Positions 1 through 64,000 of a DNA stretch of 64,000 nucleotides are shown one piece after another. Position numbers and translations under genes: made by a program. A model generated the notes under the pieces. The model worked only from the letters and a program-made list of their open reading frames with translations, was not told the DNA's origin and did no database searches. This DNA is from Whalleya microplaca (taxonomy: Eukaryota; Ascomycota; Sordariomycetes; Xylariales; Xylariaceae): positions 186,001 through 250,000 of the forward strand of contig MU385766.1 of NCBI GenBank assembly GCA_022497155.1. Direction: 5' to 3'. Every line of letters starts with the position of its first letter. Positions within the stretch are counted from its first letter, which is position 1.

Positions 1-619
1 CCACAGTTCATTAGCCACACTGCCACTCTGCCACAATGTCATACCTAGGAGGTAAACTCTCACTCTAGGTACGTAGGTTGTAAGTATGTACATACTTTCA
101 ATGCATACATGTACTATCTATACCACTTTTCATAAATTTCTTCAATCCCAAGGACTTGTATATCAAGTCTATGTTCTATAGATGATTAGGTAAATAATGA
201 AATTGTGTTATTATCTCATACATACATTACGTAATTGTGATTTTACACTTGTTCATAGGAATAAACTGCACAGTTCATTGGTCTGAATAATACGCAATCC
301 ACATGTGGCTGCTTCTGCTGTGGCTGTGTCCGGCCTTGCAGTAATTCGTGGAAAGGCAATGGTCGCCTTGCACCCCACCAGCCCACTTTCCACCCAACTC
401 CCTCTTCAGCCTCACCACTAGAGAACCATCTCATAGGTATCATCATCAGGCGAACAGCATCTACAAGTTTATTCTTTCATACGAGCACGCCAAGGACTAC
501 CAACGAGCGACAACGACTGACTGCCATACAAAAGACGAGAAAGAGCTCCCGAACTTGCAACTTGCAACCTAACCACCCACGTGCTTTCTGGCTCGCCTCC
601 GCCGAGGAGCTTCAGCAAG
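1..619 (+). promoter_or_regulatory. upstream region of calcineurin B
   Basis: AT-rich upstream DNA that becomes CT/CA-rich from about position 350 to the ATG at 620, as is usual for a fungal promoter and 5' leader. Several short ORFs cross it on both strands, but none gives a recognisable protein. The left edge of the window cuts the upstream context. Confidence 0.5.
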
Positions 620-1531
620 ATGGGCAACACAACCAGCGCCATGCTGGACAACATTGTGCAGGGGTCGAACTGTACGGACATACTGAGTGCTCGAGAAAAC
701 ATAGAAATGGTTCTAATTGTTTCTTGTAGTCGACCGGGAGGAAGTAGAAAGACTACGAAAGAGGTTCATGAAACTCGACAAGGTACAACGCGACGCATAC
801 AATATCCCCTGCGTACTGCATATATTACTTCGAGATTCTGACAGCCTCTATTACTCGACTACAGGATAACTCGGGCACGATCGAACGAGATGAGTTCCTT
901 AGCTTACCACAGATATCGTCCAACCCGCTGGCGACGAGGTACAGATTCTTCTAGCACAACACCTGCCGAGACCGATTTCCTTCCGATCCCACCACCCCTA
1001 AAACCATTTCTCAAGAGTCCATAAGCTTACATGCGTCTTCCCAATAGGATGATAGCAATTTTTGATGAAGACGGAGGCGGTGACGTAGACTTTCAGGAGT
1101 TCGTATCGGGTCTGAGCGCGTTCAGCAGCAAGGGCAACAAGGAGCAGAAGCTGCGGTTCGCGTTCAAGGTATACGACATCGACCGCGACGGTTACATCAG
1201 CAATGGCGAGCTGTTCATTGTGCTCAAGATGATGGTCGGCAGTAATTTGAAGGACCAGCAGCTGCAGCAGATCGTGGACAAGACCATTATGGAGGCCGAC
1301 CTCGACAAGGACGGCAAAATCAGTTTCGAGGAGTTCACAAAGATGGTCGAGAATACTGATGTTAGCATGAGCATGACTTTAGGTAAGTTTGTCCTTTATG
1401 TTTCCTGCTGTTGGGATCGGGTAGCAGATCTAGCCCTGGCTTGCTATCTAGTTGGAGGAAATGCCAGATCGCCCCAGTGAGCATTTATAAAATCCCCGAG
1501 GCTAACGGTATCGACTACAGATCAGTTCTAG
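620..1531 (+). CDS. CNB1: calcineurin regulatory subunit B (five exons)
   Basis: Calcium-binding regulatory subunit of the protein phosphatase calcineurin; it binds the catalytic A subunit and controls Crz1-type calcium and stress signalling. Exons, by GT/AG borders and frame: 620-671, 730-782, 865-938, 1048-1382, 1521-1531, giving 174 residues, the usual length for fungal CnaB/CNB1. The product starts MGNTTS, so Gly2 is placed for N-myristoylation. Four EF-hand loops are readable: [36 protein letters not shown] and [12 protein letters not shown]. The last exon encodes only the tail (Asp-Gln-Phe-stop), so a single-exon reading would run through the 138-bp last intron and give a false C-terminus. 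All four introns use GT-AG. Identification is secure; only the small exon borders were set by eye. Confidence 0.95.
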
Positions 1532-4500
1532 ATACTTAGACACACGAAGCGGCAACCGTCGTAATAACGAGTTCATGAGGCTTGGAATATTATTCAGCAA
1601 AAGTACCTGTTCTATTCAAGAGATGAGATTTGAACTATGTGATGTACAAAGGCAGTGATAGAAATCTACTGCCAGACTTAAAACCAGAGAGCAGTTGTGG
1701 AACTTCAATGACGGAGGTGAGTATTAATATAAACTTCACATCTAAAAGTGAAAAGCAAACCTCTATAGACCACATGTGTCCCTACACACAGATTGTCCCT
1801 GGCATGAGTATTCGGCTCTCATGTCAGAGTTTAGGATCTTCTTTCATCGGCCTTGTTGAATATATTTTCAAGCTTTTTATTCAGTTCGACGGAAACAGAA
1901 TTCGCAATCATCACAGAGCTTGGGTTTCGAACATTCTCTTCATTCACGTCACGATACTGTCGTATATTTACATTGATATGAACTTGAATAGACGACTTAT
2001 TACACCACAGTGATCTCTCCATGTAATCCTGTGAGCAAGTAGAAATACTAGTGTTTCTTCATAGGACTGTTCTTCAGATGCTTTGTCGATACTTTACTGG
2101 ATCCAGTCAATTGATGTCGCAGTATTCGCCAATCCGGCCTCCTCCTACTTGTCCTTTTGACACCGGTTTTGTTTTCGCTAGCTCGACTTGACCCTTTGAT
2201 GTCTCTGTTACTAGACCAACTTAATACAGACGTCCAGTAGTTGGCTTGGTGTTGTAGCAATCGTCTCGGCCGGATATGTATGACAAATGACATTACTAGC
2301 AGAGACATCTCTTGAATATAGTATGGAGACTTGTTCTATCGAATGGTTGGTGTTCCTACTAGATTCGATGATGAGCGGAGAATTGCATGTGCGATGCTCG
2401 CATCATACGATAGCTTCAAGTGGAGGAGATGGGTGCTCGTCAACTTGTTTCCCCTGAGGTGACGGAAAGAAATCATGATCGTGATATATTAGCTAATATC
2501 TTCATATACAGTGATTCTCTTTGTGTGTTTGCCTCAAAAGTGCTCCGAGTCTTCATAGCCTATACCTCTGACAGGGGTCGGGTTGCGAATTATACAGTTG
2601 GACCCTTTTCTACTGAAGTAGGTACTACCTGCGTTTTCTGGCCTTATCTTACAGATAGATCCCTTTACAACCTTGTTTATAGTTGCGCTAAGAACTCAAG
2701 AGATAGCTGGTATGTTTAAAGAGTACTTAAAACAGAATATAGTGAAAGTATTCATGTTGATACTAGACATAGTCATTATTATTATTAAAGTATAATCAGC
2801 GTTCTGAATCCTCTGTTACTACGCAGCGTTGTAGTGACCTCGACAGGTTGAGAGGACAAATATGTTTAAGATGCTGTGCTGTTATACTACCTATCAGCCC
2901 GAAAGTTTTGTCCTGTAATTTTCTTTTGCCTGGGCTATGTCGATGATACTGAATTTCCTTAGTATATACACTGCGTGTTATTCACCCCTGACAACTGTAC
3001 GTCGAGGTGCCGTCTGTGCTACGCCCGGCTCAGGGGTAAAGAACCAGAGGAGAAGAACAGATGTGTAGCTTTTCATGATACTAGTGACCATATGAATATA
3101 CTCTATCTCAAGCTGACGGCGACTTTCATACCCTTGTGCTACTTCTACTTAGATCTTTGCTTGTAGATCATACCGATATCCTTACGTACTTAGTAACTAC
3201 ATTGCTGCCCGATCCGACTCGGCTCTTTGTGTATATCGGAACGTGCACGCATGGTCCGCTGCGCCGTTTCATAATTAAATAATCTCTAGCCGTGACAGCT
3301 TTAGTGTTACCACTGCCGCTACCCGAACCAACTAGTCAGAATATCAGGGGTTGGGTGAGTAGGAGGTAGGTCACAAGTACTCTAACATACTTTATGCGAT
3401 ACACTTTCTACGGTCCGACAAGATAAAACCCGCGAAATGCGGCTTTAACGTTTACGGCCAGGGAACATTCCGATTTGTTCTGGCAAGTTAATCGCCTAAG
3501 ATGAACAGCACGTTCTCCCTCTTTCTCATATGGTCCAGAGTTTACTCAGATCCTCGAACATAGGCAATCCTCTCAGCCTGATCCTAAGTTTCTTGCAGGC
3601 AGCAGAACATTGGAGGTTGTGTTCTATATATTATATGTCTCAGCCTCGTCTGTTCTTATAGAGTATGCCCACATCACATTTCGCATGTCAAATGCTTTAG
3701 CTAAGGTAAGTATATAATTTCTGCTGCAGAGCCTTGAGCACGAAGAGGCGAAAATGTATTTGCCCTTGAACAACCAGAGGTAATCTGACGTTAGGCAATG
3801 TGTGCACCTCTCAAGCAAGATGTACACACAAGTCGTGACGCTGACCCTCGAGATACCCGATCACCCCTATCCTGTCATATCTTTCTAATCAGTCGTCCTC
3901 AACTCCAATCATGGGAATGGCAATAGTGTAGTATACTAGCATTCATGCCATCTCAATTCCATCCAATATCACTGGTTCGACTTTCCAGCTCCTTACAAAA
4001 GTATTCTGAGCTACTCGAAGTATGGGCGCCTAGTTTTAGCATGAAGCCCCCCTTGTTGACTCCAAAATGTCCCATCTTTGTGATTCTTGACCTCAGTGGA
4101 CTCTTGTGTATTTCAGGACTCAGCCATACCTACTCCAGGAATTATCCAGGCTATCTGACCCATTGCACCAAAGCTCTTTGACGTCGAGCTCTTTGACGCT
4201 GCGTATTTGAATTTTGAAAGATTGAACTGGTGCGAAACGAGTAGTCGACAGTATGACCATGAAAAGAAACGCTGCCATCTAACGACAAACAGGCATACGC
4301 ACAGCTTAGACGCGTATGTTACCGTCGTGATATCGGATTTTGTTTTCCAGTTTCACCAAAAGTTCGAGACCCCTGACCCACGCTTCCGGCCGTAGGCCCT
4401 CCATCCGACAGTTAGGCTTTTGAGACATACGTTGCTAATATATGATACCCAATGTAAATAGAGTCTTCCATTAGGAACTTCATGCAAAGTTGTTGAATAA

Positions 4501-7500
4501 GGTCAGCTGGAATTTAGATTTGCATACCAAAGTGTATTGCCCTTAAGAAGTTGTTGCATGAACGACATGAATTGTTGCTCCTTATGAAGAAGCATTGGTT
4601 GATAACTCTTCATATATATGGAAGATGAGAGCAGCATTTTCTATCTTGGTTTGGTCTGGGGTGTTTACGTTTTCCTTTAGTTATAGAGCAGAAGAAATGG
4701 TCAATTTGAGGATCTCTTAGCGTAAAGGGGCTAGATAGGGGTTAGATTGGTGCCTGCAGATTTCATGATATCAAGTACGACAGCCACACTGCATTCTAGC
4801 AGCCGTTGGCTAGACTTCAATCTTGTGGGCACTAGGAACATTAATGCTAGTTTCTATGAAGCTGTTGAGATGTGGCACCGTTAATTATTATCTTCGCTAG
4901 CTGCAGACATGAATACGATGCTGTATAACAAAACATTCAGAACAACATCCTTGGCGTTCGCAGCTTGATACTACTGGACCAGGACGTTACGGTATTAAGA
5001 CATTAATGGTCCGATTTTAATGAACTCAAGAAACGAGAGAGTGGCTACGTTCTTACGTCCGAGTACCTGGCATCATGTCCCGACCATTAAAATATATCAA
5101 TCGGCCCCCTACCTTACATCATGATGCCGTCGACCGTGATGAGCGGTCGATGAATTCCGCTCTCCGATGTGTTGAATCCCATTGCCAACGCGAACATCCA
5201 TCTTGCAAGTAATACGTGATTTGTATGATGTTGATACCTGACTATAGCGGATTGGCTAGCTTCAAGGCTGCAGCGCTCCTATCAGTAGGACCACGCATAT
5301 ATTGCGAATGCATCTACGTAGGCGGTGGTAGGTCACTGATGGAACCAGAATCTCCATAGGAACAACAAGATATTCGCCAGATGGAAGATCGATTCACCGA
5401 TAGAATACCCTACAGTAGTTAGTCACCTGCAAAGCTGGAGAGCCTCGTCTCACAGTGTATCTGAAAACATAATTCCCACGCAGAATCAGGCTCGATATCA
5501 ATTCGAAGTACTCCCTCATCTCCTCTGCGATCCCAGCGCATCCTGGGCCATTCTTCATCATTTGGCCACGGCATAAACGACATCGTGAGAGGTCGGCCGT
5601 TTGTAAGACATGCGGACAGCCAAGACGACAGAGAACCGGAACAGCCCATGCAGAGGCACGTCCTTGAAATACGCAGTCATCATCATGAACCACCACGGTT
5701 AGACCAAGCAGGCACGAAGTAACATGATCTCGCCCGGAAGTACGTTTCCTGCGAACTCGGACCGCGACTGAACACATGCTGTCATACGTGCTATGAGTGC
5801 GCGTCTATCACGCATGCGTGTTCAACTGCGTGATTGGAATCGCATGCAAGCTCGACTGCATGGTTTGAATCACGCGGCTTGGCGTGGTCGAATGCCCTCT
5901 TTGCCAAAAGGACCATGTAATACCGACTCCATGAGCTGGGTTGCTGGTTGCTGGAATCAACGGTGTGTGTGTGTGCAAGGAAAAGGTGGCTGCAGAAGTT
6001 TGTGTATCGTTACGAGAATGGTAACACATGCGAAGCGACGCTACGGATTCCTGGAGAACACGCCGACTGGACGCCCTGGACGTAGAGAGCTCTGAGGCAT
6101 TAAAATGAAGCCATCGTCGTCGTCGTCAAGGGGCGTTGCGTTTCCATCTGCAAGCGTAGTCGTCGGATAGTGCACTTCGGAGGCGATGATCCTGATATTA
6201 TCGTTCGTTGCCCGGGAAGGGGGGCAAAGGCAGCTGTTTTTAAACATCATCGTGCGTATAAGACTAACCTGAGATCATGTATAGCGCCACATAGTCATGA
6301 GGATTATGTACGCGCTCTATATGAAACTGATGGACCGTTGAACGTGTAATGATCATAGGTCTGTATATGCAGGTAAGATCTCCTGTTACGATGTAGTCCT
6401 TGTAAATAAGCAACCATCTCAGTACTGAGTTACGATCTTCCGAGACTCGGACCGGTCTCGCAGTGTTAAATCGCCCGATCTATTGCGCCGCAATGAATGC
6501 GTTAACCCCGGAACATATGTTATGCTCACCTCTCTTCGGAACAATCAAATCGCGTAGTCGGTGAAATGCCGCCACGAGACCTTCTAGGGGAACTCGCTAT
6601 TAGAAGTCGGCATTATATAGGGCGCGGAGTAGCCGGTATTCCTTGGCGACAGCCCGGGAACCTGGGGAGGGTGGTATCTGCATGATCAGATAAGATGATG
6701 ATTCGTCGCGTGGACCGGGCATATTACTTGATTTATCGGGATTTTCATGATGTGGGAGACCTCGTCAGGGCCTATCAAAGCCGCTTTGGAGCAGTTCTAG
6801 GGCGCTCGTATGATAGCCACCCCAGATGCCACCCCAGATGTTCGGAGACCGACCAGCACCCTAGACAAGCCCCGTGCTGCGAGATTTCTAGATGCGCCTC
6901 AACTCCGAGTCGCAGTGAGAATGGGCTTGCGTCCGGATAGTGGAGGTAGCGATGACAGGATAACATGATCCTCAGCTAGGTCTATCCAAGGTAATACTAG
7001 TTCATCTTATTGGCCGAACAAGGCAATGCGACAGCAGCCCGTGGCGTCCGCGGCTTGCTAGGATTCCCAGTACGGGTAGATGCATTGGTGAGCAGCTACC
7101 CGGTGGCTGGAGATGGGGTCCCTCGAGAGATGAGATGCTACAGAATACGATGACATGACCCGTCAACTTTCAGCCTCAATCTCCCAGATCGATCTCGGGG
7201 ATGAAACCGTGCGTTCTAGATCTGAGGAAGTACATACCTAGTCAAGACCAGGATTGAACGCTAGGGCTGTTCCTCTGCCGTGGGATACCTGAAACCTTAG
7301 CTAAGCTGGGCGAAGAGACGAGGAGACCGGACTGGCCAAGCTGCTGAAGCGACGTCAGGGCTCGTCAGCCTCCATTTCCAATAGTCTGGGATTGGGTAAC
7401 ACCGGGGGCTTGCAGCAGCGCAGCCCTACCATCCGCTGTTGCGATACATTGTACCTACATCTTTGGGTAGGGTTTGACGGCGCCTGTCGACGTCGGTTGA

Positions 7501-9726
7501 TGAGACACGGTAGCACACCTGCCGTCGTACAAATATACCGAAGGCCGAACACTTGACTCCAATATGATGAGATGAGCAAACACAAGCTTGTTTGTTTCAG
7601 GCCCACGGGTTACACGGCGAGAAACATGATCAAAGCTGGAAAAGCAAAGGAAAAGAAAGGGGAAGGGGGAAGGGGAAGGGCATTAATTAACCCGTCTTGA
7701 CGAATGGGCAATGTGATCACCAATCCATCCGCCTATTCATCCACCCATCGACCCATGTTTGACAAGTCACCTAGGACAGGGGGACCGTGAACCCCGGTCT
7801 TGCGAGTACATACCGGGGAAAATAAGACGTATTGTAAAAAAGAAAAGAGAGGGTGCGAGTGTAGAAAAGTGACAGGTCACAAAATGTAACAGCAGATCCA
7901 GCATGCAGCGTCGCAGTGTCACCGCTGGGTCCCCCATTGCGCTGCTGCGTCTGCCCTTGTTTGTTATTAGGTATATCGGTTACATCATATGGCCGCATGG
8001 GGTCGCGGTCACACTCGCTCGATGAACCTGGCTCTGACAAGCGGAGCCACAACCCGCCCGCCCATGGTGTCGGGTCCGATCGACTGTTTTTTTGACGCGG
8101 GTTGGCGGGTGTGTGGCAGACAAGGAACATTGCAGCAGCCGATGATCTTCGCGAGAAACACACCAACTAATAGTTAGATAATCTTCCGAGATCGTCTTGC
8201 ATTTGCGACTGGCCAATCAATCCCGGCTTCCGGCCATAAATGGCAATTATCAAGCTTTGCCATTCGAGTGGCGGTCCTAGTCGGTCCAGTAAGTAACTGC
8301 GAAGCATGGTAGTGCGCAGAAGCTCCAAACCGGTGGCGTCCTGGCTATTGTTGCGGGAATGATGAACATGAAGAAGACCCGGCAGCGGAAAGGGAGTGTG
8401 GGGTATATCCAACCGCGTACCTAATCAATTACCTCTTAGTGGTACAGGCATGCGGGAAATGGTGGGGGTGTCACGGTGTGTGTAAGAGTGTGTGAGAGTG
8501 AGTGTATGTGTAGGTATTTGTAAGTGTTTCTGTGTGTATGTACTATGTATGTGTTTGTCGTGATAGCGTTTGAGAAACATGTTTACTTTCCCCAAAAGAA
8601 ATTCGAGACAAATCGGTATGCAAGATCGATTGGTCAGCAGAACCACTGCAGGAGTTCATACTCATTTCAGCGCCGGCCGGCCTTAGCCGTTGGCCAGAGA
8701 AGCATCGTGAACATCGACGATGCGCCAATTCGAGCCACGGTGGCTTGGTATGGACCTGGTCTCGGTGTTCTCTTGAGAAAGTTGAAGGCCCAATCACCGA
8801 CTACTGAAGAATATTCCGTTCACCTGCCTAGATCGTATCGACAAAAGTCCCCTTTCGACTTCCCTGTCTCGGCTCTTGAAGCCCTTCGTGAATTGGGTAT
8901 GCATGAATAGATGCCCAATAAACGCCACTCCTACAGACTATCTTTGGACAGCCTCGTCCAATCCGTTGTACGAAGCACCCAAGCGCCATTATAGACGTAT
9001 ACGACATTCCTCATATTGGTCAGACTCACGTCGTACAGACTGGTAGAATTATGTACATGGGCAATACCCAACATGCCAGTATGTGTGCCTAGCCCACCGA
9101 GGGCTTATATCGATCGATGTATGTACAGTGACTATCCTCCAGACACCTTGACACCAGCAAAAGTAACAAGTCAAGAATGCTCGTGGGAGCAGAATGTTCT
9201 TTCTCCTCTATTCCTTCATTTCCGTCGGGCTCTAAGGGTATCCGCAAACAACATCGTACAGCCGTACGCCTCCACTCTAGAGAACCCATGTCCTTGTTTT
9301 TTTTTTTACCTTGCCTGCTTCCCATACCATTGCCTCCCACCGTACCATATCCCCTTTTCACCGTCACTTATACGTCCTAGCCTCCTTAGTCCAGACCACC
9401 TAGTTTTAGATCAACTAGAACTCAAACGCAATGAAATACATCAGCCTATAGGGCAAACTGGCTAGCGCATGCTATTAAGCCAAAATTACCACACAAAGCC
9501 ACAATCACCATCCGTCCAACTCCCCAGTCCCTGACTACTATCCACAGTGGTGAGAGAAAAGTTGGAGATGCTCGGAGGCGGGGGGCAGAAACAACCGTAG
9601 ATCGTAGCCCGATACTCAAAAGAACGACTATACCAGACATAACGCCCTGCGTTTTTCTCAAGTTTCCATCAAGTCACGCCTTTGCTATTTCCACCGTCTG
9701 TGACTTCGGCTAAGACAACTAAGTTC
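1532..9726. other. 8.2-kb gene-poor stretch
   Basis: I find no protein family signature on either strand. The longest open frames are about 130 codons, lack recognisable motifs and overlap antisense frames of similar size, as expected of non-coding DNA. Visible local structure: a direct repeat of a 12-mer (gccaccccagat) near 6817-6840, an imperfect TCG run near 6115-6127, a purine tract at about 7635-7680 and a TG-rich tract at 8473-8558. Long non-coding RNAs, or genes with very short exons, cannot be excluded. Confidence 0.5.
8473..8558. repeat. TG-rich simple-sequence tract
   Basis: Alternating GT/GA-rich stretch of about 85 bp with interruptions (gtgtgtgtaagagtgtgtg and similar). It is low-complexity and not protein coding. 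Confidence 0.7.
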
Positions 9727-10986
9727 TTAATGAGAGGCATGGTGGGTTCGGTGGCCTGCAGACGAACTCGCGTGACCAGTCTCGTCGACGTTTTCGTAGA
9801 GGTCGAGGCATTCCTCGATAACTATAGCGTAGGTTAATAACACGGACTATCCGTTTTGTAAGGAATTGTAGGCTCCTGTTAGCCAAAATACGTACTCGCA
9901 ACGATATGTTCTTCCCAGACGCCGTATTCGTAGTCAACTAAGCCGTGTCGGTCGATTCCATCACATAGCCGTACTATCTCTTTCCCCATCTTTTTCAGTC
10001 CCTCTTCATTGACCAGAGTTTGACCCCGTTGTAATTGTAGACCGGACTCCATGATATCCTTCTGTTTCTGGAACAAAGAGAGCCATGCGTGGTTGAAGTC
10101 GTGCCACAACCTGAGTCTTTCAGGATGGAGATCTTGATTATCCCCCGAAAGTCCTTGATCGACTGATTAGTTATAGACTTCGTAATATGTTGAATAGACA
10201 CTTACCCAGTTCCACAACCTTCGAGAGCAACCACTCGGAAACGTTCAAGAGCGACTCGCTGGCAGCTTGCAACACGCCGCTTCGAATGTTGGTAAAGATC
10301 TCTTTCAAGGCAGACTGATACTGCTCATATGCTTCACCCATCTCTGCCGATGTCGAGTAATCCGTTTCTTCCATGACCTGCTCCGGCGCGTTCGTCTGTG
10401 CCATGCTGCCCATAGAAGTCATTCCGCTGGGGTAACTCTGGAGCATCGCGCGCTGCTCCGCCGGGCTCTGTTGATATACTGCCGGTGTGCTCGAGGAGCC
10501 TCCCTGGGACTGCAGGCTGGACGCTGCAGGCGCGTTGGTTGGTTCACCTGGGAAATAAGGAGCGGCTACATCCGTCGCCATCATCTGCAGTCCTGCAGGT
10601 TGCCGCGACGGGAACTGTTGACTCGTATCGTAAACGGCACTCTGCGCGCCCGCCTGCGGCACGTTGTACATTAAGGGTGGGTTATATCCACCGAAACTCG
10701 ACGTTTGTCGAGTATCTTGGCCATATTCAGATTGGTACGGCAGTGTGTTCTGCGGCATCGCAGTGGAGAAAGCTGTTCCCGGCTCTTGATAATATGCACT
10801 GTAGCCAGCCGCTCCCCCCATGCCGCGTTGAGGAGACGTGTTGATAGGCGCAGGCCGGTACCTGTCCGACCCGCTTCCGCCGTACGACCTCCGCTGCGCA
10901 TTGGGATCGTGAATCGGATATCTTGGGTTGGAAGTGGCACTGATGGGCGGTTCGTTCGGCCTTCTCCGCCGTCCGTTGTCGTCCAT
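9727..10986 (-). CDS. conserved fungal Q/P-rich protein, RfeG-like putative transcription regulator
   Basis: Exons on the minus strand: 10986-10206, 10162-9896, 9821-9727, giving 380 residues. The N-terminal ~230 residues are disordered and rich in Pro, Gln, Ser, Tyr and Gly, with short motifs such as YRPAPINTSPQRG and SEYGQDTRQTSSFGGYN. The C-terminal ~150 residues form a conserved, probably helical block (SLLNVSEWLLSKVVEL, LWHDFNHAWLSLFQKQKD, MGKEIVRLCDGIDRHGLVDY, IIEECLDLYENV). Splicing both introns restores this block: the first is only 43 bp, and the second removes an in-frame stop. I chose the Met at 10986 because the in-frame extension up to 11106 does not look like the family. From memory, such proteins are annotated in aspergilli as putative transcription factor RfeG. 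I see no classical DNA-binding motif, so the function is unproven. Confidence 0.8.
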
Positions 10987-13900
10987 ACCCCGGGGAAACG
11001 GGTCGCCAGATGTCTCAAGCGACGAGCGCAACCGCCGCGCCTCGGGCAACGGAACAGGAGCAGAACACAGAAGGGCCACCTTGGGGTCGTATAGGCCTTG
11101 TCGCAACGAGCCTGGTGAAGCTGCTCAGGGACTTAGCAACGTACAGGTGCGCGTATCATGGAAACCCGAGAAAGGTGCTATCGACGGTAGTGGGCCGAGA
11201 ATAGTGTGTGTACTGGGACAGATTGCGCGAGTCCGAATAGAGTTGTCGTTTGGGGTTCCCAGACAAACAGCACGTCCGGCAATATAGGTTAGAAAGGATG
11301 TGCTGGATTACGAAGCTGTCTCTCTGGATCGGACGAAAATCTTAATGGGAGGGAGGGGTCCAGTAGATGATGGTATGTAGGCGCCAGGCATAGAACCATG
11401 CAACAGATACGCGTCCCAAAGCAATGCTTTTATGGAAGGAGAGACGGCGGGACGAAAGCAAGAGCTTGTCAGTGAAGGCTGAAATATCAAAACTAAGGTG
11501 TCGAGAGTTTGAGTGCCGAAGAGTCTTGATGCAAACACCGCGAATTATATGTAAGGTGCTTCCAAATCATGCCTTAACCATATGGGTTGTAGGGATGATG
11601 ATGCCTCCGATGCTTCTAGGCTTTGTATTCCTTCTTAGCTCTCCAGGCTGGCCCGAGTGGCTAAGATAGAGTAGCTGACTTGTCAACGGTTGTTGCTACC
11701 CGTACTAGGAGGATCCCGGCGCTCTCGCATCGGTTTCCAACTACAGCAAGCAGTGACCTTGCCGGGCTCGATTGAAACACAAGCCGCACTAGGTAAGCCA
11801 GATCGATTATGTACTCAAGTTCTCCAATGATGCTTGCTGAGATTTGATTCCCCTGGACGCAACTGAGCTTCCTGATGAATCTAGCTCCCTTTCAGCACCC
11901 GCTTTATAGTCACCTCGATGACCTAGGACTCAAGCGAGAAGGCTTAAACAAGGTCAATTTTGATTTGTTGAGGAGGGGGAGTGGTGACAAGGTGACAAGG
12001 GAGGTGTCGTGGTACGTATTTCAAGGTTAAAAAATAGAAAAGCTATGGATGCTAGGTACGTGTGTGCAGGAGGGAGTACCGTAAGTGCAGATAGAGTTGT
12101 CGACTTCGGAGGATTTTAGGTCGCCGGGGATTTTCTACGTAGTGAACGATGAGATTCAAGGACCGCAAAGAGTCATTAAATTGACCAGTAATAGTGATAT
12201 ATTATTAGGTCAATGTCGATGAGCAAGGTAGGAGGAGCCGGTAGGTAGGGGGTGGAGACCCAATCAGACCGTAGGTAGGACATGAGAATTGGGTGAGGGT
12301 CTTCCAGGAACAATGGAGATATGTACTGTAGAAGACCCAAACCTCCAGGCACGACAACAACAATAACAACAACGCCTTGCGCCGTGCGGAAAGTAGATGG
12401 ACCCTGGCTGGGGCTTGCTAGGCAGGCTACTACTAGCCGGCGACGGCGACAGGTGAACGAGATCTGCGCACAGGCAATAGAGAGCGGGTCCGACTGATAT
12501 TTGCTACCCCTTGGGGGTGTTTCTACTACAATATCTGTGTATATGTAGGTGGTGTCGCATAGGAGGCTCGCATTGGTGAAGCGGGCTTGCAGCTAGCTAG
12601 TGAGATGGCAAAGTAGAGAATCGATGAATCGACCCAGCTGCGCAATTATTGGACATGAAGCGTAGGACGAACCCTTCCAGCCGCAGATATCTACACGTAC
12701 GGAGGCAGAGAGGATAGTCCCGGTGTAGATCTGTCAATGTAGGAGGTAGTATCATATACTAGTATGTACGTATCAGCATGGCTGCCGGGAGTTGCATTGT
12801 CTATAAAATTGGACATGTGGCTCGTGGACCTGGGGAATAGCAAGCATGAAAGATATATATCCAAACAAAAAAGAAAGTGCCGTGAGTCTTGGGTTCCGGC
12901 ACCACTCAATAGTACGCAGTACGCAGTAAAAGCAACCTACAGGGGCATTTGCTTTTTCCCCCTGTGTGCGCAAAATCCTGTTGTGTGGCTGATGGTAATT
13001 AAAAGCTGCTTTTAAGATCTGCTAGGGCCGGACACTCCAGGATTCTGCGAGGAGCCACTTCGTGCGTAAGGCAGGTTAGCTGGTTAGGTAGCATGGCAAG
13101 ACACCGAGCTGTCAAGCAAATAGGTGAGTAATTTTAAGTGTTTCGTGTTTGTGAATTTGGCACATGATGTTTGAGAAGGATAAAGCGGGGATGGAATCCA
13201 AACTAAAAAAGCTATCAGGCATACATAGCGTAGTCAGGTCTCTTCAGAACCGGCGCCGTCAAATCACTAGCGTGATGCTAATATCGATACGCGTGAGGAC
13301 GAGCACGCAGGCGTGTCTCAAATCCGACTTCCAATATTCTACGTTCGTACGTTATGAAGGTTGTATGTATACTTTGTATACTTCGTACACGTACCTGGGC
13401 TGCTAGGTAAGCTTAGGGGCCTCCCACCTACAGTAGTGAAATTATAAGGAGGGAAGAGAGGAACGAAAATAATGATTCCTACCTTCGATAATTCTTACCT
13501 TGCCTTGCGTACATGTCCATATGTGAGTGAGGTAAGTAGCAGGCCAGATCCAATGCGGTAGCTTCAATCAATCCCGATCCTCTACATATACCCGACATAT
13601 CTGTCTGCATGTTGTTTCGCTCCATTATTGGCTTATAATGCCGCCAGGTCAAGATATGTTCCGGTTCTATCTCCCCTCTGCATACCGTTAGACAACTCAA
13701 AAATAGACTCAGAATAAGGTTCCGAAGTGTTCTCGACTTCTTGTAAATCAAACAACCCCCCCCTACCTGGTAGCTCATGCTGCAGCAGTTTTTTGCAGCA
13801 ATGCATCTTCACCCTGTTCTGCTATAGTATGTTCTCTAATACTACTCTTTGCTTTTCTTGCTCCAATCGGAACTGCACCCAACTTGCTTAGTCGCGGTGG

Positions 13901-16900
13901 GACGGTGTGGTCAGCCAGTATCAAGCTACTCAACTGCCATCAGCAGCCATGAGTCTATGCCGAAAGCTGATTCGACCCGGGCAGCCGGGGCAGGGCTAGT
14001 CGGATCTAGCACCGAAACACACCGACGAAGGAATTTTTTCTTTCTTTTTCTCTTCCGTGGTGCCATTGCAGCCATTGGTGGGCATGTGAGGAGTTCAAGA
14101 CTACACGATTTGCCCAGGCCTGCGCAATTAGCTAGCTCTGGAACAATAGAAATCCTCCTCCAGGAATTGCGGGCAGTGGTGGCCTTACGTACGTGCCGTC
14201 ACAGCTCAAACAATGCGACCGGTGCCCAATCAGTCGTGATGTGGTGGCCTTACCTGCGATTAATATTAATATTACAACATCTGAGCGTCTAACTAGTAGA
14301 ATCTTTGTGCGACGAGAGAGCCCAAAGGGAAGGATTTGGACAGTACACCTTGAGTACTTCTATTCCTGGTTACTGAGGCGTGCAGTTCGACGTAGTTGGC
14401 CAGTAAGCAGGCTTTCCTGAAGACTAAGGGATGTTGGTCGTCGTAATAAGACCCTTGAACCATGTCGTTGGAGACTAGACACCAAATCACTGTCAGGGGC
14501 GGTATGCGGCGTTGAGATGTCGTCAAAAGATTGACAAGGGTGCGTCTGACCTTATCCCGGAACAAGCCGGGGTGTTGCATCAATCGGGAACCATACAATT
14601 TCTTAGATCTGTTCAATGCCGGCGAGGTACTTCGAAGATACTTGGTACTGTGTACTCTAGCCCAGCGGCCGTTGCGTGATGACAACGGCTGGTTCTTGAC
14701 GAACCTTGCAGAGCTCGCGAGCTTATGTTAACGTTGGATTAGGTTCACTAAAGAGCTCTTCTCTGGCACGCAGAACTGTTCTACCCGCGGCGCTGACGGG
14801 TGGTGTTGTCCCTGCCGGCTGTCATGGGAATACTGTTTATGTACATAGCTGCCCTCTATCAACGTTACACGCGTATAGGAGATCTCGTGTATAGATACTC
14901 AGATCGTGTAAAACATACCTAATGTTGGCGGCACCTTTCATGCAGCACTTGGGTTTGTAGTGGGGGTTGATTGTCAGTCCCCCGCACGAAGAGATAGACT
15001 GCTGATGAGCAGCCAATGTGCTAACTTGTTTCGAGTCTACAGAGGCAAGAGACTGGAGGATGCAGGTTGGTGCTCTTCGTCATCAATGCAATCACCCCAG
15101 TATTGTGGATTTTCTTCAATGGTGCAGTTTGAGAAATTTGGCCTCGAGAGGCCCGCACTTAAGTATGTACATAAGCCGCCTGGGTACCTGTGCTTACATT
15201 ATTAGCTGGTACCAATGTTGTCCGACAGTGCAACATTTGTTCGTGTTGGCTTTGTGCGTCCTACTAGTTTCGTCGTGTAACCACTGCTTCTATACTATAC
15301 TATAGTAGCAGAAGATGCCATCATATAGTAGTAATTGGTATAGTAGGTAAAAACAGTAGTGGCGATATAGGAAAAGACAAACATACCTAGCTTTGTCTAT
15401 CTAACCGACGTAGGGACTAGCTATAGCCATAGCCATTGCACGTATGTATGCATGTACATACGGATAGCAAATCTCTACTTAAATACAGTGCCTACACATG
15501 GAATATTTCACTACTCGAAATGTTACTAGTATATACGTTTGGGAGTATACTTATTCTGGAAATATGTGCCGATACATTGTAGGATGCAGTAATGTCAACT
15601 TGTCAACTATAAGATTAGGTAAACTTTGTCGTTTCTCAATTCGGTATCTTAACAATATGAAGCATAGAACTTCGGATGTGATTTGGTTAGTCCTGCTACA
15701 GCCTGATACACACTGCGGAAAATTGCCTGATCAAGCATGAATTGCGCATCGCAACTTCAAGGCCCAACTTCAAAGTCTATCCGGATTCACTACCAGTTAA
15801 TACAACATTCAGTTTCCCTCGAAAGCTGGCTCCGGGGAACCTGTGAAGTCGCAACAGCACCCCGAAAGGGGAAGATCAGTACTACTTCATTGGCTGTCGC
15901 ATGGTCCATCGCTCTCAGCCTTGACAAATGTCGATCATGTAAGTGAGGCTACACTCTCCCTTTCCCACGGACGTCGCGCGTGGCCTTGGTCTCTCTTGTT
16001 TTGTTTTTGTTTTTTATTGCTGTCTCAAGCAGCAGCATTAGCACACAGACGCCACCTACACGTCATCACACCTCACACAGTTCGTATTATACCTCTACGA
16101 AATATTAATTGATGAGAGCGGCCTGGTTTGAGGGCAATGACACGTTGTAGTTGTTACCAGTTCTGGAAGCTAGCCGTACCATACCTTAGGTACTGGCTGA
16201 TATAAAGTTTGGTTTTAGGCATTACAGCGTCTAAGTGTGCTTGATTCTAGGCATGTCTGCGGAATAAGTTGGCTTATTAGTCTCTAATATTAGTCGAGTC
16301 ATGTAGTTCATGCACGTCAACCCCCCGTCTACAGCGGCCTACTTACTTTATTGGGCTCTGCTAAGAGTTTCCCGCATGATTTCCCGCAGTCGCGTGTCTT
16401 TCTTCAGCCTGCTTGTTTTACTGCTATGTACAGCGTATGCAACATGTATTAAGTAGCTACCTAAGGAAACCAATGGCGACTTGGATGATCATAATGGATT
16501 GACCAGCCGACATTGTATTGCCAGCGGTTGGCGGAACTCGTCCTCTTAGACCGGTTTCGCTGACGAATAGCTGTTGCTGGCTTCGGGTTAACAAACATGC
16601 CCAACCCCATGATTCTCAAACATGGTGTCCCATGCTTTTTCCCCAGATAAGCGATGATATCTGAGCTGCAGTAAGAAAATCTTTCTCCTCCTAGTGGCTC
16701 TCTAGGGCGACTATGAGCGGCGGAACGTTTCTAGAAAGCTTCATCCGCATCCGTCGTCGCTAGGTTCGCATACTGCAAGTAGATTGGGATCGAATCTTTT
16801 CCTCTTCGGTTTCTAATAGCAGGACCTCCTAATGTCCTACAGCTAATTATCGCCTTTCTCCTGGCGGCGATGAGAAATTGGCCCAGATGAACAAACCTGT

Positions 16901-17822
16901 TGAGGACGATGACAGCATCAACGGGGTCTCGTCCTTCAGCCTCCTTCATTTTTTCTTATCGTACGATCTGCTCTCCTCTTGCCTAAATCTGCTGGCTTTC
17001 ACACTAGGTATTTACTACGTAGGATCGAGCCAACAACGTACATAATGAGCGTGTTTAATTTATATTGACTACCCGTCATGCAATTTCCCTGTCCTGCCCT
17101 AACCATTCGCATCAGGCGGTATTCGCTTCCACCTACTCTTGTTGGCGTAATTCACCAACCCCGGAAGCTGGGAATCGGGGAAAATGACAGGTCCTCATAG
17201 GACAGTTAAAAACATGACTTTCCTGTCACGTTGCTACCCGCCGTGCAGATCTTCTATAGCATCTCGAGCCGCTAAATGCCAGGGATTATGCCTCCAGCCG
17301 TACATATTGCATTCCTACCGAAGAACGGCGAAGCAAACTTTTGGAGAGAATGAAATTCGGATCGTGGAATGCTTTCCGGTCACAACCTGTCAGGATTAAT
17401 CCGTAGAACATCACATCCAAACGTAGGCTTGGCGGTCTTGGCCCATGTTTACCGCGCACGCAAGCACGATGCGCGCAACTTGGACCATCTTCTTGAGATT
17501 GCGCGAAATGCAGGTCGACGGGAACCCCGACGAAAAACATGGAAATCATGACAGGCCTAAAGCATTGCTGCTCATTTATAACCGCCGATTGACTACTACT
17601 ATATGTAGCATTTCATCCTCAATTTAGAGGAGTCAAGGATGTGAACAAGGTACATGATAATACAATGCCTTTATATACATATGTGCTCACCTCAGAGTTG
17701 CGGTTGTAGATCTTAAGAACTAAACTAACCCTTGCCAATAAGGCTGACGATGGTTGCCTTCTGGAAGTGTGCATGGAACAATGATCCACGGATCCAATTG
17801 CCGAGTGCCATATGTCGCCAGC
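10987..17822. other. 6.8-kb gene-poor stretch
   Basis: No recognisable coding exon on either strand. Open frames reach about 147 codons (13849-14292) but are low-complexity, biased or overlap each other. A CAA microsatellite lies at about 12354-12373 and an ATTAAT repeat near 14262-14275. The sequence alternates between GC-balanced and AT-rich patches. The region lies upstream of the RfeG-like gene and downstream of uS9m. Confidence 0.45.
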
Positions 17823-18832
17823 TCATCTCTTGACCCATGCGGGGCTCTTTCTGGCCTTGAGGTGACCAGTCTTCTTCCTCTCGACGGCCCTAGAATCACG
17901 CGTGATGCAACCAGCTGGACGAAAAAGCAGATTAGAAAACATGCCACGAGAGTAGGATTCGCTAAGGGGTTCATTATGCGCGTACCTTTTCGGAGGGGTG
18001 TCTTCAAAGCCGGCTCGTGACCAACTAATGCCTTCGCAATGGCCATAGCGAGAGCTTCGGCTTGTCCGGTGGTCCCACCGCCCTCGACCTTTGCCCAGAC
18101 ATTATACTTGTCCATTCTGTCCATCGACTTGAGCCCCCACACTGCGCTTTCTCGGTCATGGACGCGGCCAAAGGCCTCGTGTAGCGGCTTGCCGTTGATG
18201 AGCACCTCGCCCACCCCCTCGACGAGCCAGGCTTGCGCAACCGACATCTTCCGCCTGCCCACGCCATGCGACCTGCCAAACCTGTCGACCGGGATGGGCT
18301 TCGCGGTGTTCAGGTACATGTTGATATCTCGCTTGAACGGGCGCAGGCCCTCCTTGACCTCGTCGGGCATCATCTCCGGGTGAATTGTGTATAATTTCTT
18401 GGCCAGCCCCAGGCAGTTCGCGTAGTCTCGCGCCTTCACCGATTCCCCGATGGCCAACCGATATTGCTCCTTCGTCTTCCAGGCCACCCGCTCTACCTGG
18501 CTGGTGGGAATCGTGGGCAGACGCGCATACCGCCGCGTGAGGTCCTGGATCAGGACGTAGCTGTCGTTGAACTCGGGGAATCGCGAGAAGTAGGACGGCG
18601 ATACTGGCATAGGACGCACGTAAAACGTCTCGGGGGGTTCCATGGTGTCATCGAGAGCTTTCTCGAGAGCATTCTCGAGGCCGTCATCCTGTCGACTAGG
18701 TGTAGTCGTGAACGTTCGCCGCGGGGTCGAGGACTTGCGAGAGGTGAATGCTATCGCGGACGACACTTGTCGGGTCTTCGTCGTCGCCCTGAAATCCCTA
18801 AGACAGCGAAACCCGTATCTCAGAGAGGACAT
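17823..18832 (-). CDS. MRPS9: mitochondrial small-subunit ribosomal protein uS9m
   Basis: Component of the mitochondrial ribosome small subunit. Exons: 18832-17986 and 17914-17823, 312 residues. The first ~45 residues are rich in Arg, Ser and Thr and almost free of acidic residues, as in a matrix-targeting presequence. A fungal-type middle region follows, then the S9 core: GRRKMSVAQAWLVEG, the loop GGGTTGQAEALAMAIAKAL, and the basic tail ending KARKSPAWVKR, which in S9 proteins reaches toward P-site tRNA. The tail is only in frame after removal of a 71-bp intron (donor at 17985); the unspliced frame runs into an unrelated end. It is divergent from eEF1B-gamma with 417 bp between the start codons. 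Confidence 0.95.
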
Positions 18833-19249
18833 TTTGTCTATCGTATCTTCGTCATGACCTGGTATTCATATCCAATGTCGGTGTCGTCGAATTTGGTGGA
18901 TTGCTGAGCTTGGGGATCGTGCTCAGTGGTATGAAGTTTTCAATTGAATATTGAACCAATGGCTCAGGTTCCAGCCTAATGGACGGATCCAATTGGCCGG
19001 TAGATAAGATCTTCCGGTAGCCGACCAAAAGGTTGATTACCTAATTGTCTAGAATAGCCTGAACCTGAAGTACCTTACCTAACCTACAATGGCGAATGGG
19101 TACCTAACGTTAGGTAAGGTCAGGTATCTCGCGTAGGTTAGGAAGATTGCCCCGCCTCCTCAAAAAAAAAAAATATTTGTGACTCAAGTTGGTCCAACCT
19201 TCCCATCTTCATCTTTCACGTCCATCAAGCACCAGCCTTCATCGCAATC
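18833..19249. promoter_or_regulatory. divergent promoter between uS9m and eEF1B-gamma
   Basis: Two translation genes share this 417-bp spacer. It contains a perfect 11-bp inverted repeat (ccttacctaac at 19073-19083, gttaggtaagg at 19109-19119) and, overlapping its right arm, the 14-bp palindrome acctaacgttaggt (19102-19115). A run of 12 A residues lies near 19162-19173, a common nucleosome-excluding element. A regulatory role for the inverted repeat is inference. Confidence 0.6.
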
Positions 19250-20852
19250 ATGGCGCCCTTCGGAAAGATATTCACTAAGGAGGTAAGAGACTGCAGTTTT
19301 GGTCTGGTATCACACCGCATTTTCGTTGTCTTGAAGCTGACGCGAATCGGCCACGTAGCGCAACCCCCGCACCACCGCCATCCTTGCGGTTGCGAAGGCC
19401 AACGGCCTTGACCTCGACGTCGTCCACGTCGATACCCAAAACCCGACTCCTGAGTTCCTCAAGGCGAACCCTCTGAGCAAGGTTCCCGCCTTTGTCGGCA
19501 GCGATGGCTACGTTCTCACCGAGGCCATGGCTATTGCCATCTACAGTATGTGATTATCTCTATTGTGCTGACCGGGTCTCTCTCTGTCTTACTACCCCTC
19601 AATGCGTGCGCCGCTGGCATTTCTATGATGACCTAGACATTATTCTAACAGTTATCCCTATCTGAATAATCATTCCTGTTGATATCGTTTCTACTTTCTG
19701 ACTCCCAATGCCTTTCGCCCTTGAATACTGCTTGATGGATATTCTGTGAGAATATACTCGCTGACACTCCGTCCCCAGTCACCTCTCAAAATGAGAAGAC
19801 CACGCTACTCGGCAAGACTAAGCAAGAGTAAGCAACCTACATCTATCCCATTTCGAGGGAAACCAATACTTACCTCTCATAATAGCTATGCTTCCATTCT
19901 GAAGTGGCTGTCATTCTTCAACACCGAGGTTCTCCCCAAGCTTGGTGCTTGGTACCGTCCTCTGTTGGGTTGGGACCCGTACAACAAGAAGGCCGTTGAT
20001 GATGCTTCCAAGGCTGCTATCAAGGCCGTCTCCATCGTCGAGGATCACCTCCTCCACAACACCTACCTCGTCGGCGAGCGCGTTACCCTGGCTGATCTCT
20101 TTGCCGCAAGCATCATCTCTCGCGGTTTCGAGTTCTTCTACGACAAGAAGTGGCGTTCTGAGAACCCTAACGTCACTCGGTGGTACGAGACCGTTTACAA
20201 CCAGCCCATCTACACCAACGTTGCCCCAACTTTCGAGCTCCTCGACACTCCCAAGTTGACCAACGTCCCGCCCAAGAAGCCCGAGCAGGCTAAGGCTCCC
20301 AAGGCTGCCAAGCCGGCCGCTCCCAAGCCGGCCGCGGAGCCAGAGGAGCCGCCGGCTGCTCCCAAGCCCAAGCACCCTCTCGATCTGCTGGAGAAGACTG
20401 ACTTCGCTCTTGATGACTTCAAGCGTTTCTACTCCAACAATGACGAGGCTGTTTCCTTGAAGTGGTTCTGGGAGAACGTTCCCTTCAAGGACTTCTCTAT
20501 CTGGAAGGTCAGGTACAAGTACAACGATGAGTTGACTTTGACTTTCATGTCCAACAACCTGATTGGTGGATTCAACACCCGTCTCGAGGCTTCTCGCAAG
20601 TACATCTTTGGCTGTGCCTCCGTGTACGGTGAGAACAATGACTCCGTCATCGAGGGCGCCTTTGTCATCCGAGGTCAAGAATACCTCCCCGCTGTCGATG
20701 TGGCTCCCGACTACGAGAGTTACGAGTTCACCAAGCTCGACCCCACCAACCCCGATGATAGGGCGTACGTTGAGTCGATGTGGACGTGGGACAAGCCTGT
20801 CGTCGAGAACGGCAAGGAGTACAAGCACGCCTCCGGCAAAGTCTTCAAATAA
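19250..20852 (+). CDS. EEF1G: translation elongation factor 1-gamma (eEF1B-gamma)
   Basis: Structural subunit of the eEF1B guanine-nucleotide exchange complex, which recharges eEF1A with GTP in translation elongation. Exons: 19250-19282, 19359-19545, 19779-19827, 19886-20852, 411 residues, normal for the family. The N-terminal ~210 residues form a GST-like fold (ANPLSKVPAFVGSDGYVLTE, then the all-helical half with VGERVTLADLFAAS). A Lys/Pro/Ala-rich linker (KKPEQAKAPKAAKPAAPK) joins it to the conserved C-terminal EF1G domain (FALDDFKRFYSNND, WKVRYKYNDELTLTFMSNN, ending YKHASGKVFK). The 33-bp first exon and 49-bp third exon are required to start and join the GST domain in frame. Codons are strongly C-ending, as expected for a highly expressed gene. 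Confidence 0.96.
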
Positions 20853-21356
20853 GCTGGTGCAGCTTATTTATAGCGATATATGGTTTACGTGTTGATGAGA
20901 TCATGCAAAAGTGGAGGATGGCTTTAAGGGACCGTGAATGCCGCATCTAATGAATTGCAATACTACCAGTAGGTACGTAGGTAGACTCCAAAGCAGAGCC
21001 TGAACTATGCCATGCTCCTGTCCCGATGAAGTGCCGTTCTTTGATATGAGACAAAAAGACATTATACCCCCTTTCTGTGCTTTATGATGTGATAAAGGAA
21101 ACCAGTTAGGTCTAGATATAAGAGAACAAAGTGGTCTAGTTTGGTCAAAGCGAAGGTCGAGGCAAATATAGCATTCATACCTCAATGGAAAACTATATAA
21201 AGTCATTGAGCTCGCTCACCTTGTCAACTGTATACACAACAACAACAACAGCAAAACACATCAACTAATCAGAACTTTCTGCTATCACAGCAACACTACA
21301 CTATACCATACCACTACTTTTTCAAACTTTTACCACCACATACAACCTTAGCAAAA
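20853..21356 (+). promoter_or_regulatory. spacer, promoter and 5' leader of the small CaaX gene
   Basis: The spacer holds a TATA box (tatataa, 21194-21200). After it comes a leader of about 150 bases rich in CAA and CCA triplets (for example caacaacaacaacag), ending in caaaaATG. A possible HMG-box core (acaaag, 21126-21131) lies about 65 bp upstream of the TATA box. Fungal mating-type HMG proteins bind such cores, but the motif is short and could be chance. Confidence 0.6.
21194..21200 (+). promoter_or_regulatory. TATA box of the putative pheromone precursor gene
   Basis: The sequence tatataa sits 157 bp upstream of the ATG at 21357 and is followed by a CAA-rich leader without another ATG. 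Strong TATA boxes are uncommon in housekeeping genes and fit a strongly regulated gene. Confidence 0.65.
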
Positions 21357-21431
21357 ATGAGCGACGGCGACGTTGGCCTTGCCTTTAACAACCCGAACAG
21401 CCCTGCTCCGAACTTGTGTTCGGTCATGTAA
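21357..21431 (+). CDS. candidate lipopeptide (a-factor-type) mating-pheromone precursor, 24 aa
   Basis: A 24-codon frame, too short for ordinary gene calling, starts at the first ATG after a TATA box and a CAA-rich leader. It begins MSDGDVG, has a Asn/Pro-rich middle (NNPNSPAPNL) and ends in Cys-Ser-Val-Met-stop. This is a CaaX box, and Met as the last residue predicts farnesylation. Ascomycete a-type pheromone precursors are typically about 20-35 residues, have no signal peptide, end in a CaaX box, and are prenylated, proteolysed, carboxymethylated and exported by a Ste6-type transporter. Size, ending and promoter all fit. No sequence identity to a known pheromone is claimed. Alternatives are a chance CaaX ending in a short ORF, or a leader ORF of a longer transcript; no larger downstream frame is obvious. 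Confidence 0.62.
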   Translation: MSDGDVGLAFNNPNSPAPNLCSVM

Positions 21432-22831
21432 ACGCTGATATATTCTCTTGGAGATGGCTATTAGGGTAGACATTTACTATGTAATGTCGGGGGACAATTC
21501 TCGGGTGGAGTGCCTGGAGTAGATCGCTCGGGAACAAGATATCGTCTCCTGTCCTTAAATAGACATATTCAGTTTACACATTTTTGAGTCGTATGGTTTT
21601 TCTTCTTGTGAATGCATGTGTGTGAATTTTATGCGAATGCATGTTTTGATCGGTATAAGCTTTGCATTTGTTTTGGGTGATTTGATGTATATAGGTATAT
21701 CGTACCCTCCTCAACTCAATTCATTACACTAATAGCGTATATATCATTCCAGACCATAGGACCTATATACCTACGCGGACTTCTTTGGCATCTTTCTACA
21801 CATGCTTTTGCCTCTACAAAGATCATAGTTAACAAATGCTATTGTATATAGTAGCTTAGAAAAAGAACGAGACAGTTGTCCCTTCCATCTCTATAAGGAG
21901 GGGTATTTTTGGAAGCGAGAAGCCGCAAACGAGGAACCTTGGCCAGATATTGGACGGCTTGCCGAATTTTAGCTTGTTGAGTATAGAGAGTGCATTATCT
22001 TTCATTTTGCTGTAATGAATCCCGCGCGATAGAATGCGGTTAGCCGTGGAGACTACTTGGATAAGAACAACGCAATCGTTTTAGTTTCTCCCTCACAGGC
22101 ATTTCCAGTAAAATATAAAGAATGCGAAGTTCTGTCATTTGTGTAATATACCGGTAAGTTTTTAGTTTCATTAAATTGAATATAACACATCACAACAGGT
22201 GGCTTTTGGCTCACTGGCAACTTTTACAAGGTTATCATTTGTAGATGAATATAGTAGTCAAGATAGGCTCATTTAACGCGTGTGGTTCTTAATGAGATAA
22301 GGTCATGAAGTTGAGGACTATGCAGGCCTATATACAGCTAACCATGTTCTAGGCATGGTATAATTTACAAAGCAATATATATATCACCCTTAATTCAATT
22401 ATGATCTGGATATTTCTCTTCCCGCAATACTACTACACAATTAGCTTCTAATGAATTCACTGTGACCCAACATATACCATTATTATAACAACAAGTTTCG
22501 TTTTACTATACCAACGTGAGAACTCTACCACCTTGTTTCATAGCTACCCCATTATTGAATACATCAAATATCATGGAGGTATAAGAGGGACCCTCGAGTG
22601 AATAATACCTTGAGAAGAGTCCATGAATACCAATTAAAACGGTAGAGTCCAAATTATGTCAATTGTTTAATATTATACAGATGGTACAAGCTAGGACCAG
22701 GAGGCTCATAGGCTTCGATTTTAGGATGGGAGAAAAAGAAACGAATTCATATCCACATCCACATTAGGTCGATATTATTATCTTCTCTGGCAGAGCTTCA
22801 AAGAGGAAATAAAAGGACAACATTGGCCTGT
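21432..22831. other. AT-rich non-coding stretch
   Basis: Includes the probable 3' UTR of the CaaX gene. By eye it is clearly more AT-rich than the flanking genes, with several ATATAT runs (for example near 22376-22384). No coding frame or repeat with recognisable ends was found. Confidence 0.5.
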
Positions 22832-23107
22832 TTAGTTTAACGGACTGCCTACCCGGTGACAGCAACTGCAGCTCTGGCTAATGGAACGATAGATTTGGCA
22901 AGTATCAGAAGACTCACATAGCAATATACCATGAGACGTCCACTGGCACCAGGGGTGGGGGAATTGAGAGACTGTCATTAGGGTCTCCCGGAGTGGCTCA
23001 AGCAGTGCGTTACACAACTGCGTAGCTGGACAAGCAATTAATACTAACAAAACAATAATAGTCTTCAAGCGAAATCTCTTTACTATTTGATGGTATGATA
23101 TAAACAT
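22832..23107 (-). CDS. possible small secreted cysteine-rich protein
   Basis: Starting at the Met at 23107, the frame encodes 91 residues. A basic N-terminus (MFISYHQIVKRFRLK) is followed by the hydrophobic stretch TIIVLLVLIACPATQLCNA, resembling a signal peptide, and then by a short Cys-rich tail with a CSCC cluster. I do not recognise the family. The frame lies in AT-rich DNA, can be extended upstream to 23182, and has no clear promoter. It could be a small secreted protein, or simply a chance open frame. Confidence 0.22.
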   Translation of the reverse strand: MFISYHQIVKRFRLKTIIVLLVLIACPATQLCNALLEPLRETLMTVSQFPHPWCQWTSHGILLCESSDTCQIYRSISQSCSCCHRVGSPLN

Positions 23108-23512
23108 TGGTAATGAGTTAAAACTCTTTCTATTGAGACTGAAATTTCCAATACCCCTTTCCCTCGCATTTTCTTCATGCAAGCCACTTTTACCATATAG
23201 GATTCATTTTTATCACGCATTTCCTTTCCGATTATCAATATACGCTCGGATATTCAATTATAATATACTCAAGCAAATAGTCGGGTGAAATCCGCGTATA
23301 TTAATATACTGCCTTATTTTCGTAGGGGTAGATTTACTACTGATTTGATTTGATATTTGATTCTCCCGGAGTTGAGGTCCGGGTAAGGACCGGTACTATG
23401 CCACCCCTCACCGTGAACTCCGACCATAAGATCATCTCCGGAATTTAAAGCACGGTGTCATCTTGCAGTGAACAGAGTTCATTCGTAAAACCACATCCTG
23501 GATCGACTAGCC
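23108..23512 (+). promoter_or_regulatory. upstream region of the methyltransferase
   Basis: AT-rich to about 23370, then a sharp change to mixed and GC-rich sequence just before the start codon at 23513. No TATA box is convincing. Confidence 0.4.
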
Positions 23513-24355
23513 ATGATGTCTACGGAAACAAACTACACCCAAGGCTACTCCGCCGCCACAACATCCAGCCATGCATCCCGGACCGTCGCCTCCGACGCCA
23601 GCTTCCTCCTCCCCTACATCAAACCCACGGACAAGATCCTCGACGTCGGCTGCGGGCCCGGCACCATAACCATCGGCTTCAGCGCCCACGTCCCCCAGGG
23701 CTCAGTCACCGGCATCGACCTCTCCGGCACGGTCCTCGCCAGCGCCCGGGCCCTAGCCTCCGAGATGCGCGCGGACGGGCGTCTCAACGCCACCGCTATC
23801 CTCACGTTCGAGGAAGCGGATATCCTGCGGGGTCTCCCGTATGAGGACGGCACCTTCGACCTCGTCTTCGCGTCGCAGCTCTTCCCGCACCTGCCGCCGC
23901 CGACCTTGCCCGCCGAGGCACTGAAGGAGATGCGCCGCGTCGTCCGCCCCGGCGGCATCGTGGCCTCGCGCGACGCCGCCGCGCAGCACTTCTTCCCGCG
24001 CGAGCTGGGGCTCGCGGCGCTGCTGACGGCGAACACGCTGCGCGGGCTCGGGGCGGCGGACTGGCCGGGGGCCGGCATGCCGGCGCTGTACCGGGCCGTC
24101 GGCTTCGATGTCGAGGGGGGCAGGGTCAAGGTCGGGTGCGGGACTACGTGCTATGCGGACGCGGGGAGCCGGGCGTGGTGGGCTGGGCGGCTGATCGCGC
24201 GCTTGGAGCCCGGGGATGCGGTTAGAGGGAGCTGGGTGAAGGCTGGTGTCGCGGAGGATGAGATCGAGCTTTGTGTTGAGAGGCTACGGCAGTGGGCGGA
24301 AACGCCGGACGCGTGGTATGGGATTTTGCAGACGGAGATCGTTGCTTGGAAGTGA
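23513..24355 (+). CDS. class I SAM-dependent methyltransferase (UbiE/methyltransf_11 type)
   Basis: Intronless, 280 residues. The SAM-binding motif I is ILDVGCGPGTITIGF (residues ~42-56), the acidic motif after beta2 is VTGIDLSG, motif II lies in GTFDLVFASQLFPHL, and motif III in RRVVRPGGIVASRD. The C-terminal half (RAWWAGRLIARL, LRQWAETPDAWYGILQTEIVAWK) matches the common fungal members of this group. The substrate cannot be told; relatives methylate small molecules. Two ATGs are adjacent at the start (23513 and 23516). The gene is strikingly GC-rich, especially at third codon positions, against AT-rich flanks. It is convergent with the FMN-reductase-like gene, with 200 bp between the stop codons. 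Confidence 0.85.
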   Translation: MMSTETNYTQGYSAATTSSHASRTVASDASFLLPYIKPTDKILDVGCGPGTITIGFSAHVPQGSVTGIDLSGTVLASARALASEMRADGRLNATAILTFEEADILRGLPYEDGTFDLVFASQLFPHLPPPTLPAEALKEMRRVVRPGGIVASRDAAAQHFFPRELGLAALLTANTLRGLGAADWPGAGMPALYRAVGFDVEGGRVKVGCGTTCYADAGSRAWWAGRLIARLEPGDAVRGSWVKAGVAEDEIELCVERLRQWAETPDAWYGILQTEIVAWK

Positions 24356-24555
24356 ATTCTGGTTGTCATATATTATCTAGGCGCTGTAACTGACCAGTTT
24401 CAGTTTTTATCCTAGTTTTTATATTATTTCATGAAGATCTCGAGAGTGTTAGGTAAAATGTCTTGAATATGTCATAGTATATAACGGGCATATGCCCTCA
24501 AAATCTATTTCTCGTCAAGTTCATGGTAAGTATGCTAGTATCCTCCTGTCATTCA

Positions 24556-25338
24556 TCATTGCGGCTTCGGGGCGTTAGCCTCAATGTTCGGCTGGAGCAA
24601 CAAGTCTTTCAACTCCGTGGCAGCCTTCAGTATGATCTCGCTCTTCTCTTCCTCCCAAGACTTCAGCGTGTCTGCTCCTAGCTTACCTTCGCCCATCGCG
24701 GCGTACAGGTCCGGTCCCGCACCCCCGAGGAAAGGGAGCGTCGGGCGCGTTTCAGTGATTACGAGACCACATCCCGAGAGCGCTCCCTTGACCTGATCAT
24801 TAGCGGTATTCCCGCCCTTGACTCCGTAGCTGACAATTGTGACAGGCTTGCCCTTCCACTCATTGAGAAGATAGTCGATGGCGTTCTTCGTGCCACCCGC
24901 CATCCCATAGTTGTATTCGGGAATGACTAGGACATAGCCGTCGTACTTGGCGATCTCAGCACTCCAGACCTTGGAGTGTTCATGGACTAACACAATCTTT
25001 TAGTAAAAATCTGAATTGACTTGTTGAAGAGAAATGAGACACATGTGGAATATATAAGGGCTCGATATACAGCTGTAGATTGATAAAAATAGACTAAAAG
25101 AGGAAATAAGTGACACTCGAAATTGCATACCGAATGACGCCTTCTCGGGGACCATTGCCGGCGCAACGTGCTCGTTGAATACTGGTAAGTTGAATTTAAC
25201 CACATCAAGGGGCGTCAGGGAGATTCCAGCTGAAGCTAAAGGCTTTTCAATCGTATTTTTGACGTACTCGGCCACGCTGGGCCCGATACGAGTAGCACGT
25301 GTGCTCATGGTGATGATTGCGACTGATTTGGAAGACAT
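24556..25338 (-). CDS. NADPH-dependent FMN reductase-like flavoprotein
   Basis: Exons: 25338-25131 and 24986-24556, 212 residues, one 144-bp intron. The flavodoxin-like fold is shown by the phosphate-loop start STRATRIGPSVAEYV (residues 12-26), the signature IPEYNYGMAGGTKNAID (91-107) and the segment KPVTIVSYGVKGG. This is the NADPH-dependent FMN reductase family (PF03358); members reduce FMN, quinones or azo compounds, and the physiological substrate here is unknown. No signal peptide; probably cytosolic. The first exon runs open past the donor, so splicing is required to join the PEYNYG motif. A TATA box lies 157 bp upstream. Confidence 0.88.
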
Positions 25339-25494
25339 TTTTCGTTTTGGTAATTGATTGGCAGTCTAAGTGGAAGTGTTGAGAGTTTATTGTTGAAATT
25401 ATCTATTCTGAACTAGAATTAGTTCCTGTCGTTCTCTAGCTTTGCGTGTAAAGTATCTGGGTTCTAGCTTTTGGTCGTTCGAGGTCGACAACCC

Positions 25495-25503
25495 TTTATA
25501 TAT
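25495..25503 (-). promoter_or_regulatory. TATA box of the FMN-reductase-like gene
   Basis: On the minus strand the sequence reads atatataaa, about 157 bp upstream of the ATG at 25338, the same spacing as at the CaaX gene. Confidence 0.5.
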
Positions 25504-26222
25504 TGTTGTGGATCAGGTATGGATCCTTAGCGAATGACAGTAGTATTTTTGCTGGTAGGGCCCAACTGTCTGCTATGTACTTGTATTTGTCATGTAAGGC
25601 TTGGATTTGTAAGAAGGCTGAAGTCATCTAGGAGCATGTTACAAGTTGAAAGGGGTGCGTAGCATTATGATGTTACCGCGGTAGTGGTTCTGATTGGACC
25701 GATTTTTCCAGTTGGGCTGAATCAAGTAACGGCAGGCCGAACCGAGCAGCGGGGGCAATGCGAGTCGAGATCTAGCTGGCGGTAAGAGATCTCATTGGTC
25801 TGACCCTCTGCCTAGATACCGATCAGTAGGGTTCCTTGGTAGTCGGCGCACCTACATCTTCTGACCAAGCATGAATTCGATGACATTTAAGACATGTAGG
25901 TTTGACTTATCGTGGAAACTATATGTAGTACTTCTTCCACCATCCATGTTATTGATTAACATAACAACCACCGAAAATATATCACCGCAGGCACAACATA
26001 TATAAGGTCAGGAAACATTAGGGAAACGAAGCAGTTGGTTACAAACTCAATTTTGGGTTCAGAGTTAGTAGGATAGGACTATGATTGGTTGACCCTCCCC
26101 GTCCGTTCTCCGTGCCTATAAAGGCGCCAAACCCATATCTCAAACCATGCTACCCTCCGGTTCCTCCTTCGTTGGTGTACCTAGCAATTAAGGAACCACG
26201 GCATCCTCTTTGTGCCAAAACA
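25504..26222. other. spacer without a recognised gene
   Basis: No coding exon recognised. A plus-strand tataaagg lies near 26117-26124 and a 65-codon frame follows it (26085-26282), but this overlaps the convincing minus-strand small gene and has no family features. Confidence 0.4.
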
Positions 26223-26456
26223 TTACACGCCCGGCCCTTTCGGGGCCGGGTTGTTATGCCCGATGGTCACTCGGGGATCTAGCGCTGGTGGTTTTGGGCC
26301 GTTACCAGGAGGGTTGTGGGGCTGAAGCTCCGGGAGAAATCCCCCGTGAGTGCCAATGGTAGAAGAGCCTGCATTCTGAGTAGGTGGGAAACTTGGCAGG
26401 TATTGGCCGCCGCCGGCACCTGGGTGATTAGCACCTTGTTGATTAGGAGCTGACAT
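26223..26456 (-). CDS. small Pro/Gly/Asn-rich protein, 77 aa, unknown function
   Basis: A single open frame with good gene context: a TATA box about 200 bp upstream (26658-26665) and a leader rich in CA and CT, without long runs of other codons. The product starts MSAPNQQGANHPGAGGGQYL and continues through NAGSSTIGTHGGFLPELQ to GPKPPALDPRVTIGHNN. It is hydrophilic and probably disordered, with no signal peptide, Cys or transmembrane segment. I do not recognise a family. Small, unstructured proteins behind strong promoters are common among fungal conidiation- and stress-induced genes, but that link is inference. The last codons lie in a perfect 8-bp hairpin (26230-26250). Confidence 0.55.
   Translation of the reverse strand: MSAPNQQGANHPGAGGGQYLPSFPPTQNAGSSTIGTHGGFLPELQPHNPPGNGPKPPALDPRVTIGHNNPAPKGPGV
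26230..26250. other. GC hairpin at the end of the small gene
   Basis: The arms cccggccc (26230-26237) and gggccggg (26243-26250) pair perfectly around a five-base loop. The hairpin overlaps the last codons of the minus-strand frame and ends a few bases before its stop codon, so it would also form near the 3' end of the coding mRNA. Confidence 0.7.
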
Positions 26457-26657
26457 CGTGCTCGTTGGTGTACGCTAGGCGTGAGTAGGTGTAGATGACT
26501 ATAAGTCAAGACGTGCAAGTGTATGGGTAGGCGTGTTTAGTGTGCAGTAGCAGAGCTCAGTAATAGCCTTGTTTTGTAGATGCGTGTCGATGCGTGTCGA
26601 TGGTGTTGGTTGTATAGGCAAGTTGATGAAGTTAGCTCAGAAGCACAACCCATGTGG

Positions 26658-26665
26658 TATATATA
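26658..26665 (-). promoter_or_regulatory. TATA box of the small Pro/Gly-rich gene
   Basis: The motif tatatata is followed on the minus strand by a ~200-base CA/CT-rich leader ending at the ATG at 26456. The leader carries a direct repeat of gatgcgtgtc (plus-strand reading) near 26578-26600. Confidence 0.5.
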
Positions 26666-28271
26666 GAAAACGAGGGTTGCATAGATCCTGTGTATTATTC
26701 ACTGCCTCGCATGATTGTATTGTAAAACAAGGTGACTAGAGGTGGGTGACATAGAAGATGCACGATACCTTCAAACTGCTTTCCTGTTAATGACTCTGTG
26801 TAGGCGTAAGCTACCCGTGTTCCTGTCTTTTACTTTATTTGATTACCAGTGGGCGTTTTTGTGCTGTGAAAGTGTAGACAGTTTACTCATACTAGCCTTC
26901 GACAGATGATACTGAGCTGTTGTATCATGTCACGCGGAACACTGGTTTTGCTTTGGTACTCCAGTTGTCATAGGCGCAACAGCAGTGGACCAGCTTGTAA
27001 GGGATCATTTATCCTTTCTAGACTTGACAGATAGGCAGATAGACAAGCCTCTTACGTCCGAAGGACGTAAACAAACTCATCATCGTCATGCCGATTTATT
27101 AGCCCTGTTGTTGAGGTCGACCCCTGACGTGACTGTAATAAGACTGTAACGAGACTGCAACAAGACTGAGGTAATTGTGGCAGATGGACACGTAGTGACT
27201 AAGAATGAAAGTACTGTATCATTGTATATGTCGATGAGTTTAAGGAACGAGACCAGAATTTCCAGCAAATGATGATGACCAGACGACAAAATATGATTCA
27301 CAGGAGCTATATATAGTCAACATATAGATGAGAGGGGTGTAAATATTAGCCAATCCTGCCTAGGCCCATATCATCATAACTCGAACCTCTTCAACGAGTC
27401 ATACCCATCACGGGGAGCACTGTTGCTTCCGCCAACATTAAACTTTATATTGACTATGGTGTCGATCGATATACTAACACAACCAATCCTCATGGTTATG
27501 AAAAATATACGGAATATACTAAAAGACTTGAAAGAAAAATAGACTCACGATTTCAAGAATCGAAAAAACTGGTGATAAAAAAGCATAGCTCGGGATAAAT
27601 CGACACGGATCAAAGCAAGATTGGAAACGAAAGTTATATAGACTGTCAGTTCTGAAACAATAACCTAGGTATTTTTCAAGTCAAACACACTTCAGATAAT
27701 TACTCATTGACAATCACGACAATCACCAGTTAAATAAAAAATGGCACATTTCTTTCTATATACATGGCTGTATAGAAGTAAGTAATATTTGACTGTACCT
27801 ATTTTTCTTTTCCTAGTTCACTATAGCTGTCCTTCCTCATTAATGGCTTATGTTATAGCTCGCGAACAGCTTTGAATAATTCAAGAGATACACAGCGTTC
27901 CACTGGGTGGTTGCAGCCCAAGATAACTCTTTATGAAAGGCCTGTATATTGTGGAAAAGCCAAATGAACCCAACAACTTTGTACCAGAGCTTTTCATCTT
28001 GATCAGCAACAATTATTCAAGGTCCTCCTTAGACTCACTATCCATAATAGCCACATTTGATTTGTTCATCCTTAGACATCCTCTTTGATTCCAGTAAGTC
28101 CTTCGTAAGAAAAGCGTCGACTTAGGGATTGAATACGCTATCTTATAGCTACCCAAAGATGCCCAACAGGCACTTGAAGAACATATAAAGACCTTTGAGT
28201 CGAAGGAAGCACAGATATTGTATTTGCCGTTGGCTGAGTTGGAGACGAGAACGCCTCCGCTGGCCAACAAA
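26666..28271. other. AT-rich spacer without an intact gene
   Basis: No intact gene recognised. It contains an 11-bp tandem repeat at 27131-27171. An 85-codon minus-strand frame (28013-28270) has no family features and abuts the MFS relic. Confidence 0.4.
27131..27171. repeat. 11-bp tandem repeat, about 3.7 copies
   Basis: Successive units gactgtaataa, gactgtaacga, gactgcaacaa and a partial gactgagg. It lies in non-coding DNA. Confidence 0.75.
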
Positions 28272-28551
28272 CTCGGTTTCCGAGTCTATGCCGTCGTCGT
28301 CGGGCTAGGGATTACAAATTTGTTGGCAGCGCTGGAGAACACAATCGTTGCAATCGCTGCGTCATCATGTTGACAGGACTGCAGCTCGGCGACAACTTCA
28401 TCTGTACCACTAGTTAATGCATCTTTCCTTAGTAAGTGAGTATGGCAAATGTCCACATCGCTCTAAGGAGTGAGCGCCGCCTAATCATGTCACCAAAATA
28501 TATAACACGGCAGCCCAGCCCCTATTTGGCTAGTTATCATAAACCTACGGA
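28272..28551 (+). pseudogene. relic of an MFS multidrug-type transporter (N-terminal part)
   Basis: The translation LGFRVYAVVVGLGITNLLAALENTIVAIAA is split between frames but matches the first transmembrane helix of fungal MFS drug:H+ antiporters (the LLAALENT/D-T-I-V signature). After a frameshift, LTGLQLGDNFI and VNASFLS correspond to the following loop and helix (family pattern LTDLQLGxxFIWxTNAFFL). After a possible intron, TAAQPLFG-stop-LS-stop-TYG corresponds to the helix-2 region (A-F-Q-P-L-F-G-Q). At least two frameshifts and two or more stops interrupt it, and the rest of the ~500-residue transporter is missing. It is non-functional; the family assignment rests on this short N-terminal match. 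Confidence 0.65.
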
Positions 28552-28947
28552 GTACTTACAAGGTTGATTGATCATGATCCCAAGATTTCCGAAGCGTATG
28601 TAGAACCAGGTACTTTGCTATCCATCACACGGAACCCTGCTATGAAACGTGCTACAGTGCCTACCTGGTATATCACCATGAATACTGCTGCAAGGGTATC
28701 TCGGTAGGTACATACAGTATTGTGCTTCATGGCACGTGAACGCGGCATGTAAGGGATAGCAGGTTACATCTTGCTACTACCTGCATATAACAATAACTAG
28801 GAGTTTAGACCCTACCTTTCGCCTACTTGCTGTGTTCGAATTTCAATCACCATTACCATTCCCTATCACCGTTATAGCCTCATTAGCATGGGTGCAGCCT
28901 AGCTTACGTAGTACCGCAGTCTTAAAGGAAATCAAGTAAAGCTTGCC
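28552..28947. other. spacer between two gene relics
   Basis: No recognisable coding sequence. It may contain further decayed parts of the MFS gene that are no longer readable. Confidence 0.35.
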
Positions 28948-29244
28948 ATGACCTCAAGCAAAGCAAGATGGGCCGGCGTCCCATTTTTCGAAGCGACCAA
29001 GGTGGTAAAGCTGGATTCGCACACATACAGAGTCAATCTAAGGGATGTCTTTTGTATGGGCGCAGGTACAGCAAATTACCCGATTCCCTTCACGTAAGTC
29101 GTATCTCTAACACGAAGTCATGCAGTCCCCAATGGCGGCTACACAGCATGCTGCATGCTCGCGGCTGCTAGCCGTCATCTCAAGAGATGCGGAGGGCGAG
29201 CTGGTGGCGTTGAGTCATCACGTTGCTTTGATCCTGACCATTGA
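28948..29244 (+). pseudogene. truncated thioesterase-like (hot-dog) gene
   Basis: Two exons, 28948-29065 and 29126-29244, join in frame over a 60-bp GT-AG intron and encode 78 residues. The start WAGVPFFEATKVVKLDSHTY continues RVNLRDVFCMGA and VPNGGYTACCMLAAASRHL. This matches the N-terminus of fungal thioesterase-like superfamily proteins (PF13622-type; pattern VPNGGYxAS). After residue ~65 the similarity ends in an unrelated tail and stop, whereas full-length relatives have about 300 residues. The beginning is well preserved, so truncation or frameshift may be recent. A short expressed protein is possible but unlikely to be catalytic. Confidence 0.6.
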
Positions 29245-30759
29245 ACGGAACACGGGAGGCAAGGCTTCACGGGCCAAGGCTGCTCTGTGATGGCTCCGCA
29301 TCGGCTTCGAATACTTTTATCTTAGAGCTGTGTTGGGCTTTGCACCCGTCGTCGCATTATTGTTAGTAAAATCGCATTAGGGGATAGCCATCTGCTCGCG
29401 CAAACGCTAACTTGCGCGGCAATATTTGTGAAAGGCAGTGTCTACGTGACAGTGTGCGTGGGATGTTAGTGACATTTTGAATAACTAGGTAATTTTCTCT
29501 GCACCCACTGTTAGTCGGCTGTGCTTCGGTTCAAGCAAGTGTAGACCTTACCTTAAATTAAATTACATGTTCATCGTGGAAGACGGTCGAAAACTCTGCT
29601 CCCGTCACAGAGACAAGTCGTGGATTTTCGACTGTTGGGCATGAAATTGGGATGGCCATCATTTCCGGAGAAGGCCAGTTACGCTCACATTTCCAAATTA
29701 AGCGGAACAAAGCCTATGGCTAGGTACTTTACCGTATTATCCTTTATCTGTAGATGGTAGGAGAGATGAAATGAAAAGGAGCTTCTGGAGCGAGGCCGCC
29801 GTTATCGCGATTACTGCACTGCCGAATGCGCGAGGGTCCAACTATGATAGGAAGACCATCGTAGATAAAGCTTGATTCTCAACGGGGAATCAACTGGTGA
29901 GACCCAACATGGTTTTTGAATGCCGAAGGGCATGTTTATTACCACAATATAACTAGTAGACTCAATGTCAGTTTTTAGACCTGAAGTATTCAGAGACAGT
30001 CGATCTCGAACTAATATCTGAGTAGGTTACGAAAGGACAGCGGCATCATGGATGACTCTGTTATGGGATTAGACAGGACCAAATGGGCGTTTAGAAATAG
30101 AGATAGGCGGTAGTAATGGGTGCTTCTCTGAGTTTTGATGCTACTACACTCTAGACTCAAGGGTTCAGGGGTTCAGGGTCTCGGTTGAATATTATAATTA
30201 GATTCGGCTGGCTTACCTAATTAGTGTCAACACCTAGGAACCTGCCGGCCATGTTCCATGAATTAGATGCCTGGCTGCTTAAGCAGGCGAGCATGGAGTC
30301 ACTACATAGTTTTGAAGCTTCCGTCCCTCGCTGCCCACGACCGAGCAGGCGTTCTCGGCCGCCGTCACGTTGCCTAGTTTCAACACTTGAATTCCGGACC
30401 CTGGGGTGAATCTTGTTTTCGATATCATTCTACGGCTTCTTACCTATTTCCAGATTCCCAGTTTCACATTTCCGGTCGAGGTGTCCAGACTCAGGTAGTT
30501 GCTAGCACAAGTGCCATTTTTACTTCTTCTCATTTTGCTGACCTAATATCACTGGCTTACACCAAATGCTGTGAGGTATTGTGTCCGTACCATTTTTTTC
30601 CTGGCGCTGCTTAAATGCTCCAATTCGCAAGGTCCCCATTGACTTTGCCTAACGAAGCACCCCACGGTATACCCACTACCAGACGAGCCCCATGACCGGC
30701 TCAGTCTATGTACCTACCTAACCCCCCCAGACATCAATCACATCATCAGATCTAGGTAG
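29245..30759. other. spacer downstream of Cse1 and the thioesterase relic
   Basis: No recognisable gene. It includes the 3' flank of the minus-strand Cse1 gene. Short frames near 30224-30614 show no family features. Confidence 0.4.
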
Positions 30760-33700
30760 CTAACCCACATACATCGCCAAGGCCTGCTTTCCCTCGTCGC
30801 TCAGACGCTCTTGCATGAACGCCGCGATCGCGCCGTTGTGCCGGGTGTTGGCGTCCGTCAGATAGTCGCGCACCCAGATCTTGATATCTACGACCTCGGG
30901 GAAGTCGTCCCGGGTGGATCTCTTGCACGTGTTGAGCGGGGTGAAGCCCAGGCCGAATCCAATGTCGTCTACGTCCGCCTCGTTGATCACGTCGTCGCCT
31001 GTGCCCGTCGTCACCTTGGGTGGGTTCATGAGCATCTTCAGCATCGCTTCGCACGTGAACCGCCATCCCTTCACGTAGCGCTGCGCAAAGGCTTGGCTGT
31101 CTCCCATGGACTTGGCGAAGGATATGACAGCAAGCTTGCGGTCGATGGGACGGACAAGCTGCTCCGAGGTGGGGAGGATGATGGTCAAGTAGATCTGGAC
31201 GAATAGCTTCTCCTGGATCAGGTCTACTTTGCTGATGAAGTAATCGGTACCCAGCCCAGAGTCTACCTTGGCGGATACGAGGTGATAGAATCGCACGAAT
31301 CGCAACTTGAATGAGTCAGACGGATTAGATTGAAGCTTGGTGAAGAGCAGTGTCAAGATTTCCTGGAAGTAAGGATCGAGAGCAGTCCTAAAAATCAAGT
31401 TAGTTTGACAAGAGCAGCATTCCATGATATAACATACCGTCCAATCGAGAGGATGATTGACTCGAGGAGATCAAAGGCATTTTGTTCTGTCCTCTTGCCT
31501 GCGAGGAGTCTCTGAAAAATGCCTAGAACTGGCTGAACTTGGTTCCCATCCACGATTGAGTTAGCGGCTCTGGGTATTATTGCAGATAGCAATCTCGTGA
31601 GGGCCGGAATGTTTCCTCTGCTTTCCCAAAACGTTGGCAGCATCAACGGCGCAATCAGTGCTTGGTATTTGTTGGGTAGTGCTCCAGCCGGATTAAGTTC
31701 CAACAGCTTAGCAAAGAGCTGAAATACGTAGGGCATGAACTCTAGGGTCCAATTTGTTAGCACTGCTAGTAACGATGCGAGAAACATAAGACTGGAAATT
31801 ATACCGTTCACTTCCTCCGTGATTATCAGATTAAATGGCTCCCACAAGCGTTCCTCCAGCTTCGAAGTTCCGGCAGGGTAGCCGCAGCTGTTTCAATTAG
31901 CCTGGATCACGTGAAGTGAATTGATTTGCAAGCATAACATACCTCACAACAGCGCCTAGGGCCTCGAAGTGATAATAATAGAAGCGCGGGTTGCTCGGAT
32001 TGCTCTTGATGATATTTGTAATTCCCACAAGATGATCGAGGACCATATCATCGAAGTTAAGAATACCGACGCCCATGACAATGAGGACCCGCATGATGCA
32101 ACGCATGAGGAATTCGTTCTCCTGCATCTTTGCTGGCGAGTTCTCCTTTTCAACGAGCTTGAAGAGGTGGTCAAGGAGATCTTTCGCAAATGGGTCGATG
32201 TCAGCCCTGCCAAAGATACGATTGCCGGAATCGTCAGCCAAGTACAGAAGCCTTTCGACGGCAATGGCTGCGTAAGTGTAGACGACGTAGTTCGAAGAGC
32301 CCAGATTTTGAATCAGTGGCTGGAAGGCAGCCTGCCACTGTTCTTTCGTCAATTGACTTCGGAAGGTGTACAGATATTTGATGGCGTCAACTTTAGATAT
32401 GGGCTCGACGCCCGCATCAGAAATTAGGTCATTCGCAACATGTTGTTGGAAAAAGTCGACGACATTGACTAGCGGGTTGACTGTCTTGACACCTTGTCCC
32501 GCTGTTACAGCCCCTTTAGCCGCAATAGACAGGAACAGCGAGATGGCGGTGTCCTTGTCCTTCCAATTCGTCTTGCCTTGCTCGAGGTAATGGCTGATAT
32601 ATCGACCGGCAACGTTGGTGACCAGTTGATCGAATCTACCTTGAAGCTGTCTGAGGAAGTCTGTAGCTGCTCTCCTTCTTGAATCTGTATCCGAACCCTC
32701 AAGGTCTCGTCGGATGAATTCGATAGGCTCATCCTCAAACAATTCAATATCTGACTCTCTCAGCGCAACATTAGGCAACACCACCTTCTCCACAACCTGG
32801 CTCAAGACGCCCTCCTCATTGAAGGCACCCGAGTGCTGCGGAGTGCCCGCAATAGCTGTCAGGAAATGCAAGGCTTTGCTGACGAGATTATCATATTTGG
32901 TTTCAGGCCCGATTGTAGATAGCAGGTTCCATGCACTAGAAATAAAGACCTGAGTAAATCGGCCAAAATCGTCATCGAACTTGTTGACGTAGAGCTCTAA
33001 AGCATCGCAAATGTCGGCTTTAACTATTTCGACCACGCCAGCTTCTGAGTCATCATCCGTCGCCAGCAACGGGTTCTCATAAGTCAAGTACTTGTGGAGC
33101 AGTGTCGAGATATGTTCCAAATTTGATTCAAATTGCGGCGGCATGTCCTGGCATGATAGATCGTAGAAGACCTTGATCAGAAGGCTCATAGTATCGAAAT
33201 ATCCTTTCAACACCTCTTTGTCGTTGGCATGTGCATCGATCTGCCGGTCCGTAGCCTGTATTGGACTTAGCTCTAATCCGCGCGTGAATGGGGTCATTAA
33301 CAAGCTGACTTACACTCAAAAGAGTGAGGAAGGGTATTGCGAAAGTGTTGAGCACATGGTTAATTTCTATGTACAGTTCGTCGGAACGGTATAAGGGTCG
33401 CCATCTCACGAAGATAGAATGTGCAACCTCCAGTACTCCATTATTGATTTTGTAGTTATCGGGCGACAAGCGCGATACGAGATCCTATAGTAGAAGGCTG
33501 GCATAAGTCAACAGTCGGAGAATGCGAGTCTGTCGCAACGTACCTGAACGAGGGTATCCCAGCGATCCCAGAAGTCAGAGTCGGCGATGATGCTGATTGC
33601 GTCTCCGAGCTGGGTCTGTATGGTAGACGGGCACGCGATCATGAGCCCAATAAGCTCTTGCTTCATCGTGTTGACCTCGTCGATGGGGAGTTTGTAGTTG

Positions 33701-34060
33701 CGATCTTCGTCCTGTGCGCGGCGAACGTTAGAATCGCGGTGGTGCTATACAGTGGTGCCATATATATGTCAAACCGACGTACCACATAGTTGTGCCGGAT
33801 GAAGTTCTTGAAGCAGAGCGCGCCGGAGAGGCGGATCTTGGGTTCGAGGTTCTCGGTAGCTACGATCTTGAGGAGCTGTAGTGAAAACTGAGGTTTCTTC
33901 TCCTCAGCCTTAAGCTTTTCCTCGGCTGTTTGTTCAGATCAATATGTGTTTCTTCGGTGCTCTGGAGGTGGGGCAGACGATCTTGTATACCTTTCTTGTG
34001 TTTGACGGGATCAAGTGTAGCATCCAGCAGCTGGGCAATATACCCCAGATCAGAGGCCAT
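30760..34060 (-). CDS. CSE1: exportin-2 / importin-alpha re-exporter Cse1
   Basis: Karyopherin-beta family receptor that returns importin-alpha from nucleus to cytoplasm with Ran-GTP. Eight exons: 34060-33991, 33925-33783, 33711-33544, 33484-33314, 33255-31943, 31887-31805, 31741-31438, 31387-30760; total 959 residues, the normal Cse1 length. It starts MASDLGYIAQLLDATLDPVK and continues with the importin-beta N-terminal domain (LEPKIRLSGALCFKNFIRHNY). HEAT-like helices follow throughout, and the Cse1-specific C-terminal half includes EFMPYVFQLFAKLLELNPAG and TALDPYFQEILTLLFTKLQS. All splice joins keep the frame. An upstream in-frame Met at 34132 is less likely because the family begins at the MASDL position. 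It is divergent from TSC2. Confidence 0.95.
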
Positions 34061-35484
34061 GATGGCTGTGGCTTGTGGATGCGTTGATGCGCGTGTAGCT
34101 GCGTGTCGCTGGCTGACGTGGTTGGAGATCAACGGGCAGAGGCCTGGGAGGAGTGAAGATATGAAGCTTCAGATGTCCCAATTTGAAGGTGGGGGTTTTA
34201 TTGACATTGCAGACATCTTTAGGCGGCCTAATGGGCGACGAGGCAACAGAGAGAGCTCTGAACTTTAGCACTGTATGTACCTACCTACACACTCTGACGC
34301 TACTGGGTACATGTCGGCCCTACAATACAAAGTACCTAGGTATGTTCAATTACCCACTTCTGTCATCTTCTCTTTGCTAGTGGAACGTGCTTTGGAAGCT
34401 TGAGCTATGTAACAGCGGGGCAGGGCTGGCGGGGTTCGGGCAAGCAGTCAAGGTTCTCCCTGAATCGGTGATCAATTTTCCGATCCGTGTACATGGATAT
34501 GGACATGTACGGAATACCCGACACTTACCTAGGTAGATAAGATACAAGCACCGTGTGAATTTTGATTACAGTACCCTGAGTGCATGCATACATAGCGTAC
34601 CTGCTATGTAAGGTAAGTACCATGTATGTATGTAGCAGGTGCCCGGCAATGGTCATGGCGCCATGGCTGCACGGGCAATGTACTGCATAATTTGCACACG
34701 AGAAGGTACCCGGTACGTATCTGCTCCAGGGGCCGACGGAATGTCCTGATTCGCTACGGCGGAGAAAGAGACGGCGCGGACAGCTGCAAGAGCACCAAAA
34801 GGGTGATTGTGGAGAATCTTTTGTGAAGGGCATCGTTCAAATTCCCCATCCAGCTGCCAGCCATCCTACCATCAAGGTTTACCTGTTCAACTGACTGCAT
34901 CTCCCCTGAATCCACATCAGAGCTTCTGCCTGTGTCTCCCGCTGTATCACCACGTCCTACGATCTCGCACGATACCAACTTACACCTGCTCAAGCTATCC
35001 ATCTCCGTCGTAACCCTCGGATATACTGGTCCGCCAGACAGTTTGAGGAATTGAGCCTGTAATACCACCTACCGTGTTAGACGCATCCCAGCAGAGAGAG
35101 ATAGAGCGAGCTCTTCTTGTCTCTGGGCCGACCTGGACGTCCGAGCTGGTGGTTCACGCATTTTATAGAGGCTTAAATGTTTTTTGTATCTCTTATAAAA
35201 TCCTCATTTTCGCCCTATGAAAGAATCGATCAGATTGTGAGTCGACCTTCTTTCGGCTGTCCTGGTAGATGATGTATACTCTTGGTCCGGCTTGCTTTGG
35301 CCAATCTGTGCAAATCTCCTTTGGCATCGAGACATAAGGGTCCATAGCTTCGAGTTAACTTGCTGTCCTTTTACCTTTCAAGTCACCGAGTAATTCTGTA
35401 AAATCCGGCAATTATAGTTCGGGAGCTAACATGTTGGGATATAGTCTCTCGCGGCCGCTTGGCCGGTGAAGGCGGGCGAGAGCC
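34061..35484. promoter_or_regulatory. divergent spacer between Cse1 and TSC2
   Basis: 1.4 kb without a recognised gene. The middle part (about 34260-34640) is dense in short tacctacct/cctaggta motifs. Frames of up to about 112 codons overlap each other and show no family signature. Confidence 0.5.
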
Positions 35485-38400
35485 ATGTCACCCTCACCAG
35501 GAGACGAGGCTCAATCGCCCCAGGATTCTAAGAGCACCGGTGGTTTAGCTAGTGTCTTCAAAGGTCTTGCCGGGGCTGCTAAGCTAACCAAGTCTCCCCC
35601 GGCCCCCGTCCAGCCCTCCGGTCCGTCGATAAATGCCCAGATTGCCGAACAATTCAACTATACACCGGCCCTCCTCCGTGGCTTGCCTTCTCAACATACC
35701 GAGACTTTTGAACAGTTAAGGAACGGCTCCATGAATGACCGAGTTGCGGCAGCCCATACGTTGCGTTACGCCATCGCCGACTATCCCCTGAACCCGGTAT
35801 GTTTGACTGTGTCCTAGCTTCTGGGTGGTGAGATTGGGACGATTGGAAAGTGTTGACTGGGTCATTTTAGGTGCTTGATATCTGGTATGCAGCTAAGGAT
35901 TTGATCGAACCAACTAACCCCAAGGCCACTCGCCTTGCTGGGTGGGAACTTCTCACGGAATGTGTAACGCATAGTTCTTCGACCGATCTCGAACGCAGAG
36001 AATACTTCCAAACCATAACTGCTCCAGCTCATCCCGAAGACTTCCATTTGCAACTCGCTGCTCTTGCCGATCTCACGAACCGCGCTCGCAATCTGTCTGG
36101 CTTCGAATACGATGTATTTCCGCTCTTATCAACCTGGCTTGAGGTGACATTCGATGCAGTGAGAGCTGCAAGAGGTGCTGCAAAAAAGTCAGGTTCACGT
36201 ATGAAAGGGAAAGGACTCGCCACCGGAGAGGATAGAAATTTTACCGACCTGTTCGCTTTCATCGCCGATATCATTAAGTTCAATTTCGTCGTCGCCGACG
36301 ACGGTGCCGCCGAAGAGTTGATCGATGTGTTGCTGGACATCTGCATGAATACTAGCTCCGAAGAAGATCTGCAGGCTTGTATAGGTGTCATGGATGCTAT
36401 CGTGACCTTCGGGATAATTCCTGGAGACAAGTTGAAAAGCTGTGTTCAGGTTCTTGCCTCTATACACTGCCTTGTCCCCAATCTTCAGAAGGATGCATGG
36501 CATACCATTGGTATGTTGTGTCGATCACATAATGGACAGGCTACCGTAAGGTTGCTCATTGAGGTTCTGAACAATCACCCGACAGATACAGCTAAGAAAA
36601 AGGAAGTCGTTCGGGAAGTGAGAGGTGCTCTGTCGGTCCTCAACAAGCTTGTGTTGAAGAGCTCGGAAAAGGGCTACCCCACAGTGCCATACGCCCTTCT
36701 GGTCGATGGATTATCAACGGTAGTACAGGCGACAACGACTTGGAAGATACATCTCGACATACTCCGACTGGTGAATTCGCTCTTCTGTGATGCCGAGGGC
36801 AATATTAACAAAACGGTGGTTGATGAAGACTGGATGCCGATACTCGATATCGTGGTAGTATGTGCCTCGAATGTCATGGATTCAATTTCAAAGTCCGAGG
36901 CTACCGTCACATCACTCTCAACCTCGGGCGAGTCTGAATCATCTGAGGGCATGCAAGCACAGGAGATACTAAAACTAGTATCTCGGCTCGAGGATATACT
37001 CACAGAGGAACACAGTGTCCTTATTCAGAAACAGGAGGGTGTGCCCCATGAGCCACCAAGTACCACCAGTCAAAGGCAGGAAGGCGCCACGGCAGAGTCA
37101 TCTAGCATGTTTGTGCAAAGACAGGATTGCATTGTCTTCTTCACTAAGATCCATCGCATAATACCTGATTCAGCCGCGATCCTGGTCCTCGACTACTTCA
37201 AAAAGTTTAGATGTTGTTCCCCGTCGGATTCGCAATGGGAATCGAATCTTAACCTGGTGTTGGATGCGTTCTTAGCCGATAGAGATCGGTCCACAGTTGT
37301 CCGCGTGCGAGCTCTGCAAGCTGTCACGGAGGTTTACGATATGATCGAGCTCATCGACGACCAATTCGAACCTGACTTTATACCAGAGTTGGTGAAACGC
37401 CTCTTAGCAGGCGTATCCCAGGAAACGGATATCTCACTACTCAAGGAAATCATGTCCTTTTCTGCTATGGTAGCTAGCACAGCAAATTTCTCCTTGTTCT
37501 GTTATATTGTCGACACGCTCCAGGGCATTACAGGTACTGATCGATTCCACTCACCCATGTCTCCTCTCAGCTCTCAGACCCTGGGGATGCCAACAGCTTC
37601 TGAAGATATGAAGTTGGTCAAGAGCCAGACTCCATCTAACATAGTTACCACGGGCTACGTCCAGATCTTTCTGCGCGTGATGAACTACGATGCTGCGAAG
37701 GCCGCACGGTTATTTCACTACCTGTTGGCAATAGCGAAGTCAAACCTCTGTGAGACGGACGCTCGCATTACAGCAATGCAGCTGTTATTTCGATTGAGAG
37801 CCGATTGGGCCAATCGTATTTTCGTTACCTCGCACACCGAATCCAACAACCTAGCATCCTCTCTATACCGCACCGAGGCCTCAATGGCACGCAAAAATGC
37901 CGAAGAGGCATCCCATACTAATAGAACCTCGAGAGGCGATGTTTCTGGCTCTGCTCGCTCATCTCGCGGTATATCCTTCGGACAAGGCCAAATGCAGGAT
38001 CGAGGAACTCCGTTTAGATCGTTGAGCGGCTCCAAATCTTCTGTAGGTACGTACCAACAAACATGGACTGCATCTGATGACGACGCTTTACCTGAGATGC
38101 CGTCTCAAGCTGCAAGTTCGGTACTTTATTCCGCTTCTCCCGACGATACTGTGGAAGCGAGTGATCTCGCGTCAGTTACTGTCCTGCCAACTGGTGTATG
38201 GCTTGAAGCCCTGTTGAGCTTGCTGCAGCAGAGTTGTGATTGGGAGGTCTACAGCTTCATTCTAGTTTACCTGCCTTCCCAACTGACCAACCACGCTGTC
38301 TTCAAGAACGCCGTGCCACAGCTCCAGGAACTGAGACGGATAGTCTGTGATCAGATCAAGGACAATAAATTTCAAGAGCCTCCAAACGCTACTGGGCTTC

Positions 38401-40436
38401 GCCGGTCTGATGTAGCAATCTGTTTCTTTAATATTCTTACTATGATATTGAGTTATCATCAGCACTTTCAAAAGTCGGAGGAAGATGAGATTGTCAGGTC
38501 ATTTGTACATGGAATAGCGACATGGGAGCGAAGTGCGAAATGTTGCATACATGCGCTTACCATTTGTTGTCAAGAGTTACCTTCATCAACGAGCAGAGCT
38601 TTGGTCACTATTCTCTCAAAGATGGCGCAGATTGTCACACAGCCGTCTGTCGCTATGCACATCCTGGAGTTCCTGGCGTGTCTGAGCCGTCTCCCTTCTC
38701 TATACGTCAACTTTCGAGAGAACGAATATCGTATAGTCTTTGGAATCGCTTTTCGATACTTGCAGTATGTAAGGGGGAGAAAGCAATCTTACCGAAACAG
38801 CATGGTTAGCGACTCCTCAGCTACTCCCACTGGAAGCCCAAGTGTGGCCGAGGGTTACATAAACCCAAATACGTCAGATGACTTGCCTCAATATGTTTAC
38901 GCACTGGCATATCACGTCATTTCATTCTGGTTTCTGGCGTTGAAACTTCCAGATCGTGCGAACCAAGTTGGCTGGATTGCAAAGAACCTCTTCATGGACG
39001 TCGATGGCTCACAGGTATCGGATGAGCAAGCACAAATCACGCTGGATTTCATGCAAAGAGTTACTTACGCAGACGTCGACGAGTCGGCTGCAGACCCTTT
39101 GTTCACCGCCGAAAGATTCGGGGAGATTCTCAAGAAGAGATGGTTGATTGGCAACAGCATTGTTACCGTTGAGCAAGCTACCGCCACCGGTTGGGCTCAG
39201 ATTACGAAAAGGCAGCCATCTGGAACTTCCTCTTACACGATTCGGGAGCTTTTCCGGCCACCTCCAGCTCATCAACGTCCTACAAATGAAGGTGTAAGGA
39301 ATGGTCATGCTACACCTACGAATAGCGCCCTGCCAAATCATTTGCTGGTGCAATTACTGTCCTCAATACCTCAAGGGACTGACCCGGCGCGGCCTATTCC
39401 ACTACCTGATGACGATACAGTCAATAGATCTATTCGAATGTTTGACCACAATTCGACCGTGGATGGCCACAAGGTAGGCGTCATCTATATCGGAGAAAAC
39501 CAGACAGACGAATCCGATATTCTTGCCAACGTGTCTGGCAGTGGTGACTATGTGGAGTTCCTCAATGGTCTCGGTACATTGACTAAACTCAAGGGCGCCA
39601 CATTCAATACGCAGGGTCTCGACCGACAATACGATACGGATGGGCACTATACATTCTGCTGGAGAGATAGGGTAACGGAACTGGTATTCCACGTTACTAC
39701 CCAGATGCCGACAAATCTAGACCAAGACCCAAAGTGCACACTGAAGAAGCGACATATTGGCAACGACTTTGTCAACATAATTTTCAATGACTCTGGTTTG
39801 CCGTTTAATTTCAACACGTTCCCATCGGACTTCAACTTTGTCAACATTGTTATAACGCCTGAGTCACGCGCTTCGTTTGTCGCTACTAGACAGAGGACAC
39901 CAAAAGATGTCAAAGAATCCTTCTACAAAGTCCGGGTCATGAGTAAACCTGGCTTTCCCGAAATATCGCCAGCAGCGGAGACCAAGATTGTCAGCCTCCA
40001 AGCTCTACCAGAGTTCATTCGCCTTCTAGCGCTAAATGCGTCGGTATTTTCGGGGGTCTGGGCGAATCGCGAAGGCGGTGAACATATATCACCGTGGCGC
40101 AATCGCCTGAGGGAGATCAAACGACTCCGCGAGAAATACAGTCCGAAATGGACATCACATGGGCCAACCCCTTCACCGCCAGGGACTGCCCTTGGCCACG
40201 GTGGCAACACCTCAGCGCAGTTAGAAGCAGCCAGATCAGGAAATACTGTTCGTGACAGCTTCAGTAGCCTCCGACGGTCTTCCGTCGCTACTTTCTTCAC
40301 CACGGCTTCGACTGAGCAAAATTCGCATCGTTCGTCTATGCTATCTACTGCAACCACGGAAAACACCGAGGTCATGACGCTAAATGGATTAGAGTCACTA
40401 GTGGAGAGTGTCGACTTCTCCAAGTGGGCAGGATAA
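35485..40436 (+). CDS. TSC2: tuberin (TSC2) homologue, Rheb GTPase-activating protein
   Basis: GTPase-activating subunit of the tuberous sclerosis complex, which turns Rheb off and so restrains TORC1. Two exons, 35485-35796 and 35871-40436, give 1625 residues. The N-terminal and central ~1250 residues are helical repeats of tuberin type with low-complexity Ser/Thr-rich insertions. The Rap/Ran-GAP domain is near residues 1295-1500. Its catalytic Asn-thumb segment is readable as HIGNDFVNIIFNDSGLPF at about residues 1398-1415. Other GAP landmarks are KVGVIYIGENQTDE and FNFVNIVITPESR. A Ser/Thr-rich tail follows. The 4.6-kb second exon is a single open frame. The first intron's 74 bp includes an in-frame stop, so splicing is required. 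TSC2 occurs in many filamentous fungi and fission yeast but not in Saccharomyces. Confidence 0.95.
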
Positions 40437-41500
40437 CACGTGTCATCAACGTGAATCCGAAAACTAGACGATCTTCTTGACGGAGGTCATACATATGAGT
40501 TTGTCTGAAAAGTTACGGTGGGAAGGTTCTAAAAAAAGAAAAGCATGGCGTTTCGGTCAGGGAGAGGATACCACTGAAGTTCTTTGATATTATTTCCTCT
40601 TCTGATCGGACATATTATTTGTTTTGTTTTAATGATACATGAGCACTGTACATGACCAGTTAGAAGAAGTTGTCGACGGAGAAAAAAAGCCCAAGAATGG
40701 CGTTTCTGTCATGGGCGGTGACACGGATCTAGGATGGGTAGCACAATTCTCCTAATGGCGAATGGAAATAGGGAAGTTATTGCGAAAGGATGTCAAAAAT
40801 ACCTTGTAAATCATGTTGCTATAGAGAACAGCCGGCACGACGCCACCCCTTTCTTCGCCTCCCCTAAAAAAACCCCTAAAAAACAGAAGAGCCAGTCGGT
40901 AGTGTAGGAATAATCAACAAAATACAATTTGTACACATGACTCGATTATTTCGTCTCTGCTGCAATATGACGGTTACACAAATGTCATGTACGACGTTCC
41001 AACAAAGGAAGATCTTGGGTGAGCTGATGATCGGCTATGGGGGCCGCTGTCACCGGATATACATACATAATAAAGCAGGTGCAAAAAACACCCAACGATT
41101 CCTCATCATTTATTACATATACGCGGAAAACGACTGTAACGGTTTGAGATCTTCACCGGGGTGGTAAGACCCCCCCCGGCTATGTCGTACATAACATAAC
41201 CTAACATGTTACATACCACCTATGTAGGTATGTAGATTAGATGACAACAGTTAGGTTTCGAATCGGGGTGGAAAATTCTCGACGAGGGCCTAGATAGATA
41301 GATATGTAGGTACATACCTCGGACCTACCTGCCTGGTATAGGTAGCATTTAGGCACGCCCTGTGGCAGGTTTTATTCGTGAAAAGTTACGACCGTGCACA
41401 TCTGTCATAAAGCCATCTTCTATTCTTAGGTCCTTTCCCCGAGGTGAGTATGGCTGGATGCAACTCTGCTCTGCGAGGGCTATTAGACCGCAGGTATCAG

Positions 41501-41534
41501 TGTGCGCGTGCGCGCGCGCGTGCGTGCGTGCGTG
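41501..41534. repeat. alternating purine-pyrimidine (GC/TG) tract
   Basis: Thirty-four bases of strict alternation, with a (cg) core flanked by tg and tgcg units. Such tracts can adopt Z-DNA under supercoiling. A shorter one lies near 41584-41600. Confidence 0.8.
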
Positions 41535-41703
41535 AAAAATGATAGATTCATACATAGGTAGTAGTAGGCTGGCAGGGTAGGTGTGAGTGTGCGCGCGCAG
41601 CGGGAGCGGGATGGAAACTAAGATCCATAGTATCTCTGCTGTAAAGGTTGGGATTATTGTCAATTTCAAAGGGGTTTGCCGCGCCCGCGCATATGTAAAT
41701 GTA

Positions 41704-41803
41704 CGCCCTCCGCTTCTGCGCCCTCCGCTTCTGCGCCCTCCCCCCCTTACCCCCCGGCATCTTAGGGATCTCCGCCCCCCCTGCCCCCCCCTTCCTAACC
41801 CCC
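41704..41803. repeat. 15-bp tandem repeat and C-run cluster
   Basis: The unit cgccctccgcttctg occurs twice in tandem (41704-41718, 41719-41733) plus a partial copy. It runs into C-tracts of five to eight bases spaced by a few to about twenty bases (about 41738-41803). The complementary strand therefore has at least four G-runs and could form a G-quadruplex. Confidence 0.75.
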
Positions 41804-44374
41804 ATGTTCTGATCATGAAGATCCATTGTGAATAATATAGTTACCGAAAGGAGCATCTCTTGCGGAGACTCGCACTTCTGCGTTGACCTATGCGGGCAGG
41901 TAGGTCAGTCAGCACGCAAGCCAGACAGACGACTGTGCGAGGCTTTACAAGGCAGTAGGCTATTCAGGTAAGCTCGGTAGATAATGTAGGTCTAGCGGTG
42001 GTTACACAAACCAGAGTGTGAAGAGCATGGCTGCATGGGCCGTCGTGTTAGTTGGCACTGGTTGTGAGGTGGTTATTAGGCAGACTAAAGGGGGTACGGG
42101 GGGGAACATGTCTCGAATCGGGACGGTTTTTGTGCTACCCAGAAGGCCGGTCGGTGGCTGCGGTAATGGTGATCGATCGTACGTTTTACGTGTATGTCTC
42201 TGCTCGGAGTACATGGGGGATACATACGCTGCATGTGTCGGTCTGGTAACGCGGTGTGACGCAGTCTCAACCAGTCACCCACCGCGGTGCCCCAAGCACC
42301 TACGATAGCCTCAGAGGGAAGATGTCGTGCATGTAAGGTGGGAAACTAGGCAAGTTAGAGACATAGGGGCACTAACTACGGCAAGCCAGCTTACTACTGT
42401 GTGTTCCCCCGGGCCGTAGCCAAGCGTAACTCGCCTGGCCAGCCCGAAATTATATTGAAGTACTGATGTAGGATTGATGTATATGATATACATACATAGG
42501 CGCACCACACATTGCTCCTTCAACATAGCTACCTGTGTACAAGCACCTTCTAGGGGCGGCCCGGCTCGGGGTTAGTCTATTTTCCGCATGGCATTGAGAG
42601 AGTGTCTAGCAGGTCAAGCTGCAGGGCGATAACGTGCTGTGTACATACAATTTGTGTTGTCCAAGACAGTGGCTGGCTAATGGCGGGATATTGAATACCT
42701 ACTATAGGCATCTTGAAATTGCATGCAGGTATATGTATATCGTATTTGGCGAGGCATACTCCTACACCATCTACTTAATAAGTCAATATGCATTTTGTCA
42801 TCTACGTGCAGAATATGCATGACTTGTAACAACATAACTATTCAGGGTTGGGTAACTGGCTGGGTGACATTGTCACATGGCATTGTCACATCCGTCGAAG
42901 GCTGGGCCGCTCGACCTTGCAGTAGACCCCTAGCAAGGCGGACTGATCTCAACTCTTGCTAAAGAATTCGATGGCTGGGATATGATATAGATAGAGCTTG
43001 TCCAACGACACAATCTCGAAATGCTTACTACTCTGCGTAGCCTCTGCTGACGCCAGCGAGATCCGACGCAGCGGCTATGCTCACCACATAGGTGTCAAAA
43101 TAGGCGACCGGTCTCGGGAGCGAAGGGCTAGAATTCTCCCACAAACGGCACACGGCGTTGAAAATGAAAGAAACTGACCGGCCGGGGCCAGTTCGGACTT
43201 TGTCGGTGACGTCGGGCTTGCATCTCGCAAGCTACGTACCGTGGTTCTACGCTACTGCGTATTATGTGCAGTGTCTGTCGGAATCTCTGGAACGGAATAG
43301 ACGGGGACTGTGTGTCATGGCGTAATGAGTGCTGATGGTTTTGTTCGTCTGAGTTGTGATGACTGACGTGTAACACAGCAGGGAAAAAAGCTCAGCGATG
43401 CGCGTGCCAGAGCCTGGGCTTCGAGCTGCCGGTTGGCTCTCCGGGCTGTCACACCTACACTCATGAGTCAGGCAATCGGATAAACAATCTGATGCTTTGG
43501 GTAATGCACATGATCCATTCGATGCATTGTAAGGTTGCGGTTGTGCGGCCAATTCGTAAATGCCAATTGGCGCGGAACAAATCGCGGCAAACATGTCGCC
43601 CTTCTACTCGTCAACTTTATCTTGTCATACCCCGGCTTAAGTGTAGATATGCAAATGGCGCATCGAAACTGCGCAATATGTCGTCCATGTTGGGGTAACA
43701 CAGAGCTATAGAGACTTTCATGTCTTTTCAGGGCGGTAACACGAGAGCTGCGTGTCGTTTCCTGATCAAATGATCTTGAATGCTGACAGGTATCACTATG
43801 CTTCGGATGTTGACTTTTGTACATCGTGAGGCAGGGAACAATTAACGCCAAATCAGCTGGTTCTTGGATAAAACCACATCATGTACGGCCATGATCTAAT
43901 AGTAAAAGTCTTTCTCTGAGTCGAACTCGAGTAGTCAATCAAGAGTATTCAAGAAAGTGCTAGGTAGGTGGCATGAATGCTCCTTTTCAGCTTACGACTT
44001 ATTGCCAATTATCCCCGCATCTTGGCATAGGACTTGTATGTCCCACGGTGCCATTGAGCTATTCATGCTTGCAAACCCAACGCTGGTGAGTCTTTGTCTC
44101 GAGTCTACCGTCAACATAGGTAGGTGGTCAATACGAAGGATTCCGCCCCCAAGATCCCCGCTCGGCCTCGAAAGATTGTGAAGGAACACATCTACAGGAA
44201 CGTTGCAACTCCCGCGTTAACCTCTTGGGATTCGGCATCGAGATTTGAATGGTTATCGATGGTGAACAGTGGATATAAATGCGAGTTCATAGATTAGTCA
44301 GTCCGAATGACTGCTCGGCACTGCGACTGTATAATTATCACAACTGTGAAGTAACACTTAGTATACCGCAATTA

Positions 44375-44555
44375 CCATATATAAGGAATTTTGCGCTACA
44401 GGCCATTTCAGCTGTTCTCAGCTGGGAAAGATAGTACAGGTAGTGCTAGGAGACGAAATTTGATTTTCCTACAGCTGACAGGGATACCAGAAATTAGTGT
44501 ACCTGCAGATATTGGCAGCTGGAAGGGCCTGTAGCGCAAAATTCCTTATATATGG
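44375..44555. mobile_element. 181-bp hairpin / MITE-like element with 30-bp perfect terminal inverted repeats
   Basis: Positions 44375-44404 and 44526-44555 are exact reverse complements (30 of 30), beginning ccatatataaggaattttg on the left. The pairing continues inward with two mismatches to a shared cagctg (about 44 bp per arm). The 121-bp centre contains repeated cagctg and no coding frame. Outside the arms, both flanks share a weak taccg...cc match, so the true ends may lie slightly further out. No clear target-site duplication is visible. Size, lack of coding capacity and intact arms fit a miniature inverted-repeat transposable element or foldback element. No second copy was noticed in this window. 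Confidence 0.7.
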
Positions 44556-45375
44556 ATTCTACGGTAGTTGGATGGTATGTGAAGGAGCCTGAGTCTCGAC
44601 ATGGAGACACCTCTGAAAAGCCCTAAGCTGGAGTACGGGCCACTTAGAACCATGAACCCCGTCCAAGAGTCAAACACTTGTATACGACCTCGCATGTAGC
44701 TCAACACCATTACTCGACACTAGCCGAATTAATGGACAGTGATCCGTAAAGAATCATCTACCAACCCTCTCGAGTCAAAGAATAAGGTCATATCTCTGCT
44801 ATGAGGTTTCTCTATTTATTTCGTTGAATAGATTCGACCTTTGAAATCATGTGATGATTCGTCGTTGCACGTCAGCGTCTGGAATAACTCGAGGCACTAA
44901 AACTTGGTCAAAGATGATAATAACTTTGACTATGCTTTTGCAACCACCAAGACCTCAAATCCAGTCTCGTCAATCTCATGTGATTGGCCCTAGATGCACC
45001 AGGTTTACATCGCCTGTGACGATAGATCCCATCCCAACAACTGCGGCTGACTGATAGTGAGCGCTACACGCTTGGATTAGTCCTTTGCGATCTGTCGAGG
45101 CCGTCTTGGCGCACCGAAATTATCAAGTATCCGCCCACACGCGCCTAATAATACTGCGAAGCTTTCGTGCAGCTGATTCACCTTGAGATTCAAATCCTGC
45201 CAATATTCACCGGGCAGAACACGGACAATACGCCTGATTGACACCCCGCTGACGCGGCCCCGCAAATTGATAGAGCTGAGAATCTGATAAGGCTGTCTAT
45301 CGCGTCGAATATGGCTATATTGCGTGAACTATCCTTGATATTTCCGTGTTGTAAATGGGCTTGTCCGGCATGTGT
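44556..45375. other. spacer 3' of the GH3C-GNAT gene
   Basis: No gene recognised with confidence. On the minus strand an open frame of about 84 codons (about 45330-45077) has protein-like composition (LPGEYWQDLNLKVNQLHESF) but no ATG start near its beginning and no family match. Confidence 0.35.
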
Positions 45376-47075
45376 TCAAATTGGTTGCCATAGGTCCCTG
45401 TAAATCGCCCATTTTTGGAATCCTGTACAAGTATCACGTTAAAAGCGAGGTTACGCCAATAGTAGAAGCTAAAGCTTACCTATTGACTGGAATCCTTCAT
45501 AGCCACCCCTCACAGCATCGAGGAAGACTCTCTTCATTCCTTGCTTCTTGAGTACAGTAACGCAAGCATCAAGTAACCTGATCATAACAGTGTCCCTGCT
45601 GCTTGTCATTGCAGGATTCTCGTCTGATATTGAGATTAGTTCAGGGTATCCCCGTAATTTTACGGCATTCATTTTCACCAACCCGAGATGCAGATACATG
45701 ACGCTCCCCCCACGTCAGATCCAATCGTTCGCGCCCAAGGAAGCTCCGCAGATAATGTGCTGACTTCATTTGGTGTATATATCATTGCAGAAGCGACAAT
45801 CTCTGATTGCTCCAGTCCTATAATAATATCGCTGATACGACCATCGTGCGCAAGGTTCATATACTGGTCATACCAGCCCGTACAGTCTTTGTGATTAGAC
45901 TCCCTTTCTACGAAGTCTGCGATCAGTGTAAAGTCGTCAACGGTGCCTTGTCGGACAGTCAGGCCAGCAGAAGCTGTTGAGAATCCACCACTAGGCCAAT
46001 CGTCGATTTTCAATAACCAGTCACAGATATCTTGACCGTGCCCCGGAGCTTGACCGTCCATTTGCCAGCCCCGCCTTTGGAACCAGCTTTCCGAAGCAAA
46101 ACCGGTAGGTATTCCACTCAAGAGGCGGGGAAAGGTAGAGCCCAGTTGAATTCGATCTACTCCGCGTATTCTTCGAAGTTGCCTAAGAGCATGCTCGTAT
46201 AGACTAAGCCCAATACCTCTCCGCCGATAAGATGGCTTCACGATGATCATGGCAAGAGACCCAATTAGCCTCTCGCCTGCTTTGTCGACGAATGTAGTAT
46301 AAGTTGCACAGAAACCTACCACCTCGCGATCCTCGGGGAGCCTCACGACGAAGTGCATCGCGTAACCATCCCGCTGTAGCAAAGATCGAAGAGGGAATTC
46401 TTCGAGATGAAACTGCTCTGGGAGGCATTGGTTCCAAAGTTCTCGCACTGGGGTTAGATCGAGAGCGTTCCAGTCGTCCGAAGGCCATACTCTTGGCTTC
46501 GTAATCAACGATTGTACATCCACTCCGCTAGTGCTAGTAGTTGTGGCCTCGCCGAAGAGAACTTTAGCTGCACCTTGCAAATCAGAAGGTAGATACCCTG
46601 GTAACTGGACAATGGTTGGGAAGTTCGTCTCCAAGAGGCCAAGGTCTCGCACGTTGCGGCATGCTACAATGATCTGTGGCTGTTGGCCTGCAACCATTCG
46701 TGCTATCTGGGCAATCTCAATTTGTGATGATTGACTCGTAGTCGGTGGCCCAGAGATGATAAAAATGACGGTTTTAGCTCGTTTGATGAACCCGACATGT
46801 GTACTTGTTATCCCGTTTCGGGATGTGTATGGAACATGCCGAATCCACGGGTGCCTTAAGGCCAATGCTCGACCAAGTGGTTCGAATGGATCGTTATCGT
46901 TGCCAACACTAGGTTGCGTAGACGGCACAACGGGCGTCAGAAGAACCACAATATCGCCATCGCTGAGTATTCTGGTTAGAGGTATGCAAGCCTGATTATC
47001 CCTAATGAGGGCCACTTGAGAGTGATTGGAACCACCTCCGTGTCCCGACGCAATGGCAGGATGACCAGGAAGCAT
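45376..47075 (-). CDS. GNAT-domain protein with a GH3 C-terminal-like region, catalytic glycosidase domain absent
   Basis: Three exons: 47075-45683, 45623-45480, 45422-45376, 527 residues. Residues ~1-180 resemble the C-terminal domain of fungal GH3 beta-N-acetylglucosaminidases (VALIRDNQACIPL, IVVLLTPVVPS, YTSRNGITSTHVGFIKRAKTVIF). Residues ~190 to the end form the tandem GCN5-type acetyltransferase region found at the C-terminus of such proteins: acetyl-CoA loop IIVKPSYRRRGIGLSLYEHA, then LTVRQGTVDDFTLIADFVER and FLDAVRGGYEGFQSIGFQKW. Full-length relatives carry the GH3 barrel before this; here the frame opens at Met 47075 and an in-frame stop lies just upstream. The first intron has an unusual donor (GTTGGT) but restores the family reading exactly. 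It is either a gene that lost its N-terminal half or a separate GNAT enzyme. Confidence 0.75.
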
Positions 47076-50000
47076 ATCTTAAACCTGCCGAATGCTGACC
47101 ACGCACTTCATTCTCCACTGAGATTTGGATATGTCTAAGTTATATATTAGTACAACGGAAAAGAAGCGAATAGAAGAAAATAAGTAGCGCCCACCTAGGG
47201 TTGTCAGCAAGATGAAGATTACTCACCTGTCTCACCGAATATCAAGTGCTTATGACATAAGCATCGTCAAGCGAGCAGCCTGGTCTCTTTGAAGGCTTCG
47301 TAGAAAAGGGCTGAAAGCCTGTGGCGGTAGAAACGTTCCACAATGGTGAGGTGTGAGAAGGATGTGGCGCTGCTCTACGTGCTGGAAAAGGCAAGCTGTC
47401 GGGATCTCACAGCTTGGAGGCAGCTAACATGTCAGATTATGGGTCATGGGTAAAGATAGTATAATAGATATTGTGAAATATAGAGCTACTAGGCTTCTAA
47501 GAAATGCGTAGGATCTGAAGTCAACACTAAGAGCTAAGGAATTTCGGAAACGCATTGCAGTACCTTGGACTTAGCTGGTATGGGCGCCACTGGGGGATGT
47601 TATGGTTACCCAGAACCAATAAATAAAAATAAAACGACAAGCCGACTCCCGACCTTGCGATTACTTAGCAATGAAGAGCGACCAGCGGTGAAGTTCAGTT
47701 GCACCAATCTTTGTTTTAAACGCCGGCGAAGCTGACACTTTCAGCACCCCCTCCGCTCGAGTCAAATGTAGTATCACTCGTTGCACTTTAGCGTTTACTG
47801 CCTCAAAGGACATCAGCGTCAGACAAATGCAACACAATAGCGGCAACGATCAGTAAACCTTTGTGGTGAGCAGATTGGCTTACTGACAAGAATTATTATT
47901 AAATGATAATAGCGATGATAATAATGTGGTATTATCTGTTCCTCGGCAGCTAATGGTTACGCAAGAGGGTAAGGTAGTTGAGGAGCCAACCCAGAGGGAG
48001 GTACAATAACACAACATCATGTTGCACATGCGTTATACGCCATAGGATTGGTATTCGTCTGGTTGTCTATTATGTTGGGATGTGTTGTCTTCTAGGTGGG
48101 AAGAATCCAGTGGTATCCTTGGAAGAGGAGCTGCTGCTCGCAGCAGCAGGCCAGCTGTGTGGGGGTAACATTGACTGGCCACGAATGGCTAAGTTAATGT
48201 TCCCATGTACGGCCAAATGTACATTACGCCCATCATATGTATCGACATTGCGAAAATCATGACGGCTTTCGCCATTCTAGTCGTACGAGAGGGGCCGTGT
48301 GTGTAATAGTTAAATGGCATGGCCGAAGGCAGTATTGACGAATGTCCCCTGACCAGAACTCACTGATGTTTTATACCTTGTCATCTCTGGACATTGATTA
48401 ATTTGGACAAGAACTGTAAGAATCTTGCCCTTACAAGAAGGGCGACACTGGCCTTGTTCGAAGCTGTGAGGCGGCAGAGGGATTGCGATGTGACAACCTC
48501 TAGGTAGGCAGACTGGAGAATGATGAGCATTGCATTACATAGGTATTGCAGTGCAGGGTAGATGGAAGTGGAAGATGAGAAATGAAATGCACATAACTTA
48601 AACTTACCTATCTGGGTACCCACTCTCTACTGTGCTGCGGAGAAAATCCTGTCCGAGTATACGTACCTACATCTCTGTACCTTAGTTAGGTAGGACATAC
48701 CTAGGCAGGTCAAGAGGTAGGTATCTATATACATGCTGCGTGTATAATACTTCGTATGCAATTTCCTAGATTAGGTACATGTATGTAGGTACCTAGGTAC
48801 GGAATACTCGGGGATACATATAATTAATGTGATTAGTTATCATCTTTGGCCTTACCCTCTCGACGTTACTTACATATAGGTCTCATTTATAAGGTAGGTT
48901 AGGTTAGGTTTGGAATCCCGTCTTTTCTGTACAGCGCTTAATTTGCCGCGTTTGCTCTTCCAACACCTCACGTACCCAAACATACAACAATCTTACAACA
49001 TCTATATGTAACTGATTGATCCACCCCTTCCTCTAACGCCGCAGACCGGTCACATTGAGGCTCTGATAATCCGTTTCACCCCCAGGCACAACCAATTGAG
49101 TATCTTGGGTAGTATGATGCTTCTCGATTAGTCCTGTCGCCCCCACAGGTGTCACACACTTCACTGGATTATGTCACTGTCGGTCCCGAAGCCACAGGCA
49201 TACTTCTACCCCACACAGCTTAGAAGACAGACTTCTGTTGTCTCGAAATATACGAACTTGCCCACTACTTACGGTCACTACTCAAGACATCCTCTCCCTC
49301 GGTTTGAAGTCTTGTAGATTACCTAAGACATCTGACCAAGGTTTGACAGAAATCAGTAGCCAACCTAGTATGAGGCACTAGATGGCAAAGAGGCCCTCTT
49401 TACCAAAGGCGAAGCACATACTTTCATGAGCTTCGATCGATTTCATATTCATTCATTGAAACTAGTCAGTGGCATTTCAGTGTCATAAGTAGTATGGCCC
49501 TGCTATTGCAATAGTTGGCGAATAGTTCATAATGATCATTGTCAGCGCATATATCACCTATAGGTCTATTAAGTAATTATTGTTACGTACCTACATATAT
49601 AGAGTTACTAAACATATTTATATGGTGGGGATTGTTCAGCTGGGTTCAGATGGTTACACCTACAAGGGAATCAATCCGTCACTCTTTGGCATGTGGGTTG
49701 TGAAGCTGGTGTGCATAAAACCCTGTCTTCCACGGATGGTCCGTAAGGTCGGTTTCCCAAGGCGTTCAGGAGCACAGCTGAAGAAGACTTTTATAGGAAG
49801 TTAGGTATGTTGGAAGTGGGTACACATTAGATGGTGTTAAAGACGCGACGACGCGTCTTAAAGCTCTAGCGCTTTGGCCAATTGGAGAGTTGGAGTACCT
49901 GGAAGGACCACCCTAGCGCTGTTTCCGCGTTTGACAACCGCCCAAAGTGCCTGTAAATTAATGAATGTATGTACGTACATACCTACATACATGTGGACGC

Positions 50001-50087
50001 TGCAAGTGTTCACCCCTTGCGTATCACAGTTAAGTGGATTGCTTCACGTGCGAACTTCATATTTCTATGCTACTTCCATCATAGGTC
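47076..50087. other. 3-kb gene-poor stretch
   Basis: I looked for a displaced GH3 catalytic domain upstream of the GNAT gene and found no readable barrel motif (such as KHFPGHG). The part from about 48650 to 48910 is dense in taggtacctaggta and ggttaggtt motifs. No recognised gene. Confidence 0.45.
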
Positions 50088-52588
50088 ATGATGTCGAGCC
50101 ATCAGGATGACGACGATTTTCGAGGCGAGGCAGACATCCGGGACATTATTTCAGATGTAGTTCAAGGCAAGTACTCCTGCACGGTCATGTTGATGAATAT
50201 AACATCACTGACTTATCGAAGCTTCTAAATTGACGGCAAAGCAACGAGGCAGCAGCATTAAGCCAAGCATAGAAAATCTAGCCTCGTTGTCGTATGACAA
50301 AGGCATACTGCCAGCCGATTTAGACCAACTTGTTGACCTCATTACGACTCCCAGTTTCCTTGACCAAGCAAGCCTAGGAAGCATTGTCAGGAACCTGTAC
50401 CCAGCCACTACTGTCAGCGATGATGTTATCATCAGAGTGATCGGCTGTCTTGGACACGGCAAACTAAAACCGTCTCTTGCCCTTCAAGGCAGCCTCCTAA
50501 AATGGCTCGTCATGGTCTACCATATCATACAGAAACAGGCGACTCTATCAAGGTCATACTCGGTTTTGTTCAACCTCCTTGATACTGCTGCTATTAGGTA
50601 GGCTCGATTTTATGTTTCTGTCAGCACATTTCACTGACAACTACAGGACGCAGTTGTGCCACCTGTTAGCCCTAATCACCCGGCGACGGCATGTGCGACC
50701 TTTCCGAATTCAGGCATTGTGAGTAGCCCGAACATGAAACATTATCGAGGTGGGAATCTAATAAATACCAAGACTATCCCTATCCAGGCAAACTGGTAAT
50801 GACCCTGCACTGACCGGATTACTTCGAGTCTTCAAAGATTACTATCCTGAAATCATCGTGGGCGAAGCAACTCGCGGTAAAGCATCTGCCTTCAAGGTAC
50901 ACTCTCCATAGCCCTCTTGGCTACTTTATAAACTGACTTGCTTCTGTGCACAGCACCCAGATCCTCAGTGGCGTGAAAGGCTGGATGAAATTCAGCGAGC
51001 CCACGCCAAACGGCGCATGGAAAGGACAGAACGACCACTAGATGCGTTCAGAGTAGCTCGGAAGAGGACAAATGGCAAGGGTTCCTCTCTAGTCCCCGAA
51101 GTGCATACTTCACACGCAACCGAGGTTTGTATTACTACTAGCTCTGCTTCAAAGATGCATATCGACTAATACCATGTTAGAACTCCGTAACCCTTGAAGA
51201 AATTGAAAATGTCGAAGGCTTCGTTAAGAAGCTAGAGACAATTGAGCTGCCGAACCAATTGATAGCCGTCCTAGGGGATCCGCTACTCCAAAAGCTCCTT
51301 GTACTGAGGCCACAGTCCGAAGCTCATCAGCGAGCCAGCAATTGGTTAACCTCGTACGGGCAAGATCTCATGATTGACGATGCCAGTGCTCGCTCCGGTG
51401 ATATCTTTGAAATGTTGAAGGCTTATGTGTCAAATACCAAGGTATGCTCAATGAAGAAGTCTTCCATAATAGAGCACCTACTAACCGGTACCTACGTAGA
51501 CCTTTCCTCGGGTCTTCCTGGCTTTCTTCAGCGAGTTCCTAAAGATATGGAATGGACATGACAGCCAAGTTTTGATCCTCGACATCTTATCGTATATACC
51601 TATCCTCAATTTCCAAGGTTAGAACGTCGCATAAAATTTGACAACCTCAAACTAACATGAATTAGAGCTCTCCGTCGGCATCTTCGAGCCACTCGAAGCT
51701 AGGATCCTCGATGATACCGTGAATTCTCAATTGCTTCTCCTAAAGTTTTTCACGGCATTGCTTCAGCGTTGGACTTTTTTCTTGGCATCAACAGACCAAA
51801 GGTCAGCGCAGACATCGGCCACTATCGCCGATCTCATAACTCACGTCAATGACCTCTGTCTCACTCTCGTTCAGACGTCACCTAGTACGTCCACGCACTC
51901 GGGAATTTTGGACTTCTACGAGCAGACTGCTGTTATAGCTTCAGATAGGAAGCTGGCAACCCATACTCGGATAATAATCCCACCCTCTCCATTGGTGTAT
52001 ATCATACACTTCGGTTCTTCACCAACAACTATGTCCCGCCTCTGCGCCATACTTGCGAGGTACAAAGAAGGGTTTCAGCAAGCCTCGCGCTCTGAATACG
52101 CCGCTGAGTACATAAATGAGTTCAACGGCTTCCTTATGGACATCTGCAACTGCCTGTGGCGTTCACGCGCCTTCAATCACACTGACACTAACTCCCACGG
52201 CTGCTTGGTACCCGAGGAGCTAATTCAAGATCTGACCTCTTACATCGATAGGCTCAACATGGGCGGTTCTCTTTCAACGCTGTTTTCTCTATCTTATTCA
52301 CCACTCTTAGGTCTCTCAGCGATCTCGTACTTCCGCGAGTGGGAGAATGGAGAGCTAGAGCGGGGTACAGGAGAACTCGACTCTAGGCATGCCGGGCCTG
52401 TGACCCGTACCAGCCTCAAGACATTTGCTAACAATAGCGGCCTGTCGATTAGTTGGGACGAATATCGACTTGGCGTACTGAGTTATCTAGAGAAAGAGGG
52501 TATGGATGGGGTTGGACGTTTGATGTTCAACACTATGACAAATCTGATAAAGAAGAGGTCCTCGATGGAGTTGACGACCTCTACATGA
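50088..52588 (+). CDS. mis6: inner-kinetochore protein CENP-I / Mis6
   Basis: Component of the constitutive centromere-associated network, needed for CENP-A chromatin and kinetochore assembly. Eight exons: 50088-50166, 50222-50597, 50647-50718, 50788-50896, 50954-51124, 51181-51441, 51500-51617, 51666-52588; 702 residues. Family-like stretches include IENLASLSYDKGILPADLDQ, LYPATTVSDDVIIRV, FNLLDTAAIRTQLCHLLAL, TRRRHVRPFRIQALQTGND, LLRVFKDYYPEIIVGEATRG and FEPLEARILDDTVNSQLLLL. The first intron has a GC donor (CAAG|GCAAGT), an accepted minor class; a GT donor there would break the frame. The exon 6-7 join removes a decoy frame that ends at 51561. Two ATGs are adjacent at the start. Convergent with Caf16. 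Confidence 0.92.
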
Positions 52589-53044
52589 GAAAGGTCCGTC
52601 AAGTCGAGCTAATCTAGAAGGTTTAGTAAAATCTCATTCAAGTAGTCTAGCTACGCCCACACTACTCCAGTATCTGCTTTGTCGTAGGTTATACGACTAA
52701 GCTGGGAAATGAGTTGGAGGCCATCCTGCCGTGTATTCTATAGCACGCGGCTGATTCTCGCTGCGGCTCTAATTGATCCTGTTGAAAGGGTATCTTCAGA
52801 AAATGTCAACTGTACAGAACACATCATAGAAGCACTTCCATCCATGATGCGCTGCATATTCAATCCCAAACGCCTTTTAACCTTCATGCATATGCCTGTT
52901 GAGTGACCCGTCATCTCGTCGTATTTGTTGAAAAAGCGCCTCATTATGCAAGATAAGTAGCCCTGTGGAGGTCAATCTCTGAGCCTCTCTCATTCCAACG
53001 AGGAAAACCCAGCTCCCCCGTTACATAACTCCTGTAAGTAAGGC
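52589..53044. other. 3' spacer between convergent CENP-I and Caf16
   Basis: 456 bp, presumably the two 3' UTRs. Nothing else seen; the short frames on both strands have no family features. Confidence 0.5.
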
Positions 53045-53890
53045 TTATTTCTTCCCCTCGCTGCTCTCCAGTCCGTACCCGCCAAGGCCCCCTGTAGAAT
53101 ACGTCAAACCCTCCGTCCCCATCTTCCTCTGATTCCTGGGACCACGCTCCCTCAGGTCCGTCCTCAGCCAGCCCAGCACCAGCTCTCCCAGGCGACTATT
53201 CCCCGAGCTCTTGCTCGTCAGCTCACCTAGGAACTGCTCCGCGGGGCCCCACTCCTTCACAGTCCCCAGGTGCATGTGGACGAGGTGCGTGGGCCAGCCG
53301 GCTAAATTATCGAGGACATGGGTAGCGTACACAATCGTGCATTCGCGGATCTCCGTCTCGCGCTTCAGCCAAGCGAGGAACTCCGCCCGGCTCAGCACAT
53401 CCAAGTCAACCGTGATCTCGTCGAGCAGGAGCACGGTCCAGGGGCGCACGAGCCCCATGGCCAGCTGCACGCGCCGCCGCTCGCCGTCGCTGACCGCGTG
53501 CATGCGCCAGGCGACGTCGATGTCGAGCACGGCGGTCAGCTCGTCGCGCCGCGCCGGGTACGCGTCCCCGCCCACCGACCGCAGGAGCTCCGACACCCCG
53601 ATGTCCGTGCGCACGATCGGGTTCAGCACCCACTCGAGCCCCAGGTACGTCACGCCCTCCAGCCCGTCCTTGAACGGGTCCACGCCGGACACGCTGATGC
53701 TGCCGCCGGGTGCCAGGCGCTTTCCTGCGAGTAGTCGTAGCAAAGTCGTCTTGCCTGCACCGTTGGCCCCGATTAGCAGCGTGCGGCTGCGCGCGGGCAC
53801 TGAGAGCGATACGTTGGATATGCCTGTTCGGTAGTCTGGGAATGTGTACGTCAAGTCTTTGACGCTGATCTCGGGCGGTTGTGGCGCCAT
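53045..53890 (-). CDS. CAF16: Caf16-type soluble ABC ATPase (CCR4-NOT-associated)
   Basis: Single-exon, 281-residue ABC ATPase without membrane domain. It belongs to the small Caf16 subfamily linked in yeast to the CCR4-NOT and mediator transcription machinery. Walker A is GANGAGKTT (residues 41-49). The signature is the divergent SDGERRRVQ (134-142) typical of Caf16, in place of LSGGQ. Walker B is VLLLDE (153-158) followed by ITVDLD, and the switch histidine is His191 in YATHVLDNLAGWP. The start MAPQPPEISVKDLTYTFPDY matches the usual Caf16 N-terminus. The central part is markedly GC-rich. Yeast Caf16 is similar in length. Confidence 0.93.
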   Translation of the reverse strand: MAPQPPEISVKDLTYTFPDYRTGISNVSLSVPARSRTLLIGANGAGKTTLLRLLAGKRLAPGGSISVSGVDPFKDGLEGVTYLGLEWVLNPIVRTDIGVSELLRSVGGDAYPARRDELTAVLDIDVAWRMHAVSDGERRRVQLAMGLVRPWTVLLLDEITVDLDVLSRAEFLAWLKRETEIRECTIVYATHVLDNLAGWPTHLVHMHLGTVKEWGPAEQFLGELTSKSSGNSRLGELVLGWLRTDLRERGPRNQRKMGTEGLTYSTGGLGGYGLESSEGKK

Positions 53891-54943
53891 CTTGAATATT
53901 GGGGTCCTGGAAAGACACTAGGCGGAAGGCGGTGCGGGATGGTTCAATGGTGGTATGAGGAATGATTCGAAAGCACGGCGAGATGAGTCAAGAGGCAGGC
54001 AGCCGATGACTTTATGGGGATTTAATGATGCTTGAATTATGGGGCTAAAGTTGACGATATCGTAGCTAATGCACGATTTTGTTCGGCGCTTGTATACGTT
54101 TCTTTCCGACGGAGATCGTAGGTGATACCCCAAACAACGCCTCTATTTTGCTTGTCTAAACAGCGTACCATCTAATCTACCAAGCAAGATATGATAAGTA
54201 CATTATATTCAGGGGAGTTTATTGCCCGAATACGAGTTAGACTTGTTATATGCCATTTACTCTTTCTAATGCAGTTCAATAATAACATTACGCCTCATTT
54301 CGGGGCCTCATCCAAGGTTATCAGTATGACTTGGCTTCTAAGACTGAGGAAGAATATTAGAATGGGTGCCGCATATGTGTGATATGGATCATCGGACTCT
54401 TAGCTGCCATATTTTGATGTCGTTTAAGCAATTCATTAATGAGACCTATCTCAAGTCTCTAAGTGATGATCTCCTAATCTTCAGTCCCCCAGTTCTTCGG
54501 TAAGCCGAATGCAAACCCGCTACCACCCGCTACCCCCGTCTTAGCGTGTCCTTTTGGAGGCTCTCTTCACGGCATAGGATCCTCAAGGTTAAGGTGTTAC
54601 ATTAAGCTTATAAACTTATGTAATGACTTACATTCTTTAATTGAAATCCGATTGATTTCCGAGCTTTCTACGGATGTAAGATTTTCGACTTATGAGTAGC
54701 AGTCTGAAGAACAACCGGGGCTCCATTATTTGCCGAGCACGCAATAGTTACTAATAGAACATAGCTTAATAATATCACCAACGAGGCGAATTTAAGTTCG
54801 GGGAGATCTTGCGCCCTATGGATTACATATACATGTCTTGGCATTATATGTACATATAAATGCGAACATCATCACCGGGATCTCGTGGATCTAGACTTAC
54901 TAGAATAAGATCATTGTCTAGATTACGAAAGACTCATTAGTCC
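53891..54943. other. divergent spacer between Caf16 and the CmcJ-like gene
   Basis: AT-rich, no recognised gene. Contains the TATA box of the downstream gene (54855-54860). Confidence 0.45.
54855..54860 (+). promoter_or_regulatory. TATA box of the CmcJ/NvfI-like gene
   Basis: The sequence tataaa lies 89 bp before the ATG at 54944 and 188 bp before the alternative ATG at 55043. Typical start-site spacing does not by itself exclude either ATG. Confidence 0.5.
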
Positions 54944-55939
54944 ATGTCCTTTATACCTACAGTTGCTCGACAAATCATTGCAAAAGCTGTACACAGTAAT
55001 CCAAAGTCACTCGTAACATCAGTCTTTACACATAAAGCCAATATGACGACTGCCATCTTCAAACACATAGACACATCGGCGCAACCGCCAAACACAAAAC
55101 CATGGTCAAAGGTAGATGCCGATGCGACCTCATTCAAGCTAGTCGAACACAAGCGCTCCGTGAACAACCTACGGGGACGCGAAAGCGAGTTCACCACAGA
55201 TAATTCCGGCTTCGCAGTGTACGCGGAGCCATCAAGCGAGAAGACCTTCACGGACGACCTAGCCGTCCGCAATGTCTATTACCATGAAGTCGAGGCGCTT
55301 CTACGCAAGCGGCTCCTGGGCATCAAGAAGGTCGTGATTTTCGACCACACGATCCGGCGGCGGACGCCGGGAGCGGCGAGAGCGCCAGTCCAACAAGTGC
55401 ACGTAGACCAGACGTCCGGTGCGGCCGAGGTCCGCGTGCGCCGGCATCTACCCCCGGGCGAGGCCGAGGAGCTGCTGAAGGGACGCTACCAGATTATCAA
55501 TGTGTGGCGGCCGATTGAGAACCCCGCCAGTGACCACCCCTTGGCGGTGGTCGACTGGCGCTCAACGCAACCGGGCGACTTCGTGCCCATAGACTTGCTG
55601 TACCCGAAGCGTGCGGATTCCGTTATCGATGGGGATGATAGGGGTAAGGAGGTACGGCCGGAGGATTCTACAGTGTATTCAACTGAGGGCTACGAAGTCC
55701 GCGGCGAGACGTTGGCGGTAGCGCCAAATGGGGCGCATAAGTTCTACTACCAAAAGGACATGACGCCTGACGAGGTGTTGCTCCTGAAGTGCTATGACTC
55801 GTTTGGTGAAGGAGAACCTCTGGGCAAGGACGGTCTTGCCACAAGGACTCCGCATACGGCTTTCATTGATCCTCAAACGCCGGAGGGAGCGCCAGGTCGA
55901 CAGAGTATCGAAGTTCGGTGCTTGGTATTCTATGAATGA
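54944..55939 (+). CDS. CmcJ/NvfI (AsaB-like) family oxidoreductase
   Basis: Intronless, 331 residues from the first ATG. Fungal CmcJ/NvfI family members include Fe(II)/2-oxoglutarate-type hydroxylases and desaturases of secondary metabolism, such as AsaB of aspergillic acid synthesis. Signature blocks are present: NLRGRESEFTTDNSGFAVY, YYHEVEALLRKRLLG, VVIFDHTIRRRTPG, IINVWRPIENPASDHPLAVV, and near the end LKCYDSFGEGE with RTPHTAFIDPQTPEGAPGRQ. The family body begins around MTTAIFKH (second ATG, 55043). The 33-residue extension from 54944 is basic and lacks acidic residues, so it is either a mitochondrial-type presequence or untranslated leader. Substrate unknown; no secondary-metabolite core gene is in the window. 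Confidence 0.85.
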   Translation: MSFIPTVARQIIAKAVHSNPKSLVTSVFTHKANMTTAIFKHIDTSAQPPNTKPWSKVDADATSFKLVEHKRSVNNLRGRESEFTTDNSGFAVYAEPSSEKTFTDDLAVRNVYYHEVEALLRKRLLGIKKVVIFDHTIRRRTPGAARAPVQQVHVDQTSGAAEVRVRRHLPPGEAEELLKGRYQIINVWRPIENPASDHPLAVVDWRSTQPGDFVPIDLLYPKRADSVIDGDDRGKEVRPEDSTVYSTEGYEVRGETLAVAPNGAHKFYYQKDMTPDEVLLLKCYDSFGEGEPLGKDGLATRTPHTAFIDPQTPEGAPGRQSIEVRCLVFYE

Positions 55940-56404
55940 TCTACCCAGTTGTAAATCGCTGAACAGACCGAGTAGAATGCTTATATTATGACAAAGACCA
56001 AGACCTGGATAGAGTTTCAAGTAATTGGATTGATTTGTAGGAAGGAAAGACTGTGTAGGAACTAATGTCAACCAAGCGTGAGCTTTTCAAATACACTATT
56101 CATGAAGCACATGTACTTGCGCAAACTTTCTGTAATAATGAAGTGCTTTACATACAGCCTAACAGACTCTATTGTGGACAAGTATTTTGTATCATTAGTC
56201 AGCCTATGGCGCATGTTGTGTAACTGATTGAGACTGAGGACAGTCTTCATTACTTCTTCATACCGTTGAGGACATGCAAGCATATAATCATATGAAATTT
56301 ACTACTACCCAACCAACATAACCCCATAGGTACTATTTGCTTATACCTCGTAAAATGCCTGATAGTGAATGCAGCCTAAGCTTGAAAGAATACCACTCAA
56401 TCAC
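55940..56404. other. 3' spacer between convergent CmcJ-like and trimodular genes
   Basis: 465 bp of probable 3' UTR sequence from both sides; nothing else seen. Confidence 0.45.
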
Positions 56405-59016
56405 TCATCCAACCATCAAATGCCTATGTGATATAGGACCCCCGTGTTCTTTGTTAAGATGTTCGGGACTGTTGTTTGGCTTCGCCGAATCCACACTACT
56501 AGCATATGTAGAGGCACTCTCGCCGCTGAAACTTCTCGCGTTGCTAACCATGCTAATGCCACTCGCATTCCTTGACAAGGAAAGGCCATTGATACCTCGT
56601 GATCCGTTCCCAGGGCTGATTTGATTCGCTTTGTCCAGAGTCTCGCGGCAAAGTCTCAACCACACAGGCCCAAGTTCCGGGCGGTGCAGTGGGATCAGGC
56701 TAAAGAACAGACTGGCTGTTATGCGGAACAGCGTCTTACGATGTACCAGCACACCGTATGTATCTTTCAGGAAATCGAAGAAGACCTCCTGCAACATCTC
56801 CAGCAAGTCGGCATCGGGTTGACCCAGAAGGGATGTGGTATTATTGCTACCCATCTTTGAGAGGTCAAAGTTCTTTGCCGACATGAATAGTATGTTATCA
56901 TACCCACAAAGAGACTGCAGGACTTTGGCAAGATCATAGTGGATATCACCCTCGGGAGTGAGCGTATTCTCTAGCTGACAGCGCACATCAATGAAACTGA
57001 CGAGCTTCTCGTCTTCAGAGAGGATAGCATTGCTGAACACGGGGTCACCATGGATGACCTCTGCATGTACACCCTTTTCCTCGGCCTCATATGTATCCAG
57101 GAATTCGTTCAGGCGGCTGAATAACGATGCAGACAAGGGACCCAGGGCGTCATACCGTTCCCGATGTGCATAATAGCGAGATCTCAGCTTTTCTCCGTAG
57201 TTAGCATATATGTTCACGCGATGTTGTGCCTTTTCGAGTGAGTGCGCATTAAACTTTTCTCCAAGTGCTGGCGAGATCTTTAGGGACTGGGTGGAGCTGC
57301 TTTGGCTCGTATGTATAGTGTGCAATGCTTTGAGGAGAGAAAGTAGGCGGCCCTTGGTTATAGATCGGCCGGCTAGAAGGTGCGAGAAAGTCAGCCCTTT
57401 ACGATTCTCCATCGTGATGTTGTAGGTCATCGTATCAGGAATGAAGTCAACACTGTAGACAGACGGGAAGACATGTGAAAGCCCCTGTGGCATGTGGGAG
57501 TAGAAGTATAGCTCCCCGAGAATATTGCTAGACTTGCTAGACTTGATGACTTTCTCTCCCACGATTTGAATTGTGTTGAAGTCACGGGGAGGGATCATTC
57601 CGGCTTTCTTGGCACTCATGTCGGTCATGGACGGCGTAGCAGGAGCGTCCGAATCCTCTAGTAGCCAGCCGATCTCCCGCATAGTATCTAGATTCGAGTT
57701 TACCGCCAAGTCGTCAACGTAAACATCTGCATATGGCTTGCCAAAATGGATATCATCGAAGGGAATATTGAAGTCTGCAAGTTGCTTGAAGGTAAGGACA
57801 CCAATGTCTGCGAGAACTGAGCCGACATTGCCGTGGTGTGTACGCATTCTTCGAGCCGTTTGCTATACAGCTTGTCAGGGTATGGCATATTAGCTTGAAA
57901 ATGTATGTGCTTACAATGATTATATAATGGCCGGCTTTGTGCAATTGTTGCACGAGCTGGATATTCTTTTCGATAGGCGGACACGTAGAATAGTCACCTG
58001 CTACCTCCGGCACACCCACTAATGTCATATCCAGGTCAAAGCAGAACCTGCGTTGCCTAAACTTGAACTTCGGGGAAGACTTGAGTTGTTTGAGAAGATC
58101 TTGAAGCTGTTCAGGAGTCCCCACGCATGTAAAATCTGCTTTGCTGATGCCAAGACCTAGAAAAGGGATTTCGTTCTGAATCATGAGCATAATAAGGTGC
58201 GATGTGTAGTATTCGCAAATTCCGGTGCCATCATGAATACCGCCATCAAGGTTCTGGGCTGCCCAGCTTTTAAGCTGCGCAGCGCTTGGGAAGACATATG
58301 CTCCTGTATTGGCCTTCCGAGATATGGCCTTCTTTTCTTGGATATCAACGATTCTTTCAAGATCTGACCTGTACAGAGTCAATGGCTGGGATATCGAAGT
58401 TTGCATGAAATATGTTCTATCTTACTGCATCTCTGTCTTCAAGTAGGAAAAGATTGGGCTATCGCCGTCGTCTGGGAAGTAAAAGCAACCCCCATACCCT
58501 GGAGGAACGGAGAAGCGGACTCGATCAAGAATATTGGTCCAGTAGATTGTATCGCAGTCAAGCGACACCGTCTTTCTCGACAGGTGCTCCTTAGACATAC
58601 TTTGGGTGACAATATAAAGCTGCGTTGAATAAATATCAGTCGACTATAATGTTATTTACTTAAGAACCATGGTCTTAAGTTCCACTTACAGTCTCACTGG
58701 CACCTTTGGTCTGATGACATAGCTTGATAAGTTTGAAGTCAATTTTTGGAAAGTTTTTGGACACCAGTTGGCTGATAGTGAACATATCTTCGACATTCTC
58801 GTTGACGGCCATCCACAGCGTATCACCAGGCTTAAGGTGAAGATTTTCGATCAACCAGAGAAGTATTGGACGCCCGACGATGTTGATGAGAGGCTTCGGG
58901 TATCGGTAGCCTTCTCTAGCGAATCTGGAGCCGATACCGCCAATAGGCATAATAACATTGATAGGCTCGTCTAAGGTTTTGCCCCCATCTCTACTCACTG
59001 TCGATTGTAGACCCAT
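56405..59016 (-). CDS. trimodular nucleotidyltransferase - HAD phosphatase - kinase-like protein
   Basis: Four exons: 59016-58690, 58619-58426, 58368-57915, 57862-56405, 810 residues. Module 1 (about 20-250) is a sugar-1-phosphate-type nucleotidyltransferase: MPIGGIGSRFAREGYRYPKP, then a RKANTGAYVFP segment. Module 2 (about 280-400) is a HAD hydrolase: FDLDMT with Asp285/Asp287, then IIIQTARRMRTHHGN formed by exons 3 and 4, and HFGKPYADVYVDD. Module 3 (about 415-750) is an aminoglycoside/choline-kinase-like phosphotransferase with catalytic HGDPVFSN (His595-Asn602) and FIDVRC. The tail is Ser/Asn-rich. Similar module sets occur as separate bacterial capsule-biosynthesis enzymes, and fungal homologues are sometimes labelled capsule polysaccharide biosynthesis protein. 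I infer that it phosphorylates and nucleotide-activates a sugar or small alcohol in the cytosol. Head-to-head with the transporter fusion. Confidence 0.82.
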
Positions 59017-59810
59017 GATAAGCTAGTTGATCAACCTTCGGCAAATATTTGTTTGAGAACGATAAACTGCAGAGTAGAACTTTTCCGTATAATACTACAT
59101 TTAAGGGCTCGGTATCAAGGAACGACATAGGTGATAGAACGCGAAACGCGTGTCGAGAATTGTATAACTGGAATGGTGATTGTAGGAATTTCATCAATAG
59201 CACTGTCCATCCCTTCTCTTAATGTCAGGGGTATTGAAACCTACAATAACTCATTTGATCAGCTAGGAGATCTAGCCAAACATGAGCAGATAGAATGGCT
59301 CATTATAAAGCTGCTGGGGTCAGTAATAATCTCGATGGTCATTGAGTAGCTTCAGCTTTGAAGAAGGAAGGTAATGTAAAGGATGCTACTTTTTTAGGAT
59401 ATTCACCCTAAGAACAGATTGTACACACTTCACGTAACTATTAAACGAAATGAAGCGTATTAATCCATTAATATTGTTGCTTGCTGTAGAGCTGTACTAA
59501 CACGTTCTGCGTCCAAAAGATGAGACATACTGGTTCTAGACTCCGCATGTTATGTACGGGCCAGGCCGCTCCCTGCGCATACCAGTGACTATCGATCAAT
59601 GCCATGCAATGCCCACGTTTGGACTCGTCAATTCTGGTCATGTTTCTCACGCAATTTGGTATCCCTAGATGTAGATCGTGACGCCACTAGAGGGATGACT
59701 CGTGCCTTAGGTACGATTTGTTTCAAGGGTTTCTAACCCATCTGTCAGGCAGTCTTATATTCGATGATGAAGGCACTCTGTGCTTCCTCTACAAAGGAAA
59801 TACATGAAAA
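59017..59810. promoter_or_regulatory. bidirectional promoter of the glycan-module pair
   Basis: 794 bp between the two start codons (59016 minus, 59811 plus). AT-rich and without a recognised gene; a 72-codon plus-strand frame at 59131-59349 has no family features. The head-to-head layout would allow co-expression of the two genes, which is inference. Confidence 0.55.
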
Positions 59811-62290
59811 ATGCTTCAACATCGCCTTACTAACAACGTATGGGCCCTTGGGCAGCAGTCTGCCGGGTTCGTCGCTGCCCTCGCCCTTATCGCAATCCAA
59901 GTAGGCATAGGTCTGTTGATGAAAATAGCGCAGAACGATGGGAAATACAGTTTTTCAGTGCCAGGTTCTATCGCGATATCTGAGTTTTTCAAACTCTCGA
60001 TAGCGCTGGCTCTATATTCGATCCAGCTAAGCCAACGAAGAGAGCTGCAGCTCGGAGGTGGCGAATACGTATCACTTCCAACTTCAAACTCAGCAACGCC
60101 AGATATCGAGAAAGTTTCTGGTGATAATAGAGGCGAAAAAGGACTCCTTAGGAGTCTAGCTGATGAAATACCATTAGAAGCTAGGCGTGGGTTTTGGAAC
60201 TTGGCACTCTTCTATGCTTTAATCAACAATACTGTAAGGCTTAAATCCACAGGAAAGAACTACACATTGACTTTTATTCACATTAGATATTCATAGCCTA
60301 CGAGGTCGCTGACCCAGGCACTATCAGTTTAGTGCGCTCGACCGTGACGGGACTGACAGCTTTCCTTTCAACCATCTTTCTAGAGAGAAAAATCTCCAAC
60401 CTTCAATGGTTGGCTGTGGCTTTCCAGCTCTGTGGCCTAGCTCTTACTCAGTTTTCTACAGGCTCCGGAGCTGTATACAGCCTGTCAGTTTACGCATTAC
60501 TTTTCTTCCAAGTGTTCTTATCAGCTGCTTCGGGTATCTTTAACGAGTCCCTTGTTAAGGACGAAGGAGCTTCCCTGCATGCGCAGAATGCAGTACTGTA
60601 TTTTGTTGGTACACTGGTAAACTTGGTGATACATCTGGCAACCTGTGTGTTCAGTCCCACAGAGCCTGGTCTACTCACCGGATATAACGATATACGATCA
60701 GTACTAGTCATTCTAAGCAACGTGCTCATTGGGCTCGCTATTACAGCGGTATACAAATGTAAGATTTATCCTTTAATCAGCAGCAATAACGTAGCTACAA
60801 CTCCTCAAAAAGACTCTACTGACAGTTCTTGACAGATGCTGATGCCGTCATCAAGTGCCTTGCGACAGGTATTACCACGGCGTTGTTAGTTTATCTATCA
60901 TCTTTACTCTTTGCATTGCCTCTCACATTCGGAGCTTTCGTTGGGACTTGCATTATTTTTGTCAGCTCCTGGGCATATATGCGTAATCCAGCCAAAGCTA
61001 CGCAGGCCCCAGCAATGCAAGTGGCTCCATTGAGTCGTTATAAGAACCTTTTCCAGGTAATATCCCCACTATCCAATCTTTGTTCGGGCTCGTTGATACT
61101 GGATATCTTAGAGATACACCAACTACGCACTACTCACCTTCACCATCTTCACCATTTGGGTATCGGTACAGACAAGGCTATACGTCAATCATCTAGCCGC
61201 AGATGATACTGAGCCCATAACCATAGTAGAGGCGGAAGAAAATGCCAACTTGGACATTCTCGAGTCGCCTTTCAGTAAGACACTGGGATTCATCCGCTGG
61301 AACTCACCTCATTACGAACGTATACCCCTGGCAGAAAAATACCGACCATTCTTCCACACGCTGCACTACAGCGGTCCAAACATCTCTAACATAGACGATA
61401 TCGGCCAGAATTTAACCCATGACGCGTTCCAGGGGAGTACTGAGGTTTACCTCCAAGTTGCCGAAACGATGCAAATGATCCTTGATGGTGATTCTTGGGC
61501 TGGTTTCCATCAGCAGGACAATACGGCACATGGAAACACTACGTCGAAGCCGAGCACTTCGGACATAGAGGGATTACTTTACTGGCACTTCGACGCATGG
61601 GTCCACCCACTCGAATTCGCCAGCGAAGACCGAAGGAAAATATGGTTCAACGACGTGTCCCGGCCTCAGAACCCGAGTTTTGATTGCATGACCGACCCAA
61701 CCCAATCTCTTTGGAGCCCTCTTCACGACGGCCGAGCGTTCCATGTGCAGGCTCTGGCCACTGTCGAGAAACTAGTTGCCATCGGCGCCCCCTACAGGAT
61801 CGACCAGCATCTCTTCTGCACGGGGTGGGCCGACTTCTACTATATCCCGCGGGAGTTCTTCGAGGATTACATCTATCTGGCTTTGGCCTTCCACGAGAGA
61901 TTGACTTTCCACGAGGTCGCGATCGCGACGATGATTCATATCATTGACGAGAGCCGAAGGCGAATACCGGGGCGCAGTATCATCAGTCGCTTTCCTGCCT
62001 GGGGTTCGTGTTGTGCGGGAGAAGAACCAAGTGTCCGCGAAGTGATGTTCCACCGGATGGGCCATAAGCTGCATTACGATGCTGAGAACCAATTGCCAGT
62101 CGAGGCTTTCTATGCCAAACTGGACCGCGATGGCAGGATGATTGGGAAGGAGATACCGGAGCCACACTGGGTCAAGGAGAAGGCTGATCGGGAGGCTAAT
62201 TGGCGCAAAGGAACTAACATGACAGTCATTCAGGAATCCAGCGAGCGGGATGAGAAGATTGTGGAGAGCGAGAAACAAGACCCATCTTGA
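59811..62290 (+). CDS. nucleotide-sugar transporter fused to a membrane-anchored putative glycosyltransferase domain
   Basis: Four exons: 59811-60233, 60287-60758, 60836-61056, 61112-62290, 764 residues. Residues ~15-355 are a multi-span nucleotide-sugar transporter of the UDP-galactose/CMP-sialate group (PF04142): SEFFKLSIALALYS, FIAYEVADPGTISLVRSTVT, FNESLVKDEGASLHAQNAVL and YADAVIKCLATGITT. After LSRYKNLFQ the next exon, joined in phase 0 over a 55-bp intron, starts RYTNYALLTFTIFTIWVSVQ, a further transmembrane segment. A ~370-residue domain follows, with LLYWHFDAWVHPLEF, APYRIDQHLFCTGWADFYYI and YLALAFHERLTFHEVA. I do not know this domain by name; the Trp/Asp/Tyr-rich motifs and membrane anchor suggest a lumenal glycosyltransferase. 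No ATG lies near the start of the fourth exon, which supports one fused gene. Confidence 0.8.
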
Positions 62291-64000
62291 ACATTGAAAG
62301 AAGCTCGAAGTGTAAGATTTGTGTAATGCATACACGCAAGATGTTCGAAAGAACCTGAACCTCGGAGAATGGAGTTTGGGGAGGTACTTGGGATTTTCAA
62401 GAATTGTTTGAGCCTACTGAGCACATATAGGCGCTCTTTGTATTGTCTCGCAAATCGTAAGCTATTGGTAAACTGAATTATTGATTTACATCTACACTTA
62501 CATTGACATAACATAGAAGAAGTTATGAATTCCTAGCTACGATATTTGAAATCACAGATCAGTGCTTTCTTTCGTTGTGTTGTTCATTTAATCAACTGTC
62601 GGGTTCGTAGCCATTTTGATCTAAGGGTTGCGTATGTGTACTGACTGATATGTAAATGTAATGACGTGTACGGTTTAATGTTAAATTTACATAGAAATGC
62701 TTGAGTCGTCTTCAAGTGACATATGTTATGAATTTGTCTGGCTATAATATGCTGATGTATGTTTTATATCAGATGTCATACAAATAGTTCATAAGCGAGA
62801 TGACATGTCTTAACCCTATCCCATCTCATTGTCACGGTGTCTATTCACGTTGCAACCAGCAAGTTATCGACTATTCAAGCTACTTAACCAGGAAACTTCC
62901 CTCATTTTCATATCCTATATGTCACGATAATAGGGGTATTATACTTGCTCCGAGATCCATAGGCTTAAAAGAGATCTTCTAAGCAACTAGAAGATCCTTC
63001 GGATCTTAGACCTTTACACAATTTTACTGGAGTGATCACGGCAGCACCTAAATGATCATTGCACACACTGTAACTGTGATACTATAGATATAGTATTGAG
63101 TTTACATAGGTGCATATTGCTGACCCCCTATTGTTTCTATCTACAAGCGCTTGGCTAGTGAGGGGGAATGTTGTTTTATATTTTAGCTAGAGTGAGTAAT
63201 GCTCTATATTTGAATCAATCGACACGAGAGCTAGAGAGTGAACCGAACAGCCTATTCTTTACTGTGAACAATGATAGACTTGTACCAACATGATTTGCCA
63301 TCTCGGAAGCATCACATTGAGTGATATATCTGACTATATTTATAGCAGTCGTTTAAATTGTGAACATTAAAACTCAGGTGTTTTTTGAAACATAATTCTA
63401 CCTATCTTGTCCCCTTCATGCCACTCTCCATCATATACCGACCCCTGCCTTCTGTAAATATGATGCCGAATTATAGTTTGTTGCTTTATGTTTAGTATTC
63501 AGTTAGTAGCATCGAGTTCTTATATTTCATACCTTGATTTTTTAATAGGTTAATTACCTAGTTCATTCACTTATTCTCTTATAATAGCATTGTTGCAATT
63601 TCGAGTATCAAGAAGCGAAAAACTGGTGGAATAGTGGTCATGTAGTCAAGCTCGCTCTTGGTGATTTATGATAAGACAGATTGTACTCATTGTAATTCTC
63701 AACACAAGGTGAGGAGACAATTGCTTCTGTGTATGTTTGCCCATCTCTAGAAACAGGGTCATTCGAAGTGGGCTCTAAAAACCGTATTTTCCGAGGTCAT
63801 TCTTATTCTTTTACGTACATATATGTAGAAAGGCTAGTGTATATTTGTAAGCATTACGTCGCTCTATGTTTTCGATATCTGTTCATGACCATAAATCCAT
63901 AAATGTGTAATGCTCCTCTATTGCACGCCTTTGAAACGGGAGCATAGGTATCACTGCCTATGTCCTCGATATGTAATATAAAGGTAAAATAGATATGCCT
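62291..64000. other. AT-rich stretch to the window end
   Basis: No recognised gene. From about 62500 onward the sequence is clearly AT-rich with many TA-rich runs and stop codons in all frames. It could be an unmarked or point-mutated repeat, but no repeat boundary is visible within the window. Confidence 0.4.

What the first reader, a model, noticed from the sequence alone, without database searches (positions are those of the whole stretch)
56405..62290. Head-to-head two-gene module for activating, importing and transferring an unknown sugar or alcohol
A cytosolic protein combining nucleotidyltransferase, HAD phosphatase and kinase-like modules shares a 794-bp divergent promoter with a nucleotide-sugar transporter joined to a membrane-anchored putative transferase. 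Seen directly: motifs GGIGSRF, FDLDMT, HGDPVFSN and the transporter helices. Known: each family's general chemistry. Inferred: phosphorylation, nucleotidylation, import into the Golgi lumen and transfer are supplied by just two polypeptides, resembling a bacterial capsule pathway condensed into two fungal genes.
Basis: partly seen in the sequence, partly recalled or inferred. Interest (0 to 1): 0.85.

Follow-up and report, generated by a model that had tools for sequence, protein, structure and literature searches.

The report
Fungal two-gene unknown-sugar glycosylation module
Two neighbouring fungal genes appear to encode nearly a whole route for making, importing and attaching a still unidentified activated sugar; the first enzyme resembles bacterial capsule cassettes and fused enzymes carried by bacterial viruses.

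Summary
Confirmed and extended. In Whalleya microplaca, gene A (56405-59016, -) encodes an 810-aa nucleotidyltransferase-HAD phosphatase-APH-like kinase. Gene B (59811-62290, +) encodes a nucleotide-sugar transporter, an 11th helix and a C-terminal domain modelled as GT-A glycosyltransferase fold, without a Pfam family. The 794-bp head-to-head gap is real. In 79 relatives of A, 24 of 26 checked motif positions are kept.

Corrections: the three-module enzyme is not fungal-specific. It occurs in chytrids, aphelids, Capsaspora, red yeasts and, as one polypeptide, in uncultivated phages. The modules also form adjacent genes in bacterial/phage glycan loci, often with a KpsF-like isomerase or aldolase-type gene, favouring a heptose-type route: sugar phosphate, anomeric kinase, bisphosphate, HAD phosphatase, sugar-1-phosphate, NDP-sugar. 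B's domain favours a sugar over an alcohol. Sugar, nucleotide and acceptor are unknown.

The parts
58080..58968 (-). Gene A, module 1: NTP-transferase (sugar-1-phosphate nucleotidyltransferase type), residues about 17-270, over exons 1-3
57662..58058 (-). Gene A, module 2: HAD phosphatase related to EcbF/BcbF, residues about 278-392, split by the 52-bp intron 57863-57914
   Evidence: TIGR01689 E 8.6e-15, below its cut-off; PDB 1xpj E 1.3e-10; hhalign 100% to cassette HADs; coordinates
56618..57604 (-). Gene A, module 3: APH-like small-molecule kinase, residues about 412-740, followed by a low-confidence tail
   Evidence: phrog_21938 E 4.4e-13 over residues 429-719 of P0008; hhalign 99.8% to bacterial/phage cassette kinases; HGDPVFSN; coordinates
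56405..59016 (-). Gene A complete coding span, 4 exons, 810 aa
   Evidence: P0008 is the same public protein up to residue 768
59017..59810 (.). 794-bp head-to-head intergenic region (presumed shared promoter)
   Evidence: length; function not tested
59811..60990 (+). Gene B, first part: nucleotide-sugar transporter (PF04142), residues about 1-350, over exons 1-3
61118..61204 (+). Gene B, further membrane helix, residues about 375-403, which would put the C-terminal domain on the lumenal side
   Evidence: model helix 375-403; hydropathy peak 379-397, 1.31, just over the 1.3 threshold used; coordinates
61262..62149 (+). Gene B, C-terminal GT-A-fold glycosyltransferase-like domain, residues about 423-718, no Pfam glycosyltransferase family
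59811..62290 (+). Gene B complete coding span, 4 exons, 764 aa
   Evidence: identical to P0001

Best explanation
The pair is a self-contained glycosylation module. A (cytosolic) takes a sugar phosphate. Its APH-like kinase phosphorylates the anomeric hydroxyl to give a sugar 1,n-bisphosphate, its HAD phosphatase removes the original phosphate, and its nucleotidyltransferase joins the sugar-1-phosphate to a nucleotide: the logic of the bacterial heptose route (kinase, GmhB-type phosphatase, nucleotidyltransferase) with a different kinase family. B's transporter half exchanges the NDP-sugar into the secretory lumen, and B's tethered GT-A domain transfers it to a glycan there. Shown: modules, predicted folds, conserved residues, conserved linkage, profile homology with bacterial/phage cassettes. 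Inferred: order of steps, that the input is a sugar phosphate, Golgi location, that the GT uses A's product. Unknown: sugar, nucleotide, acceptor.
For: Domains and models. Of 26 motif positions checked in A over 79 aligned relatives, 24 keep their residue in 75-79 of 76-79 rows; S30 (54 of 76) and V618 (48 of 79) vary. A and B proteins share 20 exact contig lengths among 118 A and 94 B hits (jittered null mean 0.185, max 3 of 1000 runs), 7 of the 20 contigs being 62,252 bp or shorter; distances between the A and B sets co-vary (r 0.53, 0 of 5000 permutations). Gene numbers are consecutive in Anthostomella, Mollisiaceae sp. and Exophiala. A's modules match a bacterial/phage cassette of adjacent genes (hhalign 99.8-100% against 0.1-0.4% for three cross controls; Phaeobacter, Legionella, S-SKS1, Planchet). 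The cassette has a KpsF-like isomerase fused or next door in 4 of 4 strong Bacillota hits and, within 1.5 kb of the kinase, a TAL/FSA-type or an unnamed conserved gene in 58 of 80 viral loci. Both point to a sugar-phosphate input. The heptose logic is described in PMC8204981 (passages).
Against: No activity, substrate, localisation or expression data. The window's APH score is below cut-off (13.9 against 23.2); the kinase call rests on phrog_21938, hhalign and motifs. A occurs in lineages for which my searches listed no B (chytrids, aphelids, Capsaspora, red yeasts), and some Ascomycota listed with A have no B row (for example Verticillium, Pleurostoma, Lomentospora); the lists are capped, so absence is not shown. 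Four of 17 named species with both rows do not share a contig length: Chlorociboria, Colletotrichum nymphaeae, C. tofieldiae and Ophiocordyceps australis, the last from two assemblies. Eight of the 20 shared contigs exceed 1 Mb and show only the same chromosome. The GT-A match is to the fold, at 10% identity or less. The TAL/FSA and KpsF matches tested lie below NCBI's curated cut-offs. By a crude motif count, only 12 of 80 viral loci show all three modules. The one HAD seen beside the Bacillota fusions is not of EcbF type.
Confidence: 0.58

Rival explanations
1. Salvage route: A's kinase phosphorylates a free sugar at C1, the nucleotidyltransferase activates it, and the HAD module is only a proofreading or side-product phosphatase.
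For: Kinase and transferase alone suffice for salvage; the APH fold commonly acts on free small alcohols (recalled).
Against: HAD residues are as strictly conserved as the others (D285 78 of 78, D287 77 of 78), and an EcbF-related HAD gene lies beside the kinase/NTase genes in the four named loci read. Isomerase and aldolase-type partners suggest sugar-phosphate inputs.
Confidence: 0.17
2. CDP-alcohol route: A activates a polyol or amino-alcohol phosphate and B's C-terminal domain transfers the phospho-alcohol, as in FKTN/FKRP or LicD systems.
For: B's transporter half matches CMP-sialic acid transporters best among solved structures, and SLC35A1/A4 carry CDP-ribitol (PMC8587909, passages). 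The Phaeobacter cassette lies beside annotated CDP-glycerol genes.
Against: B's C-terminal domain models as GT-A, with glycosyltransferases as best matches. A phosphatase has no place in a simple kinase-cytidylyltransferase route. Few nucleotide-sugar transporters are solved, so the CMP match says little about the nucleotide.
Confidence: 0.12
3. Ketose route (a variant of the best explanation): A converts a ketose phosphate by C2 phosphorylation, removal of the first phosphate and nucleotidylation to an NDP-ketose, for example of fructose or sedoheptulose.
For: 17 of 80 viral loci carry a TAL/FSA-type gene within 1.5 kb of the kinase (one member tested against Pfam, 2.8e-13). C. jejuni capsules contain D-fructose, D-xylulose and L-sorbose (PMC10919079, passages).
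Against: KpsF-like isomerases in the Bacillota versions would make an aldose. No paper on such a cassette among the 25 listed of 32 for NDP-fructose terms.
Confidence: 0.08
4. Co-location without a shared pathway: A and B are linked for regulation only, B carrying and transferring an ordinary UDP-sugar.
For: A is listed in many lineages without a B row; many public names for B say UDP-galactose transporter.
Against: Linkage is seen in Sordariomycetes, Leotiomycetes, Dothideomycetes and Eurotiomycetes, and the two proteins' distances co-vary; the functions are complementary.
Confidence: 0.1

Closest known systems
Bacterial/phage NTase + EcbF-related HAD + APH-like kinase cassette (Phaeobacter L003, Legionella L006, S-SKS1 L004, Planchet L005)
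   Same: Same three module families, adjacent or partly fused; genes annotated as glycosyltransferase, fucosyltransferase or WavE lie in the same stretch in all four loci
   Different: Separate genes or two-module fusions there; one polypeptide in A. No transporter-GT partner like B
Uncultivated-phage single-polypeptide NTase-HAD-kinase proteins (597-659 aa)
   Same: Same three modules in one chain; in the tree the eukaryotic proteins join four of them
   Different: 28-36% identity in the best segment; phage genome setting in four loci checked; no B-type protein found in the viral scan
Heptose activation (GmhA, HldE or HddA, GmhB, HddC)
   Same: Isomerase, anomeric kinase, HAD bisphosphate phosphatase, nucleotidyltransferase logic (PMC8204981)
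   Different: The kinase here is APH-like; HAD and NTase belong to other subfamilies by profile; no isomerase gene seen beside A
SLC35A nucleotide-sugar transporters
   Different: Carries an extra helix and a GT-A-like domain on the same chain
AfGfsA galactofuranosyltransferase and other GT-A enzymes
   Different: 8% identity; no Pfam family; fused to a transporter; substrate unknown
CDP-ribitol system (ISPD, SLC35A1/A4, FKTN/FKRP)
   Same: Cytosolic activation, SLC35A import, lumenal transfer (PMC8587909)
   Different: Separate genes; phospho-alcohol transferases rather than a GT-A-like domain

Membership tests
NTP_transferase (PF00483) | Score above gathering cut-off 21.2 bits | tested here: met
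EcbF/BcbF capsule biosynthesis phosphatase (TIGR01689) | Score above curated cut-off 162 bits | tested here: not met
   54.8 bits, E 8.6e-15: a relative, not a formal member
HAD phosphatase superfamily | Catalytic DxD, conserved Thr and Lys, further acidic residues (roles recalled) | tested here: met
   D285 78 of 78, D287 77 of 78, T327 79 of 79, K367 78 of 79, D375 78 of 79, D376 76 of 79
APH kinase family (PF01636) | Score above gathering cut-off 23.2 bits | tested here: not met
   13.9 bits; Capsaspora relative 20.5, EukProt P0103 23.7
phrog_21938-type cassette kinase | Profile match and HGDxxxxN plus DxR residues | tested here: met
   E 4.4e-13, hhalign 99.8%; H596, G597, D598, N603 78 of 78; D617, R619 79 of 79
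Heptose activation pathway (HldE/HddA, GmhB, HddC) | Kinase and transferase of the families used there | tested here: inconclusive
   No heptose kinase or HddC model among the 6 NCBIfam families listed for A at E up to 0.1; that HldE and HddA are of other kinase families is recalled
Heptose activation pathway (HldE/HddA, GmhB, HddC) | Activity through a sugar bisphosphate | not testable with these tools
   Needs enzymology
Nuc_sug_transp (PF04142) | Score above cut-off 27 bits | tested here: met
   76.6 bits
GT-A fold glycosyltransferases | GT-A fold over most of the domain | tested here: met
A named glycosyltransferase family (Pfam) | Profile match | tested here: not met
   Only four weak irrelevant hits (E 0.15-0.72) among 7 members scanned; CAZy not available
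LicD/FKTN/FKRP phosphotransferases | Their characteristic fold and profile | tested here: inconclusive
   No Pfam hit and none among the 50 structural rows shown, but absence there does not exclude
WavE and other cassette-side glycosyltransferases | Detectable profile homology to B's C-terminal domain | tested here: not met
   hhalign probability 0.2 for WavE, at most 1.4 for the neighbour clusters tested

The most novel reading that the evidence does not exclude
Fungi and their relatives make a nucleotide sugar not yet recognised in eukaryotes, built from a sugar phosphate by a heptose-type kinase-phosphatase-nucleotidyltransferase enzyme that descends from the gene pool now seen in phages. 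One candidate is an NDP-D-arabinose: Whalleya also encodes one KpsF/KdsD-like isomerase (L036), and Bacillota versions of the cassette carry a KpsF-like domain or gene. In many Pezizomycotina this sugar is imported and attached by a single transporter-glycosyltransferase protein.
Probability: 0.35. Interest if true: 0.9.

Novelty: new variant of a known kind. Interest (0 to 1): 0.74.

Why it matters
If true, many fungi carry an undescribed glycan building block on secreted or surface molecules, with activation, import and transfer in two neighbouring genes. That would make the glycan directly testable by deleting one gene, give a first function to a GT-A-like family without a Pfam entry, and show a glycan-activating enzyme of phage/bacterial type that became a stable part of opisthokont genomes. 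The substrate found for the fungal enzyme would probably also help explain the NTase-HAD-kinase cassettes of bacterial glycan islands and phages.

Tried and rejected
Chance or artefact: rejected; introns, public proteins, models and conservation agree.

Alcohol transfer by a LicD/FKTN-type domain: demoted, because the C-terminal model is GT-A-like. The structural list does not exclude other folds.

B's domain derived from the cassette-side GTs or WavE: not supported.

Bacterial chromosomal relatives through genome contigs: the one scan, with exact short patterns from one protein, returned only a Cof-like HAD (L002), judged a chance match and not used. The viral scan with P0008 alone found nothing; with the alignment it found 57 loci. 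The single-polypeptide form was not seen at 80% coverage in named phages (0 of 59 and 0 of 23 matching records) or plasmids (0 of 27 and 0 of 28); 3 of 398 Bacillota genomes gave partial matches.

The ketose idea was kept as a rival; searches for NDP-fructose terms (25 of 32 listed) and bcbF/ecbF (none) gave nothing useful. Other paper searches; none of the listed papers described this pair by title or abstract start, and the lists are capped and the library partial. Only PMC8204981, PMC8587909 and PMC10919079 were opened, as found passages.

The sigma-70-type promoter scan is not meaningful for a fungus.

Nucleotide specificity from transporter residues was not pursued; it would have rested on recall. 

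Tree cautions: the composite outgroup, V_L165 and V_L155 are long branches that partly meet, 18 rows have unusual composition, the drawn root is the midpoint, and 10 of the 36 rows that I labelled eukaryotic are unnamed metagenome proteins. The nesting among phages is therefore likely, not shown.

In one search a pattern of mine for the nucleotidyltransferase start caught 8 of 33 phage ORFs; read by eye, all 33 begin with a GxGxRF-type stretch.

The rivals are not mutually exclusive (the ketose route is a variant of the best explanation).
Full report
Observation. The window lies in a 48.1-Mb assembly; the two proteins are those deposited for Whalleya microplaca, Sordariomycetes, Xylariales. 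Splicing by GT-AG introns gives A, 810 aa, four exons on the minus strand, and B, 764 aa, four exons on the plus strand. No second copy of A or B was found in the assembly by searches that score only the best candidates.

Linkage. Exact contig lengths shared by an A hit and a B hit: 20 distinct contigs among 118 A and 94 B proteins; a jittered null gave a mean of 0.185 and a maximum of 3 in 1000. Seven of the 20 are 62,252 bp or shorter, so the genes lie close together; eight exceed 1 Mb and show only the same chromosome. Thirteen of the 20 belong to named species. Counting named species with at least one A and one B row, 13 of 17 share a contig length; Chlorociboria aeruginascens, Colletotrichum nymphaeae, C. 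tofieldiae and Ophiocordyceps australis do not, the last having rows from two assemblies (my count). Sphaceloma has an extra B, and Xylogone and Hirsutella have extra A rows elsewhere. Gene numbers are consecutive in Anthostomella pinea (Sordariomycetes), Mollisiaceae sp. (Leotiomycetes) and Exophiala bonariae (Eurotiomycetes); Sphaceloma adds Dothideomycetes and Coleophoma another Leotiomycete. Pairwise distances of A and B over the 20 pairs correlate (r 0.53; 0 of 5000 permutations reach it), as co-inheritance predicts; shared species history alone would also give this, and some rows are partial. Orientation elsewhere was not seen, and the linked share over all genomes is unknown.

Origin of A. 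Relatives of A are listed from chytrids, aphelids, red yeasts, Capsaspora and protist transcriptomes (groups partly recalled). In bacteria and named phages the same three module families are adjacent genes: Phaeobacter HAD, kinase, NTase beside CDP-glycerol genes; Legionella kinase, HAD, NTase, WavE; S-SKS1 NTase, kinase, HAD, transaldolase; Planchet HAD plus an NTase-kinase fusion. Profile comparison of A's modules with these gives 99.9, 100 and 99.8%; three cross controls give 0.1-0.4%. A viral-contig scan with the alignment returned 57 loci; in 33 of the 40 that I read for ORFs, one ORF of 597-659 aa carries the HAD and kinase motifs (25 distinct sequences) and begins with a GxGxRF-type nucleotidyltransferase stretch by eye. 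Genes beside four of them (L119, L120, L122, L123) match phage families: endolysin, single-strand binding protein, helicase loader, tail fibre, ParB-like (PHROGs holds only viruses of bacteria and archaea). In an ML tree of 36 rows labelled eukaryotic (10 of them unnamed metagenome proteins), 25 viral and 2 composite outgroup rows, the eukaryotic rows form one group (100/100), joined to four phage proteins (100/98). Long outgroup branches and odd composition leave the root and the direction of transfer unproven.

What the partners suggest. Of 398 Bacillota genomes, 15 matched the kinase profile and 4 strongly (E below 1e-18, the next 3.5e-6). All four strong ones are NTase-kinase fusions with a KpsF/KdsD-like isomerase fused (2) or next door (2) (all below the curated cut-off). 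A HAD gene, not of EcbF type, was visible in one of the four short loci. Of 80 viral loci kept from 88 with the kinase, 41 hold a conserved unnamed ORF of about 330 aa and 17 a TAL/FSA-type gene within 1.5 kb of the kinase, 58 one or the other; one TAL/FSA member matched Pfam and two of the unnamed ones matched no Pfam or NCBIfam family. Many of the 80 are weak, partial matches, and a crude motif count finds kinase in 36, NTase in 39, HAD in 58 and all three in 12. Isomerases and aldolases of this kind handle sugar phosphates. With a phosphatase between kinase and nucleotidyltransferase, the economical reading is the heptose-route logic (PMC8204981, passages). Whalleya encodes one unlinked KpsF-like protein, which makes NDP-D-arabinose a candidate product; that step is speculation.

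Verdict. Nothing about the sugar, the nucleotide or the acceptor has been shown.

Noticed in passing
L119-L158 (IMG/VR contigs): Single-polypeptide NTase-HAD-kinase proteins (33 ORFs of 597-659 aa, 25 distinct) in uncultivated viral loci, several beside genes that look to me like glycosyltransferases, FkbM-like, DegT-like and epimerase-like proteins (labels recalled, not searched); four loci checked carry phage genes.
   Followed up: partly
L011:880-2997, L012:892-2991, L010, L013: Bacillota proteins fusing NTase and APH-like kinase with a KpsF-like isomerase (fused in two, adjacent in two): a sugar-activation enzyme for which I saw no description.
   Followed up: partly
L074:7500-8495 and 41 viral loci: Conserved ORF of about 330 aa (near its start ..FIGPMSKNIVD..) close to phage NTase-kinase fusions; the two members tested matched no Pfam or NCBIfam family.
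   Followed up: partly
P0103 (EukProt protist): 1178-aa A relative with two NTase-HAD repeats before one kinase; by eye the second NTase and HAD copies have altered motifs.
   Followed up: no
P0202 (Adineta vaga): B-type glycosyltransferase domain alone in a bdelloid rotifer, a possible transfer from fungi.
   Followed up: no
G000:C13:77819-78220 (L036:1009-2235): KpsF/GutQ-like sugar-phosphate isomerase in Whalleya, 408 aa, unlinked to A and B; the only other SIS matches found lie together at one C31 locus.
   Followed up: partly
window 62001-64000: GC drops to 0.39 beyond gene B, the lowest 2-kb step of the window.
   Followed up: no
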